From Thauera sp. (lineage in GTDB: Bacteria > Pseudomonadota > Gammaproteobacteria > Burkholderiales > Rhodocyclaceae): a stretch of DNA of 64,000 bases. The stretch spans positions 397,771 through 461,770 of the forward strand of contig JAFLDS010000001.1 of NCBI GenBank assembly GCA_017302295.1, written 5' to 3'. Position 1 is the first letter of the stretch. Each line of letters opens with the position of its first letter. The notes under the pieces were generated by a model. It made no database searches, had not been told where the DNA came from, and saw nothing but the letters and a program-made list of their open reading frames with translations. The position numbers were made by a program, and so were the translations under genes. Shown here piece by piece: positions 1 to 64,000 of the stretch.

Positions 1-27
1 ATCTTCGAGTAGTCATACCCGTCCCTT

Positions 28-627
28 ATGAGCGATCGTGAAATCGATCAGGCGCTTGTCGAGCGTGTGCAGCGCGGCGATAAACAGGCTTTCGGCTTGC
101 TGGTGTCAAAGTACCAGCGCAAGCTGAACAGGCTGTTGTCGCGCCTGATTCGCGATCCCGCCGAAGTGGAGGACGTGGCGCAGGAGACCTTCATCAAGGC
201 ATACCGTGCGCTGGGTTCCTTTCGCGGTGAAAGCGCGTTTTACACCTGGCTTTACCGCATCGGAATCAATACGGCGAAGAACTATCTCGTCTCGCAGGGA
301 CGCAGGGCGCCGACTTCGACGAGTTTCGATTCGGAAGAGGCGGAGAGTTTCGAGGACGGCGAGCAACTGCGCGACATCAACACGCCCGAGCGGCTGTTGA
401 TGACGCGGCAGATCGGCCAGACCGTCGATGAGGCAATGGCGGCGCTGCCAGAGGAATTGCGCACCGCGATCATGCTTCGTGAGTTGGAGGGGCTCAGCTA
501 CGAGGAAATCGCCAGCATCATGGATTGCCCCATCGGGACCGTGCGTTCCCGGATCTTCCGGGCTCGCGAGGCGATTGCTGAACGTCTGCGGCCCTTGCTG
601 GACACAGCCCCGGACAAACGTTGGTAG
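28..627 (+). CDS. rpoE: RNA polymerase sigma-E factor (RpoE/AlgU)
   Basis: ECF-type sigma factor of 199 aa directing core RNA polymerase to envelope-stress promoters. Region 2 is visible around residues 25-90, with the acidic stretch DVAQETFIKAYRALGSF typical of region 2.2. Region 4 is at about 135-185, with the helix-turn-helix segment YEEIASIMDCPIGTVRSR. The start ATG at 28 gives the family's normal N-terminus. It is the first gene of an operon with rseA, rseB, rseC and mucD, the known anti-sigma circuit that holds sigma-E at the membrane until envelope damage. Only 27 bases precede it, so its promoter is not visible. Identity is secure from sequence and context. Confidence 0.96.
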   Translation: MSDREIDQALVERVQRGDKQAFGLLVSKYQRKLNRLLSRLIRDPAEVEDVAQETFIKAYRALGSFRGESAFYTWLYRIGINTAKNYLVSQGRRAPTSTSFDSEEAESFEDGEQLRDINTPERLLMTRQIGQTVDEAMAALPEELRTAIMLRELEGLSYEEIASIMDCPIGTVRSRIFRAREAIAERLRPLLDTAPDKRW

Positions 628-638
628 GACGATTTCGA

Positions 639-1211
639 ATGAAGGACAGACTCTCGGCGCTTCTGGATGGTGATCTGGAAGACCTGGCGGCTCGGCCGGT
701 TCTCGATGGTTTGCAGCGTGATGAGACGCTCAGGCGAGACTGGGCGACCTACTGCCTTATTGGCGACACCCTGCGCGGGGAACCGGTGAATTCTCCGAAT
801 TTTGTCGGTCGTGTGATGGCCGAGCTCGAGCAGGAGCCGACCCGCCTCACGCCGCCCCGGCATGTCGGGGCCGGCGCCGCGAATCAAAGCCCCTGGCGTT
901 CGCTGATGCCGCTCGCGGCGTCGGTGATGGGGGTGGCGGCAGTCGGACTCGTGGCCGCATCGCTTTATTCGGGACAGGAGCAACAGGTCGCCCGGCTCGC
1001 CAAGGTCGTTGGCTCCGCTCCCGGCGTGGTGTTGCCGGCTACGGTGGCGCGTTCTGCGAGTCCCCAGGGGACACCGCCGGCGCCCGCCGCTGATGGCCTG
1101 AACCGCGAGTATGTATTTGCCCATCAGGCGATCGGCGGGGGTGGTCCGGTACCGACCGCGCTTCAGTACGTACGCAGCGTTTCCGATGTGGGCGAGGGCG
1201 CGGGTCGATGA
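639..1211 (+). CDS. rseA: Anti-sigma-E factor RseA/MucA
   Basis: Inner-membrane anti-sigma factor of 190 aa. The cytoplasmic N-terminal domain (residues 1 to about 70) opens with MKDRLSALLDGDLED, the RseA/MucA N-terminal signature that binds sigma-E. One transmembrane helix lies at about residues 89-111, followed by a periplasmic tail that in the family is cut by regulated proteolysis. The ATG at 639 is chosen over an upstream TTG because AGGAC precedes it and it gives the conserved N-terminus. It begins 11 bases after rpoE and its stop overlaps the rseB start (ATGA), implying translational coupling. Confidence 0.9.
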   Translation: MKDRLSALLDGDLEDLAARPVLDGLQRDETLRRDWATYCLIGDTLRGEPVNSPNFVGRVMAELEQEPTRLTPPRHVGAGAANQSPWRSLMPLAASVMGVAAVGLVAASLYSGQEQQVARLAKVVGSAPGVVLPATVARSASPQGTPPAPAADGLNREYVFAHQAIGGGGPVPTALQYVRSVSDVGEGAGR

Positions 1212-2179
1212 GATTCGCTGCGGCTGTGATCGCCCTCTGCGTGATGCTCGCGCAGGGACCCGCCCGCGCCGAACCTCAATCCGATCCGCTGTCCTGGCTT
1301 GGGCGGATCGCCGCGGCGGGGCAGCGCCTGAATTACTCGGGAACCTTCACCTACCAGTCGCGCGGCATGTTCGAGACCTCGCGCATCGCGCATACCGTCG
1401 ATGCGGCGGGCGAGCATGAGCGGCTTGAAGTGCTTGACGGAAGTCCGCGCGAGGTCATCCGTTCCGGCGATGAGGTGCGTTGCGTGCTTCCGGACCAGAA
1501 GATGGTCATCGTCGACCAGCCCGGGGGGCGTCGGGCCTTTCCCGCCCGTCTGCCCGCGGGCTTCGTGAATCTCGCCGAGAGCTACCGCATCCGCAAGGGC
1601 GAGGCGGGGCGCGTCGCGGGCTATGAAGCGCAGTCGATCATCCTCGAGCCGCGCGACGACCTTCGATTCGGGCATGTTCTGTGGGCGGAGGCGCAGTCCG
1701 GCCTGTTGCTCAAGTCGCGCATGCTCGACGAACGGGGCGAGGTCATAGAACAGTTCGCGTTTAATGACGTCCGCATCGGCGTTGCGGTGGATCGCGAGCA
1801 GCTCAAGTCGCGTTTTGTCCATGATCCGGGCTGGCGTGTGGTGAATGCGCGCGGCAGCGAGGTTCCGAAGGATGAAGCGGGCTGGGTGCTGCGATCTTCG
1901 CTGCCGGGTTATGCGCTCATGTCGGTAATGAAAAGGCCGCTCGGACGCGAGCGCGGCGAGGTGATCCACATGGTCTATGGCGACGGGCTGGCCGCGATTT
2001 CCGTGTTCATCGAGCCCCAGGGCACGCAGGGCGCCTCCGGCGCTTCGGCGACGCTGGCGACCGGGGCGATCAACATCTACAAACGCTCAGTGAATGGCCA
2101 TCTCGTCACCGCGCTCGGCGAAGTTCCGTTGCGCGCAGTGCAGAGGGTGGCCGACGGGATCGAGCAGGTGGCGCGTTGA
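1208..2179 (+). CDS. rseB: Periplasmic sigma-E regulator RseB/MucB
   Basis: Soluble periplasmic protein of 323 aa, MucB/RseB family. It starts with a clear signal peptide (MRFAAAVIALCVMLAQGPARA, likely cut near residue 22). The N-terminal large domain is LolA-like and carries the family phrase LNYSGTFTYQSRGMFE; a smaller C-terminal domain follows. In known systems RseB binds the RseA periplasmic tail, shields it from DegS-type protease and releases it on sensing mislocalised lipid or LPS. Start and stop overlap the neighbouring genes (ATGA with rseA; TGATG with rseC). Confidence 0.93.
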   Translation: MRFAAAVIALCVMLAQGPARAEPQSDPLSWLGRIAAAGQRLNYSGTFTYQSRGMFETSRIAHTVDAAGEHERLEVLDGSPREVIRSGDEVRCVLPDQKMVIVDQPGGRRAFPARLPAGFVNLAESYRIRKGEAGRVAGYEAQSIILEPRDDLRFGHVLWAEAQSGLLLKSRMLDERGEVIEQFAFNDVRIGVAVDREQLKSRFVHDPGWRVVNARGSEVPKDEAGWVLRSSLPGYALMSVMKRPLGRERGEVIHMVYGDGLAAISVFIEPQGTQGASGASATLATGAINIYKRSVNGHLVTALGEVPLRAVQRVADGIEQVAR

Positions 2180-2655
2180 TGGAAGCCATGGCGCGCGTCG
2201 AGCGCATTGCCGACGGCAGGCTCTGGGTGAAGGTGAATGACCATGGGGGTGGCTGTGGCCGCTGTGACGAGCCGGGCGGCTGTCGCTCGGTGCAGATCAC
2301 GCACGCCTTCGGCTTGCCGCGAGACGAGTTCTCCTTGCCGCTGGTGGCGGGCGTCGAGGCGGGGGACCGGCTGCGCGTCTCGATTCCCGAAGGCGGGCCG
2401 TTGCGCGCGGCCCTGGCGAGCTACGGTCTGGGTGTAGTCCTGCTGCTGGCCGGCGCTGCGCTCGGAGCCACGCAGGGCGTCGGCGCGGATGCGGACCTTC
2501 ATGCCGCCGTTGGCGCGGTCATCGGGCTTGTTGCCGCGGCGGCGATCAACCGGCTGCTGGCGCGAAGCCGGTGGTGGCGCGGAAGCCTGCGCCTGGAAGT
2601 CGTGGCGGAGGAGGTTTGCGTCCGAAGCAGCCCCGCCGAGATGCGAAAGGGATGA
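2179..2655 (+). CDS. rseC: RseC/MucC-family membrane protein
   Basis: Inner-membrane protein of 158 aa. The N-terminal part has a cysteine cluster (C26, C29, C35; GGCGRCDEPGGC) typical of the RseC/MucC family, and two hydrophobic helices follow at about 78-98 and 108-127. Homologues act in sigma-E modulation and in reduction of SoxR through the Rsx complex; no Rsx genes are visible here, so only the envelope-stress link is supported by context. ATG at 2179 is preferred to TTG at 2176 because it shares its A with the rseB stop codon. Its stop overlaps the mucD start. Confidence 0.88.
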   Translation: MEAMARVERIADGRLWVKVNDHGGGCGRCDEPGGCRSVQITHAFGLPRDEFSLPLVAGVEAGDRLRVSIPEGGPLRAALASYGLGVVLLLAGAALGATQGVGADADLHAAVGAVIGLVAAAAINRLLARSRWWRGSLRLEVVAEEVCVRSSPAEMRKG

Positions 2656-4079
2656 GTGTGACATCGATGTTTCGTCTGTTGTTGGGGTGGCTGGCGTTCG
2701 CGCTCGTTGGTGGTGCCGCGGCGGCGACGTCCGTGGCGAATCTTCCCGATTTCACCAGCCTGGTGGAGCGCCAGGGTATCGCGGTGGTCAACATCAGCAC
2801 CTCGCAGGCGCGTGGCAAGCACCCGCAGATTCCGTTTCCCGGGCTCGACGAGTCCGATCCGATGTTCGATTTCTTCCGGCGCTTCATTCCCAAGCACCCG
2901 GAAATCCCCCAGTTCGCTCCCGACAACCAGTCACTCGGCTCGGGCTTCATCATCAGCGCGGACGGATACATCCTGACCAATGCGCACGTCGTTGAAGACG
3001 CGGAAGAAATCGTCGTCAGGCTCGCAGACAAGCGCGAGTTCCGCGCCAAGGTCATCGGTGCCGACGCGCGCAGCGACGTGGCGCTCATCCGGATCGAGGC
3101 CAGCGGTCTGCCCAAGGTCGTGTTCGGCGACCCGGAACGCCTGAAGGTAGGCGAATGGGTGGTGGCGATCGGTTCGCCTTTCGGCTTCGAACAGTCGGTG
3201 ACGGCCGGCATCGTCAGCGCCAAGGGGCGCAGTCTGCCCGACGAGAATTTCGTCCCTTTCATCCAGACCGACGTCGCGATCAATCCGGGTAACTCCGGCG
3301 GCCCGCTGTTCAATCTGAAGGGCGAGGTGGTCGGGATCAACTCGCAGATCTACAGCCGTACCGGCGGCTTCATGGGGCTGTCCTTCGCCATTCCGATCGA
3401 CGTGGCGATGGACGTGCAGCAGCAGCTGCGCACCCACGGCAAGGTTCAGCGCGGGCGCATCGGGGTGGCGATTCAGGAAGTCACCCGCGATCTGGCCGAT
3501 GGCTTCGGCCTTCCGCGTGCGGCGGGGGCCCTGGTGAGCGCAGTCGAGCCGGACAGTCCGGCGGCGCGCGCCGGCGTCGAGCAGGGCGATGTCATCGTCC
3601 GCTTCGACGGGCGCAACGTGGAGAATTCGAATGACCTGCCGCGGATCGTAGCCGGTGTTCGGCCTGGGGCCAAGGTGGGCGTACAGGTCTATCGCAGCGG
3701 CACGTCTCGCGATCTCACGATCACGGTGGGCGAATGGCAGGATGGTACATCCGGGCGTCAGCGCAGCACGCCCCCCAGGTCGCAGGCCGCTCCCAACCGG
3801 CTCGGGCTTGCGCTCGCACCGCCAACGCCGGTGCAGCGCAGGGAGCGCGGCATCGAGCAGGGCCTCGTCGTCGAGCGTGCAGTGGGCGCGGCTGCTCGCG
3901 CCGAGATTCGCGAGGGGGATGTGGTGCTTGCGCTGGTCCTCGGCGGGCGGCAGAACCCTCTGAAGTCGGTGGAGGAGTTCAATCGGCTGGTTTCCGGCCT
4001 TAAGGAGGGCCAACAGGTCACCTTGCTGGTGAAGCGCGGCGAGGCGACTTCCTACGTCAGCCTCCGGGCGGACAAGTAG
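2652..4079 (+). CDS. mucD: DegP/MucD-family periplasmic serine protease
   Basis: HtrA-type protease and chaperone of 475 aa that degrades misfolded envelope proteins. A signal peptide covers about residues 1-25. The S1C catalytic triad is visible as H112 (TNAHVVEDA), D142 (ARSDVALIRI) and S215 (NPGNSGGPL). Two PDZ domains follow at about 265-350 and 380-470. The ATG at 2652 overlaps the rseC stop (ATGA); an upstream in-frame start would lie inside rseC and add a non-secretory extension. Position at the end of the sigma-E operon is as in MucD of pseudomonads and other betaproteobacteria. Confidence 0.94.
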   Translation: MSVTSMFRLLLGWLAFALVGGAAAATSVANLPDFTSLVERQGIAVVNISTSQARGKHPQIPFPGLDESDPMFDFFRRFIPKHPEIPQFAPDNQSLGSGFIISADGYILTNAHVVEDAEEIVVRLADKREFRAKVIGADARSDVALIRIEASGLPKVVFGDPERLKVGEWVVAIGSPFGFEQSVTAGIVSAKGRSLPDENFVPFIQTDVAINPGNSGGPLFNLKGEVVGINSQIYSRTGGFMGLSFAIPIDVAMDVQQQLRTHGKVQRGRIGVAIQEVTRDLADGFGLPRAAGALVSAVEPDSPAARAGVEQGDVIVRFDGRNVENSNDLPRIVAGVRPGAKVGVQVYRSGTSRDLTITVGEWQDGTSGRQRSTPPRSQAAPNRLGLALAPPTPVQRRERGIEQGLVVERAVGAAARAEIREGDVVLALVLGGRQNPLKSVEEFNRLVSGLKEGQQVTLLVKRGEATSYVSLRADK

Positions 4080-4082
4080 CCG

Positions 4083-4364
4083 ATGATGTCGCGCGCGGCG
4101 GGGCGGCCTCGCACCTTCACGGTGATGAGCCGCGAGTGGTGCCACCTCTGCCATGAGCTGCTCGATGAGCTCAAGCCGATCGCCGACGAGTTCGGATGGT
4201 CGATCGAAGTGTTCGATGTCGATCAGGACGCCGAACTCGAAGAGAAGTGGAACGAGCTGGTTCCGGTCTTGCTGCATGGCGGCACCGAGCTTTGCCATTA
4301 CCATCTCGACGCGGTGGCCGTCCGTGCCTATTGCGCGGGTTTTCCGCTAGAATCCGGCACTTGA
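4083..4364 (+). CDS. Glutaredoxin-like (DUF836) thioredoxin-fold protein
   Basis: Small protein of 93 aa with a thioredoxin-fold redox motif C20-H-L-C23 ([15 protein letters not shown]), followed by a beta strand and a VPVLL cis-proline segment, as in the DUF836/glutaredoxin-2-like family. It starts three bases after the mucD stop, so it is the last gene of the sigma-E operon, just before a terminator. The gene is commonly found between mucD and lepA in betaproteobacteria. Its redox partner is unknown; a disulfide-handling role in envelope stress is inferred from position only. Confidence 0.85.
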
Positions 4365-4384
4365 CGTCGCCAACCAATCGAAAC

Positions 4385-4411
4385 CGGGTGCTGCAAGGCA
4401 CCCGTTTTGTT
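4385..4411 (+). terminator. Rho-independent terminator of the sigma-E operon, abutting lepA
   Basis: A perfect 7-bp stem (CGGGTGC / GCACCCG, loop TGCAAG) is followed by TTTTGTT. It ends only about five bases before the lepA start codon, so it both closes the sigma-E operon and sits in the lepA leader. Confidence 0.8.
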
Positions 4412-4416
4412 ATCGC

Positions 4417-6213
4417 ATGCAGCACATAAGAAACTTTTCCATCATCGCCCACATCGACCACGGCAAATCCACGCTGGCGGATCGTCTGATTCAATTCTGC
4501 GGCGGGCTGTCCGAACGCGAGATGGAAGCCCAGGTGCTCGACTCGATGGACATCGAGCGCGAACGCGGCATCACCATCAAGGCCCAGACCGCCGCGCTGC
4601 ACTACAAGGCAAAGGACGGCAAGGTCTACAACCTGAACCTCATCGACACGCCGGGACACGTCGACTTTTCCTACGAGGTCAGCCGTTCGCTGGCCGCGTG
4701 CGAGGGTGCGCTGCTCGTCGTCGATGCCTCGCAGGGCGTCGAGGCGCAGACGGTGGCCAACTGCTACACCGCGCTCGATCTCGACGTCGAGGTGGTGCCG
4801 GTGCTGAACAAGATCGACCTGCCTGCGGCCGATCCGGAAAATGCCCGCGGCGAAATCGAGGACGTGATCGGCGTCGATGCCTCCGAAGCCATCCTGTGCT
4901 CGGCCAAGACGGGTCTGGGCATCGAGGACGTGCTGGAGGCTATCGTCGCCAAGGTCCCGGCGCCCAGGGGCGAGGCGGACGGGCCGCTGAAGGCGCTGAT
5001 CATCGACTCGTGGTTCGACAACTACGTCGGCGTCGTGATGCTGGTGCGGGTGGTCGACGGCGGGTTGAAGCCCAAGGACCGCATCCTGCTGATGTCGTCC
5101 GGCGCACAGTATCCGTGCGAACAGGTCGGCGTGTTCACGCCGAAGTCCGTCGGCCGCGACCAGTTGTCGGCGGGCGAGGTCGGTTTCGTCATTGCCGGCA
5201 TCAAGGAACTCGAAGCGGCCAAGGTCGGCGACACCATCACGCTCGCCAGCCGCCCGGCCACCGAACCCTTGCCGGGTTTCAAGGAGATCAAGCCGCAGGT
5301 GTTTGCCGGCCTGTATCCGGTCGAGTCGAGCGAGTACGACCAGCTGCGTGATTCGCTCGAGAAGCTGCGCCTCAACGACGCCTCGCTGCAGTTCGAGCCG
5401 GAAGTGTCGCAGGCGCTCGGCTTCGGCTTCCGCTGTGGCTTCCTCGGCCTGCTGCACATGGATATCGTGCAGGAGCGGCTCGAGCGCGAGTTCGACATGG
5501 ATCTCATCACCACCGCGCCGACGGTGGTGTACGAGGTCGTCATGAACAGTGGCGAGGTGATCCACGTCGAGAACCCGGCCAAGCTGCCGGAAGTCGGCAA
5601 GTTCGCCGAGATCCGCGAGCCCATCATCACCGCGACCATCTTCCTGCCGCAGGACTACGTCGGGCCGGTCATCACGCTGTGCAACCAGAAGCGCGGCACG
5701 CAGGTGGACATGCGCTACCACGGCCGCCAGGTGCAGCTGATCTACGACATGCCGATGAACGAGGTCGTGATGGACTTCTTCGACAAGCTGAAGTCGGTGT
5801 CGCGCGGCTACGCCTCGCTCGACTATGAATTCAAGGAGTACCGCACCGCCGATCTGGTCAAGCTGGACCTGATGGTGGGCGGCGAGAAAGTTGATGCGCT
5901 GTCGGTCATCGTGCATCGCTCGAGCGCGCAGTATCGCGGCCGCGAGCTGGCGTCCAAGCTGCGTGGCCTGATTCCGCGGCAGATGTTCGATGTCGCGGTG
6001 CAGGCCGCGATCGGCTCCCACATCATCGCCCGCGAAACCATCAAGGCCTTGCGCAAGAACGTGCTGGCGAAGTGCTATGGCGGCGACATCACGCGGAAGA
6101 AGAAGCTGCTCGAGAAGCAGAAGGAAGGCAAGAAGCGCATGAAGCAGGTGGGCAACGTGGAGATCCCGCAGGAAGCCTTCCTCGCCGTCTTGCGCGTCGA
6201 GGACGGCAAGTAG
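4417..6213 (+). CDS. lepA: Elongation factor 4 (LepA), ribosome back-translocase GTPase
   Basis: Translational GTPase of 598 aa, the normal length. G1 (AHIDHGKST, near residues 11-19), G3 (DTPGHVD) and G4 (NKID) are all present, followed by EF-G-like domains II, III and V and the LepA-specific C-terminal domain with basic KRMKQVG near the end. LepA acts on stalled or mis-translocated ribosomes. No strong Shine-Dalgarno is visible in the few bases between the terminator and the ATG at 4417. lepB follows after 70 bases, the usual order. Confidence 0.97.
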
Positions 6214-6283
6214 GCAGGGTCGTCCTGCCGTTCCCTGTCCTTTCGCTCGCCCCTTTCCCCTTCCAAGCTGCGCCGGAGTCCGT

Positions 6284-7072
6284 GTGAACTTTGCCCTCAT
6301 CCTCTTCCTCCTGCTCGTCGCCACCGGCGTGCTGTGGGTCATCGACCACTTTTTCGCCCGCAAGCAGCGCGCGCCCGGTGCACCGGCGCCTTGGTGGGTG
6401 GAATACGGGGCGAGCTTCTTCCCGGTGATCCTGATCGTTTTCGGACTGCGCTCCTTCATCGTCGAGCCGTTCAAGATTCCCTCCGGTTCGATGATCCCCA
6501 CGCTGCTGGTGGGCGACTTCATCCTGGTCAACAAGTGGACCTACGGCATTCGCCTGCCGGTGATCAACAAGAAGATCATCGAGGTCAATCAGCCCAAGCG
6601 TGGCGAGGTCATGGTGTTCCGCTACCCGGCCGACCCCTCGCTCGACTACATCAAGCGTGTTGTCGGCCTGCCGGGCGACACCGTCGAATACATCGACAAG
6701 CGGCTGACCGTGAATGAGAACGTGGTGCCGCTCAGCGAGTCGGGCAACTATCTGCACCCCGACCGACTGTATTACTCGCCGAAGTACACGGAGAAGCTGG
6801 GGGAAGTGGAGCATTCGGTGCTGATCGAGCGCGATGCCCCGGCATTCGTGCCGCAGGTCATGAATTTTCCGGGGCGCGGGAACTGCACCTATACTGCGCG
6901 TGGCGTTCGCTGCACCGTGCCAGAGGGGCATTACTTCGTGATGGGTGACAATCGCGACGCCAGCAGCGACAGTCGGGTATGGGGCTTTGTCCCGGACGCG
7001 AACATCGTCGGGCGAGCCTTCTTCATCTGGTTCAACTTCAACGACATGAAGCGGATCGGTGGTTTCCACTAA
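6284..7072 (+). CDS. lepB: Signal peptidase I
   Basis: Inner-membrane peptidase of 262 aa that removes signal peptides from exported proteins. Two N-terminal transmembrane segments are seen (about residues 2-22 and 45-60). The catalytic serine is S69 in PSGSMIPTL and the general-base lysine is K124 in YIKRVVGLPGD; the late MGDNRDASSDSR box is intact. The start is GTG at 6284. The lepA-lepB pairing is the classical arrangement. Confidence 0.95.
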   Translation: MNFALILFLLLVATGVLWVIDHFFARKQRAPGAPAPWWVEYGASFFPVILIVFGLRSFIVEPFKIPSGSMIPTLLVGDFILVNKWTYGIRLPVINKKIIEVNQPKRGEVMVFRYPADPSLDYIKRVVGLPGDTVEYIDKRLTVNENVVPLSESGNYLHPDRLYYSPKYTEKLGEVEHSVLIERDAPAFVPQVMNFPGRGNCTYTARGVRCTVPEGHYFVMGDNRDASSDSRVWGFVPDANIVGRAFFIWFNFNDMKRIGGFH

Positions 7073-7088
7073 GGATCGGAGTCCATAC

Positions 7089-7451
7089 ATGGATATCAAA
7101 CGACAATCCGGCCTCAGCCTGATCAGCGTGCTGATCGTGGGCGGCTTGGCTGCTTTCGTCATCCTGATCGGCTTTCGGACCGTTCCCGCGGTCAATGAGT
7201 ACATTGCGCTCAAGCGCATCATCGGCGTGCTCGTCACCGAGGGCGAGAACGGTGCATCTGTCACCGACCTGCGTCGCAGTTTCGACCGGCGGCGCGAAGT
7301 CGACGACATCACCAGTGTCACCGGTGCTGATCTGGACATCTCGAAGGATGGCAGCAAGACCGAGATCGAGGTCGAATATTCCCGCAAGGTGCCGGTGGCG
7401 GGCAATGTGAGCCTGCTCATCGACTTCCGCGCCTCGAGCGCGGTTCGCTGA
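7089..7451 (+). CDS. DUF4845 family membrane protein
   Basis: Protein of 120 aa with a pilin-like or anchor N-terminus: a short basic head and one hydrophobic helix (about residues 9-30, ending [10 protein letters not shown]), then a soluble domain. DUF4845 proteins sit between lepB and rnc in many beta- and gammaproteobacteria and have no established function. ATG at 7089 is chosen over an upstream start because GGAG lies before it and the N-terminus matches the family layout. Five bases separate it from rnc. Confidence 0.85.
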
Positions 7452-7455
7452 ATCG

Positions 7456-8127
7456 ATGTCACTCGAGCGCTTGCAGCGTGAACTCGGGCATGAGTTCCGT
7501 GACGGAACCCTGCTGCGGCAGGCGCTCACGCATCGCAGTTTCGGCCAGCCGAACAACGAACGGCTTGAATTCCTCGGCGACAGCGTCCTCAATTGCGTGG
7601 TGGCGATCGCACTTTTCGCGCGCTTTGGCGCATTGAACGAAGGCCAGTTGTCGCGCGCGCGCGCCTCGCTGGTTTGCCAGGACGCACTGCATCGCATCGC
7701 ATCCGGACTCGATCTTGGCGATCATCTGCTCCTGGGCGAGGGCGAACTGAAATCGGGTGGTGCGCGACGCCCGTCCATCCTGGCCGACGCGGTCGAGGCC
7801 ATCTTTGCGGCTGTTTACCTCGACGCAGGTTTCGAGGCTGCGAAGGGTGTGGTCGACCGGCTATACGTGCCGCTGCTGAACGAGATCGACCCGCGCAAGC
7901 CGGCGAAGGACCCCAAGACGGCGCTGCAGGAGTTGCTGCAGGGGCGCAAGCTGGCGCTGCCGGTGTATTCGATGCAGCAGGTGCTCGGCGAGGCCCATGC
8001 GCAGGAGTTCGAAGTTGCCTGCGAAGTCGCCAAGCTTGGAATCCGTACCCTCGGACGCGGTGCCAGCCGGCGCGCGGCCGAACAGCAGTCGGCCGAACTT
8101 GCGCTGGCGGAGTTGAAGAAGAAATGA
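7456..8127 (+). CDS. rnc: Ribonuclease III
   Basis: Double-strand-specific endoribonuclease of 223 aa, used in rRNA processing and mRNA turnover. The catalytic signature [11 protein letters not shown] is at about residues 36-46 and a double-stranded RNA-binding domain occupies about 150-223 ([14 protein letters not shown]). Its last bases overlap the era start (ATGA), a conserved rnc-era coupling. Confidence 0.96.
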
Positions 8128-9038
8128 GCGACATGAATCAGTCGGATCAGTCGGCGGCGGGTTTTCGCTGTGGCTTCGTGGCGATCGTAGGCCGGCCCAA
8201 CGTCGGCAAGTCGACGCTGCTGAACCGGCTCATCGGCCAGAAGATCAGCATCGTCTCGAGCAAGGCACAGACGACGCGCCACCGCGTCACCGGCATCCTG
8301 ACCAACGACGACGCGCAGTTCGTGTTCGTCGATACGCCGGGTTTCCAGACCCATCACCGCAACGCGCTGAACCGCACGATGAACCGCACCGTGTCCCAGG
8401 TGCTGGCCGACGTCGATCTGGTGTTCTTCGTCATCGAGGCGGGTCGCTTCGGCGAGGACGATCGCAAGGTGCTGGAAGTGATTCCGGCCGATGCGCGCGT
8501 GGTGCTGGTGATCAACAAGGTTGACTTGCTGAAGGACAAGGCGCGCTTGTTGCCTTTCATCGACGAGGTGCGCGCCTTGCGCGATTTCGTCGAGATCGTG
8601 CCGCTGTCGGCCGAGCGCGGCCGCAACGTCGAGGCGCTCGTCACCGCAGCAACGCCGCTCCTGCCCGAAGGCGACGCGATGTACGGCGAGGACGAGGTCA
8701 CCGACCGCAGCGAGCGCTTCCTGGCAGCTGAGTTTCTGCGCGAGAAGCTCTTCCGCCTGCTGGGCGACGAGCTGCCCTACGGCATCGCGGTAGAGATCGA
8801 GAAATTCGAAGTTGAAGGCAACCTGCGCCGCGTCTTTGCTGCGGTCATCGTGGACAAGCCCGGGCACAAGGGCATCGTCATCGGTAAGGGTGGCGAGAAG
8901 CTCAAGCGCATCTCGTCCGAGGCGCGCGTCGAGCTCGAGAAGCTGTTCGACGGCAAGGTGTATCTGGAGGTCTGGGTCAAGGTCAAGAGCGGCTGGACGG
9001 ACGACGAGCGCGCGCTGAAGAGCCTGGGCTACGAATAA
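8124..9038 (+). CDS. era: GTPase Era
   Basis: Ras-like GTPase of 304 aa that binds 16S rRNA and assists 30S assembly. G1 is at residues 23-31 (GRPNVGKST), G3 is DTPGF, G4 is NKVD, and the C-terminal KH RNA-binding domain includes [17 protein letters not shown]. Start at 8124 overlaps the rnc stop; a second Met three codons later is possible. Part of the lepA-lepB-rnc-era-recO-pdxJ-acpS block. Confidence 0.96.
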
Positions 9039-9089
9039 GCCCGGCGCGCCCGAGCGTCATCCGCCCCCCGCTTAACGGTTCGCCAGGCC

Positions 9090-9833
9090 GTGGCTACCCG
9101 ACAACGCATCGAGCAGCAGCCCGCCTGGGTTCTGCATACGCTGCCGTGGCGCGAAACGAGCCTCATCGTCGAGGTGCTGTCGCGCGATCACGGCCGGGTT
9201 GCGCTGGTTGCCAAAGGCGCGCGCCGGCCGCTTTCGGTGCTGCGCGGCGTGCTGATGGCTTTCCAGCCGTTGCTGGTGGACTGGTCCGGTGGCGGCGAGG
9301 TCAAGACGCTGGTGCGCGCGGAGTGGCAGGGCGGCCAGCCGCTTCTGACCGGGCGCGCACTGATCTGCGGCTACTACCTCAACGAATTGCTGATCCGCCT
9401 GACCGCGCGAGAGGATGCACACCCGCGACTGTTCGAAGCCTATGCGACCGCTGTCGCTGCGCTGGGCCGGGGCGAGCCCGTTCCTCCGCTGCTACGCCGT
9501 TTCGAACTCGCGCTGCTGCAGGAACTGGGCTATGGGCTGGGACTCGATGCCGAGGGAGACAGCGGCGATCCGATTCGCCCGGAAGGGCAGTATCTTTACG
9601 TCGTGGAGCGCGGCGCGTTGCCGATCGAATCCGTCGGCGGCGACGAGCCGGACATATCGGGCGAGCAGATGGTCGTCAGCGGGCAGGTGTTGCTCGACAT
9701 GGAGGCAGGCGATTTTTCGCGCGCCGAGACGCTGGGACAATCCAAGCTGTTGTTGCGCGTACTCATCAACCATTACCTCGGCGGGCAGCCGCTGCAGTCG
9801 CGCCGGGTCCTGAAGGAGATAGCTGAACTGTGA
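9090..9833 (+). CDS. recO: DNA repair protein RecO
   Basis: RecF-pathway mediator of 247 aa that helps load RecA on SSB-coated DNA. The N-terminal OB fold opens with the typical [21 protein letters not shown] and a helical C-terminal domain follows. Start is GTG at 9090. The stop overlaps the pdxJ start (GTGA). The cysteine zinc motif of some RecO proteins is not obvious, as in many proteobacterial members. Confidence 0.92.
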
Positions 9834-10585
9834 TCGAACTCGGCGTCAATATCGACCACGTCGCCACGCTGCGCCAGGCGCGCCGCACCTGGGAACCCGA
9901 TCCGGTGTGGGCTGCGGTGGAAGCCCACCTTGGCGGAGCCGACGGCATCACCGTCCATCTGCGCGAAGACCGCCGCCACATCAACGACGACGACGTGCGC
10001 AAGCTGCGCGAGCTCACCCAGGTCAAGCTGAACCTCGAGATGGCCGCTACCGACGAGATGGTCGGCATCGCCTGCCGCCTCAAACCCGAGATGGCGATGC
10101 TGGTGCCCGAGGGCCGCCACGAGGTCACCACCGAAGGCGGGCTGGACATCGTCGGCCAGGAGGCGCGGCTGAAGGACGTCATCGCGCGGCTCGCCGACGC
10201 CGGCATCGTCACCAGCGTGTTCATCGACGCCGAGATCCCGCAGATCGAGGCCGCGGCGCGCATCGGCGCGCGCGTGTGCGAGATCCACACCGGCCCCTAT
10301 GCGCACGCCTTCCACAACGCGGGCCGCGACGCCGAGGCCCCCGCGGTGCTGACCGAGCTGGCCAAGGTGAAGGCGGCCGGCGAGGCGGTGCGCGGACTCG
10401 GCATGCGCTTCAACGCCGGCCACGCGCTCAACTACTACAACGTGCAGCCGATCGCGCGGCTCGCGGGCGTGCGCGAACTGCACATCGGTCACGCAATCGT
10501 CAGCCGCTCGGTCTTCGTCGGCCTGCGCGAGGCGGTCGCCGAGATGAAGCGCCTGATGCGCGAGGCCGCGTCGCCGGCCGCCTGA
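9830..10585 (+). CDS. pdxJ: Pyridoxine 5'-phosphate synthase
   Basis: TIM-barrel enzyme of 251 aa that condenses 3-amino-1-hydroxyacetone phosphate with deoxyxylulose phosphate to make pyridoxine phosphate. It starts with the family hallmark [17 protein letters not shown], and the [15 protein letters not shown] and EIHTGPYA segments are present. GTG start at 9830 overlaps the recO stop; acpS follows after 17 bases, the standard pdxJ-acpS pair. Confidence 0.96.
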
Positions 10586-10602
10586 GCAGGAAGAGGGCGC
10601 AG

Positions 10603-10992
10603 ATGATCCACGGCATCGGCACCGACATCGTCCGCATCGAGCGCGTGCGCCGCGCGCTGGAGCGCCACGGCGAAGGCTTCGCGCTGCGCATCCTCGCCGA
10701 ATCCGAAGTCGAGGCCTGGCGCGCCAGCCGCGATCCTGCGCGCCTGCTCGCCAAGCGCTTCGCCGCCAAAGAAGCCTTCGGCAAAGCGCTCGGTACCGGT
10801 GTCGCGGTGCCGGCGACGCTGCATGCGGTGGCGGTCGGGCACGACGAGGCCGGAAAGCCGCATTACCGCTATGGCGACGGGCTTGCGGCCTACATGTCGG
10901 AACGCGGTCTCGGCGCCCACCTCAGCCTGACCGACGAAGACGACTACGTGGTCGCCTTCGCGGTGATCGAGAGACAGCCGCCCACCCTGTAG
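10603..10992 (+). CDS. acpS: Holo-[acyl-carrier-protein] synthase
   Basis: Phosphopantetheinyl transferase of 129 aa that activates acyl carrier protein for lipid synthesis. The N-terminus MIHGIGTDIVRIERV and the magnesium/CoA motif RFAAKEAFGKALGTG are both present, as is the C-terminal HLSLTDEDDYVVAFAV. The start at 10603 is fixed by the conserved N-terminus. Its stop codon (TAG, 10990-10992) lies inside the left arm of a large inverted repeat. Confidence 0.95.
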   Translation: MIHGIGTDIVRIERVRRALERHGEGFALRILAESEVEAWRASRDPARLLAKRFAAKEAFGKALGTGVAVPATLHAVAVGHDEAGKPHYRYGDGLAAYMSERGLGAHLSLTDEDDYVVAFAVIERQPPTL

Positions 10993-11045
10993 GAGCGGAC
11001 CTGGCCGCGATTTCGTTCGCCGATCGCGGCCAGGTCCGCTCCTAC
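10989..11045. repeat. 23-bp inverted repeat, REP-like/terminator
   Basis: Two perfect 23-base arms (GTAGGAGCGGACCTGGCCGC with its reverse complement) surround an 11-base loop. GTAGGAGCGGNC-type palindromes are scattered intergenic elements in pseudomonads and related betaproteobacteria, so this is probably a REP-like element that also acts as a terminator after acpS. The acpS stop codon is part of the left arm. Confidence 0.8.
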
Positions 11046-11067
11046 ATCCTTGCGTTCGACCAACACC

Positions 11068-12213
11068 ATGAACAGCCCCATCCTCCGCCCCCGCGGCCCC
11101 GTCATGATCGACGTGGCCGGCACCGAGCTCACCGACGACGAACGCCAGCGCCTGCTCGACCCGCTGGTCGGCGGTGTGATCCTGTTCGCGCGCAACTTCC
11201 GTGACTCCGAACAGCTCGCCGCACTCACCCGCGACATCCGCACGCTGCGCGACCCGGCGCTGATCATCGCCGTCGACCATGAAGGCGGCAGGGTGCAGCG
11301 CTTCCGCAGCGACGGCTTCACCCGCCTGCCGGCCATGCGCAGCCTCGGCACGCTGTGGGACGAGGACCACCTCGCCGCCCTCGACGCCGCCCGCGCCACC
11401 GGCTACGTGCTGGCCGCCGAACTGCTCGCCCACGGCGTCGACCTCAGCTTCACCCCGGTGCTCGACCTCGATTACGGCGTCAGCCGCGCCATCGGCAACC
11501 GCGCCTTCCACCGCGACCCGCAGGTCACCGCCAGCCTGGCCCAGGCGCTCGCCGCGGGCATGGCGGAAGCTGGCATGGGCTGCGTCGGCAAGCACTTCCC
11601 GGGTCACGGCTACGTCGAAGCCGATTCGCATCACGACGTACCGGTCGACCAGCGCGACTTCGACACCCTCTGGGCCGAAGACATCGCTCCCTACCGCCAC
11701 CGCCTCGGCCGCCAGCTCGCCGGCGTGATGCCCGCCCACGTCATCTACCCCAACGCCGACCCCAGCCCCGAACCCATGCCCGCCGGCTTCTCGGCGTTCT
11801 GGCTGAAGACCGTGCTGCGTGAACGCCTCGGCTTCAAGGGCGTGATCTTCAGCGACGACCTCAACATGGAAGGCGCACGCGTCGCCGGCGACATCGTCGG
11901 CCGCGCCAAGGCGGCCTACGCCGCCGGCTGCGACATGCTGTTGGTGTGCAACCGCCCCGATCTCGCCAAGGAACTGCTCGATCGCTGGGCGCCGGCTCCC
12001 GACCCCGAAAACCTCGCACGCCTGGCCACGATCGTCCCGACCTCCGCCCGACCGGCGTGGCTGACCGACCCCTTCGCACTGGAACTTCATCCTGCTTATG
12101 TTCAGGCGCGCGAGCGGGTCATGGTCATCCCGGAAGACACGAGCAGCGTGTCGACCATGACCGCATCGACGATCGGCCAGCAACGCACCGAAGTGCTGCG
12201 CAAGGACGGATAA
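11068..12213 (+). CDS. nagZ: Beta-N-acetylhexosaminidase NagZ
   Basis: Cytoplasmic family-3 glycoside hydrolase of 381 aa in peptidoglycan recycling; it removes N-acetylglucosamine from anhydromuropeptides. The family signature KHFPGHG is at about residues 175-181, followed by the SHHDVP loop that carries the unusual catalytic His/Asp pair. ATG at 11068 gives the normal N-terminus (MNSPILRPRGPVMIDVAG). The last 40 or so residues are polar and look disordered. Confidence 0.93.
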   Translation: MNSPILRPRGPVMIDVAGTELTDDERQRLLDPLVGGVILFARNFRDSEQLAALTRDIRTLRDPALIIAVDHEGGRVQRFRSDGFTRLPAMRSLGTLWDEDHLAALDAARATGYVLAAELLAHGVDLSFTPVLDLDYGVSRAIGNRAFHRDPQVTASLAQALAAGMAEAGMGCVGKHFPGHGYVEADSHHDVPVDQRDFDTLWAEDIAPYRHRLGRQLAGVMPAHVIYPNADPSPEPMPAGFSAFWLKTVLRERLGFKGVIFSDDLNMEGARVAGDIVGRAKAAYAAGCDMLLVCNRPDLAKELLDRWAPAPDPENLARLATIVPTSARPAWLTDPFALELHPAYVQARERVMVIPEDTSSVSTMTASTIGQQRTEVLRKDG

Positions 12214-12250
12214 TCCGGCGGATCGACAACGCGGCGATCACGAACCAGGC

Positions 12251-12352
12251 TGGATTGCGTGCGGGGTGTTCGTGGCGCAGGCGAGGACTGTCTGAGTGAG
12301 CGCAGCGAACGAGTTCCGCAGCCTGCAGAACGAATTCCCCGTGCGCAATCCA
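12251..12352. repeat. Long imperfect inverted repeat between nagZ and uvrC
   Basis: The outer arms TGGATTGC / GCAATCCA (12251-12258 and 12345-12352) enclose further matching blocks, including GCAGGC / GCCTGC, on a foldable 102-base stretch. It begins 37 bases after nagZ and ends 38 bases before uvrC. It could be a dispersed intergenic element or a transcript hairpin; no coding potential is seen. Confidence 0.55.
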
Positions 12353-12390
12353 ACGCACTGACGGTTTTCAGAAGCCGCCCAGCACCGACC

Positions 12391-14208
12391 ATGACCGACC
12401 CGACGCCCACCCCCGCCTTCGACGCCAAGACCTTCCTCCGCACCCTCACCGAGGAGCCCGGCGTCTATCGCATGATCGGCGCCGAGGACAAGGTCCTCTA
12501 CGTCGGCAAGGCGAAGAACCTCAAGCGCCGCGTCTCCAGCTACTTCCAGAAGACGCTCTCCAGCCCGCGCATCGCCATGATGGTCGCGCAGATCCAGCGC
12601 GTCGACATCACCGCCACCCGCTCCGAGGCCGAGGCCCTGATCCTCGAGAACAACCTCATCAAGAGCCTCGCCCCGCGCTACAACATCCTCTTCCGCGACG
12701 ACAAGACCTACCCCTACATCGAACTCTCGGGCGACGACTTCCCAAGACTTGCCTACCACCGCGGCGCCTTCACCAAGGGCGCGCGCTACTTCGGTCCTTT
12801 CCCCAACGCCTGGGCCGTGCGCGAAAGCATCCACCTGCTGCAGAAAACCTTCCAGTTGCGCACCTGCGAGAACACCGTCTTCCAGAACCGCTCGCGCCCG
12901 TGCCTGCTGCAGCAGATCAAGCGCTGCACCGGCCCCTGCGTCGGCCTCATCGAAAAGGACGACTACGCCGCCGACGTCAAGCTCGCCGCGCGCTTCCTCG
13001 ACGGGCAAGCCAGCGAAGTCATCGACGACCTCACCGCCCGGATGCAGAACGCCGCCGAGCGCCTCGCCTTCGAGGAAGCCGCCGCCTGCCGCGACCAGGT
13101 GCGCGTGCTGCAGGCCGTGCTGCACAAGCAGTTCGTCGATAGCCGCAAGGACGAAGACGTCGACATCCTCGCAGCGGTCGAGGAGGGCGGGCTCACCTGC
13201 GTCAACATCGCCATGGTGCGGGGCGGCCGCCACCTCGGCGACAGACCGCAGTTCCCCAGCGGCGCCGCGGTGTCCGGCGCCGAGGACAGCCTGCTCGCCT
13301 TCGTCGAGCAGCACTACAGCCAGCACCCCATCCCGGCGCGCATCCTGGTGAACCTCGCCCCCGAACCGCTGCGCGAGACCATGGCCGAGATCGCCGACCC
13401 GCCGCCTGGCGTCGTGCAACCCCGTTTCGCCGCGGAAAAGGCCTGGATGGAAATGGCCGAGAAGAACGCGCGGCTCGCCATCCAGACCCGCGCGCGCGAC
13501 ACCGGCCGGCTGGAGGCGCGGCTCGACGCGCTGCGCGAGGCGCTGGAACTCGAGGACGCGCCGCAGCGCATCGAATGCTTCGACATCAGCCACACCATGG
13601 GTGAGGCCACCGTAGCGTCGTGCGTGGTGTGCGAAGCCGGCGCGATGAAGAATTCGGAATATCGCCGCTACAACATCACCGGCATCACGCCGGGCGACGA
13701 CTTCGCCGCCATGCGCCAGGCACTTGAGCGCCGCTACGGCAAGGTCGCGGCGGGGGAGGGCGTGTGCCCCGACCTGATCCTGATCGACGGCGGTAAGGGC
13801 CAGGTCAGCGCAGCGCGCGAGATCCTCGCCGAAGTCGGGCTCGAGTCGGTTCGCATGGTCGGCGTGGCCAAGGGCGAAGGGCGCAAGGCCGGCCTGGAGA
13901 CGCTGATCTTCCCCGATGGCCGCGAAGACCTGGCGTTGGGCGGCGAATCCGCCGCGCTGCACTTGATCGTCGAGATCCGCGACGAGGCCCACCGTTTCGC
14001 CATCACCGGCCACCGCGCCAAGCGCGGCAAGGCCCGCATCGGATCGAAACTCGAAGACATCCCCGGCGTCGGCCCCTCACGGCGGCGCAACCTGCTCGCC
14101 GCCTTCGGCGGTCTCGATGGCGTGCGCAACGCCACCGTAGAGGACCTGTGCCGGGTGGACGGCGTCAACCGCAGGCTCGCCGAACAGATCCACGCCGCCT
14201 TGCACTGA
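12391..14208 (+). CDS. uvrC: Excinuclease ABC subunit C
   Basis: Nuclease subunit of nucleotide excision repair, 605 aa. The GIY-YIG domain is at about 20-100 (EEPGVYRMIGAEDKVLYVGK), a UVR motif near 200-235, the RNase-H-like second nuclease domain at about 380-530 (ECFDISHTMGE, LILIDGGKGQ), and two helix-hairpin-helix motifs end the protein. The ATG at 12391 is chosen over an upstream in-frame start inside the repeat region. This is the chromosomal uvrC; the window's uvrB and uvrA are extra copies on the mobile element. Confidence 0.96.
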   Translation: MTDPTPTPAFDAKTFLRTLTEEPGVYRMIGAEDKVLYVGKAKNLKRRVSSYFQKTLSSPRIAMMVAQIQRVDITATRSEAEALILENNLIKSLAPRYNILFRDDKTYPYIELSGDDFPRLAYHRGAFTKGARYFGPFPNAWAVRESIHLLQKTFQLRTCENTVFQNRSRPCLLQQIKRCTGPCVGLIEKDDYAADVKLAARFLDGQASEVIDDLTARMQNAAERLAFEEAAACRDQVRVLQAVLHKQFVDSRKDEDVDILAAVEEGGLTCVNIAMVRGGRHLGDRPQFPSGAAVSGAEDSLLAFVEQHYSQHPIPARILVNLAPEPLRETMAEIADPPPGVVQPRFAAEKAWMEMAEKNARLAIQTRARDTGRLEARLDALREALELEDAPQRIECFDISHTMGEATVASCVVCEAGAMKNSEYRRYNITGITPGDDFAAMRQALERRYGKVAAGEGVCPDLILIDGGKGQVSAAREILAEVGLESVRMVGVAKGEGRKAGLETLIFPDGREDLALGGESAALHLIVEIRDEAHRFAITGHRAKRGKARIGSKLEDIPGVGPSRRRNLLAAFGGLDGVRNATVEDLCRVDGVNRRLAEQIHAALH

Positions 14209-14232
14209 ACGGCGCCCGGGAGGGGCGCAGCC

Positions 14233-16815
14233 ATGGACGACACCCACGTTCCCGCCTTTGCCCCCACTACCGGCCTGCCCGGGCTCGATGCCGTGCTACG
14301 CGGCGTGCAGCGCGGCGACAACATCGTGTGGCAGATCCAGTCGCTGGACGAGTATCTCGCCCTGGTGCAGCCCTACGCCCGCGCCGCGCGAGCGCAGCGC
14401 CGGCGGCTGATCTATTTCCGCTTCGCCTCGCATGCGCCGCTGCTGGAGGCGGAAGAGGGCGTGGAGATCCACCATCCACGGCCGCAGGACGGTTTCGATG
14501 CCTTCGTGGACCAGGTGCATTCGGTGATCGAAGCGGCCGGGCGCGAGACGATGTATGTCTTCGATTGTCTGTCCGATCTGACCGAGAACTGGCAGTCGGA
14601 CCGCATGATGGGCAACTTCTTCCGCTTGACCTGCCCGCGCCTGTTCGACCTCGACACCGTCACCTACTTCGGTGTGTACCGCAACACCCATGCCGCCGAC
14701 GGCATGGACACCATCACCGACACCACCCAGTACCTGCTCGACGTGTTCCGGTGCCGCGGCCGGCTTTATGTCCGGCCGATCAAGGTCCAGCACCGCTCGG
14801 CGGCGGTGATGAACCTGATCCACGCCTGGGAGGAGGGGGATCGTTTCCGGCCGGTGGCCGACAGCGGCACGGTGTCGGAGATCCTTGCCGGTTCGGGCTG
14901 GGCGGGCCTGGAAGGCAGCGCCGTCGTCAGCCACTGGGACCGCCAGTTCGCCACCGCGCGCGGACTCGTCGCCTGGCGTCAGGCCGGCGAAGGCGGTGGT
15001 CTGGTCGCAGACGAGGCGGCCAGCTTTTCGCGCCTGAGCCGGCTGCTGTTTCCGGAAGACGAAGGCCTGCTGCGGCTGATCGAGCGCTACCTGTGGCTGG
15101 AGGATCTGCCCGCCATCCGCGCCCGCATGATCGGCATCGGCTCCATCGGCGGAAAGGCGGCCGGCATGCTGCTGGCGCGGGCCATCCTGCGTCACGACCT
15201 GCCCGCTCTGCACGAGCGCCTCGAGGCGCACGACTCCTTCTTCGTCGGCACCGAGGTCTTCGACACCTTCTTCGTCCATAACCGGCTGTGGTGGATCCGT
15301 CGCCAGCAGCGCGAGCCGGACACTTTCCTGCAGGGGCTGGACGACGCGCGCGAGCGCGTCCTGCAGGGTGTTTTTCCGGCCTCGACCGTGCGCCAGTTCG
15401 AGGCCATGCTGGATTACTTCGGCGAGTGGCCCTTCATCGTGCGCTCCAGCTCGCGGCTGGAGGACCGCTACGGCAACGCCTTCGCCGGCCAGTACGACAG
15501 CGTGTTCTGTGTGAATCAGGGCCCGCGCGACAAGCGCCTCGCCGACCTGCTCGATGCGGTGCGCCAGGTCTATGCCAGCACGCTGAGCGAGCAGGCGCTG
15601 CGCTACCGTCAGCGCCGCGGTTTGCTGAACGAGCATGAGCAGATGGCGCTGCTGATCATGCGGGTGTCGGGCACCGCCGGGCGGCGCTACTTCCATCCGC
15701 ACGCAGCCGGGGTCGGCCTGTCGGTGAACCCCTATCCGTGGAATCCGCAGATCGATATGCGCGCCGGCGTTCTGCGGCTGGTGGCGGGGCTGGGCACGCG
15801 CGCGGTGGATCGAAGCGATGACGACTACACGCGGCTGATCGCGCTCAATGCCCCGTTGCTGCGTCCCGAGACCCACTTCGGCGCCATCGCCCGCCATGCC
15901 CAGCGGCGCATGGATGCCCTCGACCTGCAGCAGAACCGGCTGGTGAGCGGTCCGTTCGCCGAGATGGTGAAGGCTGCGGATGACTTCCCCTTCGCGCTGT
16001 TCACCAGTCGCGATACCAGCCGCGAGCGCGACGATGGCCCCGCCTTCCTGACCTTCGACGGGCTGGTGGCGCGCACCGACTTCGTCGACGACATGCGCGC
16101 GCTGCTCGCCACCCTGCATGCCGCCTACGCTCATCCGGTGGAAGTCGAGTTCGCGCTCAACTTCACGTCGGGTGGCGGCTACCGCATCAATCTGCTGCAG
16201 TGCCGTCCGATGCAGATCCGCAACAGCGACGGCGCCAGCGCGGTGCAGCCGCCGGCGGGCGTGCCGCAAGTGCTGGCCGCGCGCGGCGCGGTGATCGGGC
16301 CGGGGCGGGTGATCCAGCCGGAGCGCATCGTGCTGGTGCGTCCCGCGCAGTATGGCCGCCTCGGCCAGGCCGACCGCCTTGCCGTGACGCGTGTGCTCGG
16401 CCGCCTCAACCAGGCCAGCGCGGGGCGCTGCCTGCTGGTGCTGGGGCCGGGCCGCTGGGGTTCGCGCGACCTGTGGCTGGGCATTCCGGTCGTCTTCGCC
16501 GATATCAACCACGTCGCCGCGCTGTGCGAGATCGTCGCCATGCACGACAACCTGGTGCCCGACGTATCGCTCGGCACCCACTTCCTGAACGAGCTGATCG
16601 AGGCGGACATGCTGTACTTCGCGCTCTTCCCCAAGCTCGCCGGCAACCATCTCGACGAGGAGGCGCTGTGTGGCCTCCCCAACCGGCTCGTCGAGCTGCT
16701 GCCCGATGCAGCGCGCTGGGCCGACATCGTGCATGTGATCGACCTCGAGCGCGCTGGGGCGACCCTTTACGCCGATGCGGAGCGGCAGCGCGTCGTGTTG
16801 ACCCTGGGCGCCTGA
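14233..16815 (+). CDS. PEP/pyruvate-dikinase ATP-grasp domain protein with KaiC-like N-terminus
   Basis: Protein of 860 aa with an unusual build. Residues 1 to about 230 resemble a KaiC/RecA-like fold (TTGLPGLDAVLRGVQRGDN), but the expected Walker A lysine loop is replaced by a GDNIVWQIQSLDEY segment. Residues about 295-660 match the nucleotide-binding domain of PEP synthase/pyruvate phosphate dikinase (IGGKAAGM; RSSSRLEDRYGNAFAGQY; ending LLQCRPMQIRN). The phosphohistidine motif and the PEP-binding TIM barrel are not seen; instead about 190 residues without recognised motifs end the protein. It is probably a phosphotransfer or signalling derivative rather than a true PEP synthase. A GGGAGGGG ribosome site precedes the ATG. 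Function is unknown. Confidence 0.75.
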   Translation: MDDTHVPAFAPTTGLPGLDAVLRGVQRGDNIVWQIQSLDEYLALVQPYARAARAQRRRLIYFRFASHAPLLEAEEGVEIHHPRPQDGFDAFVDQVHSVIEAAGRETMYVFDCLSDLTENWQSDRMMGNFFRLTCPRLFDLDTVTYFGVYRNTHAADGMDTITDTTQYLLDVFRCRGRLYVRPIKVQHRSAAVMNLIHAWEEGDRFRPVADSGTVSEILAGSGWAGLEGSAVVSHWDRQFATARGLVAWRQAGEGGGLVADEAASFSRLSRLLFPEDEGLLRLIERYLWLEDLPAIRARMIGIGSIGGKAAGMLLARAILRHDLPALHERLEAHDSFFVGTEVFDTFFVHNRLWWIRRQQREPDTFLQGLDDARERVLQGVFPASTVRQFEAMLDYFGEWPFIVRSSSRLEDRYGNAFAGQYDSVFCVNQGPRDKRLADLLDAVRQVYASTLSEQALRYRQRRGLLNEHEQMALLIMRVSGTAGRRYFHPHAAGVGLSVNPYPWNPQIDMRAGVLRLVAGLGTRAVDRSDDDYTRLIALNAPLLRPETHFGAIARHAQRRMDALDLQQNRLVSGPFAEMVKAADDFPFALFTSRDTSRERDDGPAFLTFDGLVARTDFVDDMRALLATLHAAYAHPVEVEFALNFTSGGGYRINLLQCRPMQIRNSDGASAVQPPAGVPQVLAARGAVIGPGRVIQPERIVLVRPAQYGRLGQADRLAVTRVLGRLNQASAGRCLLVLGPGRWGSRDLWLGIPVVFADINHVAALCEIVAMHDNLVPDVSLGTHFLNELIEADMLYFALFPKLAGNHLDEEALCGLPNRLVELLPDAARWADIVHVIDLERAGATLYADAERQRVVLTLGA

Positions 16816-16991
16816 ACGCGGGCGCGCGTTGCCGGTCGTAGGTCCGGGACAGCGCATGCACAAGCATGGGGCGTCTTGAGTAAGATTCGGAAAGACTGAA
16901 ATGATCTGCAATGATGCCCGGCCAGACGCGGCATCGCTCTTGCTCCTTCCTTTCACGGGGGAGGCGCTACGCCATTATTGGGAAACGCAAG

Positions 16992-19160
16992 ATGTGCGAC
17001 TTCAAAGACCCCGCCGGTTCGTCCCCTGTGCAAGACGCTGCGCCGCGCACGCTTTTCCCGCGCACACCCTTCCTCGCCGGCACCGATGTCGAGGCCAAGC
17101 GGCGGGAGTTGCTCGATTACTTCCACGCGACCTTCGACCGCTATGAGTCGCTGTTCGAGGTGCTGACCTGTGACGAGGCCTATTACAAAAAGCCGATCAG
17201 CCTGCGCCACCCGCTGATCTTCTACTTCGGCCACACCGCGACCTTCTTCATCAACAAGTTTCTGCTCGCCGGCCTGATCGAGCAGCGCATCGACCCGCGC
17301 CTCGAATCGATGTTCGCCGTCGGCGTGGACGAGATGAGCTGGGACGACCTCGACGACACCCGCTACGACTGGCCGACGGTGGCCGAGGTCGCCGACTACC
17401 GCAGGAAGGTGAGGGCGGTGGTCGACCGCGTGATCCGCGAGACGCCCTTCACGCTGCCGATCGGCTGGAAGGATCCGTTCTGGGTGGTGGTCATGGGCAT
17501 CGAGCACGAGCGCATCCACCTCGAGACCTCCTCGGTGCTGATGCGCCAGCACGCGCTGCAGTACGTGAAGCCCCATCCCGCCTGGCAGCCCTGCGCCGAG
17601 CATGGCGAGCCACCGCAGAACACCCTGGTCGCCATCCCCGCCGGCACGGTGACGCTGGGCCGTGCCTTCGACGAACCGATCTACGGCTGGGACAACGAAT
17701 ACGGCCATCATCGCGCCGAGGTGCCGGCCTTCCAGGCCGCGCGCTATCTGGTAACCAACCGCGAATATCTTGGCTTCGTCGAGGCTGGCGGCTATGCCGA
17801 CGACAGCGTCTGGGACGAGGAAGGCCTGGGCTGGAAGCGCTTCGCGCGCGCCGAGCATCCCACCTTCTGGGTGCCGGCTGCTGGCGGCTGGAAGCTGCGC
17901 CTGATGGCCGAGGAAGTGCCGATGCGCTGGGACTGGCCGGTGGAGGTCAATTGCCTGGAGGCGCGCGCCTTCTGCCGCTGGAAAGCGCGTCAAACCGGCC
18001 AGCCGGTGCGCCTGCCGACCGAGGACGAGTGGAATCGCATCCACGATCACGCCGGCCTGGCCGACGTGCCGCACGACGAGCCGGCGAACGCCAACCTGCA
18101 CCTCGACCACTGGGCCTCGAACTGCCCGGTGACGCGCTTCGCCCACGGCGAACTGTTCGATGTGGTCGGTAATGTCTGGCAGTGGTGCGAGACGCCGACC
18201 TATCCCTTCGACGGCTTCGACGTGCACCCGATCTACGACGACTTCACCACGCCGACCTTCGATGACCGCCACGGCATCATCAAGGGCGGCAGCTGGATCT
18301 CGGCGGGCAACGAATCGCGCCACGCCTCGCGCTACGCCTTCCGCCGCCACTTCTTCCAGCACGCGGGCTTCCGCTACATCGTCAGCGACGCGCCGGCGCT
18401 CAACCCGGCCTCGACCTACGAGACCGACGCGCTGCTGTCGCAGTACGCCGAGTTCCACTACGGCGACGAGGCCTTCGGCGTGCCCAACTTCCCGAAGGCG
18501 CTCGCCGACATCGCCATCGCGGCCCAGCGCCGTTTCGGCAAGGGCAAGTTCGGCCGCGCGCTGGACCTGGGCTGCGCCACCGGCCGTGCCAGCTTCGAGC
18601 TGGCACGCGCCTTCGAGCGCGTGGTCGGCATCGACTTTTCGGCGCGCTTCATCCAGGCCGGCGTCAAGCTCGCCGAAACCGGCGTGCTGCGCTACACGAT
18701 GCCCGACGAGGGCGAGCTGGTGACCTACCACGAGCGCCGGCTCGACGCGCTCGGCCTCGCTGCAACCGCCGGCCGCGTCGAGTTCTGGCAAGGCGACGCC
18801 TGCAACCTGAAGGACGTCTTCACTGGCTTCGACCTCATCCTCGCCGCCAACCTGATCGACCGCCTGTACAGCCCGCGCCGCTTCCTGGCCGACGTCACGC
18901 GCCGGCTCAACCCCGGCGGCCTGCTGCTGCTCGCCTCGCCCTACACCTGGCTGGAAGAGCACACCAAGCGCGAGGAGTGGATCGGCGGCTTCAAGAAGGA
19001 CGGCGAGTCCTACACCACCCTCGACGGCCTGAAGGACCTGCTCGCCGCCGACTTCGAACTGGTGCAGGGGCCGCAGTCGGTGCCCTTCGTGATCCGCGAG
19101 ACGCGGCGCAAGCACCAGCACACCCTGTCCGAACTGACCATCTGGAGGCGCCGCGCATGA
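16992..19160 (+). CDS. ovoA: 5-histidylcysteine sulfoxide synthase / methyltransferase OvoA (ovothiol synthesis)
   Basis: Non-haem iron enzyme of 722 aa that joins histidine and cysteine oxidatively, the first step to the antioxidant ovothiol A. An N-terminal DinB-like domain carries the iron-binding HX3HXE motif (H172, H176, E178 in EHERIHLE). A formylglycine-generating/EgtB-like domain follows (about 210-480: DVVGNVWQWCETPT, IKGGSWISAGNESR). A fused SAM methyltransferase forms the C-terminus (LDLGCATGRASFELA). That three-domain layout is diagnostic of OvoA rather than EgtB. Start at 16992 has GGAAA nearby; upstream in-frame starts lack family-like sequence. Its stop overlaps the next gene. 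OvoB (the lyase) is not visible nearby. Confidence 0.9.
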   Translation: MCDFKDPAGSSPVQDAAPRTLFPRTPFLAGTDVEAKRRELLDYFHATFDRYESLFEVLTCDEAYYKKPISLRHPLIFYFGHTATFFINKFLLAGLIEQRIDPRLESMFAVGVDEMSWDDLDDTRYDWPTVAEVADYRRKVRAVVDRVIRETPFTLPIGWKDPFWVVVMGIEHERIHLETSSVLMRQHALQYVKPHPAWQPCAEHGEPPQNTLVAIPAGTVTLGRAFDEPIYGWDNEYGHHRAEVPAFQAARYLVTNREYLGFVEAGGYADDSVWDEEGLGWKRFARAEHPTFWVPAAGGWKLRLMAEEVPMRWDWPVEVNCLEARAFCRWKARQTGQPVRLPTEDEWNRIHDHAGLADVPHDEPANANLHLDHWASNCPVTRFAHGELFDVVGNVWQWCETPTYPFDGFDVHPIYDDFTTPTFDDRHGIIKGGSWISAGNESRHASRYAFRRHFFQHAGFRYIVSDAPALNPASTYETDALLSQYAEFHYGDEAFGVPNFPKALADIAIAAQRRFGKGKFGRALDLGCATGRASFELARAFERVVGIDFSARFIQAGVKLAETGVLRYTMPDEGELVTYHERRLDALGLAATAGRVEFWQGDACNLKDVFTGFDLILAANLIDRLYSPRRFLADVTRRLNPGGLLLLASPYTWLEEHTKREEWIGGFKKDGESYTTLDGLKDLLAADFELVQGPQSVPFVIRETRRKHQHTLSELTIWRRRA

Positions 19161-20248
19161 CGACCAACACGACTCTTTCCGTCGCCGATCGCGCCGCCGG
19201 CGCGCTGATGGGCGCGTTCATCGGCGATGCGCTGGCGCTGGGTCCGCACTGGTATTACGACCTCGACGAGCTGCGCGCCCGCTACGGGCCGTGGATCTCC
19301 GACTACACCGCGCCGATGCCCGACCACTACCACGCCGGCATGAAGGCGGGCGAGTCCTCGCAGGCCGGCATCCTGCTGTGCCTGACGCTGGAGTCGCTCG
19401 CCGACTGCGGTGGCTACGACGAGGCCGACTTCTGCCGCCGACTGGACGAGGATTTCTTCCCGCAGCTTGATGGCAGCCCGATGCACGGCCCCGGCGGTTA
19501 CACGAGCCAGTCCATCCGCGAAGCCTGGCGCAAGCGCGTGCAACAGGGCCTGCCCTGGGGCCAGCTCGCCGGCAACGCCGACACCACCGAGGCCGCCGAA
19601 CGCACGCTGGCCCTCGCGGCGCGCTACGCGCTCGACCCCTCCGCACTCGCCGACGCGGTCACCCGCAACACCCTGCTGACGCAGAACGACGGCACCGTGG
19701 TGGCGATGACGGTCGCCTTCGGCGCGGTGCTCGGCATGCTGGTCGAAGGCCATGCGCTCGACACCAAGATCTCCGCCAAGCTGATGGCCCGCGTGAAAGC
19801 CGGCGCGCTGCCGTTCCATACCGTGACCGTTGGCAACCTGCAGGCGCCGAAGCCGGGCGCGGCCGAAGCCCCGACGGCCGGCCGCTTTCCCTCGCCCGAC
19901 GCGCTGCTCACGCCCTCGGCGATCGCCCGCGCCGCGCACGACCCCGACATCCGCATCGAGCCGGCGTGGAAGGTGTCGCTGGTGTATGGCATGCCCTGCG
20001 CGGTGTATCACCAGTTCCAGCCGGCCTACTACCTCGCCGCGCGCTTCGCCGGCGACTTCGAGTCGGCGGTGCTGCATGCGGTCAATGGCGGTGGTCAGAA
20101 CCTGGCGCGGGCGATGCTGACCGGCGCGCTGGTCGGGGCGCAGGTGGGCCTCGGCGGCATTCCGCGGCGTTTCATCGATGGCTTGGCGCAGAACGAGGCG
20201 CTGCTGGAGATCGTGCAGCGGGTCGCCGGGCATGCGGCCGTCCGGTGA
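19157..20248 (+). CDS. ADP-ribosylglycohydrolase family protein
   Basis: Protein of 363 aa in the ADP-ribosylglycohydrolase (ARH/DraG) family, which removes ADP-ribose from proteins or small molecules using two metal ions. The N-terminal ADRAAGALMGAFIGDALALG and the later VNGGGQNLARAMLTGALVGA correspond to the glycine-rich and metal-binding segments, although the last motif is NGGGQN where many members have GGD(T/A)D, so activity is uncertain. The ATG at 19157 overlaps the ovoA stop (ATGA), so the two are translationally coupled. A link to ovothiol chemistry is inferred from that coupling only. Confidence 0.82.
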   Translation: MTTNTTLSVADRAAGALMGAFIGDALALGPHWYYDLDELRARYGPWISDYTAPMPDHYHAGMKAGESSQAGILLCLTLESLADCGGYDEADFCRRLDEDFFPQLDGSPMHGPGGYTSQSIREAWRKRVQQGLPWGQLAGNADTTEAAERTLALAARYALDPSALADAVTRNTLLTQNDGTVVAMTVAFGAVLGMLVEGHALDTKISAKLMARVKAGALPFHTVTVGNLQAPKPGAAEAPTAGRFPSPDALLTPSAIARAAHDPDIRIEPAWKVSLVYGMPCAVYHQFQPAYYLAARFAGDFESAVLHAVNGGGQNLARAMLTGALVGAQVGLGGIPRRFIDGLAQNEALLEIVQRVAGHAAVR

Positions 20249-20470
20249 TGCACGACCACGCGCGTCCACATCTGCGGCTGGCCCAGGCTGGGAGGTCTCA
20301 GTCTTGCCGCACCCGCACGGAACTGCGCAAGGTCATCGAGAGTCCGAGTGGTCGATACAGAGAAAAACCTGGCTGCCAATCGGCCCGTGGTTCGGAGTAC
20401 GTTCGGTAATTGATTTATCTGGAAAAACGTGAGACATGAAGAAAGCAGCCACCCGTCCGGGGCAGGACCG

Positions 20471-21118
20471 ATGAGTGACAGGCGCAGGGCAACCGTGCAA
20501 CGGATCGTCGGAGCGCAGCTCGCATCGATGAACGGTACGATGGCCGATGCCATTGGTCAGAGCAACCGCCAACGCGTGCTCTGGCTGGGCCTGCTGGCGA
20601 TGCCGCTTCTTTTCCCTGTCGCGCTCCCCGGCATGGCGTCTGCGGTCGGTGCAGTCTGCCTCCTGATCGCGTGCGGGGTGTTGATCGGTCGGCCAGCCCC
20701 CCTGCCGGGCTGGCTTGCCAAGCGCCGGATGAACGATCGCGCCCGAATGCTGCTGGAACGCATGCTCGGCCGGGCCGTAAACATAATCGCGGTGTGGGGG
20801 CGCCCGCGCTTGCTTCCTCTCAGCGACAGGCCCGCCCGAGCGCTGAACGGGGTGATGTTGTCGGTCGCAGGGCTGTCGATGATGGTTCCGGTTCCAATCA
20901 TCAGCTTCGACAACGTGCTCCCGGCCCTCGCCATCGTCCTGATTTCCTGGGGGTTGCGTCTCCGCGACGGCCTGATGTTGTTGGGTGGTTACCTGGTCAC
21001 GCTTGCCGCGGTCGCCTCGGTGATGCTGCTCTGGTGGGGCGGAGCGTCGGTCGCTGCCGAGCTGCTCTCGCTGATGGGGTTAACTGCCGACGCGAAGGTT
21101 CCGGTGCTGCAGTTGTAG
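20471..21118 (+). CDS. ExoD-family membrane protein
   Basis: Membrane protein of 215 aa resembling ExoD (exopolysaccharide synthesis, ExoD), with about four hydrophobic segments and the family-like phrase ALNGVMLSVAGLSMMVPVPI. In rhizobia exoD affects exopolysaccharide and alkaline tolerance; the biochemical role is unknown. The ATG at 20471 (with GGGGCAGG before it) is preferred to the GTG at 20429. It stands alone after a 220-base gap. Confidence 0.7.
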   Translation: MSDRRRATVQRIVGAQLASMNGTMADAIGQSNRQRVLWLGLLAMPLLFPVALPGMASAVGAVCLLIACGVLIGRPAPLPGWLAKRRMNDRARMLLERMLGRAVNIIAVWGRPRLLPLSDRPARALNGVMLSVAGLSMMVPVPIISFDNVLPALAIVLISWGLRLRDGLMLLGGYLVTLAAVASVMLLWWGGASVAAELLSLMGLTADAKVPVLQL

Positions 21119-21163
21119 GGCGACCGCTCTTCGAGTGGCAGTCTGCGACGACTTCCAGAGATT

Positions 21164-21670
21164 TCATTCTTCCGCGGCTTCCCGCGCAAACCACTCCGTC
21201 AGCGGCCGCGATTCGCCGAGCGCGCCGAGGGTGTGGTCCACGGCATCATGGTTGCCCCACACCACGTCGGGCAGTTCGCCAGCCGCGACGCGCGCTTCGA
21301 TGTCTTTGCAATACAGTCCGAGGTCTCGCTGCACGTAGAAACCATAGCTGCGGCAGGCGACGGGGCGTTGAGCATAGACCGGGCAGGCGCCCTCCGTTTC
21401 ATCCAGCATCGGGCACACGACCGGCCGGGACGGTGCGCGGGCGAGGTCGTCGACCTTGCTGCGGATGTCGGCGAGGCGCTGTGGCGGCAGGGCGGCGAGG
21501 CCTTGTTTCAGCAGTGCCCATTCGGCTGCGGTGAGTTGCGGGACGTCGGCCAGTTGCCGGCAGCAGGTAGCGCAGCCGCGCGCGCATTGCCAGTCGGGGT
21601 GCGAGGCGCGGATGCTGCTGACCCGGGTGTCGATGTTGGCATGCAGGCGCAGGAGCGGGACTTTTTGCAT
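21164..21670 (-). CDS. YkgJ-family cysteine-cluster protein
   Basis: Protein of 168 aa with a CxxxCCxx cluster (CARGCATCCRQL) and further conserved cysteines (CPMLDETEGACPVYAQRPVACRSYGF, cited here only as the region around residues 87-112), matching the YkgJ/UPF0153 family thought to bind zinc or iron. The phrase ending RPVACRSYGF is the family's most recognisable block. No operon partner is evident; it ends 45 bases from the convergent exoD-like gene. Function is unknown. Confidence 0.8.
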   Translation of the reverse strand: MQKVPLLRLHANIDTRVSSIRASHPDWQCARGCATCCRQLADVPQLTAAEWALLKQGLAALPPQRLADIRSKVDDLARAPSRPVVCPMLDETEGACPVYAQRPVACRSYGFYVQRDLGLYCKDIEARVAAGELPDVVWGNHDAVDHTLGALGESRPLTEWFAREAAEE

Positions 21671-21786
21671 AGGGACAGGGTGGTCGCGCCGTCTTGCGCC
21701 GGCTGCCGCTCGTTGGGGCTTGATTCTGCGGCGCGGTCAGGCGGTGTGGGTGGCTGGCGGCGGGTCGAGGTGGCTCAGGTGAGGGC

Positions 21787-23575
<1,789 letters not shown>

Positions 23576-23579
23576 CAAC

Positions 23580-23653
23580 TGGAGGCGCGACTCGGAATCG
23601 AACCGGGGTACACGGCTTTGCAGGCCGCTGCATAACCACTCTGCCATCGCGCC
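23580..23653 (-). tRNA. tRNA-Cys (GCA)
   Basis: The minus strand gives GGCGCGATGGCAGAGTGG at the 5' end, anticodon loop CTGCAAA with GCA, the GGTTCGAATCC T-arm and an encoded CCA end. The acceptor stem GGCGCGA pairs with TCGCGCC. It follows tRNA-Gly by 76 bases and probably shares its transcript. Confidence 0.95.
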
Positions 23654-23729
23654 ATCAACTGCTTTTCCGGCTGGCGGGTTTGCCTGAGCCGCCGGCAGAT
23701 CGCGCCATGAATCGCGACCTGGAAATTCG

Positions 23730-23805
23730 TGGAGCGGGAAACGAGTCTCGAACTCGCGACCTCAACCTTGGCAAGGTTGCGCTCTACCAACTGAGCTATT
23801 CCCGC
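23730..23805 (-). tRNA. tRNA-Gly (GCC)
   Basis: 76-nt gene reading GCGGGAATAGCTCAGTTGGT on the minus strand, with a GCC anticodon and encoded CCA. Its sequence is identical to the two plus-strand copies at 28253 and 28381, and the match extends about 14 bases upstream. The copies near 23.8 and 28.3 kb form an inverted pair around pgsA and pyc. Confidence 0.96.
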
Positions 23806-23820
23806 TCGGGAAAGACCGCC

Positions 23821-23848
23821 ATTATAGGCAGCGAAACCCGCTTGTCAA
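23821..23848 (-). promoter_or_regulatory. Sigma-70 promoter for tRNA-Gly/tRNA-Cys
   Basis: On the minus strand TTGACA (23843-23848) and TATAAT (23821-23826) are separated by 16 bases, about 15 bases before the tRNA-Gly 5' end. Both boxes are consensus, as expected for a strong stable-RNA promoter. Confidence 0.85.
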
Positions 23849-23874
23849 CTTGAACGGCGATCGTCGGACCCGTC

Positions 23875-24450
23875 TCACTCGGCGTCGTGTTGCGTCAGCA
23901 GGGGCAGGGCGCGGTGCAGGTAGTAGCCCATCGACCACAGCGTGAGCGCCGCGGCGATATAGATCAGCACGCTGCCGAGCATGCGGAGGTCGATGGAGAA
24001 GATCGGGGCGTCGAACAGCAACAGGGGAATGGCCGTCATCTGCGCGGCGGTCTTGAGTTTGCCGATATAGGCGACCGCCACGCTCGCCGAGCGTCCGACG
24101 CGGGCCATCCATTCACGCAGCGCCGAGATGGTGATCTCGCGGCCGATGATGACCACCGCGATGATCGCGTCGACGCGCGACAGCTGGACCAGAAGGATCA
24201 GCGCGGCTGCCACCATGAGCTTGTCGGCGACCGGGTCAAGGAAGGCGCCGAACGCCGAAGTCTGGCGCAAGGCCCGCGCCAGGTAGCCGTCGAACCAGTC
24301 GGTGACCGCCGCGACGATGAACAGCAGCGTGGCGAGTTCGTTGCGGTGCACCGTCGTCATCCAGTGTTCGGGCAGGTAGAACATGCCGACAAACAGCGGA
24401 ATCAGCGCGATTCGCGCCCAGGTCAGGGAATTGGGGATGTTCAAGGGCAT
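23875..24450 (-). CDS. pgsA: CDP-diacylglycerol-glycerol-3-phosphate 3-phosphatidyltransferase
   Basis: Membrane enzyme of 191 aa that makes phosphatidylglycerol phosphate. The CDP-alcohol phosphotransferase signature is complete (DWFDGYLAR ... GAFLDPVADK, about residues 51-77) and several hydrophobic helices follow. In many proteobacteria pgsA follows uvrC directly; here about 10 kb of other genes separate them. It is followed by a separate promoter for the tRNA genes. Confidence 0.95.
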   Translation of the reverse strand: MPLNIPNSLTWARIALIPLFVGMFYLPEHWMTTVHRNELATLLFIVAAVTDWFDGYLARALRQTSAFGAFLDPVADKLMVAAALILLVQLSRVDAIIAVVIIGREITISALREWMARVGRSASVAVAYIGKLKTAAQMTAIPLLLFDAPIFSIDLRMLGSVLIYIAAALTLWSMGYYLHRALPLLTQHDAE

Positions 24451-24733
24451 GCGGGCTTGCGCAAAATTTCATCGTCGTTATGCGGTGAAGTATATCAGCC
24501 GCTTGCGCTGCCTTCGGCGCCTGGCTCGGTATCTGGAAAATGGTGGTGGCGACTGGAGTTCGGCGTATCAGGGGATACCCGAGGGTGGCTTGTAAGATGT
24601 TCTTTCGCAATGCAAAATCAGATGGTTGAAAAACTCGACGAAAAAGCCGCGGTCGACCGACCGTGGCGCTTTCTTGGCTTCGAGCTTCCCCTTCCCAAAA
24701 CTGTCGTGTTCAGCCTTGTCCGGAGTCCCCTCA

Positions 24734-28183
<3,450 letters not shown>

Positions 28184-28209
28184 GCGTGTTGCTCCGTGCG
28201 GTCGAAGTG

Positions 28210-28237
28210 TTGACAGGGAAAAAGGATCGGCTAAAAT
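28210..28237 (+). promoter_or_regulatory. Sigma-70 promoter for tandem tRNA-Gly genes
   Basis: TTGACA (28210-28215) and TAAAAT (28232-28237) are 16 bases apart, with the first tRNA-Gly beginning 15 bases later. The downstream GGTCTTTCCCGAGCGGGAAT is shared with the minus-strand tRNA-Gly. Confidence 0.8.
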
Positions 28238-28252
28238 GCCGGTCTTTCCCGA

Positions 28253-28328
28253 GCGGGAATAGCTCAGTTGGTAGAGCGCAACCTTGCCAAGGTTGAGGTC
28301 GCGAGTTCGAGACTCGTTTCCCGCTCCA
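28253..28328 (+). tRNA. tRNA-Gly (GCC), first tandem copy
   Basis: 76-nt tRNA with GCC anticodon and encoded CCA, identical to the copies at 23730 (minus strand) and 28381. The 52-base spacer before the next copy contains a small hairpin (GGATGAA / TTCATCC). Confidence 0.96.
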
Positions 28329-28380
28329 AAGTTTTCGTGCAGGATGAAGTTCGATGTTCATCCGGCCAGCAGTTCAGAAT

Positions 28381-28456
28381 GCGGGAATAGCTCAGTTGGT
28401 AGAGCGCAACCTTGCCAAGGTTGAGGTCGCGAGTTCGAGACTCGTTTCCCGCTCCA
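28381..28456 (+). tRNA. tRNA-Gly (GCC), second tandem copy and ICE insertion target
   Basis: 76-nt tRNA identical to the copy at 28253, including CCA. The integrase gene begins 226 bases downstream in the same direction, the standard layout of ICEclc-type elements inserted at the tRNA-Gly 3' end. The last bases of this gene (about 28439-28456) are therefore the likely attL core. Confidence 0.96.
28439..28456 (+). other. Probable attL core of the ICE
   Basis: The final 18 bases of the second tandem tRNA-Gly. In ICEclc-family elements the att core is an 18-bp segment at the tRNA-Gly 3' end; position before the integrase supports this here. No matching attR occurs between 28457 and 64000, so the other end lies outside the window. 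Confidence 0.6.
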
Positions 28457-28498
28457 AATTTTGATCCACAGACTTCTACTGGGGTCTGTAGGTCATTG

Positions 28499-28524
28499 AA
28501 AAAAGGAGCTTCGGCTCCTTTTTT
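28499..28524. terminator. Hairpin terminator after tRNA-Gly
   Basis: A stem AAAAAAGGAGC / GCTCCTTTTTT with loop TTCG forms a symmetrical bidirectional terminator. It lies just inside the ICE and separates tRNA transcription from the integrase gene. The rest of 28457-28682 shows no gene. Confidence 0.85.
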
Positions 28525-28682
28525 CATTCCAGCGAGTGCCACGGAAATCCACCCACAGCTACCGTTTTTGAGTGACCAAATAAGGCACAAGAATACGGGT
28601 GGGGCGGCTACCGGATAGTTGCTGGGGCTGAGCGGGAACCATGACGAGCATAGGGCCTAAGTCATTACTTAGGAGTCTCGAA

Positions 28683-30626
28683 ATGGCGCTCTCTGATCTG
28701 ACCGTCCGGCAGGCGAAGACCACCGGAAAACGCTACACCCTCTCCGACAACGACTGCCTGGGCCTGATGGTCTCAGCCGCAGGCGGCAAGTCATGGCAAT
28801 TCCGCTACTACTGGCTGGGCAAGCAAAAGCGCCTGTGCCTGGGCGGCTATCCTGCCCTCAGCCTGCGTGAAGCCCGGACCGAGCGAGACAAGGCCCAGGC
28901 CCTGCTTGCCAGGGGGATCGATCCCCAGGTCGAGCGCGACCAGAAACGGCACGCGGCCAAGCTGGCGGGCGAATACACCTTCAAGACCGTCTTCGATGCT
29001 TGGGTCGAGCATCGCCGTAAGGAACTCAAGGAAGGCCGTCAGAGCACGCTTTCCCAGATCCTGCGCATCTTTAACAAAGACGTGCTGCCCACTCTGGGGA
29101 AGATGTCGATCTATGACATTCGCCGCCCTCAGCTTCTGGGCGTCCTGGCGGCGATCGAGAAGCGCAAGGCGTTCACTACTGCGGAAAAGGTCCGCACCTG
29201 GTTCAACCAGATGTTCCGTTATGCCCTGGTCATCGCCGAGGGGCTGGAGGTCAACCCGGCCGCAGACCTGGACGTGGTAGCCGAACCCAAGCCCCCGGTA
29301 GCCCACAACCCCTACTTGCACCTGCCCGAGATGCCCGAGTTCCTCCAGAAGCTCCGGCTCTACAACCCCCGTGGCTGGCAGACCCAGCTTGGCGTCCGGC
29401 TGCTGTTCCTGACCGGGGTGCGCACCGGCGAACTGCGGTTGGCCGAACCCGAACAGTTCGACCTCGACAGGGGCTTGTGGATCATCCCGCCGCAGATCGT
29501 CAAGCAGCTCCAGGATGAAATGCGCAAGGCAGGGAAGCGGCCGCAGGATGTGCCCCCCTATATCGTGCCGCTATCCCTGCAGGCCATCGAGATCGTGCGC
29601 TATCTTCTGGGGGTGATGCGGCCGGCGCAGAGGTACCTGCTGTCACACCGCAGCGAACTCAAGAAGCGCATCAGCGAGAACACCCTCAACAAGGCCGTGC
29701 AGCTCATGGGCTATGAGGGGCGCCTGACCGGCCACGGCATCCGCGGCACCATCTCGACGGCGCTCAACGAGATTGGCTACCCGAAGATTTGGGTGGACGC
29801 GCAGCTTTCCCATTCCGACCCCAATAAGGTGAGTTCGTCCTACAACCACGCCAAGTACGTTGAGCCGCGCCGTCGGATGATGCAGGACTGGGCCGATCGG
29901 CTCGACCTGCTCGAACAGGGCGAAGTGGAAGCCGCGAGCGCGCACCTGACCATCCGTATCGACGGGGTGCCGGCAATGGCAGAAGTGGAGGAAACGATGG
30001 ATGCGACCCTCACGATGGCCGAGCCCACTCCTCCCGGCGTCCCGCCCGTCGTGGCCACGCCTATTGTCGTAACCCCGAGCAGCGGCGGGATCACGTTCCA
30101 GCGGCTGTCTCAGGTGCCGCCGCCTCCGACGCATGCCCCAGAGCCGGAAGTGTCCGCGATCCAGCGCGAGCGCGAGGAAATGCTGACCATCTACGAGTCT
30201 CCAAGCAGCTTGCCGGTCCCGCTGTTCGGCAAGCTGGCTGGAAAGTCCAAGGACCAGATCAACCGCGAACTGAAAGCGGGCAAGTTGCTGTCCATCAGTT
30301 TGGGTAATCGGGGGCAGCGTGTTCCCGATTGGCAACTGGTGCCGCTCAAGCACAAGCTGGCCCAGGTGCTCATGAACCAGTGCCTGCACGCGGATTCGTG
30401 GGATCTGTACCGCATGCTGACCCAGCCGCACCCTGACCTGGGGGACCGCGCGGCCATTGATGCGGTCACGCCGACCAACGTGCCGGCGATCATCCGGGTC
30501 ATCATGGGCGACTACCAGCACCATGCGGATATGCCCGAGGCCATTGCCCCTTACCCCATCCCCGAGGATGTGCGGCAAAGCGTTCGTCGGCTGGTGGATA
30601 GCGCAGTAGTTCTAGACGGAGCATAG
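28683..30626 (+). CDS. ICE tyrosine recombinase/integrase with antitoxin-like C-terminal domain
   Basis: Site-specific recombinase of 647 aa, close in build to IntB13 of ICEclc. The N-terminal DUF4102 arm-binding domain is at about 1-90 and the catalytic domain at about 200-400, with R247 (TGVRTGELR), H351 and R354 (GHGIRG) and nucleophile Y387 (SSYNHAKYVEPRRRMM). A long proline-rich linker follows (about 430-500). Residues about 514-610 align without gaps, about 40% identical by hand count, with the C-terminal half of the Xre-type antitoxin at 57352. The ATG at 28683 is preferred because it gives the family N-terminus MALSDLTVRQAK. It catalyses integration at tRNA-Gly. Confidence 0.94.
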   Translation: MALSDLTVRQAKTTGKRYTLSDNDCLGLMVSAAGGKSWQFRYYWLGKQKRLCLGGYPALSLREARTERDKAQALLARGIDPQVERDQKRHAAKLAGEYTFKTVFDAWVEHRRKELKEGRQSTLSQILRIFNKDVLPTLGKMSIYDIRRPQLLGVLAAIEKRKAFTTAEKVRTWFNQMFRYALVIAEGLEVNPAADLDVVAEPKPPVAHNPYLHLPEMPEFLQKLRLYNPRGWQTQLGVRLLFLTGVRTGELRLAEPEQFDLDRGLWIIPPQIVKQLQDEMRKAGKRPQDVPPYIVPLSLQAIEIVRYLLGVMRPAQRYLLSHRSELKKRISENTLNKAVQLMGYEGRLTGHGIRGTISTALNEIGYPKIWVDAQLSHSDPNKVSSSYNHAKYVEPRRRMMQDWADRLDLLEQGEVEAASAHLTIRIDGVPAMAEVEETMDATLTMAEPTPPGVPPVVATPIVVTPSSGGITFQRLSQVPPPPTHAPEPEVSAIQREREEMLTIYESPSSLPVPLFGKLAGKSKDQINRELKAGKLLSISLGNRGQRVPDWQLVPLKHKLAQVLMNQCLHADSWDLYRMLTQPHPDLGDRAAIDAVTPTNVPAIIRVIMGDYQHHADMPEAIAPYPIPEDVRQSVRRLVDSAVVLDGA

Positions 30627-30639
30627 GGCTCTCAAACCT

Positions 30640-30663
30640 TGCAGGGGCCTTGTGGCCCCTGCA
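30640..30663. terminator. Hairpin between convergent integrase and DyP genes
   Basis: Perfect 10-bp stem TGCAGGGGCC / GGCCCCTGCA with loop TTGT, filling the gap between the integrase stop and the DyP stop. No long T-run follows on either strand, so termination strength is uncertain. Confidence 0.65.
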
Positions 30664-31632
30664 TTACGCTTGCACCGCCTCCACGAGTTCGCTCAGCGTG
30701 CGCGGTGCGGGAGCGAAGAACACGGCGCCGGTGTGCGCCGTCGAGAAATCGAGCAGGCGGTCGTGCATGCCTGGCGGATCGCCGAGGAACATGCGCTCCA
30801 GCATCTTCTGCGTCACCCACAGATGCCTGGAGTAGCCGATGAAGTAGGTGCCATATTCGCCCTGGCCGGGGCGGCCGAAGGGCATGTTGTCGCGCAGGAT
30901 GTCGTGCTCGGTGCCGTCGTCGTCCACGATTGTGGCGAGGGTCTTGTGCGATTTCTGGCCGCTCGTCGCGTCGGGCAATTCGACATTGCTGACGATCTCC
31001 CGGCCGATGATCCGCTCTTGCTCGTCCTTGGCGAGCCGAGCCCACGGCTGCATTTGGTGCAGATACTTCTGCACCACCAAGTAGCTACCGCCGGCGAACG
31101 CCTGATCTTCACTGCCGACCAGCGTCGAGGCGCCGATGTCGTGCCCGGTCGGGTTGGCCGTGCCATCGACAAAGCCAAGCAGGTCGCGGGAGTCGAAGTA
31201 GCGAAAACCGACCACCTCGTCGGCCACCGTCACGCTGCTGCCCAGTTGGTCCAGCAGCAGGCGCTCGAATTCAAAACAGAGATCCTCACGTTCGGCACGG
31301 ATGTGAAAGAACAGGTCGCCGGGCGTGGCAGGCGCGGTGTGCTTGGCACCCTCGATGGGCACGAAGGGCCGTAGTTCCTTCGGGCGCTTCCCGGTCTGGA
31401 AACGGTCCCATAGCGCCGATCCCAGCGCAGTGATGCACGACAGCCGGCCGTTGAGATCGCGGAAGCCCACCGTTTTGATCAGGTCGTCCAGCCCGTCCAA
31501 GATGCCGGCGACCGCCTGAAGGGCCTCGTGGCCCTCGGCGACCGTCAACGTGAGAAACACCGCCGCGCGCGACAGCGGCGCATCGATGCTTTGCGAGTCA
31601 ATTGGTACTCGGTCCCAACCACTTCCAACCAT
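30664..31632 (-). CDS. DyP-type (dye-decolorizing) haem peroxidase
   Basis: Haem peroxidase of 322 aa using hydrogen peroxide to oxidise bulky substrates. The family GXXDG motif is present as GFVDGTANP, and the C-terminal GYSRHLWVTQKMLERMF block fits bacterial class DyPs; no Tat signal is seen, so a cytoplasmic enzyme is expected. ATG at 31632 is chosen over an upstream TTG because GGAGG lies seven bases before it. It is cargo immediately inside the integrase end, convergent with the integrase. No encapsulin gene is nearby. Confidence 0.9.
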   Translation of the reverse strand: MVGSGWDRVPIDSQSIDAPLSRAAVFLTLTVAEGHEALQAVAGILDGLDDLIKTVGFRDLNGRLSCITALGSALWDRFQTGKRPKELRPFVPIEGAKHTAPATPGDLFFHIRAEREDLCFEFERLLLDQLGSSVTVADEVVGFRYFDSRDLLGFVDGTANPTGHDIGASTLVGSEDQAFAGGSYLVVQKYLHQMQPWARLAKDEQERIIGREIVSNVELPDATSGQKSHKTLATIVDDDGTEHDILRDNMPFGRPGQGEYGTYFIGYSRHLWVTQKMLERMFLGDPPGMHDRLLDFSTAHTGAVFFAPAPRTLSELVEAVQA

Positions 31633-31750
31633 TCGTGCCTCCAAAGACCATGTTAATTCATCATATTGCCAAAGATGGAAGCGCTATCACTGGCGCGCTA
31701 ACAGGTGCGTGCCGCGGTAATTACCCGAACGCAGCCTCGGCGAGAGCGGG

Positions 31751-32404
31751 CTATGGGATATTCGAGCAAGCCGCCCTATCCCTGGCAACCAGCATTGCCC
31801 TGTGCTCGAACCGCTCAGAAACAGCATTGGCTCGTCCGTGGGGCCGCTGCAGGTATGTCACGATCTCGTAGGGGCCGTCTGAAAGCGGTCGCATAGTGAT
31901 CCCCCACGCATGGGCACGCTCCATGCGCGATTGCGCCGAGAGCCCCACACCGTAGCCAGCGGTGACCCAAAGCGCCATCATCTCGAACGAAGTCACATGC
32001 TGCACGCTCTGTTGGCTCAACGGAAGGGAAGACAGTCGCTGATCGAGCAGTAGGCATGCCTCCGCCGGCCAGCGAAACACCGGATAGTCCAGAAGCTCGG
32101 CAAGCGTGATCTTCGCCTGGGCAAGTAAGGGGGACCCCAGCGGCATTGCAACGGCCACGTTCTCGACCCAGAGCGGCTGGCTTTTCACGGCTGGAGCACC
32201 AGCGTTCCGAAGCGAGATTCCGGCGTCGTAGCGGCCTTCCTCAAGGCCCGTCATCAGGTCGTCGCCCGAGGTCTCAAAGAACGCGATGGTGACTTCAGGC
32301 TCCTCTGCGCGCTGAAGGGCAAGAAGCGTTATGAGGCAAGAGGATGGCACTCCAGGTGCGATAGCAAGCCTGAAATGGGAAAACTGGCTGGTGGCGTCAT
32401 GCAT
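31751..32404 (-). pseudogene. LysR-type regulator fragment lacking the DNA-binding domain
   Basis: The translated region is a LysR effector-binding domain only (from SHFRLAIAPG to the end, about 217 aa), and pairs along its length with the complete LysR encoded at 32840-33730 (compare VTAGYGVGLSAQS with VGAGYGIGFMTAT). No winged helix-turn-helix is found upstream; the frame remains open but the sequence there is not LysR-like and overlaps the divergent XRE gene. It is therefore probably a 5'-truncated relic. The Met at 32404 is a possible start, and a stand-alone effector-binding protein cannot be ruled out. Confidence 0.6.
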
Positions 32405-32523
32405 GAGGGCCCCCAATAAGCGATCTGTCCAGAAAGGCAAACCAGCGTCGCAGTAAAGAGTGAAGTTTAACGTCGTTATCTTTAACGTGGTTAATTGTGG
32501 CAGATTGTTTGACGCTTCTGCTA

Positions 32524-32817
32524 ATGCAGAAATCAACAATTCAGCCAGGCCGTCCTTCTGGCACATCGACGTATGAATCCGAGTCGGCGTTAGCCTTCGG
32601 ACAGGCCGTGCGCGCTGCGCGCGTCGCTCAAGGAGTCGCGCAAGACGAGTTCGCATCTCGGGCAAGCATTTCGCGTTCTCACATGGGTAAGATCGAGCGT
32701 GGTGAGCACGTGCCCACGCTTCCGCTCATACTGAAAATTTCTACGGCACTCGGAATAAGCGCGGCTGACCTGATGACGGCGACCGAACGCAATCTGCGTG
32801 CCGACACCGATCCCTGA
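32524..32817 (+). CDS. XRE-family helix-turn-helix regulator
   Basis: Small DNA-binding protein of 97 aa. A Cro/C1-type helix-turn-helix is clear at about residues 30-80 (AARVAQGVAQDEFASRASIS, then IERGEHVPTLPLILKISTAL). The ATG at 32524 is chosen; a GTG 27 bases upstream is an alternative. It lies divergent from the LysR fragment and convergent with the complete LysR. Its target is unknown. Confidence 0.85.
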   Translation: MQKSTIQPGRPSGTSTYESESALAFGQAVRAARVAQGVAQDEFASRASISRSHMGKIERGEHVPTLPLILKISTALGISAADLMTATERNLRADTDP

Positions 32818-32839
32818 GTGTCTGGCTTGCCAGGCTCCG

Positions 32840-33730
32840 TCAACCGTCCGATGAGTCGCGTAGGCGAACGACAAATCGCTCTACCGAAGCCGATAAATTG
32901 CTGCCGTCGGGCCGAAGCAGGTAGGTCGTGATCACGGCAGAATCCATCGCCAAGGGGCGGATCACCACATCCGGCCGTTGAGAGATGGGAATCTTGGTCG
33001 CCGTCATGAAGCCGATGCCGTAGCCGGCGCCGACCAAGGTGAGCATCATGTCCAGTGAGGATACTTCCTCGACAACATTCAGCTTGTGCTCCAACGTGTT
33101 GAGCAGCCGCTTGAGTTCGCGGCAATAACCCTCGCATACCTGCGGGTCGCACAGGACAAGTGGATGGCCTTGGAGTTCTTGAAGTGGCACCTCCTTGTAG
33201 GTGAGCAATGAGTGCCGAGCTGGCACAGCAATCACCAGCGGGTCGTGCCAGATTGCCTCGGCAGCGATACCGTCGCCGACATCGGCCGTGTGCGCGAACC
33301 CGATCATGAAGTCGCCCGAGCGCAAACCGCGCACTTGCTCTGCCAGAGGCACTTCTGACAAGCGTATTTCGATCTCCGGCTCCTCGGCGCGACAACGAGC
33401 CAGAAATGCCGACAGTCGTGGATCGATAGCTCCATCTGATACTGCGATGCGCAGGCTACCGCGCAAGCCCGATGCCACAGCCTTGGCATTTTCACGAGCC
33501 TGTTCCAGCACAGTGAATAGACGGCGTACATCTTGCAAGAAGACCGCACCCGCCGCCGTCAGAACTGTTCCTCGTCGGTTTCGGTCGAAGAGCACTACGC
33601 CCAACTCGTCCTCAAGTTCCTTGATGGCTCGTGATAGCGGTGGTTGTTCGATATGCAAGCGCTCAGCCGCCCGCGTGAAATGTAGCTCCTCAGCAAGAAC
33701 TACGAAGCAGCGAAGATGGCGCAGCTCCAT
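32840..33730 (-). CDS. LysR-type transcriptional regulator
   Basis: Complete regulator of 296 aa with an N-terminal winged helix-turn-helix (ELRHLRCFVVLAEELHFTRA; PPLSRAIKELEDELG) and a full effector-binding domain. It lacks an adjacent divergent structural gene: about 500 bases of gene-poor sequence lie upstream, so its target is not evident. It is similar to the truncated LysR at 31751, suggesting duplication and decay. Confidence 0.9.
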   Translation of the reverse strand: MELRHLRCFVVLAEELHFTRAAERLHIEQPPLSRAIKELEDELGVVLFDRNRRGTVLTAAGAVFLQDVRRLFTVLEQARENAKAVASGLRGSLRIAVSDGAIDPRLSAFLARCRAEEPEIEIRLSEVPLAEQVRGLRSGDFMIGFAHTADVGDGIAAEAIWHDPLVIAVPARHSLLTYKEVPLQELQGHPLVLCDPQVCEGYCRELKRLLNTLEHKLNVVEEVSSLDMMLTLVGAGYGIGFMTATKIPISQRPDVVIRPLAMDSAVITTYLLRPDGSNLSASVERFVVRLRDSSDG

Positions 33731-34233
33731 AGGCCACCCTCCCGTTCCGACTTATCCAACACTGTGCTATCTCCCTATAGAAGTGACTGCCATTTCGGCG
33801 GCGGCGAGTTCGGCCACGTCTTTGGAAACTTCTGGCTAAATGAGCCAGGGCTGGGCTGATCGTGCGATGGCCCGAGGCCGGCACAACACCAGGCGAGACT
33901 GATCAAGTCCGTGGGGTGGTCAGGATCAGGCGAAGGCTATGTTCAGCCACGCACATCAATGGATGCCGCGCATCTTCTCCGTCCGACCCTTGACCGATTG
34001 CGAACCAGGCGCTCGAACACGCCTGCGGTTGATCATCACCTGCGGATTGCTGAGGTTCTGCTCCTGGCCCGAGCCAAGGCAAGCACCCCGTCAAAATCAC
34101 AACGCCTTGGGGCAGCAGACAAATGCCGGCGAAAATATTCGCCGGCTTCAGTTGCTGGCCGGAGACTAGAGGAGCCAGAATGTCTCTCACCAGAAAGTGT
34201 GAGACATCCTGATGCGTAGCCCGCGCCGGATAC
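33731..34233. other. 503-base gene-poor stretch
   Basis: No convincing gene is seen; the open frames here lack ribosome sites and recognisable motifs. The only structure is a perfect palindrome GCCGGCGAA / TTCGCCGGC at 34125-34146, about 90 bases past the fdhA stop, a plausible terminator or stabilising hairpin for fdhA mRNA. Confidence 0.5.
34125..34146 (-). terminator. Possible fdhA terminator hairpin
   Basis: A perfect 9-bp stem (GCCGGCGAA / TTCGCCGGC, 4-base loop) downstream of fdhA. There is no T-run, so factor-independent termination is unproven. Confidence 0.45.
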
Positions 34234-35448
34234 TTACTGCCGCACTGAACCATGCGGGTCGATGACGTACTTGTATGCAGAACCCGCGTCGAACTCTTTG
34301 TACGCGGCGGGCGCGTCTTCGAGCTTGATGAACTTAGTGTTCATCATCGGCGAAAGGTAAGGCATGCGATCGTTCAGTATCGCCCGCATTAACGCGTGGT
34401 TGTAATTGGCCGTCGGGGATTGACCAGCCGACATTCGCGGCGACTTGATCCAGGCGTTGGACCATTCCAGATCCATATGGCCTTTCTTGGCTTTCGGGTC
34501 TTTCGAGATCGGGTTTGCGCAGTACACACCGACCGTGCTGGTCATTCCGCCGAAGCGGACATATTTGAGCATTGCGTTGGTAACAGCGCTCTCCACGATC
34601 TTGTCAGCCTCCGCGCCAAACCCGCGGCAGTCCACACCAACATAGTCGATGACGCGATCCACCTCCCTGTGCCCGGTAATGCGTTCGAGATGTTCCTCGA
34701 TCGGCACGCCGTCGGAAAGGTTGATGGTTTCCACGCCGTGTGGCTTGAGAAGGTCCAGCCGCTCTTGAATGTAATCGGCAACGATGATGGCGCCTGCACC
34801 CAGAAGTCTGGCGCAGGCGGCACCCGCTCTGCCGACCGGCCCGGCACCGAAGATCAGGATGTTTTCGCCGACGACGTAGGCCGGTGCGGCTGGCCAATCA
34901 GGGCCAGCGAACCCATGGAAAGCTGTGGGTAGTACGTCAGAGAGAAGGGTCAGGTCGCGGATCTTTTCCATGGCGGCATCCTTGTCAGGAAAGCGCAGGA
35001 GATTGAAATCCGCATACGGTACGAAGAGATAATCACCTTGGCCCCCCGTCCAGCCACCGAGGTTGAACCCGTAGGCTCCGCAGTCGATTTCGGGGTTGGT
35101 GTTCTCGCATACATCGGAGCGCATATGCTTGCAGTTGTAGCAACGCCCACAACCCACATTGAAGGGGACGGAAACGATGTCGCCCTTCTTCACGACTTCG
35201 ACGTCTGATCCCACTTCGATCACTTCGCCGGTCATTTCATGGCCCATGGTCATTCCCTTGGGAACAGCAAACGAACCGCGATAAATGTGAAGGTCGCTGC
35301 CACAGATATTTGTGGTAACTATTTTGAGGATAGCGCCGTGGGGTGCACTTTTCCCTTGAGGGGTTATCAGCTCTGGAAATTTGAAGGTGTTGACCTTCAT
35401 TTCCAAGGGCTTCTCGAAAGTCACGATTCGGTTACCGGTCGGAGTCAT
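34234..35448 (-). CDS. fdhA: Formaldehyde dehydrogenase, glutathione-independent
   Basis: Zinc-dependent, NAD-linked dehydrogenase of 404 aa oxidising formaldehyde directly to formate, close to FdhA of Pseudomonas putida. Catalytic zinc ligands are visible (NICGSDLHIYRG; GHEMTGEV), as are the four structural-zinc cysteines (GCGRCYNCKHMRSDVC) and the NAD fold (ILIFGAGPVG). The ATG at 35448 has GAGGTG before it; an upstream extension is not conserved-looking. Transcription probably starts from the regulatory element at 35571-35646, shared with the frmR operon. Confidence 0.94.
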   Translation of the reverse strand: MTPTGNRIVTFEKPLEMKVNTFKFPELITPQGKSAPHGAILKIVTTNICGSDLHIYRGSFAVPKGMTMGHEMTGEVIEVGSDVEVVKKGDIVSVPFNVGCGRCYNCKHMRSDVCENTNPEIDCGAYGFNLGGWTGGQGDYLFVPYADFNLLRFPDKDAAMEKIRDLTLLSDVLPTAFHGFAGPDWPAAPAYVVGENILIFGAGPVGRAGAACARLLGAGAIIVADYIQERLDLLKPHGVETINLSDGVPIEEHLERITGHREVDRVIDYVGVDCRGFGAEADKIVESAVTNAMLKYVRFGGMTSTVGVYCANPISKDPKAKKGHMDLEWSNAWIKSPRMSAGQSPTANYNHALMRAILNDRMPYLSPMMNTKFIKLEDAPAAYKEFDAGSAYKYVIDPHGSVRQ

Positions 35449-35570
35449 TTCGTCACCTCTGTGCGTTAATGTTTCCATCTTCTAAATCGAAGTGGGAAAC
35501 GAGACTTACCGCTGTCAAGAAGAACGATCGTGGTACTGCCTAGCCGTTGGCCGCGTCTCCTTCTGCGGTC

Positions 35571-35646
35571 TTGACAGCATCGGATCAAGCTCAGAAGTGG
35601 TCAAACTGGAATAATCTATGTGCAGATAGACACGATCTATCTACAC
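35571..35646 (-). promoter_or_regulatory. Shared LysR-box promoter element, copy A (fdhA)
   Basis: Read on the minus strand, this segment is about 83% identical (63 of 76 positions by hand) to 43286-43361 upstream of frmR. It contains ATAG-N7-CTAT (AGATAG ... CTATCT) overlapping a second CTAT-N6-ATAG, as expected of LysR-type binding sites, then conserved TTGACC and, 17 bases on, GATGCT, possible -35 and weak -10 boxes. It lies about 120 bases before fdhA and just downstream of a LysR gene. The remainder of 35449-35914 shows no gene. Confidence 0.7.
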
Positions 35647-35914
35647 GGGCTCGTCGAGCCGTGCTCGTCTCCTAGCTGGGAGAGGACAACGATCATCACT
35701 ACATCGCGCCTCCTAGCTTGATCTAGGAATAGTCAGCTTGACCCAGCGAGACATGAGGAGGCCGCATGCAGCAGGTACTCCTGTCGCCCGTGTTGCCCCT
35801 AGACCTGGTGGCCTTCGATGGGTTGCTCAGCACGTGGCGCCTGTTAGCGGCGCACACGGCGTGCCTGCCATCTTTGCCTGGTTGAAGCAATACAGCGTTG
35901 CTCTTCGAGACTCG

Positions 35915-36856
35915 CTATTTCAAGGGGCTTTGGGATGAGTCTGCTTTGGGCTGGAACCGACGATGGATCGATATAACGGATTGAAGAGCGGCGGCCAGTT
36001 CTGGGGTGTGCACCATTTCGAGCAATGCGTGCGATGACGGTGCCTCGAACGCATTTTTCCCAGCAACGAATCCGACATTTGAGTGTGACATTGGTCCACT
36101 GATACCGATTGCGTGGAGATTCGGAATGTGTGCGAGTTGGCCGGCGAGAGATTGCGGAAGAACTGCCGAATATTTTCCTGTCGCCACGTGTGCCGATAGC
36201 ACGTCAATTGAATCAGTGCGAATAGTCTGTGCGGTACATTGCGTCAGTCTATCTTGAATGGATTCAGGTACTGCCGAGTTCAGCAGGCACAGTTGTCTAT
36301 TAAGAACATGGTCCCACGTTGTGCTTCGGGGTTGCTGTGTTCTAGCGGCGTGAAAAAGGAAAATGCGTTCACGGTACAGAAGGTGAGTATCGAAGTCTTC
36401 CCCTGGAATATCCTCCAAATGCATGAGTGCGATATCCAGATTGTTTTCTCGAATCGCCTGCAGCAGGGAAGAAGCGCCGGAGACCAGAATTGATTGTTGA
36501 AGTAAAGGTGTTTTTTCGGCAAGGGCGATGCTTAATGTGGGTGCTACGCCGGCAGTTCCTGGGAGTATCCCTAGCCGGAATTTCCCCTCTATACCCCGCC
36601 GTAGTGCGGAGATTTCTCGCTCCAGTCCTTTGCAGTCGTCATACATCTGCTGAGCCCAAGACAGTACGCGCATTCCTTCAGAAGTGAGCCCGTCGTAGCG
36701 TCGGCCATGACGCACGATCTCGACACCCATGTCTTCCTCCAATTGCTTGATGCCCGCGGAGAGTGTCGGCTGAGAAACATTGCAGCTTTTTGCCGCGTTG
36801 CCAAAATGGCCTTCACGGTGCAAAGCAAGCAAGTATTCAAAGTTTCTTACGATCAT
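35915..36856 (-). CDS. LysR-type regulator, candidate formaldehyde-regulon activator
   Basis: Regulator of 313 aa: the N-terminal helix-turn-helix (NFEYLLALHREGHFGNAAK; QPTLSAGIKQLEE) resembles LysR proteins found beside formate dehydrogenase genes, followed by an effector domain. It lies immediately upstream of fdhA on the same strand, next to one copy of a 76-bp element with LysR-type ATAG-N7-CTAT boxes, so it is the best candidate to control fdhA and, through the second copy, the frm operon. This is inference. The gene is noticeably poorer in G+C than the chromosome, pointing to a separate origin. Confidence 0.88.
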   Translation of the reverse strand: MIVRNFEYLLALHREGHFGNAAKSCNVSQPTLSAGIKQLEEDMGVEIVRHGRRYDGLTSEGMRVLSWAQQMYDDCKGLEREISALRRGIEGKFRLGILPGTAGVAPTLSIALAEKTPLLQQSILVSGASSLLQAIRENNLDIALMHLEDIPGEDFDTHLLYRERIFLFHAARTQQPRSTTWDHVLNRQLCLLNSAVPESIQDRLTQCTAQTIRTDSIDVLSAHVATGKYSAVLPQSLAGQLAHIPNLHAIGISGPMSHSNVGFVAGKNAFEAPSSHALLEMVHTPELAAALQSVISIHRRFQPKADSSQSPLK

Positions 36857-37348
36857 AGATTTTCTTCTGATAGAGTTGATTGAATTTTATACTTTTATGA
36901 AAAAACCTGTGCACGCTTCGATCTGCGTTCAACCTTGATCACGCAGGTGGCACGCATGAAAGGCTGTTGTGCGCAGTGCCCATTCAGTAGGCTCGGCTCG
37001 TCATCGGCGGCCAGCACCACAACGCACGGGACAGCCAATAGCGCGAACACAGGTGCTTCGCGCTGTAGGGCGAGTCGTCCTCATGTAGCTTAGCAGTTGG
37101 CGCGTTCTGGAAGGGAAGAAGCGGGAGTGGTGAAGCACGCAACCGCAAAAGGCGGTGCTAAGCTCTTGAGCTGCTCGGGTCGTGGCCGCGAGTCGTTGAA
37201 GCGGCCAGAGAATGGAGCCTGCCGTGGCCGTTGTGGAGTAGCTAGTACGCCATGCCCCCGGCGTTTCCTTGGCTGCGATTGACGGGCGTACCTGGCGGCA
37301 GATCAATAACAGCCATTTATGGATGAAGGAACGAGTGGAGTAAGGCAG
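36857..37348. other. 492-base gene-poor stretch between LysR and DUF488
   Basis: No convincing gene is seen. The AT-rich part next to 36857 probably holds the LysR promoter; the rest has only short frames without recognisable motifs. It could be remnant sequence from earlier cargo exchange. Confidence 0.4.
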
Positions 37349-37780
37349 ATGAAGATATTCACGATTGGATTCACTAAGACCTCCGCGCGATCCTTCTTCA
37401 CCAAATTAGGTGATTCTGGTGCCAAACGCCTAGTCGATGTTCGTCTGAATAATGTTTCGCAATTGGCCGGCTTCGCAAAGCGCGAGGATCTTCGGTATTT
37501 TTCCGAGGCGTTGTGTGGGATGGAATATGAGCACCTGCCAGCACTTGCTCCAACCAAGGACATGTTCGAGGCATATAAAATAAAAGGGGGAGATTGGGAT
37601 ATCTACGCGAGGAAGTTTCTGGATTTAATGTCGTCCCGAAAGATTGAGTCAATCGATAAAGAAAAGATTGATAACAGTTGCCTGCTTTGCAGCGAAGACA
37701 AGCCCCATCACTGCCATCGGAGGCTAGTGGCCGAGTACCTTGCAGGCAAATGGCCGAATGTTGAGATCGTGCATCTTTAG
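37349..37780 (+). CDS. DUF488 domain protein
   Basis: Protein of 143 aa of the DUF488 family, whose members carry conserved histidine and cysteine residues. The family phrases KIFTIGFTKTSARSFF, LVDVRLNN and the C-terminal LLCSEDKPHHCHRRLVAEYL are all present. ATG at 37349 has GGAG 12 bases upstream. Function is unknown; these genes are common on mobile elements and next to DNA-repair genes, as here before uvrB. Confidence 0.85.
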   Translation: MKIFTIGFTKTSARSFFTKLGDSGAKRLVDVRLNNVSQLAGFAKREDLRYFSEALCGMEYEHLPALAPTKDMFEAYKIKGGDWDIYARKFLDLMSSRKIESIDKEKIDNSCLLCSEDKPHHCHRRLVAEYLAGKWPNVEIVHL

Positions 37781-37989
37781 CAGGTGACGTAGCTCCACGC
37801 CTCCGGCGTCTCGTCTTGATGGCTGAGAGAGGCAAAGGCGCGCATCGGCGGGAGCCGCCGCCACACATGGGGCGTACAGAGCAATCTCGCCCGCCACGAC
37901 TCGATGTCGGCGCTGAACGAGGCGAGTAGCTCCAGGTGCATTGGCAGACGGGCCGCTGGCTGACGTCGTGGCGCTCGGCGGATATGCAC
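37777..37989 (-). CDS. Possible small ORF or gene remnant
   Basis: A 70-aa frame starting MHIRRAPRRQPAARLPMHLE. Its composition (LELLASFSADIESWRARLL, WRRLPPMRAFASL) looks protein-like rather than random, and it may be the tail of a degraded gene, but the family is not recognised. Its stop overlaps the DUF488 stop. No other gene is seen in 37781-38154. Confidence 0.3.
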   Translation of the reverse strand: MHIRRAPRRQPAARLPMHLELLASFSADIESWRARLLCTPHVWRRLPPMRAFASLSHQDETPEAWSYVTC

Positions 37990-38154
37990 TGGGAAGCCCG
38001 CCCGTGTGTTGGGCTATCATGTTGGCGACGCCTACGCCCAGGTGGGGCGTGGCAGGATCGCCGTCATTTACACCCCAGTTTGGTACTGCTATAGGTCTTC
38101 CGAAATAGCCGATACATCAGGACAAATTGAAGTAGCTCAATTAGGAGATATCTA

Positions 38155-40131
38155 ATGTCAACCGGTACGTTCATTCTGCACTCCAGCTATACGCCGGCGG
38201 GGGACCAGCCAGAGGCGATAGCGCGCCTGCTATCGGACATAGAAGAAGGTGCGACACACCAGACGCTGAAGGGTATCACCGGCTCTGGTAAGACCTTTAC
38301 GATGGCCAATGTGATTCATCGTCTGAAGCGGCCCACGTTGATCTTGGCTCCTAACAAGACATTGACCGCGCAGCTTTATGGTGAAATGAAGCACTTCTTT
38401 CCTGAGAATGCTGTCGAGTACTTCGTTTCCTACTACGATTATTTTCAGCCCGAGATTTATATGCCGGGCACCGATCGTTTCATTCCAAAGGACTCGGCCA
38501 TCAACGATCACCTTGAGCGCCTACGCCTGTCCACGACCAAATCCTTGATTGAGCGCCGCGATGTGATCGTCGTCGCTTCGGTGTCTTCAATCTACGGCCT
38601 GGGTGACCCGGAGGCGTACCGAGCGTTGCAGATCGCTCTGTCCCCTGGGGTCAAACTAAACCAGAGAGAGCTGATTCGTCGTTTGGCTCTGCTGCAATAT
38701 GATCGCACTGAGCGCACTCTCAAACGTGCAACGTTTCGCGCTCAAGGTGATGTGATCGATATCTTTCCTGCTGATTCCGAGCATAGGGCAGTTCGGGTGG
38801 AACTGCTGGATGACTCTGTTGCGTCTGTTCAATGGCTAGACCCTGTTACAGGTAAAACGCTTGGGGCAATTGACCATTACTTGGTTTCGCCAAAGACGCT
38901 TTTTGCACCGCCCACGAATAAAATAGATTCCGCGTCCAAGAAGATACTCGCTGATATGGAAGAGCGGGTTGCCGAGCTGAACAGGAATAATCGCTTGGTC
39001 GAGGCAAACAGGCTGTACGAGCGGATCACGCATGACGTGGAGATGATGCGCGAGGTAGGCTATTGTTCGGGCATGGAAAATTATTCCTGCTACTTCAGCG
39101 AACGGGACCCGGCCTCGCCTCCGATCACATTGCTGGATTACCTGCCGAAAGATGGGCTTCTGTTCGTCGATGAATCCCACGTCATGGTGCCACAGATATC
39201 CGCAATGTACCGGGGGGATCAGGCGCGCAAGGAGACGTTGATAGATTACGGGTTCCGCTTGCCTTCGTCTAAGAACAATCGCCCGTTGAACTTTGGTGAA
39301 TTTGAGAAGGTCAAGCCTCAGACCATCTTTGTTTCCGCTACTCCGGGAGACTACGAGCTGAGGGTGTCGAAAGACAGGGTTGTCGAACAAGTTATCAGAC
39401 CAACGGGACTGCTTGATCCCAAGGTTGAGGTGCGGAAAGCGGACGGATACATAGATGACCTGCTTGCCGAAATATCGAAGTGCGTGAAGAAGAAAAATCG
39501 CGTGCTCGTGACTACGCTGACGAAGGTCAGTGCAGAAGAGCTAACGGATTTCTTGACGGACAACGGGATTCGAGCGCGCTACATGCATTCGGACATAAAA
39601 GCGGAGGATCGTGTTGAGATCATCAATGGCCTGCGCGCAGGAGAGTTCGATGTTTTGATTGGGATTAGTCTTTTGCGCGAAGGGCTGGATATTCCAGAGG
39701 CATCATTGGTTGCTATTCTCGATGCAGACCGTGCAGGATTCTTGCGTTCGGCCCATGCTCTCATTCAGATGATAGGTCGAGTCGCTCGGAATGAAAACGG
39801 CAAGGCGATCTTGTACGCCGACGCGGTGACTCCGGCGATGAAACAGGCGATCGATGAAACCAATAGGCGCAGGCAGCTTCAAATTGCCTTTAACGAGGAA
39901 AATGGGATTTCTCCGGCCTCGTCTGTGCGAAAACTAGCAGGAGAAGAGACGAATACGGAGGAGCCCACCGTTCACTCCGAGGCTTTCTGCGAGAATTTGT
40001 CCGACCTTTGCGATCAGATCACTGCCAAGGAACAGCAGCTACTCGAATTTACCGATACCGGTGACGAGCAGCGCGTCGAAGATATTCGTCGTCAGTTGGA
40101 TGGTTTGTACCGGCAATTCATTTACATCTAA
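38155..40131 (+). CDS. uvrB: Excinuclease ABC subunit B, ICE-borne paralogue
   Basis: Helicase-like damage-loading subunit of nucleotide excision repair, 658 aa. Walker A GITGSGKT, the beta-hairpin region FVSYYDYFQPEIYMP, the DEAD-like DESHVM box, helicase motif V/VI (REGLDIPEAS; QMIGRVARNENGKA) and a C-terminal UVR motif are all intact. Length and motifs are those of a functional UvrB. It is carried as cargo and is visibly less G+C-rich than the chromosome; a class-II uvrA lies on the same element but no uvrC does. Start at 38155 is preceded by AGGAG. Confidence 0.95.
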   Translation: MSTGTFILHSSYTPAGDQPEAIARLLSDIEEGATHQTLKGITGSGKTFTMANVIHRLKRPTLILAPNKTLTAQLYGEMKHFFPENAVEYFVSYYDYFQPEIYMPGTDRFIPKDSAINDHLERLRLSTTKSLIERRDVIVVASVSSIYGLGDPEAYRALQIALSPGVKLNQRELIRRLALLQYDRTERTLKRATFRAQGDVIDIFPADSEHRAVRVELLDDSVASVQWLDPVTGKTLGAIDHYLVSPKTLFAPPTNKIDSASKKILADMEERVAELNRNNRLVEANRLYERITHDVEMMREVGYCSGMENYSCYFSERDPASPPITLLDYLPKDGLLFVDESHVMVPQISAMYRGDQARKETLIDYGFRLPSSKNNRPLNFGEFEKVKPQTIFVSATPGDYELRVSKDRVVEQVIRPTGLLDPKVEVRKADGYIDDLLAEISKCVKKKNRVLVTTLTKVSAEELTDFLTDNGIRARYMHSDIKAEDRVEIINGLRAGEFDVLIGISLLREGLDIPEASLVAILDADRAGFLRSAHALIQMIGRVARNENGKAILYADAVTPAMKQAIDETNRRRQLQIAFNEENGISPASSVRKLAGEETNTEEPTVHSEAFCENLSDLCDQITAKEQQLLEFTDTGDEQRVEDIRRQLDGLYRQFIYI

Positions 40132-40281
40132 TCGTTTGCCGGCATAGGGTTGCATGGCCGACCGATCTGCACCTGGCGCAAGCGGGCAGACGGTCGGCTC
40201 ATCATTCAACCGGAGGGGCGAGCCGCCAAGGCTCAGTGCCCCGCTTTCCAGGGCGTGTGCCTTTCAGTGTCTTGCGACGTG

Positions 40282-41187
40282 TCAGCGCAAAGCTGGCAAC
40301 GATCCAACGGCGACCAGCATTTCATCAAATACCGCTCGAACCCTTCCCGGAATGGGGCCACGCTGAGGCCGATAGACGTACAACCCCCATGCCGGAGGTT
40401 CTTCGCTCTCCAACACTCGCACGAGCTTCCCGCTGGCAATGTAGGGGGCGGCCATGTAGTCCGCCAGTTGCGCGAACGCGATCCCGGCCAGCGCCGCTCC
40501 CATTTCCATGTCGGCATTGTCGGCGACGAGAGTGGGTGCGGCAGGTGTCCACTGGCGTCCCGCCTTGAAGTGCCAAGGCCAGGGACGGCCGGTATTGATA
40601 TCCAAGGCCACGGTAGCTGGCAGGCTGCTTAGCGCATCGATGTTTTCAGGTACGCCCACTTTCTTGATCAGGCGCGGAGCGGCAACGATCGGAAGTTTCA
40701 TGTCGGCTGCCTTGCGTGCGACGAAGCGGCTATCACGCATGAATCCGACCCTGATTCCGACGTCAATCCCTTCGTCAACCGTATTGCTGATGCGATCGGA
40801 CAGGCGCACATCCAGCGTGATGTCGGGATGACGCGCGGCCACGCGCTCCAGTGCCGGCAGCACCGCTCTGGTGCCCAAGCTGTGCGGTGCGGTGATGCGA
40901 ACCGTACCGGACAGGGATGCCTGCTGGTCGGAGCCAGGCGTTCGCCACAGATCCTCGAACCGCTCCAATGCCGGGCGCACCTGGTCTAACAGCCCTTCGC
41001 CGAAGGCGGTGATGCGCACCTGGCGCGTGCTTCGATGAAACAACACCTCGCCGTAGTGTTGCTCCAGTTGCTGGATGGCACGGGTGACACCTTGCGGAGA
41101 AGTCCCCAGCCGGACGGCTGCATCGCGAAAACTGCTGCTTTCGGCCGCCACCCGAAAGATGCGCAGTAGTTCCATTTCCTTGTTCAT
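40282..41187 (-). CDS. LysR-type regulator divergent from the SnoaL/GNAT/nitrilase operon
   Basis: Complete regulator of 301 aa with an N-terminal helix-turn-helix (ELLRIFRVAAESSSFRDAA; SPQGVTRAIQQLEQHYG) and an effector domain ending LYVYRPQRGPIPGRVR, of the subgroup resembling CrgA/DsdC-like regulators. It is divergent from the operon at 41342 with about 150 bases between, the usual arrangement for control of that operon. Confidence 0.9.
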   Translation of the reverse strand: MNKEMELLRIFRVAAESSSFRDAAVRLGTSPQGVTRAIQQLEQHYGEVLFHRSTRQVRITAFGEGLLDQVRPALERFEDLWRTPGSDQQASLSGTVRITAPHSLGTRAVLPALERVAARHPDITLDVRLSDRISNTVDEGIDVGIRVGFMRDSRFVARKAADMKLPIVAAPRLIKKVGVPENIDALSSLPATVALDINTGRPWPWHFKAGRQWTPAAPTLVADNADMEMGAALAGIAFAQLADYMAAPYIASGKLVRVLESEEPPAWGLYVYRPQRGPIPGRVRAVFDEMLVAVGSLPALR

Positions 41188-41341
41188 GACGCACGCCTCA
41201 TGGTCGGTTTCGCCGCTCGTTAATTGTTCCAGATGGTGGAATTATAAAATCGCAACAATTCCATATACAAGGGAGGCGCGGTTGCCCAGACTGACAGCAC
41301 CCCGGAATGCTCCGCTCCGAACAACCCAACAAGGAACGCGA

Positions 41342-41749
41342 ATGAACGCTGCGACTCTCATCACTGCCTACTACGACGCCTTCAACCGCGGTGACCGCGA
41401 GGCCATGCTGTCAATGTTGACCGATGACGTCGCGCACGATTTGAACCAGGGCGCTCGTGAGGTCGGTCGCGAAGCCTTCCGCGCCTTCCTGCAGCGCATG
41501 GACCGCTGCTATGGCGAGCAACTCCGCGGGATCGTGGTGATGGTCAGCGCCGACGGCCTGCGCGCAGGCGCGGAGTACGTGGTGCATGGCGAATACAAGG
41601 TGACGGACGACGGGCTGCCGGACGCCCAGGGCCAGCGCTACGTGCTGCCGGGTGGCGCGTTCTTCGAGATCCGCGATGGCAAGATCGCTCGTGTCACCAA
41701 CTACTACAACCTCGGCGACTGGATCGCACAGGTCGGAGGGGACGCCTGA
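41342..41749 (+). CDS. SnoaL-like (NTF2-fold) protein
   Basis: Protein of 135 aa with a nuclear-transport-factor-2/SnoaL-like fold: N-terminal helix ITAYYDAFNRGDREAMLSML and late strand GGAFFEIRDGKIARVTNYYN. Annotated relatives are called ketosteroid-isomerase-related; the substrate is unknown. ATG at 41342 follows AAGGAACGCG. First of three tightly spaced genes (the next starts two bases after its stop). Confidence 0.85.
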   Translation: MNAATLITAYYDAFNRGDREAMLSMLTDDVAHDLNQGAREVGREAFRAFLQRMDRCYGEQLRGIVVMVSADGLRAGAEYVVHGEYKVTDDGLPDAQGQRYVLPGGAFFEIRDGKIARVTNYYNLGDWIAQVGGDA

Positions 41750-41750
41750 A

Positions 41751-42359
41751 ATGACCAGCGACGTGCAGGTGCTGGTTCGTCGTGGGCCGGACATTGCCGA
41801 ATGGTTCGACACCGTGGCACATCTGCGGGCGAAGGTCTTCCGCAGCTTTCCATACCTGTACGAGGGCGACATCGAATACGAGAAGCACTACCTTTCCATG
41901 TACGCCCGTTCGGCAGACAGCCTGTTGGTGCTCGTGCTCGCTGATGACGTGGTTGTGGGTGCGTCCACGGGGTTGCCGCTCGGCGATACGGAGCCGGCCT
42001 TCCAGGTACCGTTCGCCGATCGAGGAATCCCGATGGAGGCAGTGTTTTACTGCGGCGAATCAGTCCTGCTCCCAGCCTTTCGGGGCCTTGGCCTGGGCCA
42101 TCGCTTCTTTGACGAACGCGAAGCGCATGCCCGTTCGTTGGGCGGCATGCAGTGGACATCGTTCGCGTCGGTGGATCGAGCAGACGACGATCCCCGGCGT
42201 CCTTCCAACTACCGCAGTAATGATGCCTTCTGGACCCGTCGTGGCTACGTGCGACAGTCGGACATGAAGGTTACGCTGCCCTGGAAGGAGGTGGGTGAGC
42301 CGACCGAAACCGAGCAGACGCTCACGATGTGGCTGCACTCTCTGGAGAACGCGAAGTGA
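41751..42359 (+). CDS. GNAT-family N-acetyltransferase
   Basis: Acetyltransferase-like protein of 202 aa. The acetyl-CoA-binding motif A is seen as LPAFRGLGLGHRFFDERE (R/Q-x-x-G-x-G/A). Substrate unknown. It starts one base after the SnoaL stop and its own stop overlaps the GTG start of the nitrilase gene, so the three are co-translated. GNAT-nitrilase pairs or fusions occur elsewhere (YhcX-type), suggesting a shared amide or amine substrate; inference only. Confidence 0.85.
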   Translation: MTSDVQVLVRRGPDIAEWFDTVAHLRAKVFRSFPYLYEGDIEYEKHYLSMYARSADSLLVLVLADDVVVGASTGLPLGDTEPAFQVPFADRGIPMEAVFYCGESVLLPAFRGLGLGHRFFDEREAHARSLGGMQWTSFASVDRADDDPRRPSNYRSNDAFWTRRGYVRQSDMKVTLPWKEVGEPTETEQTLTMWLHSLENAK

Positions 42360-43246
42360 AAGTAGCAGTTGCGAAATATGCAGTGGGTAAGCCGACGGAC
42401 TTCGAGGCATTTGCTGCGCGGCAGCGACTGGTTCTGGAGGAGGCGCGCCGTGGCGGAGCGGAACTGGCCGTGTTGCCCGAGTATCTATCCCTCGAACTGG
42501 CTGCAACGTTCAAGCCTAGCATCCGCCGTGATTTCAACGCCTCTCTGGCCGCGCTGCAGGCCTTGCAGCCTGCTTGGCTGGCACTGTATGCCGACCTGTC
42601 GCGCGAGTTGTGCATGACCATTCAGGCCGGTACGTTTTTGACCCAGGTTGGTTTGGACCGCTACCGCAACCGAGCTTGGTGGTTTGCGCCTGACGGTACA
42701 CGCGACTACCAGGACAAACTGCAGTTGACGGGGTTCGAGAAGGACACCGGCGTCATCGAAGGTGGCGACGAACTCAAGGTGTTCGACCTGAACGGTGTGC
42801 GTGCCGGCATCGCTGTTTGCTATGACAGTGAGTTTCCATTGCCCGTGCGAGCCCAGAGAGAGGCGGGAGTGCGCCTGCTGCTGGTCCCGAGCTGTACCGA
42901 CACCCAAGCAGGTGCAACCCGGGTCCGTGTGGGCTGCATGGCGCGGGCGCTGGAGAACCGAATGTTCATCGCGCAGGCCGTGACGACCGGAGCTGCTGAC
43001 TGGAGTCCGGCGTTGGACACGAACACTGGCGAGGCCACGATCTATGCACCAATGGATCGTGGATTCCCGGATGATGGCATTCTCGCGACGACTTGCGGCA
43101 CGCAGACATGGGCGATCGGTGATCTTGACGTTGAAGCACTCGAACGAAACCAGGAACAGGCCCAGGTTGCGGTCGATCGTGACTGGGACGGCCAGATGTT
43201 GCCTGCACTGCGGAAGGCTCGGTATTCGGGTCGTCAGGTCGCCTAG
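42356..43246 (+). CDS. Carbon-nitrogen hydrolase (nitrilase superfamily)
   Basis: Amidase/nitrilase-fold enzyme of 296 aa. The catalytic Glu-Lys-Cys triad is readable: E in VLPEYLSLE, K in YQDKLQLTGFE and C in AVCYDSEFP. GTG at 42356 overlaps the GNAT stop (GTGA) and gives KVAVAKYAVGK, the normal first beta strand. The substrate, probably an amide or N-carbamoyl compound, cannot be assigned. Last gene of the operon under the divergent LysR. Confidence 0.87.
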   Translation: MKVAVAKYAVGKPTDFEAFAARQRLVLEEARRGGAELAVLPEYLSLELAATFKPSIRRDFNASLAALQALQPAWLALYADLSRELCMTIQAGTFLTQVGLDRYRNRAWWFAPDGTRDYQDKLQLTGFEKDTGVIEGGDELKVFDLNGVRAGIAVCYDSEFPLPVRAQREAGVRLLLVPSCTDTQAGATRVRVGCMARALENRMFIAQAVTTGAADWSPALDTNTGEATIYAPMDRGFPDDGILATTCGTQTWAIGDLDVEALERNQEQAQVAVDRDWDGQMLPALRKARYSGRQVA

Positions 43247-43285
43247 CCGGTCTCATCTTGTTAGCTTCAGTTCGATGAGTCGGCT

Positions 43286-43361
43286 TAGATAGGCCACGTC
43301 TATCTGCGCATAGATTTTTCCAGTTTGACCAGTTTTGAACTTGCCCCGATGCTGTCGATAC
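43286..43361 (+). promoter_or_regulatory. Shared LysR-box promoter element, copy B (frmR operon)
   Basis: Plus-strand copy of the element found upstream of fdhA (about 83% identity over 76 bases). AGATAG-N7-CTATCT spans 43287-43305 and overlaps CTAT-N6-ATAG; TTGACC and GATGCT follow at the same spacing as in copy A. It lies about 170 bases before frmR, upstream of a separate FrmR operator, so the operon may have two layers of control. Confidence 0.7.
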
Positions 43362-43450
43362 ATGCAAGAAATATTCATTAATTTGAATGTTTTGCGCTTC
43401 TTGGGAACAAATCTGTACTAGCCTGTAAGCGTGCTCGAAGAGCACAGATT

Positions 43451-43497
43451 TTGTGGCGAAGTTCGGCCGCATATACTATGGGGGAGTATTGTATAAT
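43451..43497 (+). promoter_or_regulatory. frmR promoter with FrmR-type operator
   Basis: TTGTGG (43451-43456) and TACTAT (43474-43479) form a -35/-10 pair with 17-base spacing; a second -10-like TATAAT is at 43492-43497. The sequence ATACTATGGGGGAGTATT (43473-43490) has AT-rich inverted arms around a G-tract, the pattern of FrmR/CsoR-family operators, and covers the -10. Repression relieved by formaldehyde is expected from known FrmR systems. Confidence 0.7.
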
Positions 43498-43528
43498 GCG
43501 GCGGTGTACCCAAGTAGAGAGGTGTTCG

Positions 43529-43804
43529 ATGCCACACAGCCCGGAAGAAAAGAAGCAAGCACTGACGCGCATCAGGCGCATCAAAGGTCAGGTAGCGACT
43601 CTTGAGCAAGCGCTTGATGCAGGTGCGGAATGTCCTGCAATTCTTCAGCAGCTTGCGGCCGTTCGTGGGGCAGTCAACGGATTGATGGCAACGGTTCTGG
43701 AGAGCTATCTGCGGGAAGAGTTTCCCAGTAGCGAAATCAGGAGCGATTCGCAGAACAAGTCCATTGACGAGACCATCTCTATCGTCCGCTCCTATCTGCG
43801 GTAG
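43529..43804 (+). CDS. frmR: Formaldehyde-responsive repressor FrmR
   Basis: All-helical repressor of 91 aa in the CsoR/RcnR family. It begins MPHSPEEKKQALTRIRRIKG, the FrmR form in which the N-terminal proline and the cysteine (here in AECPAILQQL, residue about 36) are crosslinked by formaldehyde, releasing DNA. Start at 43529 has AGAGAGG before it; the upstream extension is not family-like. It heads the frm operon and has a matching operator at its promoter. Confidence 0.94.
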   Translation: MPHSPEEKKQALTRIRRIKGQVATLEQALDAGAECPAILQQLAAVRGAVNGLMATVLESYLREEFPSSEIRSDSQNKSIDETISIVRSYLR

Positions 43805-43805
43805 A

Positions 43806-43831
43806 GGCACCAGGGTGCCCTCGGTGAGGGC
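43806..43831 (+). promoter_or_regulatory. Overlapping hairpins between frmR and frmA
   Basis: GGCACC-AG-GGTGCC (43806-43819) and GCCCTC-GGT-GAGGGC (43817-43831) share three bases, so only one can form at a time. The second is followed by AAATTTA. Possible attenuator or mRNA-processing site; the role is unproven. Confidence 0.4.
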
Positions 43832-43839
43832 AAATTTAG

Positions 43840-44973
<1,134 letters not shown>

Positions 44974-45016
44974 TCACCCACTATCCATTCAACACCAACC
45001 ATCAAGGAAACTAACC

Positions 45017-45415
45017 ATGTCCACTCCTGTCATTTCCGGCGACGGCATCTTCTCGCACGTCTTCATCGGCGCCGCCGACGTCCAGAAGTCGGCCGCGTTC
45101 TACGACGCCGCCCTGGGTGCTCTCGGCATCAAGAACCTCGGTCCTTTCGGCAACGGATGGGTGCTTTTCGGTCGCGAAAAGCCGGCTTTCATCATCGCCC
45201 GTCCGGGCAATGGTGAAGCGCCTTCGAGCAACGGCGTGACGGTCGGCTTTGCGGCCGCCACTCCCGCCGAAGTGGATGCCTTCCACGCCGCCGGCCTTGC
45301 CGCAGGCGGCACCGACGAGGGCCAGCCTGGCCCGCGTGGCCACCTGCCGGGTGCCTATGCGGCCTACCTGCGTGATCCGGCGGGCAACAAGGTCTGCTCG
45401 TACACCTTCGTCTGA
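45017..45415 (+). CDS. VOC-family (glyoxalase-like) protein
   Basis: Protein of 132 aa with the beta-alpha-beta-beta-beta repeats of the vicinal-oxygen-chelate fold (IFSHVFIGAADVQKSAAFY; AYLRDPAGNKVCSYTFV). Metal ligands are plausible (H near the start, E absent in one usual place), so enzymatic activity is uncertain. In frm operons such a gene may handle glutathione adducts; this is inferred from position between frmA and DUF3422. Confidence 0.88.
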   Translation: MSTPVISGDGIFSHVFIGAADVQKSAAFYDAALGALGIKNLGPFGNGWVLFGREKPAFIIARPGNGEAPSSNGVTVGFAAATPAEVDAFHAAGLAAGGTDEGQPGPRGHLPGAYAAYLRDPAGNKVCSYTFV

Positions 45416-45457
45416 AAGCTAGGAAGCTGAGGGCGTTCTGAAAGGGCCAGCACAAGC

Positions 45458-45551
45458 CTCTACACGGCGAGCCTATTAGACGGACCGTGTAGAGCGGTGT
45501 CTGCTCATGAAGATCGGCCCGCAGCCATGTGCGAAACGCATGGCTGCGGGC
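45458..45551 (+). terminator. Two consecutive hairpins between the VOC gene and DUF3422
   Basis: CTCTACACGG / CCGTGTAGAG (45458-45494) and a perfect 13-bp stem GCCCGCAGCCATG / CATGGCTGCGGGC (45517-45551), the latter followed by ATTTGCTTT. They may partly terminate frmRA-VOC transcription or protect its 3' end, making the downstream genes less expressed. Confidence 0.55.
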
Positions 45552-45597
45552 ATTTGCTTTGAAGCGTGTTTTTCAACCAAGAAGAAATGAGGTCGTT

Positions 45598-46932
45598 ATG
45601 AAAGAGCCGGCCAACATAAATACGACGACCGTACAACCCACCCCGACCGCCACCGTGTACGGCATGCCGGCCTACACCGATCGTGCTGCCGCCGTGGGTG
45701 AAGTGCATGCGCGCCCGCATCTGTTGATTCAGGCCCCGCGCGGCATATTGCAGCTCGCTTTCATGACCGAAGGCGACCAGGCCAAGGATCAGATGGCGAT
45801 GAGCGAGTTGTCTCATCGCTTCGGCGTTGCCGAACCCGACCATGCTACGCCGCTTCACGGCGTGACATGGGACGAAGGAGACCTGCACTGTGAAAAGCAC
45901 ACCGAGTTCTCGACGTATCTCTGGTGCGCTTCGCTGGATTCCGAGACGGGAGAGCCGTGCGGCGAAAACCCGTTCAGGCATGGATTTGTGCCTCCCGGCC
46001 CGGTCGTATCCGGCATCCGTTTGAGACTTCTTCCGTGGACGCCGGAAACGGAGAAGGAGGCCGATCGCTTCGATCCTGCCAGCCTGTGCTACTCGCTGGT
46101 GGAGAACGGCTCTGCCGCCATTCTGACCGACTTCCGACAGGATGAGGATGGCCTGACGCAGATCCTCGTCCTGGCCCGCGATTTGACCCCGGCGCGGGCG
46201 GGTGCGCTGGCTCAACGTCTGCTGGAGATCGAGACCTACCGTACCTTGGCGTTGCTGTCCCTGCCGTTGACACGATCGATGACGTCGGAGCTGCGACGCA
46301 TGGAGTCGCGCCTTGCGGCGATCACCGACGAGATGTGTACGAGCTTGGTGGAACGGCGCGACAGCGACGTGCTGCTGTCCGAATTGACCGGCCTGGCTGC
46401 CGAGCTGGAAGCTGGAGTTGCGGCGAATCTCTATCGCTTCGGTGCCAGCCGTGCCTACTACGAGATCGTCGAGGAAAGGCTGGCAGCGCTTTCGGAAGAG
46501 GCCGTATCCGGGTACTGCACCTGGGCGGATTTCCTGCAGCGCCGCATCGCTCCAGCCATGCGGACATGCCAATCCGTAAAGGAGCGCCAGGCCAAGCTCT
46601 CAGACAAGCTGACCCGGGCCATCGCGTTGCTGCGTTCCTGGATCGACGTTGAGCTTGAACGCCAGAACCGCGATCTGCTGGCGTCGATGAACAACCGGGC
46701 CAAGATGCAATTGCGCCTTCAGCAGACCGTCGAAGGCCTGTCGGTCGCGGCAATTTCTTATTACGTCGTGAGTCTTCTCGGCTACTTGCTCAAGGGCATT
46801 CCGATGGTTCACGACAGCGTGGCGCCGGTGATGGCGGTTCTGGTGCCTGCGGTGATGCTGACGATCTGGTGGATCGTGCGCAGGATCAGGCATGCCCACG
46901 GCGACACGGTGGCGGAAGAGAAATCTTCCTGA
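45598..46932 (+). CDS. DUF3422 family membrane-anchored protein
   Basis: Protein of 444 aa of the DUF3422 family, with a large soluble N-terminal part (EVHARPHLLIQAPRGILQL is the family opening) containing long helices, then two C-terminal transmembrane segments (about residues 383-403 and 407-428). Function is not established. ATG at 45598 has TGAGGT upstream. It sits between the VOC and S-formylglutathione hydrolase genes, suggesting a role in the same stress response. Confidence 0.85.
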   Translation: MKEPANINTTTVQPTPTATVYGMPAYTDRAAAVGEVHARPHLLIQAPRGILQLAFMTEGDQAKDQMAMSELSHRFGVAEPDHATPLHGVTWDEGDLHCEKHTEFSTYLWCASLDSETGEPCGENPFRHGFVPPGPVVSGIRLRLLPWTPETEKEADRFDPASLCYSLVENGSAAILTDFRQDEDGLTQILVLARDLTPARAGALAQRLLEIETYRTLALLSLPLTRSMTSELRRMESRLAAITDEMCTSLVERRDSDVLLSELTGLAAELEAGVAANLYRFGASRAYYEIVEERLAALSEEAVSGYCTWADFLQRRIAPAMRTCQSVKERQAKLSDKLTRAIALLRSWIDVELERQNRDLLASMNNRAKMQLRLQQTVEGLSVAAISYYVVSLLGYLLKGIPMVHDSVAPVMAVLVPAVMLTIWWIVRRIRHAHGDTVAEEKSS

Positions 46933-46990
46933 CGAGCTGCCGTCTTGGCGCGCGAGAGCTGCGCCGTTCCTTTGAACATAGGAGAACTAC

Positions 46991-47821
46991 ATGGAACGCA
47001 TCGAACATCACGCCAGCTTTGATGGTTGGCAGGACGTTTATCAGCATGAATCGACGACGCTCGGTTGCACGATGAAGGTCGGCGTCTATCTGCCTCCGCA
47101 GGCGCAGCACGGCAAAGTGCCGGTGCTGTACTGGCTTTCGGGCCTGACCTGCACCGAGCAGAACTTCATCACCAAGTCCGCCGTCCAGCGCTACGCGGCC
47201 GAACATGGCATTGCCGTCGTCGCGCCCGATAGCAGCGCTCGCGGCGAAGGCGTTGCCGACGATCCTGCCTATGACCTCGGACAGGGCGCGGGGTTCTACG
47301 TCAATGCCACACAGGAACCCTGGGCTGCGAATCATCGGATGTACGACTACGTCGTGCAGGAACTGCCGGCGCTGATCGAGGCCCACTTTCCCGTGACAGC
47401 GGAGCGGAGCATCAGCGGCCATTCCATGGGAGGACACGGTGCTCTGGTCATCGCCCTGCGCAACCCGGGCCGTTATCGAAGCGTCTCGGCCTTCTCGCCC
47501 ATCGTCGCCCCCACCCAGGTTCCCTGGGGGCACAAGGCCTTCGAGGCGTACCTGGGCAGCGATCGGGAGGTGTGGAAACAGTACGACACCGTGGAGCTGA
47601 TTCGCACCGTGCAGGAGCGTTTGCCGTTGCTGGTGGACCAGGGCTTGGGCGACGAGTTCCTGGAGAGCCAGCTTCAGCCCGACCTGCTGCGCAAGGCCTG
47701 CGACGAGACGGGGCACCCGCTCACGTTGAATCTGCGCCCAGGCTACGACCACAGCTACTACTTCATTGCCAGTTTCATTGGCGAGCATATGGCACACCAC
47801 GCATCGGCGCTGAAACGCTGA
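46991..47821 (+). CDS. fghA: S-formylglutathione hydrolase
   Basis: Serine esterase of 276 aa (esterase D family) that releases formate and glutathione from S-formylglutathione. The nucleophile elbow GHSMGGHGAL and the oxyanion segment LSGLTCTEQNFI are intact, and the late His lies in GYDHSYYFIASFI. Start at 46991 has TAGGAGAA. It completes the glutathione-dependent formaldehyde pathway with frmA. Confidence 0.95.
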   Translation: MERIEHHASFDGWQDVYQHESTTLGCTMKVGVYLPPQAQHGKVPVLYWLSGLTCTEQNFITKSAVQRYAAEHGIAVVAPDSSARGEGVADDPAYDLGQGAGFYVNATQEPWAANHRMYDYVVQELPALIEAHFPVTAERSISGHSMGGHGALVIALRNPGRYRSVSAFSPIVAPTQVPWGHKAFEAYLGSDREVWKQYDTVELIRTVQERLPLLVDQGLGDEFLESQLQPDLLRKACDETGHPLTLNLRPGYDHSYYFIASFIGEHMAHHASALKR

Positions 47822-47839
47822 GAGAGAGGAGATCAGGTC

Positions 47840-49147
47840 ATGACAAAGACCTCCAAAAACCGACATCACGTCGTCATTATCGGAGCGGGCTTCGGCGGGA
47901 TCGAGGTTGCCAACCAGCTTGCTGGTGCCGAGGTCGATGTGACGATCATCGATCGGCGCAATCATCACCTGTTCCAACCCTTGCTTTACCAGGTTGCAGG
48001 GGCGTCACTTTCGACATCCGAGATCGCCTGGCCTATTCGCTATCTCTTCCGAAATCGCCCGGAAGTGAACACCTTGATGGCGGAAGTGGAAGGTATCGAC
48101 CAGGACGCGCGTCAGGTCATTCTCAACAATGGATTGCGGCAAACCTACGACACGCTCGTGCTCGCGACAGGCGCTACCCATGCCTACTTCGGACACGACG
48201 AATGGGGGGCTTTCGCGCCGGGGTTGAAGACGCTGGAAGATGCCACGACCATTCGGGGCCGAATCCTCGCGGCTTTCGAGGAGGCTGAGCGCACGAGCGA
48301 TCCTCAGCAGCGTGCCGCGCTGCAGACGTTCGTCATCATCGGTGGTGGTCCCACCGGGGTTGAATTGGCCGGAACCATCGCCGAGCTTGCACGAGACACG
48401 CTGGCGCGTGACTTTCGCTCGATCGACCCGAGCACGTCGCGGGTTGTACTGATCGAGGCTGGCCCGCGTCTGTTGTCCGTCTTTCCAGAGGATCTTTCGG
48501 CCTATACGCGCCAGGCGCTCGAAAAGCTCGGCGTCGAGGTCGTGCTGGGTACGCCGGTCACCGAATGCTCGGCCGATGGCGTGGTGTACGGTGGCAAGCC
48601 CCTTTCGGCCAAGACCATCGTCTGGGCCGCCGGAGTCCAGGCGTCTCCCGCGGCTCGCTGGCTGGGCGCTGCGTCTGATCGTGCGGGTCGGGTGGTCGTT
48701 GGCCCTGACCTGACGGTGGCCGGTCGGCCGGAGGTCTTCGCCATCGGCGATACAGCCTCGTGCACCATGGCCGATGGGAAGCCCGTGCCGGGCATCGCCC
48801 CGGCCGCCAAACAGCAAGGGAAGTACGTCGCCAACCTCATTGGACGGCGTTTGAAGGGCAAGCCCGCTGACGGACCTTTCAAATACCGGCATCAGGGGAA
48901 CCTGGCCACCATCGGCCGCAGCCTGGCGGTGATTGACATGGGGCGGGTGAAGCTGCGTGGTGCCTTTGCGTGGTGGATCTGGAAGCTGGCGCACATCTAC
49001 TTTCTGATCGGTACGCGAAATCGTCTCAGCGTCGCTTTGAGCTGGGTATGGAACCACAGCATCGGCTACCGCGGCTCTCGCATCATCATGCATGCGATTA
49101 GCGACAAAGAGCCCGCGGCGTTGGACAAATCCGGCTCCCTGGATTGA
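47840..49147 (+). CDS. Type II NADH dehydrogenase (NDH-2)
   Basis: FAD-dependent NADH:quinone oxidoreductase of 435 aa. FAD-binding IIGAGFGGIEVANQL, NADH-binding IIGGGPTGVELAG and the late AIGDTASC motif are present, and a C-terminal amphipathic/hydrophobic stretch (WWIWKLAHIYFLIG) suits membrane attachment. It starts 18 bases after fghA. As cargo it could reoxidise the NADH made by frmA and fdhA; inference. Confidence 0.9.
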   Translation: MTKTSKNRHHVVIIGAGFGGIEVANQLAGAEVDVTIIDRRNHHLFQPLLYQVAGASLSTSEIAWPIRYLFRNRPEVNTLMAEVEGIDQDARQVILNNGLRQTYDTLVLATGATHAYFGHDEWGAFAPGLKTLEDATTIRGRILAAFEEAERTSDPQQRAALQTFVIIGGGPTGVELAGTIAELARDTLARDFRSIDPSTSRVVLIEAGPRLLSVFPEDLSAYTRQALEKLGVEVVLGTPVTECSADGVVYGGKPLSAKTIVWAAGVQASPAARWLGAASDRAGRVVVGPDLTVAGRPEVFAIGDTASCTMADGKPVPGIAPAAKQQGKYVANLIGRRLKGKPADGPFKYRHQGNLATIGRSLAVIDMGRVKLRGAFAWWIWKLAHIYFLIGTRNRLSVALSWVWNHSIGYRGSRIIMHAISDKEPAALDKSGSLD

Positions 49148-49198
49148 GGTGCCAACGTTATCGGAACGTCAACTATCAGAAATGCCAGGGAGAGGAAC

Positions 49199-50512
49199 TT
49201 GACCGATCTATTCACGACAAAGCCCAAGCCTCCCTTGGCCGAACTCCTGCGGCCCAAGACGCTGGATGAATTCGTCGGGCAACGGCACTTGCTCGGCCCC
49301 GGCAAGCCGCTTCGTCTCGCGTTCGAGGCGGGCAAGTTGCACTCGTTCATCCTCTGGGGGCCGCCAGGCGTGGGCAAGACCACCCTGGGGCGCCTGGCCG
49401 CCAGTGCGACCGACAGCCGATTCATCGCCATCTCGGCCGTGCTTGCCGGGGTGAAGGACATCCGGCAAGCCATCGACGAGGCCCAGGCAGAACTGGACAA
49501 CCATGGTCGATCGACGGTGCTTTTCGTCGATGAGATCCATCGCTTCAACAAGGCGCAGCAGGATGCCCTACTGCCCCATGTCGAGTCGGGGCTCCTGACC
49601 CTGGTGGGGGGGACGACCGAGCATCCGGGGCTGGCGGTCAATTCCGCGCTGCTCTCGCGCGCGCAGGTCTATACCCTCGAACCGCTGTCCGGCGACGAAC
49701 TGAACCAGCTCTACGAACGCGCACTGCCGCATCTCCAGGGCGTCACGTTGGACGCGGACGCGCTGGATCTGCTCAAGGGCTTTGCCGATGGCGATGGCAG
49801 GCGCTTCCTCAATCTGCTTGAGCAGGTGACGAATGCTGCGTCGGGCGCGGGCAAGGCCGTGGTCGATGGCGAGTTTGCCAAACTGTCCACCAGCCCATCA
49901 CTGCGCAGGTTCGACAAGGGCGGCGACGAGTTCTACTGGCAGCTCTCCGCCTTCCACAAGTCGCTGCGGGGCTCCGACCCCGACGCGGCCCTGTACTGGC
50001 TGGCCCGCATCCTCGACGGCAGCGGCGACGTCAGCCAGGTGACGCGCCGCATGATCGTGGTGGCCAGCGAAGACATCGGCAATGCCGACCCGCAGGCGCT
50101 GCAACTGGCGCTCAATGCCGCGCTGGCTTATGAGAGGCTGGGTTCCCCCGAAGGCGAAATACCGATTGCCCACGCGGCGACCTACCTTGCTGCCGCCCCC
50201 AAGTCGAACGCTGCCTATGCCGCCTGGAACAAGGCGAAGGCCTTCGTCAAGAACAACGGCTCCCTGCCTGTGCCTCTCCATCTTCGCAATGCGCCGACGA
50301 AGCTGATGCAGCAGATGGGGTATCACGAAGGCTACCGCTACGCCCATGACGAGCCCAACGGCTATGCCGCTGGGCAAAGCTACTTTCCCGAGGGCGTGGC
50401 GCGGCCGGGCTGGTATCAGCCAACGGACAGAGGTGTTGAGCGCAGGCTGGGAGAAAGGCTTACTTGGCTGCGCTCGCTGGATGATGGGACGCTGCCAGAG
50501 GCGGACGCCTGA
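49199..50512 (+). CDS. rarA: Replication-associated recombination protein A (RarA/MgsA)
   Basis: AAA+ clamp-loader-like ATPase of 437 aa acting at stalled replication forks. Walker A is GPPGVGKT, Walker B VLFVDEIHRFNKAQQD, sensor 1 lies near GGTTEHPGLAVNSALLSR and the C-terminal MgsA domain is present. The start is TTG at 49199, supported by GGAGAGG and the conserved N-terminus MTDLFTTKPKPPLAELLRP. RarA on mobile cargo is unusual; its place between NDH-2 and nhaA-uvrA suggests coping with formaldehyde-induced fork blocks. Confidence 0.92.
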   Translation: MTDLFTTKPKPPLAELLRPKTLDEFVGQRHLLGPGKPLRLAFEAGKLHSFILWGPPGVGKTTLGRLAASATDSRFIAISAVLAGVKDIRQAIDEAQAELDNHGRSTVLFVDEIHRFNKAQQDALLPHVESGLLTLVGGTTEHPGLAVNSALLSRAQVYTLEPLSGDELNQLYERALPHLQGVTLDADALDLLKGFADGDGRRFLNLLEQVTNAASGAGKAVVDGEFAKLSTSPSLRRFDKGGDEFYWQLSAFHKSLRGSDPDAALYWLARILDGSGDVSQVTRRMIVVASEDIGNADPQALQLALNAALAYERLGSPEGEIPIAHAATYLAAAPKSNAAYAAWNKAKAFVKNNGSLPVPLHLRNAPTKLMQQMGYHEGYRYAHDEPNGYAAGQSYFPEGVARPGWYQPTDRGVERRLGERLTWLRSLDDGTLPEADA

Positions 50513-50547
50513 CTGGTCGTCTCCGAAACCGGCTCATCGCGACTTCA

Positions 50548-50599
50548 CGAACTACAGGAACAGGATAAGAACATGTCAGCCACTTCTTTCGGTGCATCC
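50548..50599 (+). repeat. Leader/start-codon direct repeat, copy 1 (nhaA)
   Basis: CGAACTACAGG(AACAGG)ATAAGAACATG and the following TCTTTCGGTG-ATCCTC match the uvrA leader at 52445-52490 apart from a six-base insertion and a few codons. The two copies flank the nhaA-dsbA gene. Confidence 0.75.
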
Positions 50600-52438
50600 T
50601 CGGCGAAGATCAGCCGGGGACGCGTTGCCCGCTATCTGCGCACGGAGTCTGGTGCTGCGGTGCTGCTGGTGATCGTCACGGTCGTGGCGCTGGCGTGGGC
50701 GAACTCGCCGCTATCCGATGCCTATTTCGAGTTGTGGCACCTGGACGTCGGGTTTGACTTCGGGCCGCTGGGCCTGCACATGGACCTGCATCACTGGGTC
50801 AACGACGGCCTGATGGTGGTCTTCTTCTTCCTGATCGGCCTGGAGGTGCGTCAGGAGTTCGCCCACGGATCGCTCCGGGATCGCAGCCGTGCCCGTCTCG
50901 CTCTGATCGCGGGGGTCGCGGGTGTCGTGCTTCCCGCGCTGGTGTATGTCCTGATCGTGGGGCTGGCCGGAAGTGAGGGCCTGCACGGGTGGGGGGCGGT
51001 GGTCGGCACCGATACGGCATTCATGCTGGGCACCCTGGCGATCGTCGGCCCGCGGCTATCCGGTCAGTTGCGCGTGTTCCTGCTCACCCTGACCGTGGTC
51101 GATGACTTCCTCGCCGTGTCCATCATCGGCATCGTCTATAGCGATGAGATTCGGATCGTCCCGTTGTTGATCGCCCTCGCCAGTCTCGTTGCGTTGTGGC
51201 GGCTAGGGCGCACCCGCCAGTGGCGGGCAATGCCGTATGTGCTGATCGTGATCGTGCTGTGGCTCGCAACCGTGTACTCCGGCATCCATGCCTCTCTCGC
51301 CGGGATGGCCGCGGGGCTGCTGATCCCCGCCTACGCGACGCAACGTCACAAGGTCGTCGCGGCAAAACAACTGTTCCGCGACTTCTGGCAGTCTCCGAGT
51401 GCCGCATCGGCCCGCGCGGTGGACTGCGGGCTGTCCCGGGGTATCTCGGTGAACGAGCGATTGCACGAGTTCCTGCGGCTGCCGACGGCGCTGCTGATCG
51501 TGCCGGTGTTCGCCTTGGCGAACGCCGGAGTGGACGTGCGTGGCGGGCTGCTCGCCGAGGCCTTCGGCTCGCCAGTCACGTGGGGCGTCATCGCAGGGCT
51601 CGTGCTCGGCAAGCTCCTGGGCATCGGGCTCATCACTCTCATCGCCGTCCGTCTCGGCCTGGGCCGGCTGCCCGAGGGCGTCGGGGTGGGCAGCGTGTTC
51701 GGTGGTGCGGCACTGTCCGGGATCGGGTTCACCGTGTCGCTGCTGATCATCGGGCTCGCGTTCGGCACGACCTCCGACTTGGGCCGCCAGGCGACGGTCG
51801 GCGTGCTCGTGTCGATGGTGTTCGCCACGTTGCTCGGGTGGCTGATCTTCAAGGTCGCCGCCCAGCGGTGGGGTGAGAAGACCGCTGACCTGCCGATGGT
51901 GCTTGAGCCACCGGTCGATCCGGAGATCGATCACATCCGCGGGCCGGAGGACGCCCAGCTCACACTCGTCGAGTACGTGGACTTCGAGTGCGCGTACTGT
52001 GCGCACGCCACCGGTTCGTGGGACGATCTGCGCGCCCACTTCGGGGACGACCTGCGGTATGTGGTGCGCCATCTGCCGCACCACCCGCACGGGCCGATTG
52101 CCGCGCGGGCGTCCGAGGCAGCGGCGAACCAGGGGATGTTCTGGCCGTGGCTGGACTTCGTGTTCACCCGTCAGCATGCGCTGGAGCGCGAGCATCTGAT
52201 CGGCTACGCCGCCGAGCTTGGGCTCGACGTCGAACGGTTCATCGCGGATCTCGACAGCACCGCGGTGATCGAGCGTGTCGAGCGCGACCTCGCCAGTGCC
52301 GTCGCCAGCGGTGCGCACGCCACGCCGACGTTCTTCGTCGAGGGTCGTCGTCTGCGCGGCAGCTACGACGCCCGCACTGTCACCGCGGCGCTCGAAGCCA
52401 GTCGCCGCGGCCCCCGAACTCAGGAAGTCCCGTCCTGA
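50573..52438 (+). CDS. nhaA: NhaA Na+/H+ antiporter fused to a DsbA-like thioredoxin domain
   Basis: Fusion protein of 621 aa. Residues about 20-420 form the NhaA antiporter with 11-12 hydrophobic helices and the ion-binding aspartates D177 and D178 (LTVVDDFLAV). Residues about 440-610 form a DsbA-like domain with redox pair C473-A-Y-C476 (FECAYCAHATGSW) and cis-proline (HATPTFFVEGRR). Such fusions are typical of Actinobacteria, and the codon usage and composition are high-G+C actinobacterial in style, pointing to transfer. Its first ten codons copy those of the next gene, uvrA, suggesting insertion into that leader. Confidence 0.9.
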   Translation: MSATSFGASSAKISRGRVARYLRTESGAAVLLVIVTVVALAWANSPLSDAYFELWHLDVGFDFGPLGLHMDLHHWVNDGLMVVFFFLIGLEVRQEFAHGSLRDRSRARLALIAGVAGVVLPALVYVLIVGLAGSEGLHGWGAVVGTDTAFMLGTLAIVGPRLSGQLRVFLLTLTVVDDFLAVSIIGIVYSDEIRIVPLLIALASLVALWRLGRTRQWRAMPYVLIVIVLWLATVYSGIHASLAGMAAGLLIPAYATQRHKVVAAKQLFRDFWQSPSAASARAVDCGLSRGISVNERLHEFLRLPTALLIVPVFALANAGVDVRGGLLAEAFGSPVTWGVIAGLVLGKLLGIGLITLIAVRLGLGRLPEGVGVGSVFGGAALSGIGFTVSLLIIGLAFGTTSDLGRQATVGVLVSMVFATLLGWLIFKVAAQRWGEKTADLPMVLEPPVDPEIDHIRGPEDAQLTLVEYVDFECAYCAHATGSWDDLRAHFGDDLRYVVRHLPHHPHGPIAARASEAAANQGMFWPWLDFVFTRQHALEREHLIGYAAELGLDVERFIADLDSTAVIERVERDLASAVASGAHATPTFFVEGRRLRGSYDARTVTAALEASRRGPRTQEVPS

Positions 52439-52444
52439 GCGGGA

Positions 52445-52490
52445 CGAACTACAGGATAAGAACATGCCAAACAATTCTTTCGGTGAATCC
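52445..52490 (+). repeat. Leader/start-codon direct repeat, copy 2 (uvrA)
   Basis: CGAACTACAGGATAAGAACATG with downstream TCTTTCGGTGAATCCTC; near copy of 50548-50599. Both genes begin M-x-x-x-S-F-G-x-S-S. Confidence 0.75.
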
Positions 52491-55115
52491 TCTTGTACCG
52501 CTGCGGCCAGCGGCATGGTGGAAGTGCGCGGCGCGCGCGAGAACAACCTCAAAGAGGTGGACGTTTCCATCCCGCGTAACGCGCTGGTGGTGTTCTCCGG
52601 CGTTTCCGGCTCCGGCAAGTCCTCGCTGGCCTTCGGCACCATCTACGCCGAGGCGCAGCGGCGCTACTTCGAGTCGGTGGCCCCCTATGCGCGGCGCCTG
52701 ATCGACCAGGCCGGCGTGCCGGACGTCGATGCGATCGACGGCCTGCCGCCGGCGGTGGCGTTGCAACAGCAGCGGGGCTCCAGCAACGCGCGTTCCTCCG
52801 TGGGCAGTGTGACCACCCTGTCCAGCCTGGTGCGGATGATGTATTCGCGCGCCGGCGCCTACCCAGCCAACCAGCCGATGCTGTACGCCGAGGATTTTTC
52901 GCCCAACACGCCGCAGGGAGCGTGCCCGACCTGCCACGGCCTGGGCCATGTGTACGAGGTGACCGAGGCCATCATGGTGCCCGATCCCTCCCTGAGCATC
53001 CGCGAGCGGGCGATCGCCTCCTGGCCCCCCGCCTGGCAAGGCCAGAACCTGCGCGACATCCTGGTCAGCATGGGCTACGACGTTGACCGACCGTGGAAGG
53101 ACCTGCCGAAGAAGGACCGCGACTGGATTCTGTTCACCGAGGAAACACCGACAGTGCCGGTGTACGCCGGCTTCACGCCCGCCGAGACCCGCACGGCGCT
53201 CAAGCGCAAGATGGAGCCGAGCTACATGGGCACCTTCACCGGCGCCCGGCGGTATGTGCTGCACACCTTTGCCAATACCCAAAGCGCACTGATGAGAAAG
53301 CGCGTGTCCCGGTTCATGGAGGGCAAGCCGTGCCCCACCTGCCACGGCAAGCGGCTCAAGCCCGAGGCGCTGTCGGTCACCTTCGCCGGCGTGGACATCG
53401 GCGCGTTCATGCAGATGCCGCTGGACCAGTTGGCGGCCTTGCTCGAACCCATTGCCCAGGGCGATTTCCGCGCCCATGCAGCGGGGGCGGCTACGGACAA
53501 GGAAGCGACCCGACGCGACCGTGCCGAACGCGCGGCCTCCGGCCGTGCCGTCCATGCGGTATCGCCCGACGTGCGCCGCACCTCCGCGCTGTCGGAAGAA
53601 AAGCGCCTCGCCGCGCAGCGCCTGGCCGGCGGTGTGATGGCGCGCCTGCGTCAACTGCGTGGGCTGGGCCTGGGTTACCTGACGCTGGACCGGGCCACGC
53701 CGACGCTTTCGGCCGGCGAGTTGCAGCGCCTGCGGCTGGCCACGCAATTGAGTTCCCTGCTGTTCGGTGTTGTGTACGTGCTCGACGAGCCCTCGGCGGG
53801 GTTGCACCCCTCCGACAGCCAGGCGCTGTACGACGCGCTCGACCGGCTGCGTGACGCGGGCAACTCGGTGTTCGTGGTCGAGCACGACCTGGACCTGATG
53901 CGCCGCGCGCAATGGCTGGTGGATGTGGGGCCGGATGCCGGGGAGCGTGGCGGCCGCGTGCTCTACAGCGGCGAGCCGGACGGCCTGCGCAAGATTGCCG
54001 AATCGCGCACCGCCCGCTATCTGTTCGACGAAATCGCCGCGCCGGGAAGCCGGGCACGCGAAGCGACCGGCTGGCTGGAGCTGCAGGGCATCCATCGTCA
54101 CAACCTGCATGGCGTGGACGCACGCATTCCGCTGGGCGTGCTGACGGCCGTCACCGGCATCTCCGGCTCGGGCAAGTCCAGCCTCGTCGCGCAGGCGCTG
54201 CCGGAGCTGGTGCTACTGCACCTGGGCCACGAGCCCGAGGACGACGCGGCCGAAAGCGCCACCAGCGAAGGGCCGGCAGTGATCGAAGCGACTGGCGGTC
54301 ATCTGGCGGGCGACGTGGACGCCATACAGCGCCTGGTGCAGGTGGACCAGAAGCCGATCGGGCGCACGCCCCGGTCCAACCTGGCCACCTACACCGGCCT
54401 GTTCGACCACGTGCGCAAGCTGTTCGCCGCCACGCCCGATGCGCGACGCCGCCGCTATGACGCCGGGCGCTTCTCGTTCAACGTGGCTAAGGGGCGTTGC
54501 GAGACCTGCGAGGGCGAGGGCTTCGTCAGTGTGGAGTTGCTGTTCATGCCCAGCGTGTACGCCCCGTGTCCGACGTGCCATGGCGCACGCTACAACGAGG
54601 CCACGCTGAAGGTGCAATGGAACGGGCGCAACATCGCCGAGGTGCTGCAGATGACCGTGGACGAAGCCAGCGAATTCTTTGCGGGTGAAGACGCCGTGGC
54701 CCGGCCCCTGCAATTGCTGCGCGATATCGGATTGGGCTATCTGCGCCTGGGGCAACCGGCCACGGAACTTTCCGGTGGCGAGGCGCAGCGCATCAAGCTG
54801 GCGACCGAGCTTCAGCGCAGCCAGCGCGGCCGAAGCCTGTACGTGCTCGACGAGCCAACCACCGGGCTGCATGCGTCCGATGCCGACCGGCTGCTGGTGC
54901 AGTTGCAGCGCCTGGTCGATGCCGGCAACACCGTGGTGATGATCGAGCACGATATGCGCGCGGTGGCTCAGGCCGATTGGGTGATCGACGTGGGGCCTGG
55001 TGCAGGCGCTGCCGGCGGCAGCATCGTGGTGGCGGGCTCCCCTCAGCAGGTGGCCCGAACGTCTGGCAGCCGAACCGCTCCGTTCCTTGCGCAGGAGTTG
55101 GCGCGGGCCGAGTAG
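52464..55115 (+). CDS. UvrA class II (UvrA2-like) excinuclease ATPase
   Basis: Tandem ABC ATPase of 883 aa related to UvrA. Two Walker A motifs (GVSGSGKSSLAF; GISGSGKSSLVA), two signature motifs (LSAGELQRLRLA; LSGGEAQRIKLA) and two DEP boxes are intact, with zinc-binding CPTCHG and CETCEGEG modules. It is shorter than housekeeping UvrA (about 940 aa), consistent with the UvrA2 class that lacks part of the UvrB-binding region. Class-II UvrAs are linked to tolerance of DNA-damaging chemicals. It ends the cargo block and has uvrB as a partner on the same ICE. Confidence 0.92.
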   Translation: MPNNSFGESSCTAAASGMVEVRGARENNLKEVDVSIPRNALVVFSGVSGSGKSSLAFGTIYAEAQRRYFESVAPYARRLIDQAGVPDVDAIDGLPPAVALQQQRGSSNARSSVGSVTTLSSLVRMMYSRAGAYPANQPMLYAEDFSPNTPQGACPTCHGLGHVYEVTEAIMVPDPSLSIRERAIASWPPAWQGQNLRDILVSMGYDVDRPWKDLPKKDRDWILFTEETPTVPVYAGFTPAETRTALKRKMEPSYMGTFTGARRYVLHTFANTQSALMRKRVSRFMEGKPCPTCHGKRLKPEALSVTFAGVDIGAFMQMPLDQLAALLEPIAQGDFRAHAAGAATDKEATRRDRAERAASGRAVHAVSPDVRRTSALSEEKRLAAQRLAGGVMARLRQLRGLGLGYLTLDRATPTLSAGELQRLRLATQLSSLLFGVVYVLDEPSAGLHPSDSQALYDALDRLRDAGNSVFVVEHDLDLMRRAQWLVDVGPDAGERGGRVLYSGEPDGLRKIAESRTARYLFDEIAAPGSRAREATGWLELQGIHRHNLHGVDARIPLGVLTAVTGISGSGKSSLVAQALPELVLLHLGHEPEDDAAESATSEGPAVIEATGGHLAGDVDAIQRLVQVDQKPIGRTPRSNLATYTGLFDHVRKLFAATPDARRRRYDAGRFSFNVAKGRCETCEGEGFVSVELLFMPSVYAPCPTCHGARYNEATLKVQWNGRNIAEVLQMTVDEASEFFAGEDAVARPLQLLRDIGLGYLRLGQPATELSGGEAQRIKLATELQRSQRGRSLYVLDEPTTGLHASDADRLLVQLQRLVDAGNTVVMIEHDMRAVAQADWVIDVGPGAGAAGGSIVVAGSPQQVARTSGSRTAPFLAQELARAE

Positions 55116-55146
55116 CTCAGTTCGCCAAATGTTGCCAGCTTTCGCG

Positions 55147-55187
55147 GGGTATTGATCGTCGCCAAACGACGGTGGCGATCAATGCCC
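55147..55187. terminator. Hairpin between convergent uvrA and traI
   Basis: GGG-ATTGATCG ... GGCGATCAAT-CCC fold into a stem with one bulge, placed midway between the two stop codons. It probably separates cargo from conjugation transcripts; no T-run is obvious. Confidence 0.55.
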
Positions 55188-55195
55188 GAATCGCG

Positions 55196-57034
55196 TCATC
55201 CTTCCTGAGTCAGAGCAAGATAGGGATTGTTGGGCGGTATTTCGGGGAATGCCAAGGACCCATCTTCAAGGAGGTAGCCATGCAGTCGGCGGGACTTCCT
55301 CGGGCCCGTGACTTCACAGGTCCAAATGTTCAGGCCATTGGGGTGCTTGCGATGTAGCTGCAGCTTCTCGAAGCGCTTCTGCACCCACTGCCAATCCTGT
55401 TGATTCTCCTGCTTGGCGAGCGCGGCCACTTCGGGATGCTCCTGCGCATAGCGTTGGAACACACCCGGGCTGACCAGGTAGGCCGTGTCATTCACCGTAT
55501 GCACGAGCGCCTTCGCGTCGTTGATGATGAGCCGTCGTGAGGTGATTCCCTGCTTCAGCCAAACCATGAACTGTTCCGTGGATGGCTTCGTTGCCGATGA
55601 CCCAGGCGTAGGCGCGGGTACAGGTGATGGAATGGACGTCGCGGCTGTTGCTGGCGCGGGAGGGTGGAGGAACTCTTCGGCATCCTGTCCAACGCCGGCC
55701 GACTCACCTAAGCCCACCATCGCGAGCAAGTCCTCCATGACGTCGGGCACGGGCTGGGCCGCGGGCGGTGAAACGATGGTGGTGCTGTCGTCCTCCCAAA
55801 TTGGAGGCTCTTGACCTCCCTGCGCTGGGTTCACCGAGACGGTTGGCACGGGAGCCGACATGCTGGCGTCGTTTTCTGCGGGCGTCGCGTCGATCTCTAC
55901 CGTGCCTGCGAAAGGTGCTGGTCGCTCGCCAGACTCCCAGATCAGCGCGGGAGCGAGACGCAACAGGGTGAACGAATGGGACCAGCCGGTCGTGCTGGTG
56001 ACGGTCGCGCGCCAGACCGCTTTGCCGTCCGAGGTGGGCTGGAGCATGCCGTGGTCCTGCAGCACGTTGAACACGGCGGTGTTGTTCGCAGGAATGCCAT
56101 CGATCCCCTGAGACAGGAGGTGTGCGCGCAGTTTGTCCGAGACCGTCTTGCTCACCAGCCACAAACCATCCTCGGTGAGCCAGCCATCGGAGGCTTCCGG
56201 CTGGTTCAGCTTCAACTGTTCCTTGAGCAGGTAGCGCAACCCGTCCAGCAGCTTGCGTTGCAGTGCGTGCTTAGGCGCGGCCATGGCGCGCGCCGGATCG
56301 CCGCCCAGCTCCTGGGCCACCGACGCCCGGTCTGCTTGCACGACGAGTTCCCCCAGTACACCGGCATGTTCGTACTGACCGGCCAGCACATAGAGCAGCG
56401 GTGCCCAGAGAGCCGGATAGTCGCTGAGCCAGTCCAGGACGTGGCGGTCGAGCAGTTGGCGATAGAGCAAGCCTGTTGCGGCGCTGTGCAGGCGGTATTC
56501 GCGGTCGTCACGGTAGCGAAATCGGTACGCCTGGTGCAGCGGGCCATGCCACGGATGCCAAGTACTGCCGTCGGCCAGTTCGACGTGTAGATCGACGGCG
56601 ATCTTGCCAATATCGTGGAGCAGCGCAGCATAGGCGACGGCGGCGGTCCAGGCTTCGGACTGCGCCGCCTGGTCTTCGGGACTGGCACCGATGGGCAGCA
56701 GATGGGACTGCCGCAGTTTCAGGCTGTAGGCCACGATCTCCAGGCCGTGGTCGAGCATGCCGCCCGGATAGGCATGGTGATGCGCTTCGGAGGCCGGAAA
56801 GGCTTGGACCAGTTCGGCGTAGCGTTCCAGGGGCGTGCGGTACAGGGTGACGAATTGCCGGTGTGAGAGCGACGTGCGCTGCCAGATGTGCTCCAGCAGC
56901 TTCTGCCGGCGTGGGGTGGCCAGCAGCGATGCGGCCGACTCAGGACGCAGCAGCCCTTTCGGGAGGTCGGTGACGGGTGATGGCGTCGGTGCGGCAGCGA
57001 CCGGGGGCCGTTTTCGCTGGAACAGGGAGAGCAT
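55196..57034 (-). CDS. traI: MobH-family relaxase TraI of the ICE
   Basis: Relaxase of 612 aa that nicks oriT for conjugal transfer. The N-terminal TraI_2 domain carries the MobH histidine/aspartate motif (AALLHDIGKIAVDLH) and upstream YPGGMLDHGLE; the C-terminal TraI_2_C winged-helix domain (TEQFMVWLKQGITSRRLIIND) follows a proline-rich linker. ATG at 57034 gives MLSLFQRKRPP, the common start; longer frames extend into non-conserved sequence. It marks the change from cargo to the transfer module, as in ICEclc-type elements. Confidence 0.93.
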   Translation of the reverse strand: MLSLFQRKRPPVAAAPTPSPVTDLPKGLLRPESAASLLATPRRQKLLEHIWQRTSLSHRQFVTLYRTPLERYAELVQAFPASEAHHHAYPGGMLDHGLEIVAYSLKLRQSHLLPIGASPEDQAAQSEAWTAAVAYAALLHDIGKIAVDLHVELADGSTWHPWHGPLHQAYRFRYRDDREYRLHSAATGLLYRQLLDRHVLDWLSDYPALWAPLLYVLAGQYEHAGVLGELVVQADRASVAQELGGDPARAMAAPKHALQRKLLDGLRYLLKEQLKLNQPEASDGWLTEDGLWLVSKTVSDKLRAHLLSQGIDGIPANNTAVFNVLQDHGMLQPTSDGKAVWRATVTSTTGWSHSFTLLRLAPALIWESGERPAPFAGTVEIDATPAENDASMSAPVPTVSVNPAQGGQEPPIWEDDSTTIVSPPAAQPVPDVMEDLLAMVGLGESAGVGQDAEEFLHPPAPATAATSIPSPVPAPTPGSSATKPSTEQFMVWLKQGITSRRLIINDAKALVHTVNDTAYLVSPGVFQRYAQEHPEVAALAKQENQQDWQWVQKRFEKLQLHRKHPNGLNIWTCEVTGPRKSRRLHGYLLEDGSLAFPEIPPNNPYLALTQEG

Positions 57035-57351
57035 GTGAGGTGTCCTAATGACGGGCCGACCGGGAGGCCTTTTGGCCTTTTCGAGGTAGGGCCTTTCCCC
57101 TTGCACCCCATTCCCTTGCCATTTCGACCCTTTGGCCTTTAACCGTTTCGGTATAGCGGGGCCTGGATCGCGGCTCCACCGTCAATGTGGAACCCGCTCG
57201 AATGCATTGGACGGCGACCAGGCGCTGGCCTCGGTCTATGCTGCGAAGGCGCTGCTTCCGCCGGGTAGGTTGCTTTCTAGGCGTCAAAGTTGACAAACGC
57301 GACAAAGGCGACTAGAGTGAAACCTGTCTCAAACCTACTTGGGAGATGACC
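57035..57351. other. traI-antitoxin intergenic region with GGCCTTT repeats; oriT candidate
   Basis: Divergent spacer of 317 bases. GGCCTTT occurs four times (57066, 57074, 57090, 57134). At the right end lie TTGACA (57290-57295) and TAGAGT (57313-57318), 17 bases apart, for the antitoxin gene, with the inverted pair GTCAA-N2-TTGAC (57283-57294) over the -35, a likely autoregulatory operator. Location beside the relaxase makes it a reasonable oriT candidate, but no nic site is recognised. Confidence 0.5.
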
Positions 57352-57978
57352 ATGCCCACTGCCATTGAATTCATTGCCGACCGTCTGCCGCGCGTCACGG
57401 TGGAAGATGTACGCCGCTTCGCGGATACCGTCGAAATCCGGGATGCCACGGCTTTCGCGGCCGAGTTGCAGGCGTTCGTCCACGAGCGCGTGGAAGCGGT
57501 AACACTGCCCGCCAACTTGCAGGGGGAGACCGTTGGGCAGGCCCTTGCACGCAAGGCGGCCGCGCTGCGCGCCGACACGCGCTGGGCACCGAATGAAACC
57601 GACGTCCAGCGAGGCCGTGCGGTGCTACTGGAAACCTTCAACCAGCCGCACAACCTGCCGCCCGCGGAGTTCGCCAAGCTGGCGGACAAGTCGCGCCAGC
57701 AGATCTACAAGGACATCCTCGCGCGTCGGCTGCTGGCGCTGAACGTGGGGCCGCGCGGTCAGAAGCTGCCCGACTGGCAGCTCGACCCGGTAAAGCAGCA
57801 GTTGACCCAAACCGTGCTTCAGGAGGTCGAGGGTATCGATCACTGGACGATCTACCGCGCACTGTCCGAACCGCTCGAAGGCTTGGGCGGTCGCTCGCCG
57901 GTGGATGCGGTGACGCATGGCACGATCGACGCCGTGGCCGAGGCCGTGTTTAACGTGCTGGGCGTTCAGGTGCATTGA
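57352..57978 (+). CDS. Xre/MbcA/ParS-type antitoxin of a RES toxin pair
   Basis: Protein of 208 aa directly before a RES-domain toxin (12 bases apart). The N-terminal half (about 1-105) is of unknown type; the C-terminal half (about 106-205) contains the KSRQQIYKDI helix-turn-helix-like part and the DUF2384-style toxin-binding end (LGGRSPVDAVTHGTIDAV). That half aligns with the integrase C-terminus. The ATG at 57352 is preferred to the one at 57346 because GGGAG then has a proper six-base spacing. It has its own consensus-like promoter and operator, so autorepression is likely. Confidence 0.82.
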   Translation: MPTAIEFIADRLPRVTVEDVRRFADTVEIRDATAFAAELQAFVHERVEAVTLPANLQGETVGQALARKAAALRADTRWAPNETDVQRGRAVLLETFNQPHNLPPAEFAKLADKSRQQIYKDILARRLLALNVGPRGQKLPDWQLDPVKQQLTQTVLQEVEGIDHWTIYRALSEPLEGLGGRSPVDAVTHGTIDAVAEAVFNVLGVQVH

Positions 57979-57990
57979 AGCGAGACTGCC

Positions 57991-58623
57991 ATGAACCACG
58001 AGCTGCCTTCTTTTCTGATCGATGCCGGTGAACTGCTCCAGCATGTGAGCCGCGTCGTCTATCGGGGCAGCCCGCTGTACTATGGTCGCAGCAGCACCAA
58101 TCGCTACGACGACCCGGCCCGAGCCTACGGCGTGCTCTACCTGGGGCGCGACCTGCCCACGGCGTTGATGGAGTCGGTGTTTCACAAGCATCAGTGGCTT
58201 GATGACGCGAAGCGCTCGATCGCATTGAAAGAAGTCCAGGGCAGGATGGTGCGCGCTGTAGGGGTGGTGGCCGACGTGCTTCTGGCCGATCTCACGGCAC
58301 CGAGCGTCATGGCGGGCTACTTTGGCCTGAACCTGGAGCAGTTGGCCAGCCGCGACTACACGCACACGCAGCAGGTGTCCGCTCAGGTGCATGCGATGGT
58401 CGGCGACGACGGCCAACCTCTGTTCGACGGAGTGCTCTATCCGTCGCGCAACAACTATCCCGCCAAGAGCATCGCCCTGTTCGAGCGTGCGGGAGCGAAG
58501 GTCAGCGTCATCGAGGACATCGATCTGGTTGACCATGTGGATTGGCCGCGTTTCGTTGCCACCTACCGCATCGGCGTGGAACCCGACCCGGGCCCGGTGG
58601 AACCGGATGACGAAGCGTCCTGA
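57991..58623 (+). CDS. RES-domain toxin
   Basis: Toxin-like protein of 210 aa with the three residues that name the family: R25 (VVYRGSPLYYGRSS), E61 (TALMESVFH) and S152 (GVLYPSRNN). RES toxins studied elsewhere act on NAD+ (phosphorolysis or ADP-ribosyl transfer). Together with the upstream gene it forms a type II toxin-antitoxin pair, probably stabilising the ICE after transfer or against loss. Placed within the conjugation module between traI and DUF3742. Confidence 0.9.
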   Translation: MNHELPSFLIDAGELLQHVSRVVYRGSPLYYGRSSTNRYDDPARAYGVLYLGRDLPTALMESVFHKHQWLDDAKRSIALKEVQGRMVRAVGVVADVLLADLTAPSVMAGYFGLNLEQLASRDYTHTQQVSAQVHAMVGDDGQPLFDGVLYPSRNNYPAKSIALFERAGAKVSVIEDIDLVDHVDWPRFVATYRIGVEPDPGPVEPDDEAS

Positions 58624-58707
58624 AGCAGCGAGAAAACACATTGAAGCCTGAAACGGAATGAAGTGGAGCACCCTGGAATAGACATCCCTCAGTAGCAGGA
58701 GACGACC

Positions 58708-59073
58708 ATGAACACCACAACTCGTACCAGCACCGCAGAACGTATCGGCCGCGCATTTGGCCGTGTATGGCGTGCCTATGCGCGTGGCGAACGGCGGGTA
58801 TCGAATTGGTTGATGGTCAAAGGGGTGCCTTCGGTTGGTGCCACAGTGCTGCTGTGGGCGGTCAAGCTGGCTGTGCTGGGCGCGCTGCTCTACGTCGCCT
58901 TCTGGTTCGCACTCGTGTTGTTGGGAGTCGTGGTGGCGGGATGGGCTGCTGCTGCCAATACCTCGGATGAAGACGAGTGGCCTTTCACCGACCTCACCGA
59001 ACTGCGCAAGACGCCGGGCTACGATCCCAACCTGTACAACGATACGTCGCACGAGTTGTACACCGACGACTGA
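58708..59073 (+). CDS. DUF3742 family ICE protein
   Basis: Membrane protein of 121 aa. A basic N-terminus (RIGRAFGRVWRAYARGER) precedes one or two hydrophobic segments (about 43-82), then an acidic tail ending YDPNLYNDTSHELYTDD. DUF3742 proteins are constant members of ICEclc/PFGI-type transfer regions, without known function. GGAGA lies before the ATG. Confidence 0.88.
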   Translation: MNTTTRTSTAERIGRAFGRVWRAYARGERRVSNWLMVKGVPSVGATVLLWAVKLAVLGALLYVAFWFALVLLGVVVAGWAAAANTSDEDEWPFTDLTELRKTPGYDPNLYNDTSHELYTDD

Positions 59074-59084
59074 CCGGCGCCGCG

Positions 59085-60605
59085 CTACTTCAGCTTACCT
59101 CCGGTAAGGGCCCCAGCGCCCTTACCGCCTGCTTGGCCGGCACTCTTGCTGCCATCCGAAAGCCCTTGGATGACGTGTCCAGCCCGAATCCCAACCCAAG
59201 TAAGGCTCGCAAGCCAAAAACCCGGCAAGACCAGGAACATCGTGCCCATGACGAACATCAGGAGCAGGTCGCCAAAGGCATTGTTCAACCCCACCAGCGG
59301 ATCGAAGTTAGTGTGCGGCCGGTTCCAGCCGAAGCCCCACCCATAGAGCGCATCGAGGATGGTGCTGTCGATCCAGCGAGCGAGTTGGAACCAGAAATCG
59401 GTGAAGAACAGCGCGAACTGCACGACGCTGACGGTGACGACCGTCTTCAGGTCATAGGTGCCGACGACCAGCACGAGCGGGATGCAGATGACCAGCGCCA
59501 TCTTGAGCAAGGCAAGCACCATGGGCAGCGCCTGGCGCACCACGTCCATGGCAGGGAATGCGGCAAGTGCCCCGACCGCCATTCCTACGTCCCCCGTGGC
59601 CCGCGTCACGATGTTCGGCAGGGTCTTGTCGATCTGGCCGCCGTAGTCGGTATAGACCGAACCCTGGTTGAGCTTCTGCTGTCGCGGTGACGCGATGGTA
59701 CGGACCACCGAATCGTCCACCTCGGTACGGCTGAGGAACCCGGCCCAGCCCGCCAAGCGATTCAACAGGCTGGGGTCCACCTGGCTCAGCAGCCGTGCTC
59801 GCAGGCCGTTGCTGCCATCGGCCCACCACTGCCTGCAAGTCGGGTAGCCGCCGCCACTGGCCACCTGCGCAAGCCCTGCGTCGCGAGTGTCGTCATAGGG
59901 CCATGACTCGCGCGCCGTGCTGGAGCGGTAGCTGTCGTAGTAGCCGCCGGTGTCCGTGAAAAACCTCGAACCGATCCATGTCACGTCGTTCATTTGAGCT
60001 TCGTCCAGCTCCGGTCGCGCCATGAACAATTTAGCGCGTGCTGGCCCGTAGCAGTCGTGTGTGAAATCGGCCACTTCCTGAGCCAGCACCGGGTCGTTGA
60101 TGCGGGTAGCGTCGATCTCCATGCGCATCTGTCGCAGGTCTGTTCCGCACGGGATCGCTGCCACCGAGGCACTGGTGACGGCGCGCGAGAGCGCGTGCAT
60201 GAATGCCCACCAGACCGGCACCTTGGCACTCTGGTTGTTGATGGTGCTGAAGGACTGGGACCAGCCGGTATCCGTGGGCTGCGGCACGCTGACCTGGCAT
60301 TGAGCCGAGCGCGAGCTGTCGTACTGAATGGTGTTGAGGTCCACGTCGATGAAGGGGATGCCGGCGAACATCACGACCACGATGGCGACGAACACCCGGT
60401 TCTCAATGCGTGCGGCCGAGAGCACGCCCTTATTGCCTTCGTCTGCACCCTCCCCACGGGCCTTGAGCCATTCCTGCACGATGATCGCCACGAAGGGCAG
60501 TGCGAATACCCCGCTGGATACCAGTACCGCCCAGATGCCGTTGTTGACGATCCAGGAAACCAGGGTCAGGTAGTACTCCAGGTAGTCGGTCGCGAAAAGC
60601 GTCAT
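59085..60605 (-). CDS. TraG N-terminal domain conjugation protein
   Basis: Membrane protein of 506 aa matching the TraG_N-type proteins of ICE type IV secretion systems. Transmembrane segments occur near residues 20-42, 72-90 and four or more between about 345 and 470; a long periplasmic middle part contains paired cysteines. It probably acts in mating-pair formation or stabilisation. Its C-terminus is Gly/Ala/Lys-rich. It is followed on the same strand by no other gene before DUF3742 (convergent). Confidence 0.87.
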   Translation of the reverse strand: MTLFATDYLEYYLTLVSWIVNNGIWAVLVSSGVFALPFVAIIVQEWLKARGEGADEGNKGVLSAARIENRVFVAIVVVMFAGIPFIDVDLNTIQYDSSRSAQCQVSVPQPTDTGWSQSFSTINNQSAKVPVWWAFMHALSRAVTSASVAAIPCGTDLRQMRMEIDATRINDPVLAQEVADFTHDCYGPARAKLFMARPELDEAQMNDVTWIGSRFFTDTGGYYDSYRSSTARESWPYDDTRDAGLAQVASGGGYPTCRQWWADGSNGLRARLLSQVDPSLLNRLAGWAGFLSRTEVDDSVVRTIASPRQQKLNQGSVYTDYGGQIDKTLPNIVTRATGDVGMAVGALAAFPAMDVVRQALPMVLALLKMALVICIPLVLVVGTYDLKTVVTVSVVQFALFFTDFWFQLARWIDSTILDALYGWGFGWNRPHTNFDPLVGLNNAFGDLLLMFVMGTMFLVLPGFWLASLTWVGIRAGHVIQGLSDGSKSAGQAGGKGAGALTGGKLK

Positions 60606-60620
60606 GGCTCGGATCTCCCC

Positions 60621-60977
60621 TCAGCCCTGCATCAACAGGCTGGCTTCAAGCGCCACGATGGCAACGACGCCGGCGATCTCGCTGCGCACCAGGCGGCGCC
60701 GCGCTTGCGCGTCGTCCTCGCGCGCCAGCAGTCGGCGACGCATCCAGACCCAGCCGTAGGCCGTCGCGCCGTACAGGCACAGCCGCCAGACCAGGAAGTA
60801 GCCCGCTGCTGCCGCCAGCCAACGCTCCCAGCCTGCGACGCTTCCGACGAGGTAGATGCCAACGATGTTGGCGCACACGGCGACGGCCGCGAGTACCACC
60901 GTCCACAGCAGCGCCTTTGCTGCGCGCCGGCTGAACAGCCAGCGCGGGCGCAGCCAGGCCGCACGCATCGGGCTCAT
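60621..60977 (-). CDS. Small ICE conjugation-region membrane protein
   Basis: Protein of 118 aa with three hydrophobic segments (about 20-45, 52-75 and 98-116) and a basic middle (MRRRLLAREDDAQARRRLVR). The family is not recognised by name, but a short membrane protein at this place is regular in ICEclc-type transfer modules. Its start overlaps the stop of the PFL_4711-like gene by four bases, so it is co-translated. Confidence 0.75.
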   Translation of the reverse strand: MSPMRAAWLRPRWLFSRRAAKALLWTVVLAAVAVCANIVGIYLVGSVAGWERWLAAAAGYFLVWRLCLYGATAYGWVWMRRRLLAREDDAQARRRLVRSEIAGVVAIVALEASLLMQG

Positions 60978-62368
60978 GGCCGGCCTCCCGGATTGCCCTT
61001 CTGCAACTGATCGAGGCGGTCAGGCACCGGATCGCCTTCGTAGATCCCACGCGAGCCCGCCGCGCGCGTGCCGTGGCGCTGGATGATCGCCATGGGCGAA
61101 TTGTTTGCCAGCTCCCGGCGCAGCTCCAGCTCGGTCTTGAGGTTGCGGATCTCGCGATCGAGCGTGTCGCTCTCGTGGTTCACAGCTTCCACGGCGAGCT
61201 GGTTGGCCGCCACGTTGGGCTCTTTCTTGCCGGTCAGCAGCGTGCGTTGCAGCAGTAGCGCTTTCTCCAGCACCGACGCCAGCGCAACCTCGGACGCCAG
61301 GCGCTGCGACAGCAGGTGCTGGTCCGGCTCGTCGCGCAGTGCCTCGATCACTCCGCGTGTGATGGGCAGCGACGCGCTGCCGGCCTCGCGCAGGTTTTCG
61401 GGCGTCGTGTTCTTCGCCTTGGAGACCAGGTCCTGGAGCGCCTGCAGCTTGGCATCGTACTCATCCTGGATCAGCGGCGTCAGCCCGACGCCGGGCACCG
61501 TCTCCGTCTTGGTGCAGGCGTCGCAGGTGCGCTGCTCCTTCTCGCCGAGCACCCGCGTCGCCCACTCGACGGCCGCTTGCGGCGTGGTCCAGGTCTGGCA
61601 CGACAGGCTCGCGCAACTTGCCGGTGCGATTGCCGATGTGTCGGTCACACCGCGGCCATTGACCAGGTTGTAGCCCGCGCGGGTGACGTCGCCGACCACC
61701 TTGATCGCGGGCTGACCGGAGCCGCCGGCATTGCTTCCCCCGACCCAAGGCACGCCGTCGTTGCCACGGCGCGTCTCGGCTTGCTCGACGGCCGAGACGG
61801 CATCCGTGCTCGAAACAGCATCGCGCAGTGCCAACCCCTCTGCCATCTGGCTCCAGCCGAGCTGGCCGCCGGCCGTTTCGGCCATCTTTTCGGCCATGGC
61901 GCGGCACGTCAGCTTCGAGCGGTCGAAATCCAGCCGCGCTTGCAGAACGCCGTTGGTGAGCAGGTTGTAGAGGCCCGGATCAGCCCGTTGGATGATCAAC
62001 GCCGGCAGGGAGGCCACAGCACTCGTAGCACTCTGGATCACCGAGGACATGATCTGCTGAAAGCCATTGGTCACGCCGTTGAGCTGATTTTTCAACGTGG
62101 TCTGGATGCTCATGTCACCGCAGATCAGATTGCTGTTCCAGCCGACACCCACGCCGAGCGAGCGCATGCCGGCTGCGCGACCCATCGAAACGGCGCTGCC
62201 GCCGCCGATGGAGTACATGACGTCATCGCCGATGACGTTGCCGCTGGTCTGGTAGCCCAGTTGGCCCCAGGCCACGCCGCTTGCCAGAACCAACGCGCCG
62301 GTGAGCGCCAAACAGATCCTCTTGCCACGAGCCGGAGGGGAGAACTGCATAGAGTCGAAACGCTTCAT
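60974..62368 (-). CDS. Integrating conjugative element protein, PFL_4711 family (TIGR03755)
   Basis: Exported protein of 464 aa. A signal peptide is seen at about residues 15-36 (ICLALTGALVLASGVAWG). The mature part resembles TraH-like ICE secretion components: Gly-rich start with IGGGSAVSMGRAAG, a CDACTKTE pair and a helical C-terminus. In the known family order PFL_4709-4710-4711 it follows the TraU-like protein, as here. Role: periplasmic assembly of the conjugative pilus or channel; exact function unproven. Confidence 0.88.
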   Translation of the reverse strand: MKRFDSMQFSPPARGKRICLALTGALVLASGVAWGQLGYQTSGNVIGDDVMYSIGGGSAVSMGRAAGMRSLGVGVGWNSNLICGDMSIQTTLKNQLNGVTNGFQQIMSSVIQSATSAVASLPALIIQRADPGLYNLLTNGVLQARLDFDRSKLTCRAMAEKMAETAGGQLGWSQMAEGLALRDAVSSTDAVSAVEQAETRRGNDGVPWVGGSNAGGSGQPAIKVVGDVTRAGYNLVNGRGVTDTSAIAPASCASLSCQTWTTPQAAVEWATRVLGEKEQRTCDACTKTETVPGVGLTPLIQDEYDAKLQALQDLVSKAKNTTPENLREAGSASLPITRGVIEALRDEPDQHLLSQRLASEVALASVLEKALLLQRTLLTGKKEPNVAANQLAVEAVNHESDTLDREIRNLKTELELRRELANNSPMAIIQRHGTRAAGSRGIYEGDPVPDRLDQLQKGNPGGRP

Positions 62369-62377
62369 CGCGGCACC

Positions 62378-63325
62378 TCAAAGGAAATCAACGCTTCCAA
62401 GGAACACCTGTCCACGGCGTTCGCAGCAGGCATACGGCCGCCACAGTGCCCAGGCGTAGTCGCCTTGCTGGGCCTGGGTCAGGAAGCCGGTGCGTGGGAA
62501 AACCGTGCAAGACGAGGACAGGACGGGCGTGAGTTCCTGCCACTTGCCAGTCGAGGCATCACCCTCCATCAGCGCGCCGGCGGGCCAGTAGCCATCGCGG
62601 GCGTTGGCAAGCAGCGGCTGGTACACGTGCAACTGCCCCCGGCGAGTGACGATATCTCCCGCACGCTGGGCCACCACGGCCCCCGATTTGTGGTCGTCGG
62701 TCTGGTGCAGGAAGCCGCCGCGGGGATACACGTTGCCCCAAAGGTTCATCGTGGTGCGTGCGCCGACCTCGCGCATGCCGGGAATCAATGCCTCCGGGTA
62801 GGCCATCTCGGGCACGTTGTAGCGCCAGGCAAGCGTGTCCAAGGTGCTGAGCAGATACGGCATGAATGCCGTTCCTGCGCCCTCGCAGAAGTAGCCCGAG
62901 GACGAAACAAACTGGTTGAACACCTCGACGCCGGGATGGCCGATCACGTCGGCGTTCTTGAATTTCGCAAGATTGTTTTCGTGATCCTCGTTCGTCGTTC
63001 CATCGCCCCCCGCTTGGGCGGACGGATTGGCCGTACTCATCGCCCGGACTTCGACCCACGGGTTCTCGCCCGTGTTGCTGTAGCTGGAGACGACCGCATC
63101 GGGGATGTAGTGGCGCACCTTGACAGAGGTGCGCACCGTGCATCCTCCCCAGGTGCAGTAGAGCCAGTAGCAGATACCTACCACCCGGTACTCCAAGCAA
63201 TCGGGCGAGGCCACCGAGGCAACGATGGCGGTGGTGTTCAAGGCGTAGCTACCCGTGGCGCTGAGCAGCAGCAAGGAAGCCACGCCGGCCCGCATGCGGC
63301 GCATCAGGTCGAATGGTCGCGTCAT
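62378..63325 (-). CDS. Integrating conjugative element protein, PFL_4710 family (TIGR03756, TraU-like)
   Basis: Exported protein of 315 aa. N-terminal signal MTRPFDLMRRMRAGVASLLL, then a cysteine-rich mature part (DCLEYRVVGICYWLYCTWGG, and late CCERRGQVFLG) typical of the TraU-like ICE family involved in DNA transfer/pilus function. The ATG at 63325 overlaps the stop of the preceding gene (ATGA), fixing the start. Confidence 0.88.
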   Translation of the reverse strand: MTRPFDLMRRMRAGVASLLLLSATGSYALNTTAIVASVASPDCLEYRVVGICYWLYCTWGGCTVRTSVKVRHYIPDAVVSSYSNTGENPWVEVRAMSTANPSAQAGGDGTTNEDHENNLAKFKNADVIGHPGVEVFNQFVSSSGYFCEGAGTAFMPYLLSTLDTLAWRYNVPEMAYPEALIPGMREVGARTTMNLWGNVYPRGGFLHQTDDHKSGAVVAQRAGDIVTRRGQLHVYQPLLANARDGYWPAGALMEGDASTGKWQELTPVLSSSCTVFPRTGFLTQAQQGDYAWALWRPYACCERRGQVFLGSVDFL

Positions 63326-63768
63326 GGCTGGGTCCTCCGACGCTGCTCGATGCGCGCGACAGCGCGGGCCACATCCGGCTCGCCATAGACCACGTAGCGC
63401 TGATCCACCACGACAGCCGGGATGCTGGTGATGCCCAGGCTCCATGCGTCGGTGACGCCCTGGTATGCGGAAGCGATGCGGCGCTGTAGGTCGGCGCCGC
63501 CTTGGCTCAGCCGACGCTTGACGGTGGCCGCCGCCTGTTCGGGGGCGGCGGGCAGTTCCGCAGAAAGCTCCGCTTCAATCCGGCGGGCTTCGTCCAGCTC
63601 GATCAGCCGCTCGCCGCCCATGGTCTTGACCGGGTGGTGGCTGTCGGTGACGACCAGTACGTCGGCTGCGAAGGCGACGGGGCTGAACACGGCCAGGGAC
63701 GCCGGCAGCGCCACGACGAGACCAAGGGTTCGCCAGCCCGACGCGAACGTGGAAAAGGATGCCGGCAT
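63322..63768 (-). CDS. Integrating conjugative element protein, PFL_4709 family (TIGR03757, TrbC-like)
   Basis: Exported protein of 148 aa with a signal peptide to about residue 34 (FSPVAFAA) and a thioredoxin-like C-terminal part (SLGITSIPAVVVDQRYVVYG) lacking redox cysteines, as in TrbC/TraW-type conjugation proteins. First gene of the minus-strand operon PFL_4709-4710-4711-membrane protein-TraG_N. The 232 bases to the window end show no gene and probably hold its promoter. Confidence 0.87.
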   Translation of the reverse strand: MPASFSTFASGWRTLGLVVALPASLAVFSPVAFAADVLVVTDSHHPVKTMGGERLIELDEARRIEAELSAELPAAPEQAAATVKRRLSQGGADLQRRIASAYQGVTDAWSLGITSIPAVVVDQRYVVYGEPDVARAVARIEQRRRTQP

Positions 63769-64000
63769 GTCGCGTGCCCCGAAAGTTGATCAGGGCCATA
63801 GTCAAACGCGAACCCGATGCCACCCCAACAAACAATGCGCATCGCGGGCTGCCCGCATACCTGCTTGTCCCGCGCCATAAAAAATGTCCGCAGTCAAGCG
63901 ATTGTTGAAATCAGCCTGATGGCCGGAAGTCTATATGGGGTGCGGGTTTGGCTCTACTTCGGGCCGCCTTGCGGGGCTGTGGCGTTGTGGGCTGGGAGCC

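Follow-up and report, generated by a model that had tools for sequence, protein, structure and literature searches.

A repeated putative operator-promoter before two sets of formaldehyde genes on a mobile element, and the LysR-type protein that probably uses it

Why should two sets of formaldehyde genes, 7.7 kb apart and on opposite strands, be preceded by the same 76 bases? The question is raised by 64,000 nucleotides of a Thauera sp. genome ("the window"), in which one copy of a repeat faces fdhA and the other faces the run frmR-frmA-VOC-DUF3422-fghA-oxidoreductase. A sequence-only reading of the window had proposed that a LysR-type protein encoded nearby (here LysR-B) controls both pathways through this element and responds to a signal related to formaldehyde or formate. 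The ORF is present where that reading placed it, on the minus strand, and our comparisons support its interpretation of one LysR operator on both formaldehyde systems: the repeat is probably the operator-promoter of a two-target formaldehyde regulon run by LysR-B. To that interpretation we add kinship with the regulator FdsR, an OxyR-like form of the motif, a probable FrmR operator, a similar site before RuMP genes of a second phylum, and a cysteine, Cys75, that is a candidate for the sensor. Table 1 lists the features.

Table 1. Features of the window discussed in the text.
Feature	Position	Strand	Remarks
Two tRNA-Gly	28253-28328, 28381-28456		adjoin integrase ORF
Integrase ORF	28641-30626
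LysR-A	32840-33730
fdhA	34234-35478	-	glutathione-independent formaldehyde dehydrogenase; TIGR02819 1.8e-127, below model cut-off; relatives annotated with this product
Element copy 1	35571-35646	-	faces fdhA; core matches copy 2 exactly
Copy 1 half-sites	ATAG 35640-35637; CTAT 35629-35626; ATAG 35619-35616; CAGT 35608-35605	-
Copy 1 hexamers	TTGACC 35604-35599; GATGCT 35581-35576	-
LysR-B	35915-36856	-	ORF, 313 aa; LysR/OxyR-type by NCBIfam, below every curated cut-off
uvrB, extra copy	38155-40131	+
LysR-C	40282-41187	-
Carbon-nitrogen hydrolase ORF	42329-43246		stop 37 bp before copy 2 start
Element copy 2	43283-43358	+	faces frmR
Copy 2 half-sites	ATAG 43289-43292; CTAT 43300-43303; ATAG 43310-43313; CAGT 43321-43324	+
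Copy 2 hexamers	TTGACC 43325-43330; GATGCT 43348-43353	+
Probable FrmR operator	43473-43489	+	ATAC-TATGGGGGA-GTAT, between copy 2 and frmR
frmR	43529-43804	+	formaldehyde-responsive repressor; NF008464 1.2e-46, above cut-off
frmA	43864-44973	+	S-(hydroxymethyl)glutathione dehydrogenase; TIGR02818 9.1e-219, above cut-off
fghA	46991-47821	+	S-formylglutathione hydrolase; TIGR02821 2.9e-125, above cut-off

Families were assigned for ten proteins of the region, and the other names come from an annotated Aeromonas caviae relative. The true start of fdhA is probably 35448 (MTPTGNRIV), judging by likeness to relatives, and fghA is presumed, from gene order and strand, to belong to the frmR operon; a peroxidase gene is also present in the region. 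The stretch from lysR-B to fdhA is 97.0% identical to Aeromonas caviae plasmid p1, with the order of neighbours conserved, and genomes with the formaldehyde module range from Pseudomonas to Gluconacetobacter. A similar assembly has been described in variable region VR4 of ICEPni1, an ICEclc-like element of Pseudomonas nitroreducens HBP-1 with FrmA, FrmB and FdhA (PMC7466150). Compared by description, the two are alike in having formaldehyde genes on a mobile element together with a dye-decolorizing peroxidase and a nitrilase; the word LysR is absent from the main text of that paper (PMC7466150). Two further observations concern the left part of our element. The tRNA-Gly pair and the integrase ORF (28253-30626) are likely an attachment end of the mobile element. 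An ORF at 31751-32665 (minus) has a LysR-type substrate-binding domain, with a separate helix-turn-helix ORF adjoining at 32497-32817, and is possibly half of a split LysR; its Aeromonas counterpart is annotated as a substrate-binding domain protein.

The two copies of the repeat agree at 62 of 76 positions. The sequence-only reading had counted about 63, with the second copy at 43286-43361; the repeat is real, but the register was not, since that placement gives 12 of 76 identities and a 3-base shift restores 62. The runner-up 76-mers in the window reach 37 (plus strand) and 35 (minus strand). The window has two places that match a 34-base core at every specified base, and the core is absent from 100 of 100 dinucleotide shuffles even when 3 mismatches are allowed. 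When a 101-base query was run by BLAST over all 53 contigs of the genome (4.1 Mb), no third copy was found at E ≤ 0.001. Chance origin of the repeat is rejected by the shuffles of the core and by the ranking of 76-mers in the window. The component motifs read earlier are also there: AGATAG-N7-CTATCT occurs exactly twice in the window (35624-35642 and 43287-43305), and TTGACC-N17-GATGCT is read directly in both copies. Relaxed to 3 mismatches, the former motif is weakly informative, with 14 matches versus 6.7 expected and at least 14 in 3 of 100 shuffles. Both copies are intergenic, as had been claimed, though copy 2 is hardly far from coding sequence, lying 37 bp past the stop of the carbon-nitrogen hydrolase ORF.

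Base by base, both copies read ATAG-N7-CTAT-N6-ATAG-N7-CAGT, with TTGACC-N17-GATGCT immediately after. If we take these hexamers as the predicted promoter, the start sites would lie near 35569 (copy 1) and 43360 (copy 2), and the centre of the first dyad would fall near -64 and that of the second near -43. Activated LysR promoters typically have a recognition dyad of the form T-N11-A about 65 bp before the start and a second, activation site near the -35; in both copies the dyads and hexamers are spaced as such a layout would require. In the mechanism that we propose, a LysR-B tetramer would bind the ATAG-N7-CTAT dyad and the poorer ATAG-N7-CAGT dyad, and the adjacent promoter should need an activator, since its -35 (TTGACC) is good but its -10 (GATGCT) is poor. 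C1 stress, from formaldehyde or from the formate derived from it, would then lead LysR-B to activate fdhA and frmR-frmA-...-fghA together, and FrmR, on an operator of its own downstream of the LysR promoter, would put a second lock on the frm operon.

How closely do the element and the gene for LysR-B keep company? We searched 20 genomes that carry LysR-B with the pattern ATAG-N7-CTAT-N6-ATAG-N8-AGTTTG, allowing up to 2 mismatches. The exact pattern is found in all 20: 19 have two copies each and the other has three, which makes 41; the same genomes have one further match elsewhere, at 2 mismatches, and the reversed control pattern has 2 matches. Where near-copies of the module were read locus by locus, the element stands between LysR-B and FdhA in 20 of 20 that have the two genes, and all 14 that include frmR have it upstream of that gene (nine near-copy loci without frmR, L002, L004, L008-L010, L012, L015, L019 and L021, stand outside the latter count); the remaining copies among the 41 are placed by the pattern alone. 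Because these 20 genomes contain near-copies of a single mobile module, and two of the genomes (G001 and G014) share a strain number, the 20/20 co-occurrence shows consistency, not independence.

Among 398 Pseudomonadota genomes sampled, LysR-B (E ≤ 1e-60) is found in one, the window's own. A search of all 398 with up to 1 mismatch finds the exact pattern in none of the 397 genomes without LysR-B, and a 1-mismatch match in each of two other genomes. In the host genome, a genome-wide pattern search places the motif only before these formaldehyde genes, and viral contigs have 0 matches for a stricter pattern. We reject the possibility of a generic repeat occurring at unrelated loci: the genome has no third copy, and the pattern tracks LysR-B through 20 genomes that carry it and in exact form is absent from the 397 that do not.

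Beyond the near-copies, the element can be followed into diverged lineages. A second cluster in Burkholderia aenigmatica has an 86-87% identical LysR-B head to head with frmR, with the element kept upstream of frmR and no fdhA match at the locus. In Shinella, Sphingobium and Sphingomonas, 53-63% relatives of LysR-B stand before fdhA, and the intervening DNA has the motif with 0-1 mismatches; four alphaproteobacterial loci (L036-L039) also include frmR, which there is without the element, and the two Kozakia loci have no clear copy. In a set of 10 genomes or records searched with up to 2 mismatches allowed, six have the pattern, and two Kozakia plasmids and two acidobacterial genomes have none. 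In Acidobacteriota, the genes after 44-52% relatives of LysR-B are hxlB-hxlA, which serve formaldehyde fixation in the RuMP pathway. Both families are confirmed in L022, L023 and L028, hxlB in L026, and both by tblastn in L075-L077; for L024, L025, L027, L029 and L030 the assignment is putative, from the raw DNA where the gene starts. With up to 2 mismatches allowed, two of nine acidobacterial loci (L022 and L024) have the whole pattern and the other seven miss it.

We also scored these regions with matrices. With leave-one-out matrices and 500 shuffles that keep base content only, 17 of 19 regions have a site whose score is reached by 0 of the shuffles, and the two Kozakia regions are weak (5 and 2 of 500). 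In this procedure near relatives train each other, and we therefore also trained matrices across phyla, against a null of 1000 first-order Markov samples. The acidobacterial matrix, built from six training sites chosen from eleven for one common spacer length, was run over both strands of the window (about 128,000 places), and it scores copy 1 at 21.7, copy 2 at 20.9, and the third best place at 5.4. On eight proteobacterial regions, the same matrix gives 0 of 1000 in four, 1 to 6 in three, and fails in one (204). The proteobacterial matrix, applied to eleven acidobacterial regions, gives 0 of 1000 in six and fails in five (16, 23, 21, 457 and 550); by eye, those five have a spacer one base shorter, and CTAT is changed in four of them. 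Left out of both matrix tests were L075 (the same DNA as L028) and L074 (the same locus as L023), and out of the leave-one-out test L020 (a near-copy of L036); L032, a 34% partial match, is excluded throughout, and L033, L034, L046 and L048 repeat other loci.

Among 199 genomes of the Shinella family, LysR-B is found only in the known Shinella, and acidobacterial relatives are found in 4 of 150 genomes of the Edaphobacter family. These sparse counts, together with the one in 398 above, mean that the LysR-B family is rare and that its independent lineages are few.

What kind of LysR protein is LysR-B? A tree built from 37 proteins groups the 17 rows of the LysR-B family into a single clade (100/99), which is joined with 14 FdsR-type rows at 100/99; the FdsR side has 99/98 for 13 rows, and 81/39 once the host FdsR is included. 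LysR-B falls outside the FdsR clade, as a separate sister clade. OxyR comes next, on a long branch flagged by the program, and LysR-A and LysR-C are not joined with LysR-B and FdsR. The nearest characterised kin of LysR-B is FdsR, the formate-responsive regulator of formate dehydrogenase, described in Cupriavidus necator as formate-inducible (4.5-fold, Km 130 uM; PMC7057948). Among plasmid records, the closest relatives beyond the family itself are two LysR genes at about 34% identity; that of Sinorhizobium meliloti is followed by genes annotated as formate dehydrogenase, and after that of Methylobacterium the next reading frame looks, by eye, like fdsG. An fdsR gene has this same position. 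The model of LysR-B has an N-terminal helix-turn-helix, a linker helix and a two-lobed C-terminal domain (mean pLDDT 81.7, pTM 0.65). The 50 matches listed in a fold search are OxyR and other LysR-type regulators, OxyR first, with no finer assignment; the nearest solved structure is that of OxyR, by sequence (4.8e-15) and by fold (2.6e-21).

FdsR of C. necator and its relatives in Sinorhizobium and Methylobacterium resemble LysR-B in having a C1 metabolism target, there an fdsGBA-type formate dehydrogenase operon, and in the operator form ATAG-N7-CTAT, which is common to FdsR-type promoters and our element. Downstream of lysR, the exact dyad occurs in 11 of 25 FdsR-type loci versus 0.05 expected, and at up to 1 mismatch in 14 of 25 versus 0.84 expected; all 14 fall among the 17 loci where fdsG follows. 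This set was fetched as 25 loci from 31 matching genomes, and 9 of the 14 dyad loci come from two genera. The two systems differ in their neighbours, which for LysR-B are fdhA, frmR or hxlB-hxlA and not fds formate dehydrogenase genes. Taken together, the co-occurrence of gene and element (20/20 versus 0/397), the diverged relatives and the FdsR kinship support putative control of both pathways by LysR-B through the element.

Counting against our reading, the host has other candidates: an OxyR, an FdsR-like LysR on the chromosome, and LysR-A and LysR-C on the element. Any of these might be proposed in place of LysR-B. That the true regulator is LysR-A, LysR-C or the chromosomal FdsR-like protein we consider unlikely. 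All are present in the host, the FdsR-like protein is related to LysR-B (29.8% identical), and LysR-C joins, at 100/99, the LysRs beside chromosomal adhC-fghA, which is the position of GfnR. GfnR (PA3630) is a known formaldehyde-linked protein, described as the LysR activator of adhC-PA3628 in Pseudomonas aeruginosa, and resembles the system proposed here as a LysR regulator of glutathione-dependent formaldehyde removal (PMC10308882, PMC10926688), but it is LysR-C, not LysR-B, that this group takes in. Moreover, the recognition helix of LysR-B is like those of FdsR and OxyR, and neither LysR-A nor LysR-C has one of this type; the fetched alphaproteobacterial loci that bear the element (L020, L036-L038; loci only) have no match to LysR-A or LysR-C at E ≤ 1e-20; the chromosomal adhC loci L067-L069 fall outside the sole pattern positions in their genomes; and the host fdsR-fds locus has no exact ATAG-N7-CTAT.

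Could LysR-B act on the element mainly as a repressor, or as a dual regulator released by its ligand? C. necator FdsR is reportedly a dual regulator. The sites near -64 and -43 and the poor -10 are nevertheless the arrangement usual for an activated LysR promoter, and we think this reading improbable.

The host OxyR is a further candidate, on the view that it binds the element in place of LysR-B and that formaldehyde stress is read as oxidative stress. OxyR is described as binding four ATAG elements at intervals of about 10 bp (PMC3953959), a form that the element resembles, and its helix-turn-helix is similar to that of LysR-B; the OxyR-like gene of the host (L106) has a similar recognition helix. 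Yet the motif tracks the LysR-B gene, its only sites in the host are the two formaldehyde ones, and its second dyad is degenerate. The OxyR consensus has an inter-dyad spacer of 7, and the element has 6. We give the host OxyR very little credence here. As a known system, OxyR has different targets and about 23% identity to LysR-B, in which the residue aligned with the peroxidatic C199 is Ser (against the C199D structure); near the resolving C208 lies Cys207, which is not kept in the LysR-B family.

No more plausible is that the fdhA promoter was recently duplicated and moved upstream of frmR, so that copy 2 would regulate nothing and FrmR alone would control frmR: the four alphaproteobacterial frmR loci without the element speak for it, two of them with an FrmR-type site, but the Burkholderia frmR locus retains the ATAG/CTAT half-sites of copy 2 and its TTCCAGTTTGACC stretch in upstream DNA that has otherwise diverged more, and the half-site letters are invariant across all 41 exact copies while the spacers vary.

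If LysR-B activates both gene sets, what is left for FrmR to do? The published FrmR type I site has a GC-rich tract of about 9 bp with ATAC/GTAT flanks, upstream of frmR (PMC5146963), and 43473-43489 matches this description. It is the sole ATAC-N9-GTAT in the window; since 10 of 100 shuffles also hold one, its place and its GC tract carry the argument. Of 14 related frmR loci, 12 retain the exact form; it is missing in L003 and also in L017, which has a changed end. The frmRA(B) systems controlled by FrmR (PMC5146963) are matched here in frmR and its site, and differ in that a LysR-type element and a putative promoter have been added upstream. The FrmR operator should give the frm operon a second input. 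Because it is present on the frm side alone, the frm operon is expected to be both activated through the upstream LysR element and repressed by FrmR, whereas only the LysR input would act on fdhA. In two alphaproteobacterial loci, ATAC-N9-GTAT occurs upstream of both frmR and frmA (9482-9522 and 5262-5278 in L037, 8594-8610 and 5279-5295 in L038), and no LysR element is present there.

As for the signal, residue 75 is Cys in 17 of 17 rows of the LysR-B family and in 0 of 25 FdsR-type proteins, many of which have Ala or Ser there; it is also Cys in 19 full-length loci that were read separately (L017 is in both sets). Cys25 and Cys190 are common to LysR-B and FdsR. In the model, Cys75 lies within the linker helix (residues 59-89; low confidence at 81-89), and is a candidate for the formaldehyde-sensing residue. 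A bolder idea, which is conceivable but which we doubt, is that LysR-B belongs to a class of proteins, spread across phyla and sharing an origin with FdsR, that sense formaldehyde directly. Formaldehyde would modify or cross-link the invariant Cys75 and so reset the tetramer on an operator of the OxyR/FdsR type, one switch serving three chemically unrelated routes of detoxification, those of fdhA, frmRA-fghA and hxlB-hxlA.

A candidate regulator and operator are now available for glutathione-independent formaldehyde oxidation; fdhAB of Pseudomonas putida has been reported as constitutively expressed (PMC10308882). In a search of literature titles and opening abstracts, with subscription journals mostly outside its scope, the matches listed include no LysR regulator of the fdhA-frm set or of a lysR-hxlB pair. 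If the proposal is true, thiol-dependent, thiol-independent and RuMP removal of formaldehyde would come under one regulator family in two phyla, and it would be explained how a mobile formaldehyde module can carry its regulation with it. Since LysR-B and FdsR differ at residue 75, a shift from formate to formaldehyde in a LysR protein becomes directly testable, and LysR-B with its element could serve as parts for a formaldehyde biosensor.

Some minor observations remain. LysR-C is about 28-30% identical to the Pseudomonas LysRs in the GfnR position and is possibly a second formaldehyde-linked LysR. The proteobacterial LysR-B clade is nested inside the acidobacterial one (97/94 in a 12-row set), which hints at transfer between phyla, with a rooting that relies on FdsR. 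One genome (G012, contig C81) has an extra frm cluster (L066) with a 97% identical FrmA and a shortened frmR, at which a genome-wide search does not find the element pattern. The Kozakia baliensis plasmid pKB14400_2 (L040) has fdhA and a LysR-B relative near annotated hxlA and hxlB, which brings oxidation and RuMP genes together, and one neighbour gene there is uvrA. An extra uvrB accompanies the formaldehyde genes here, as uvrB does in the Shinella, Sphingobium and Sphingomonas clusters, and may help to repair formaldehyde damage.
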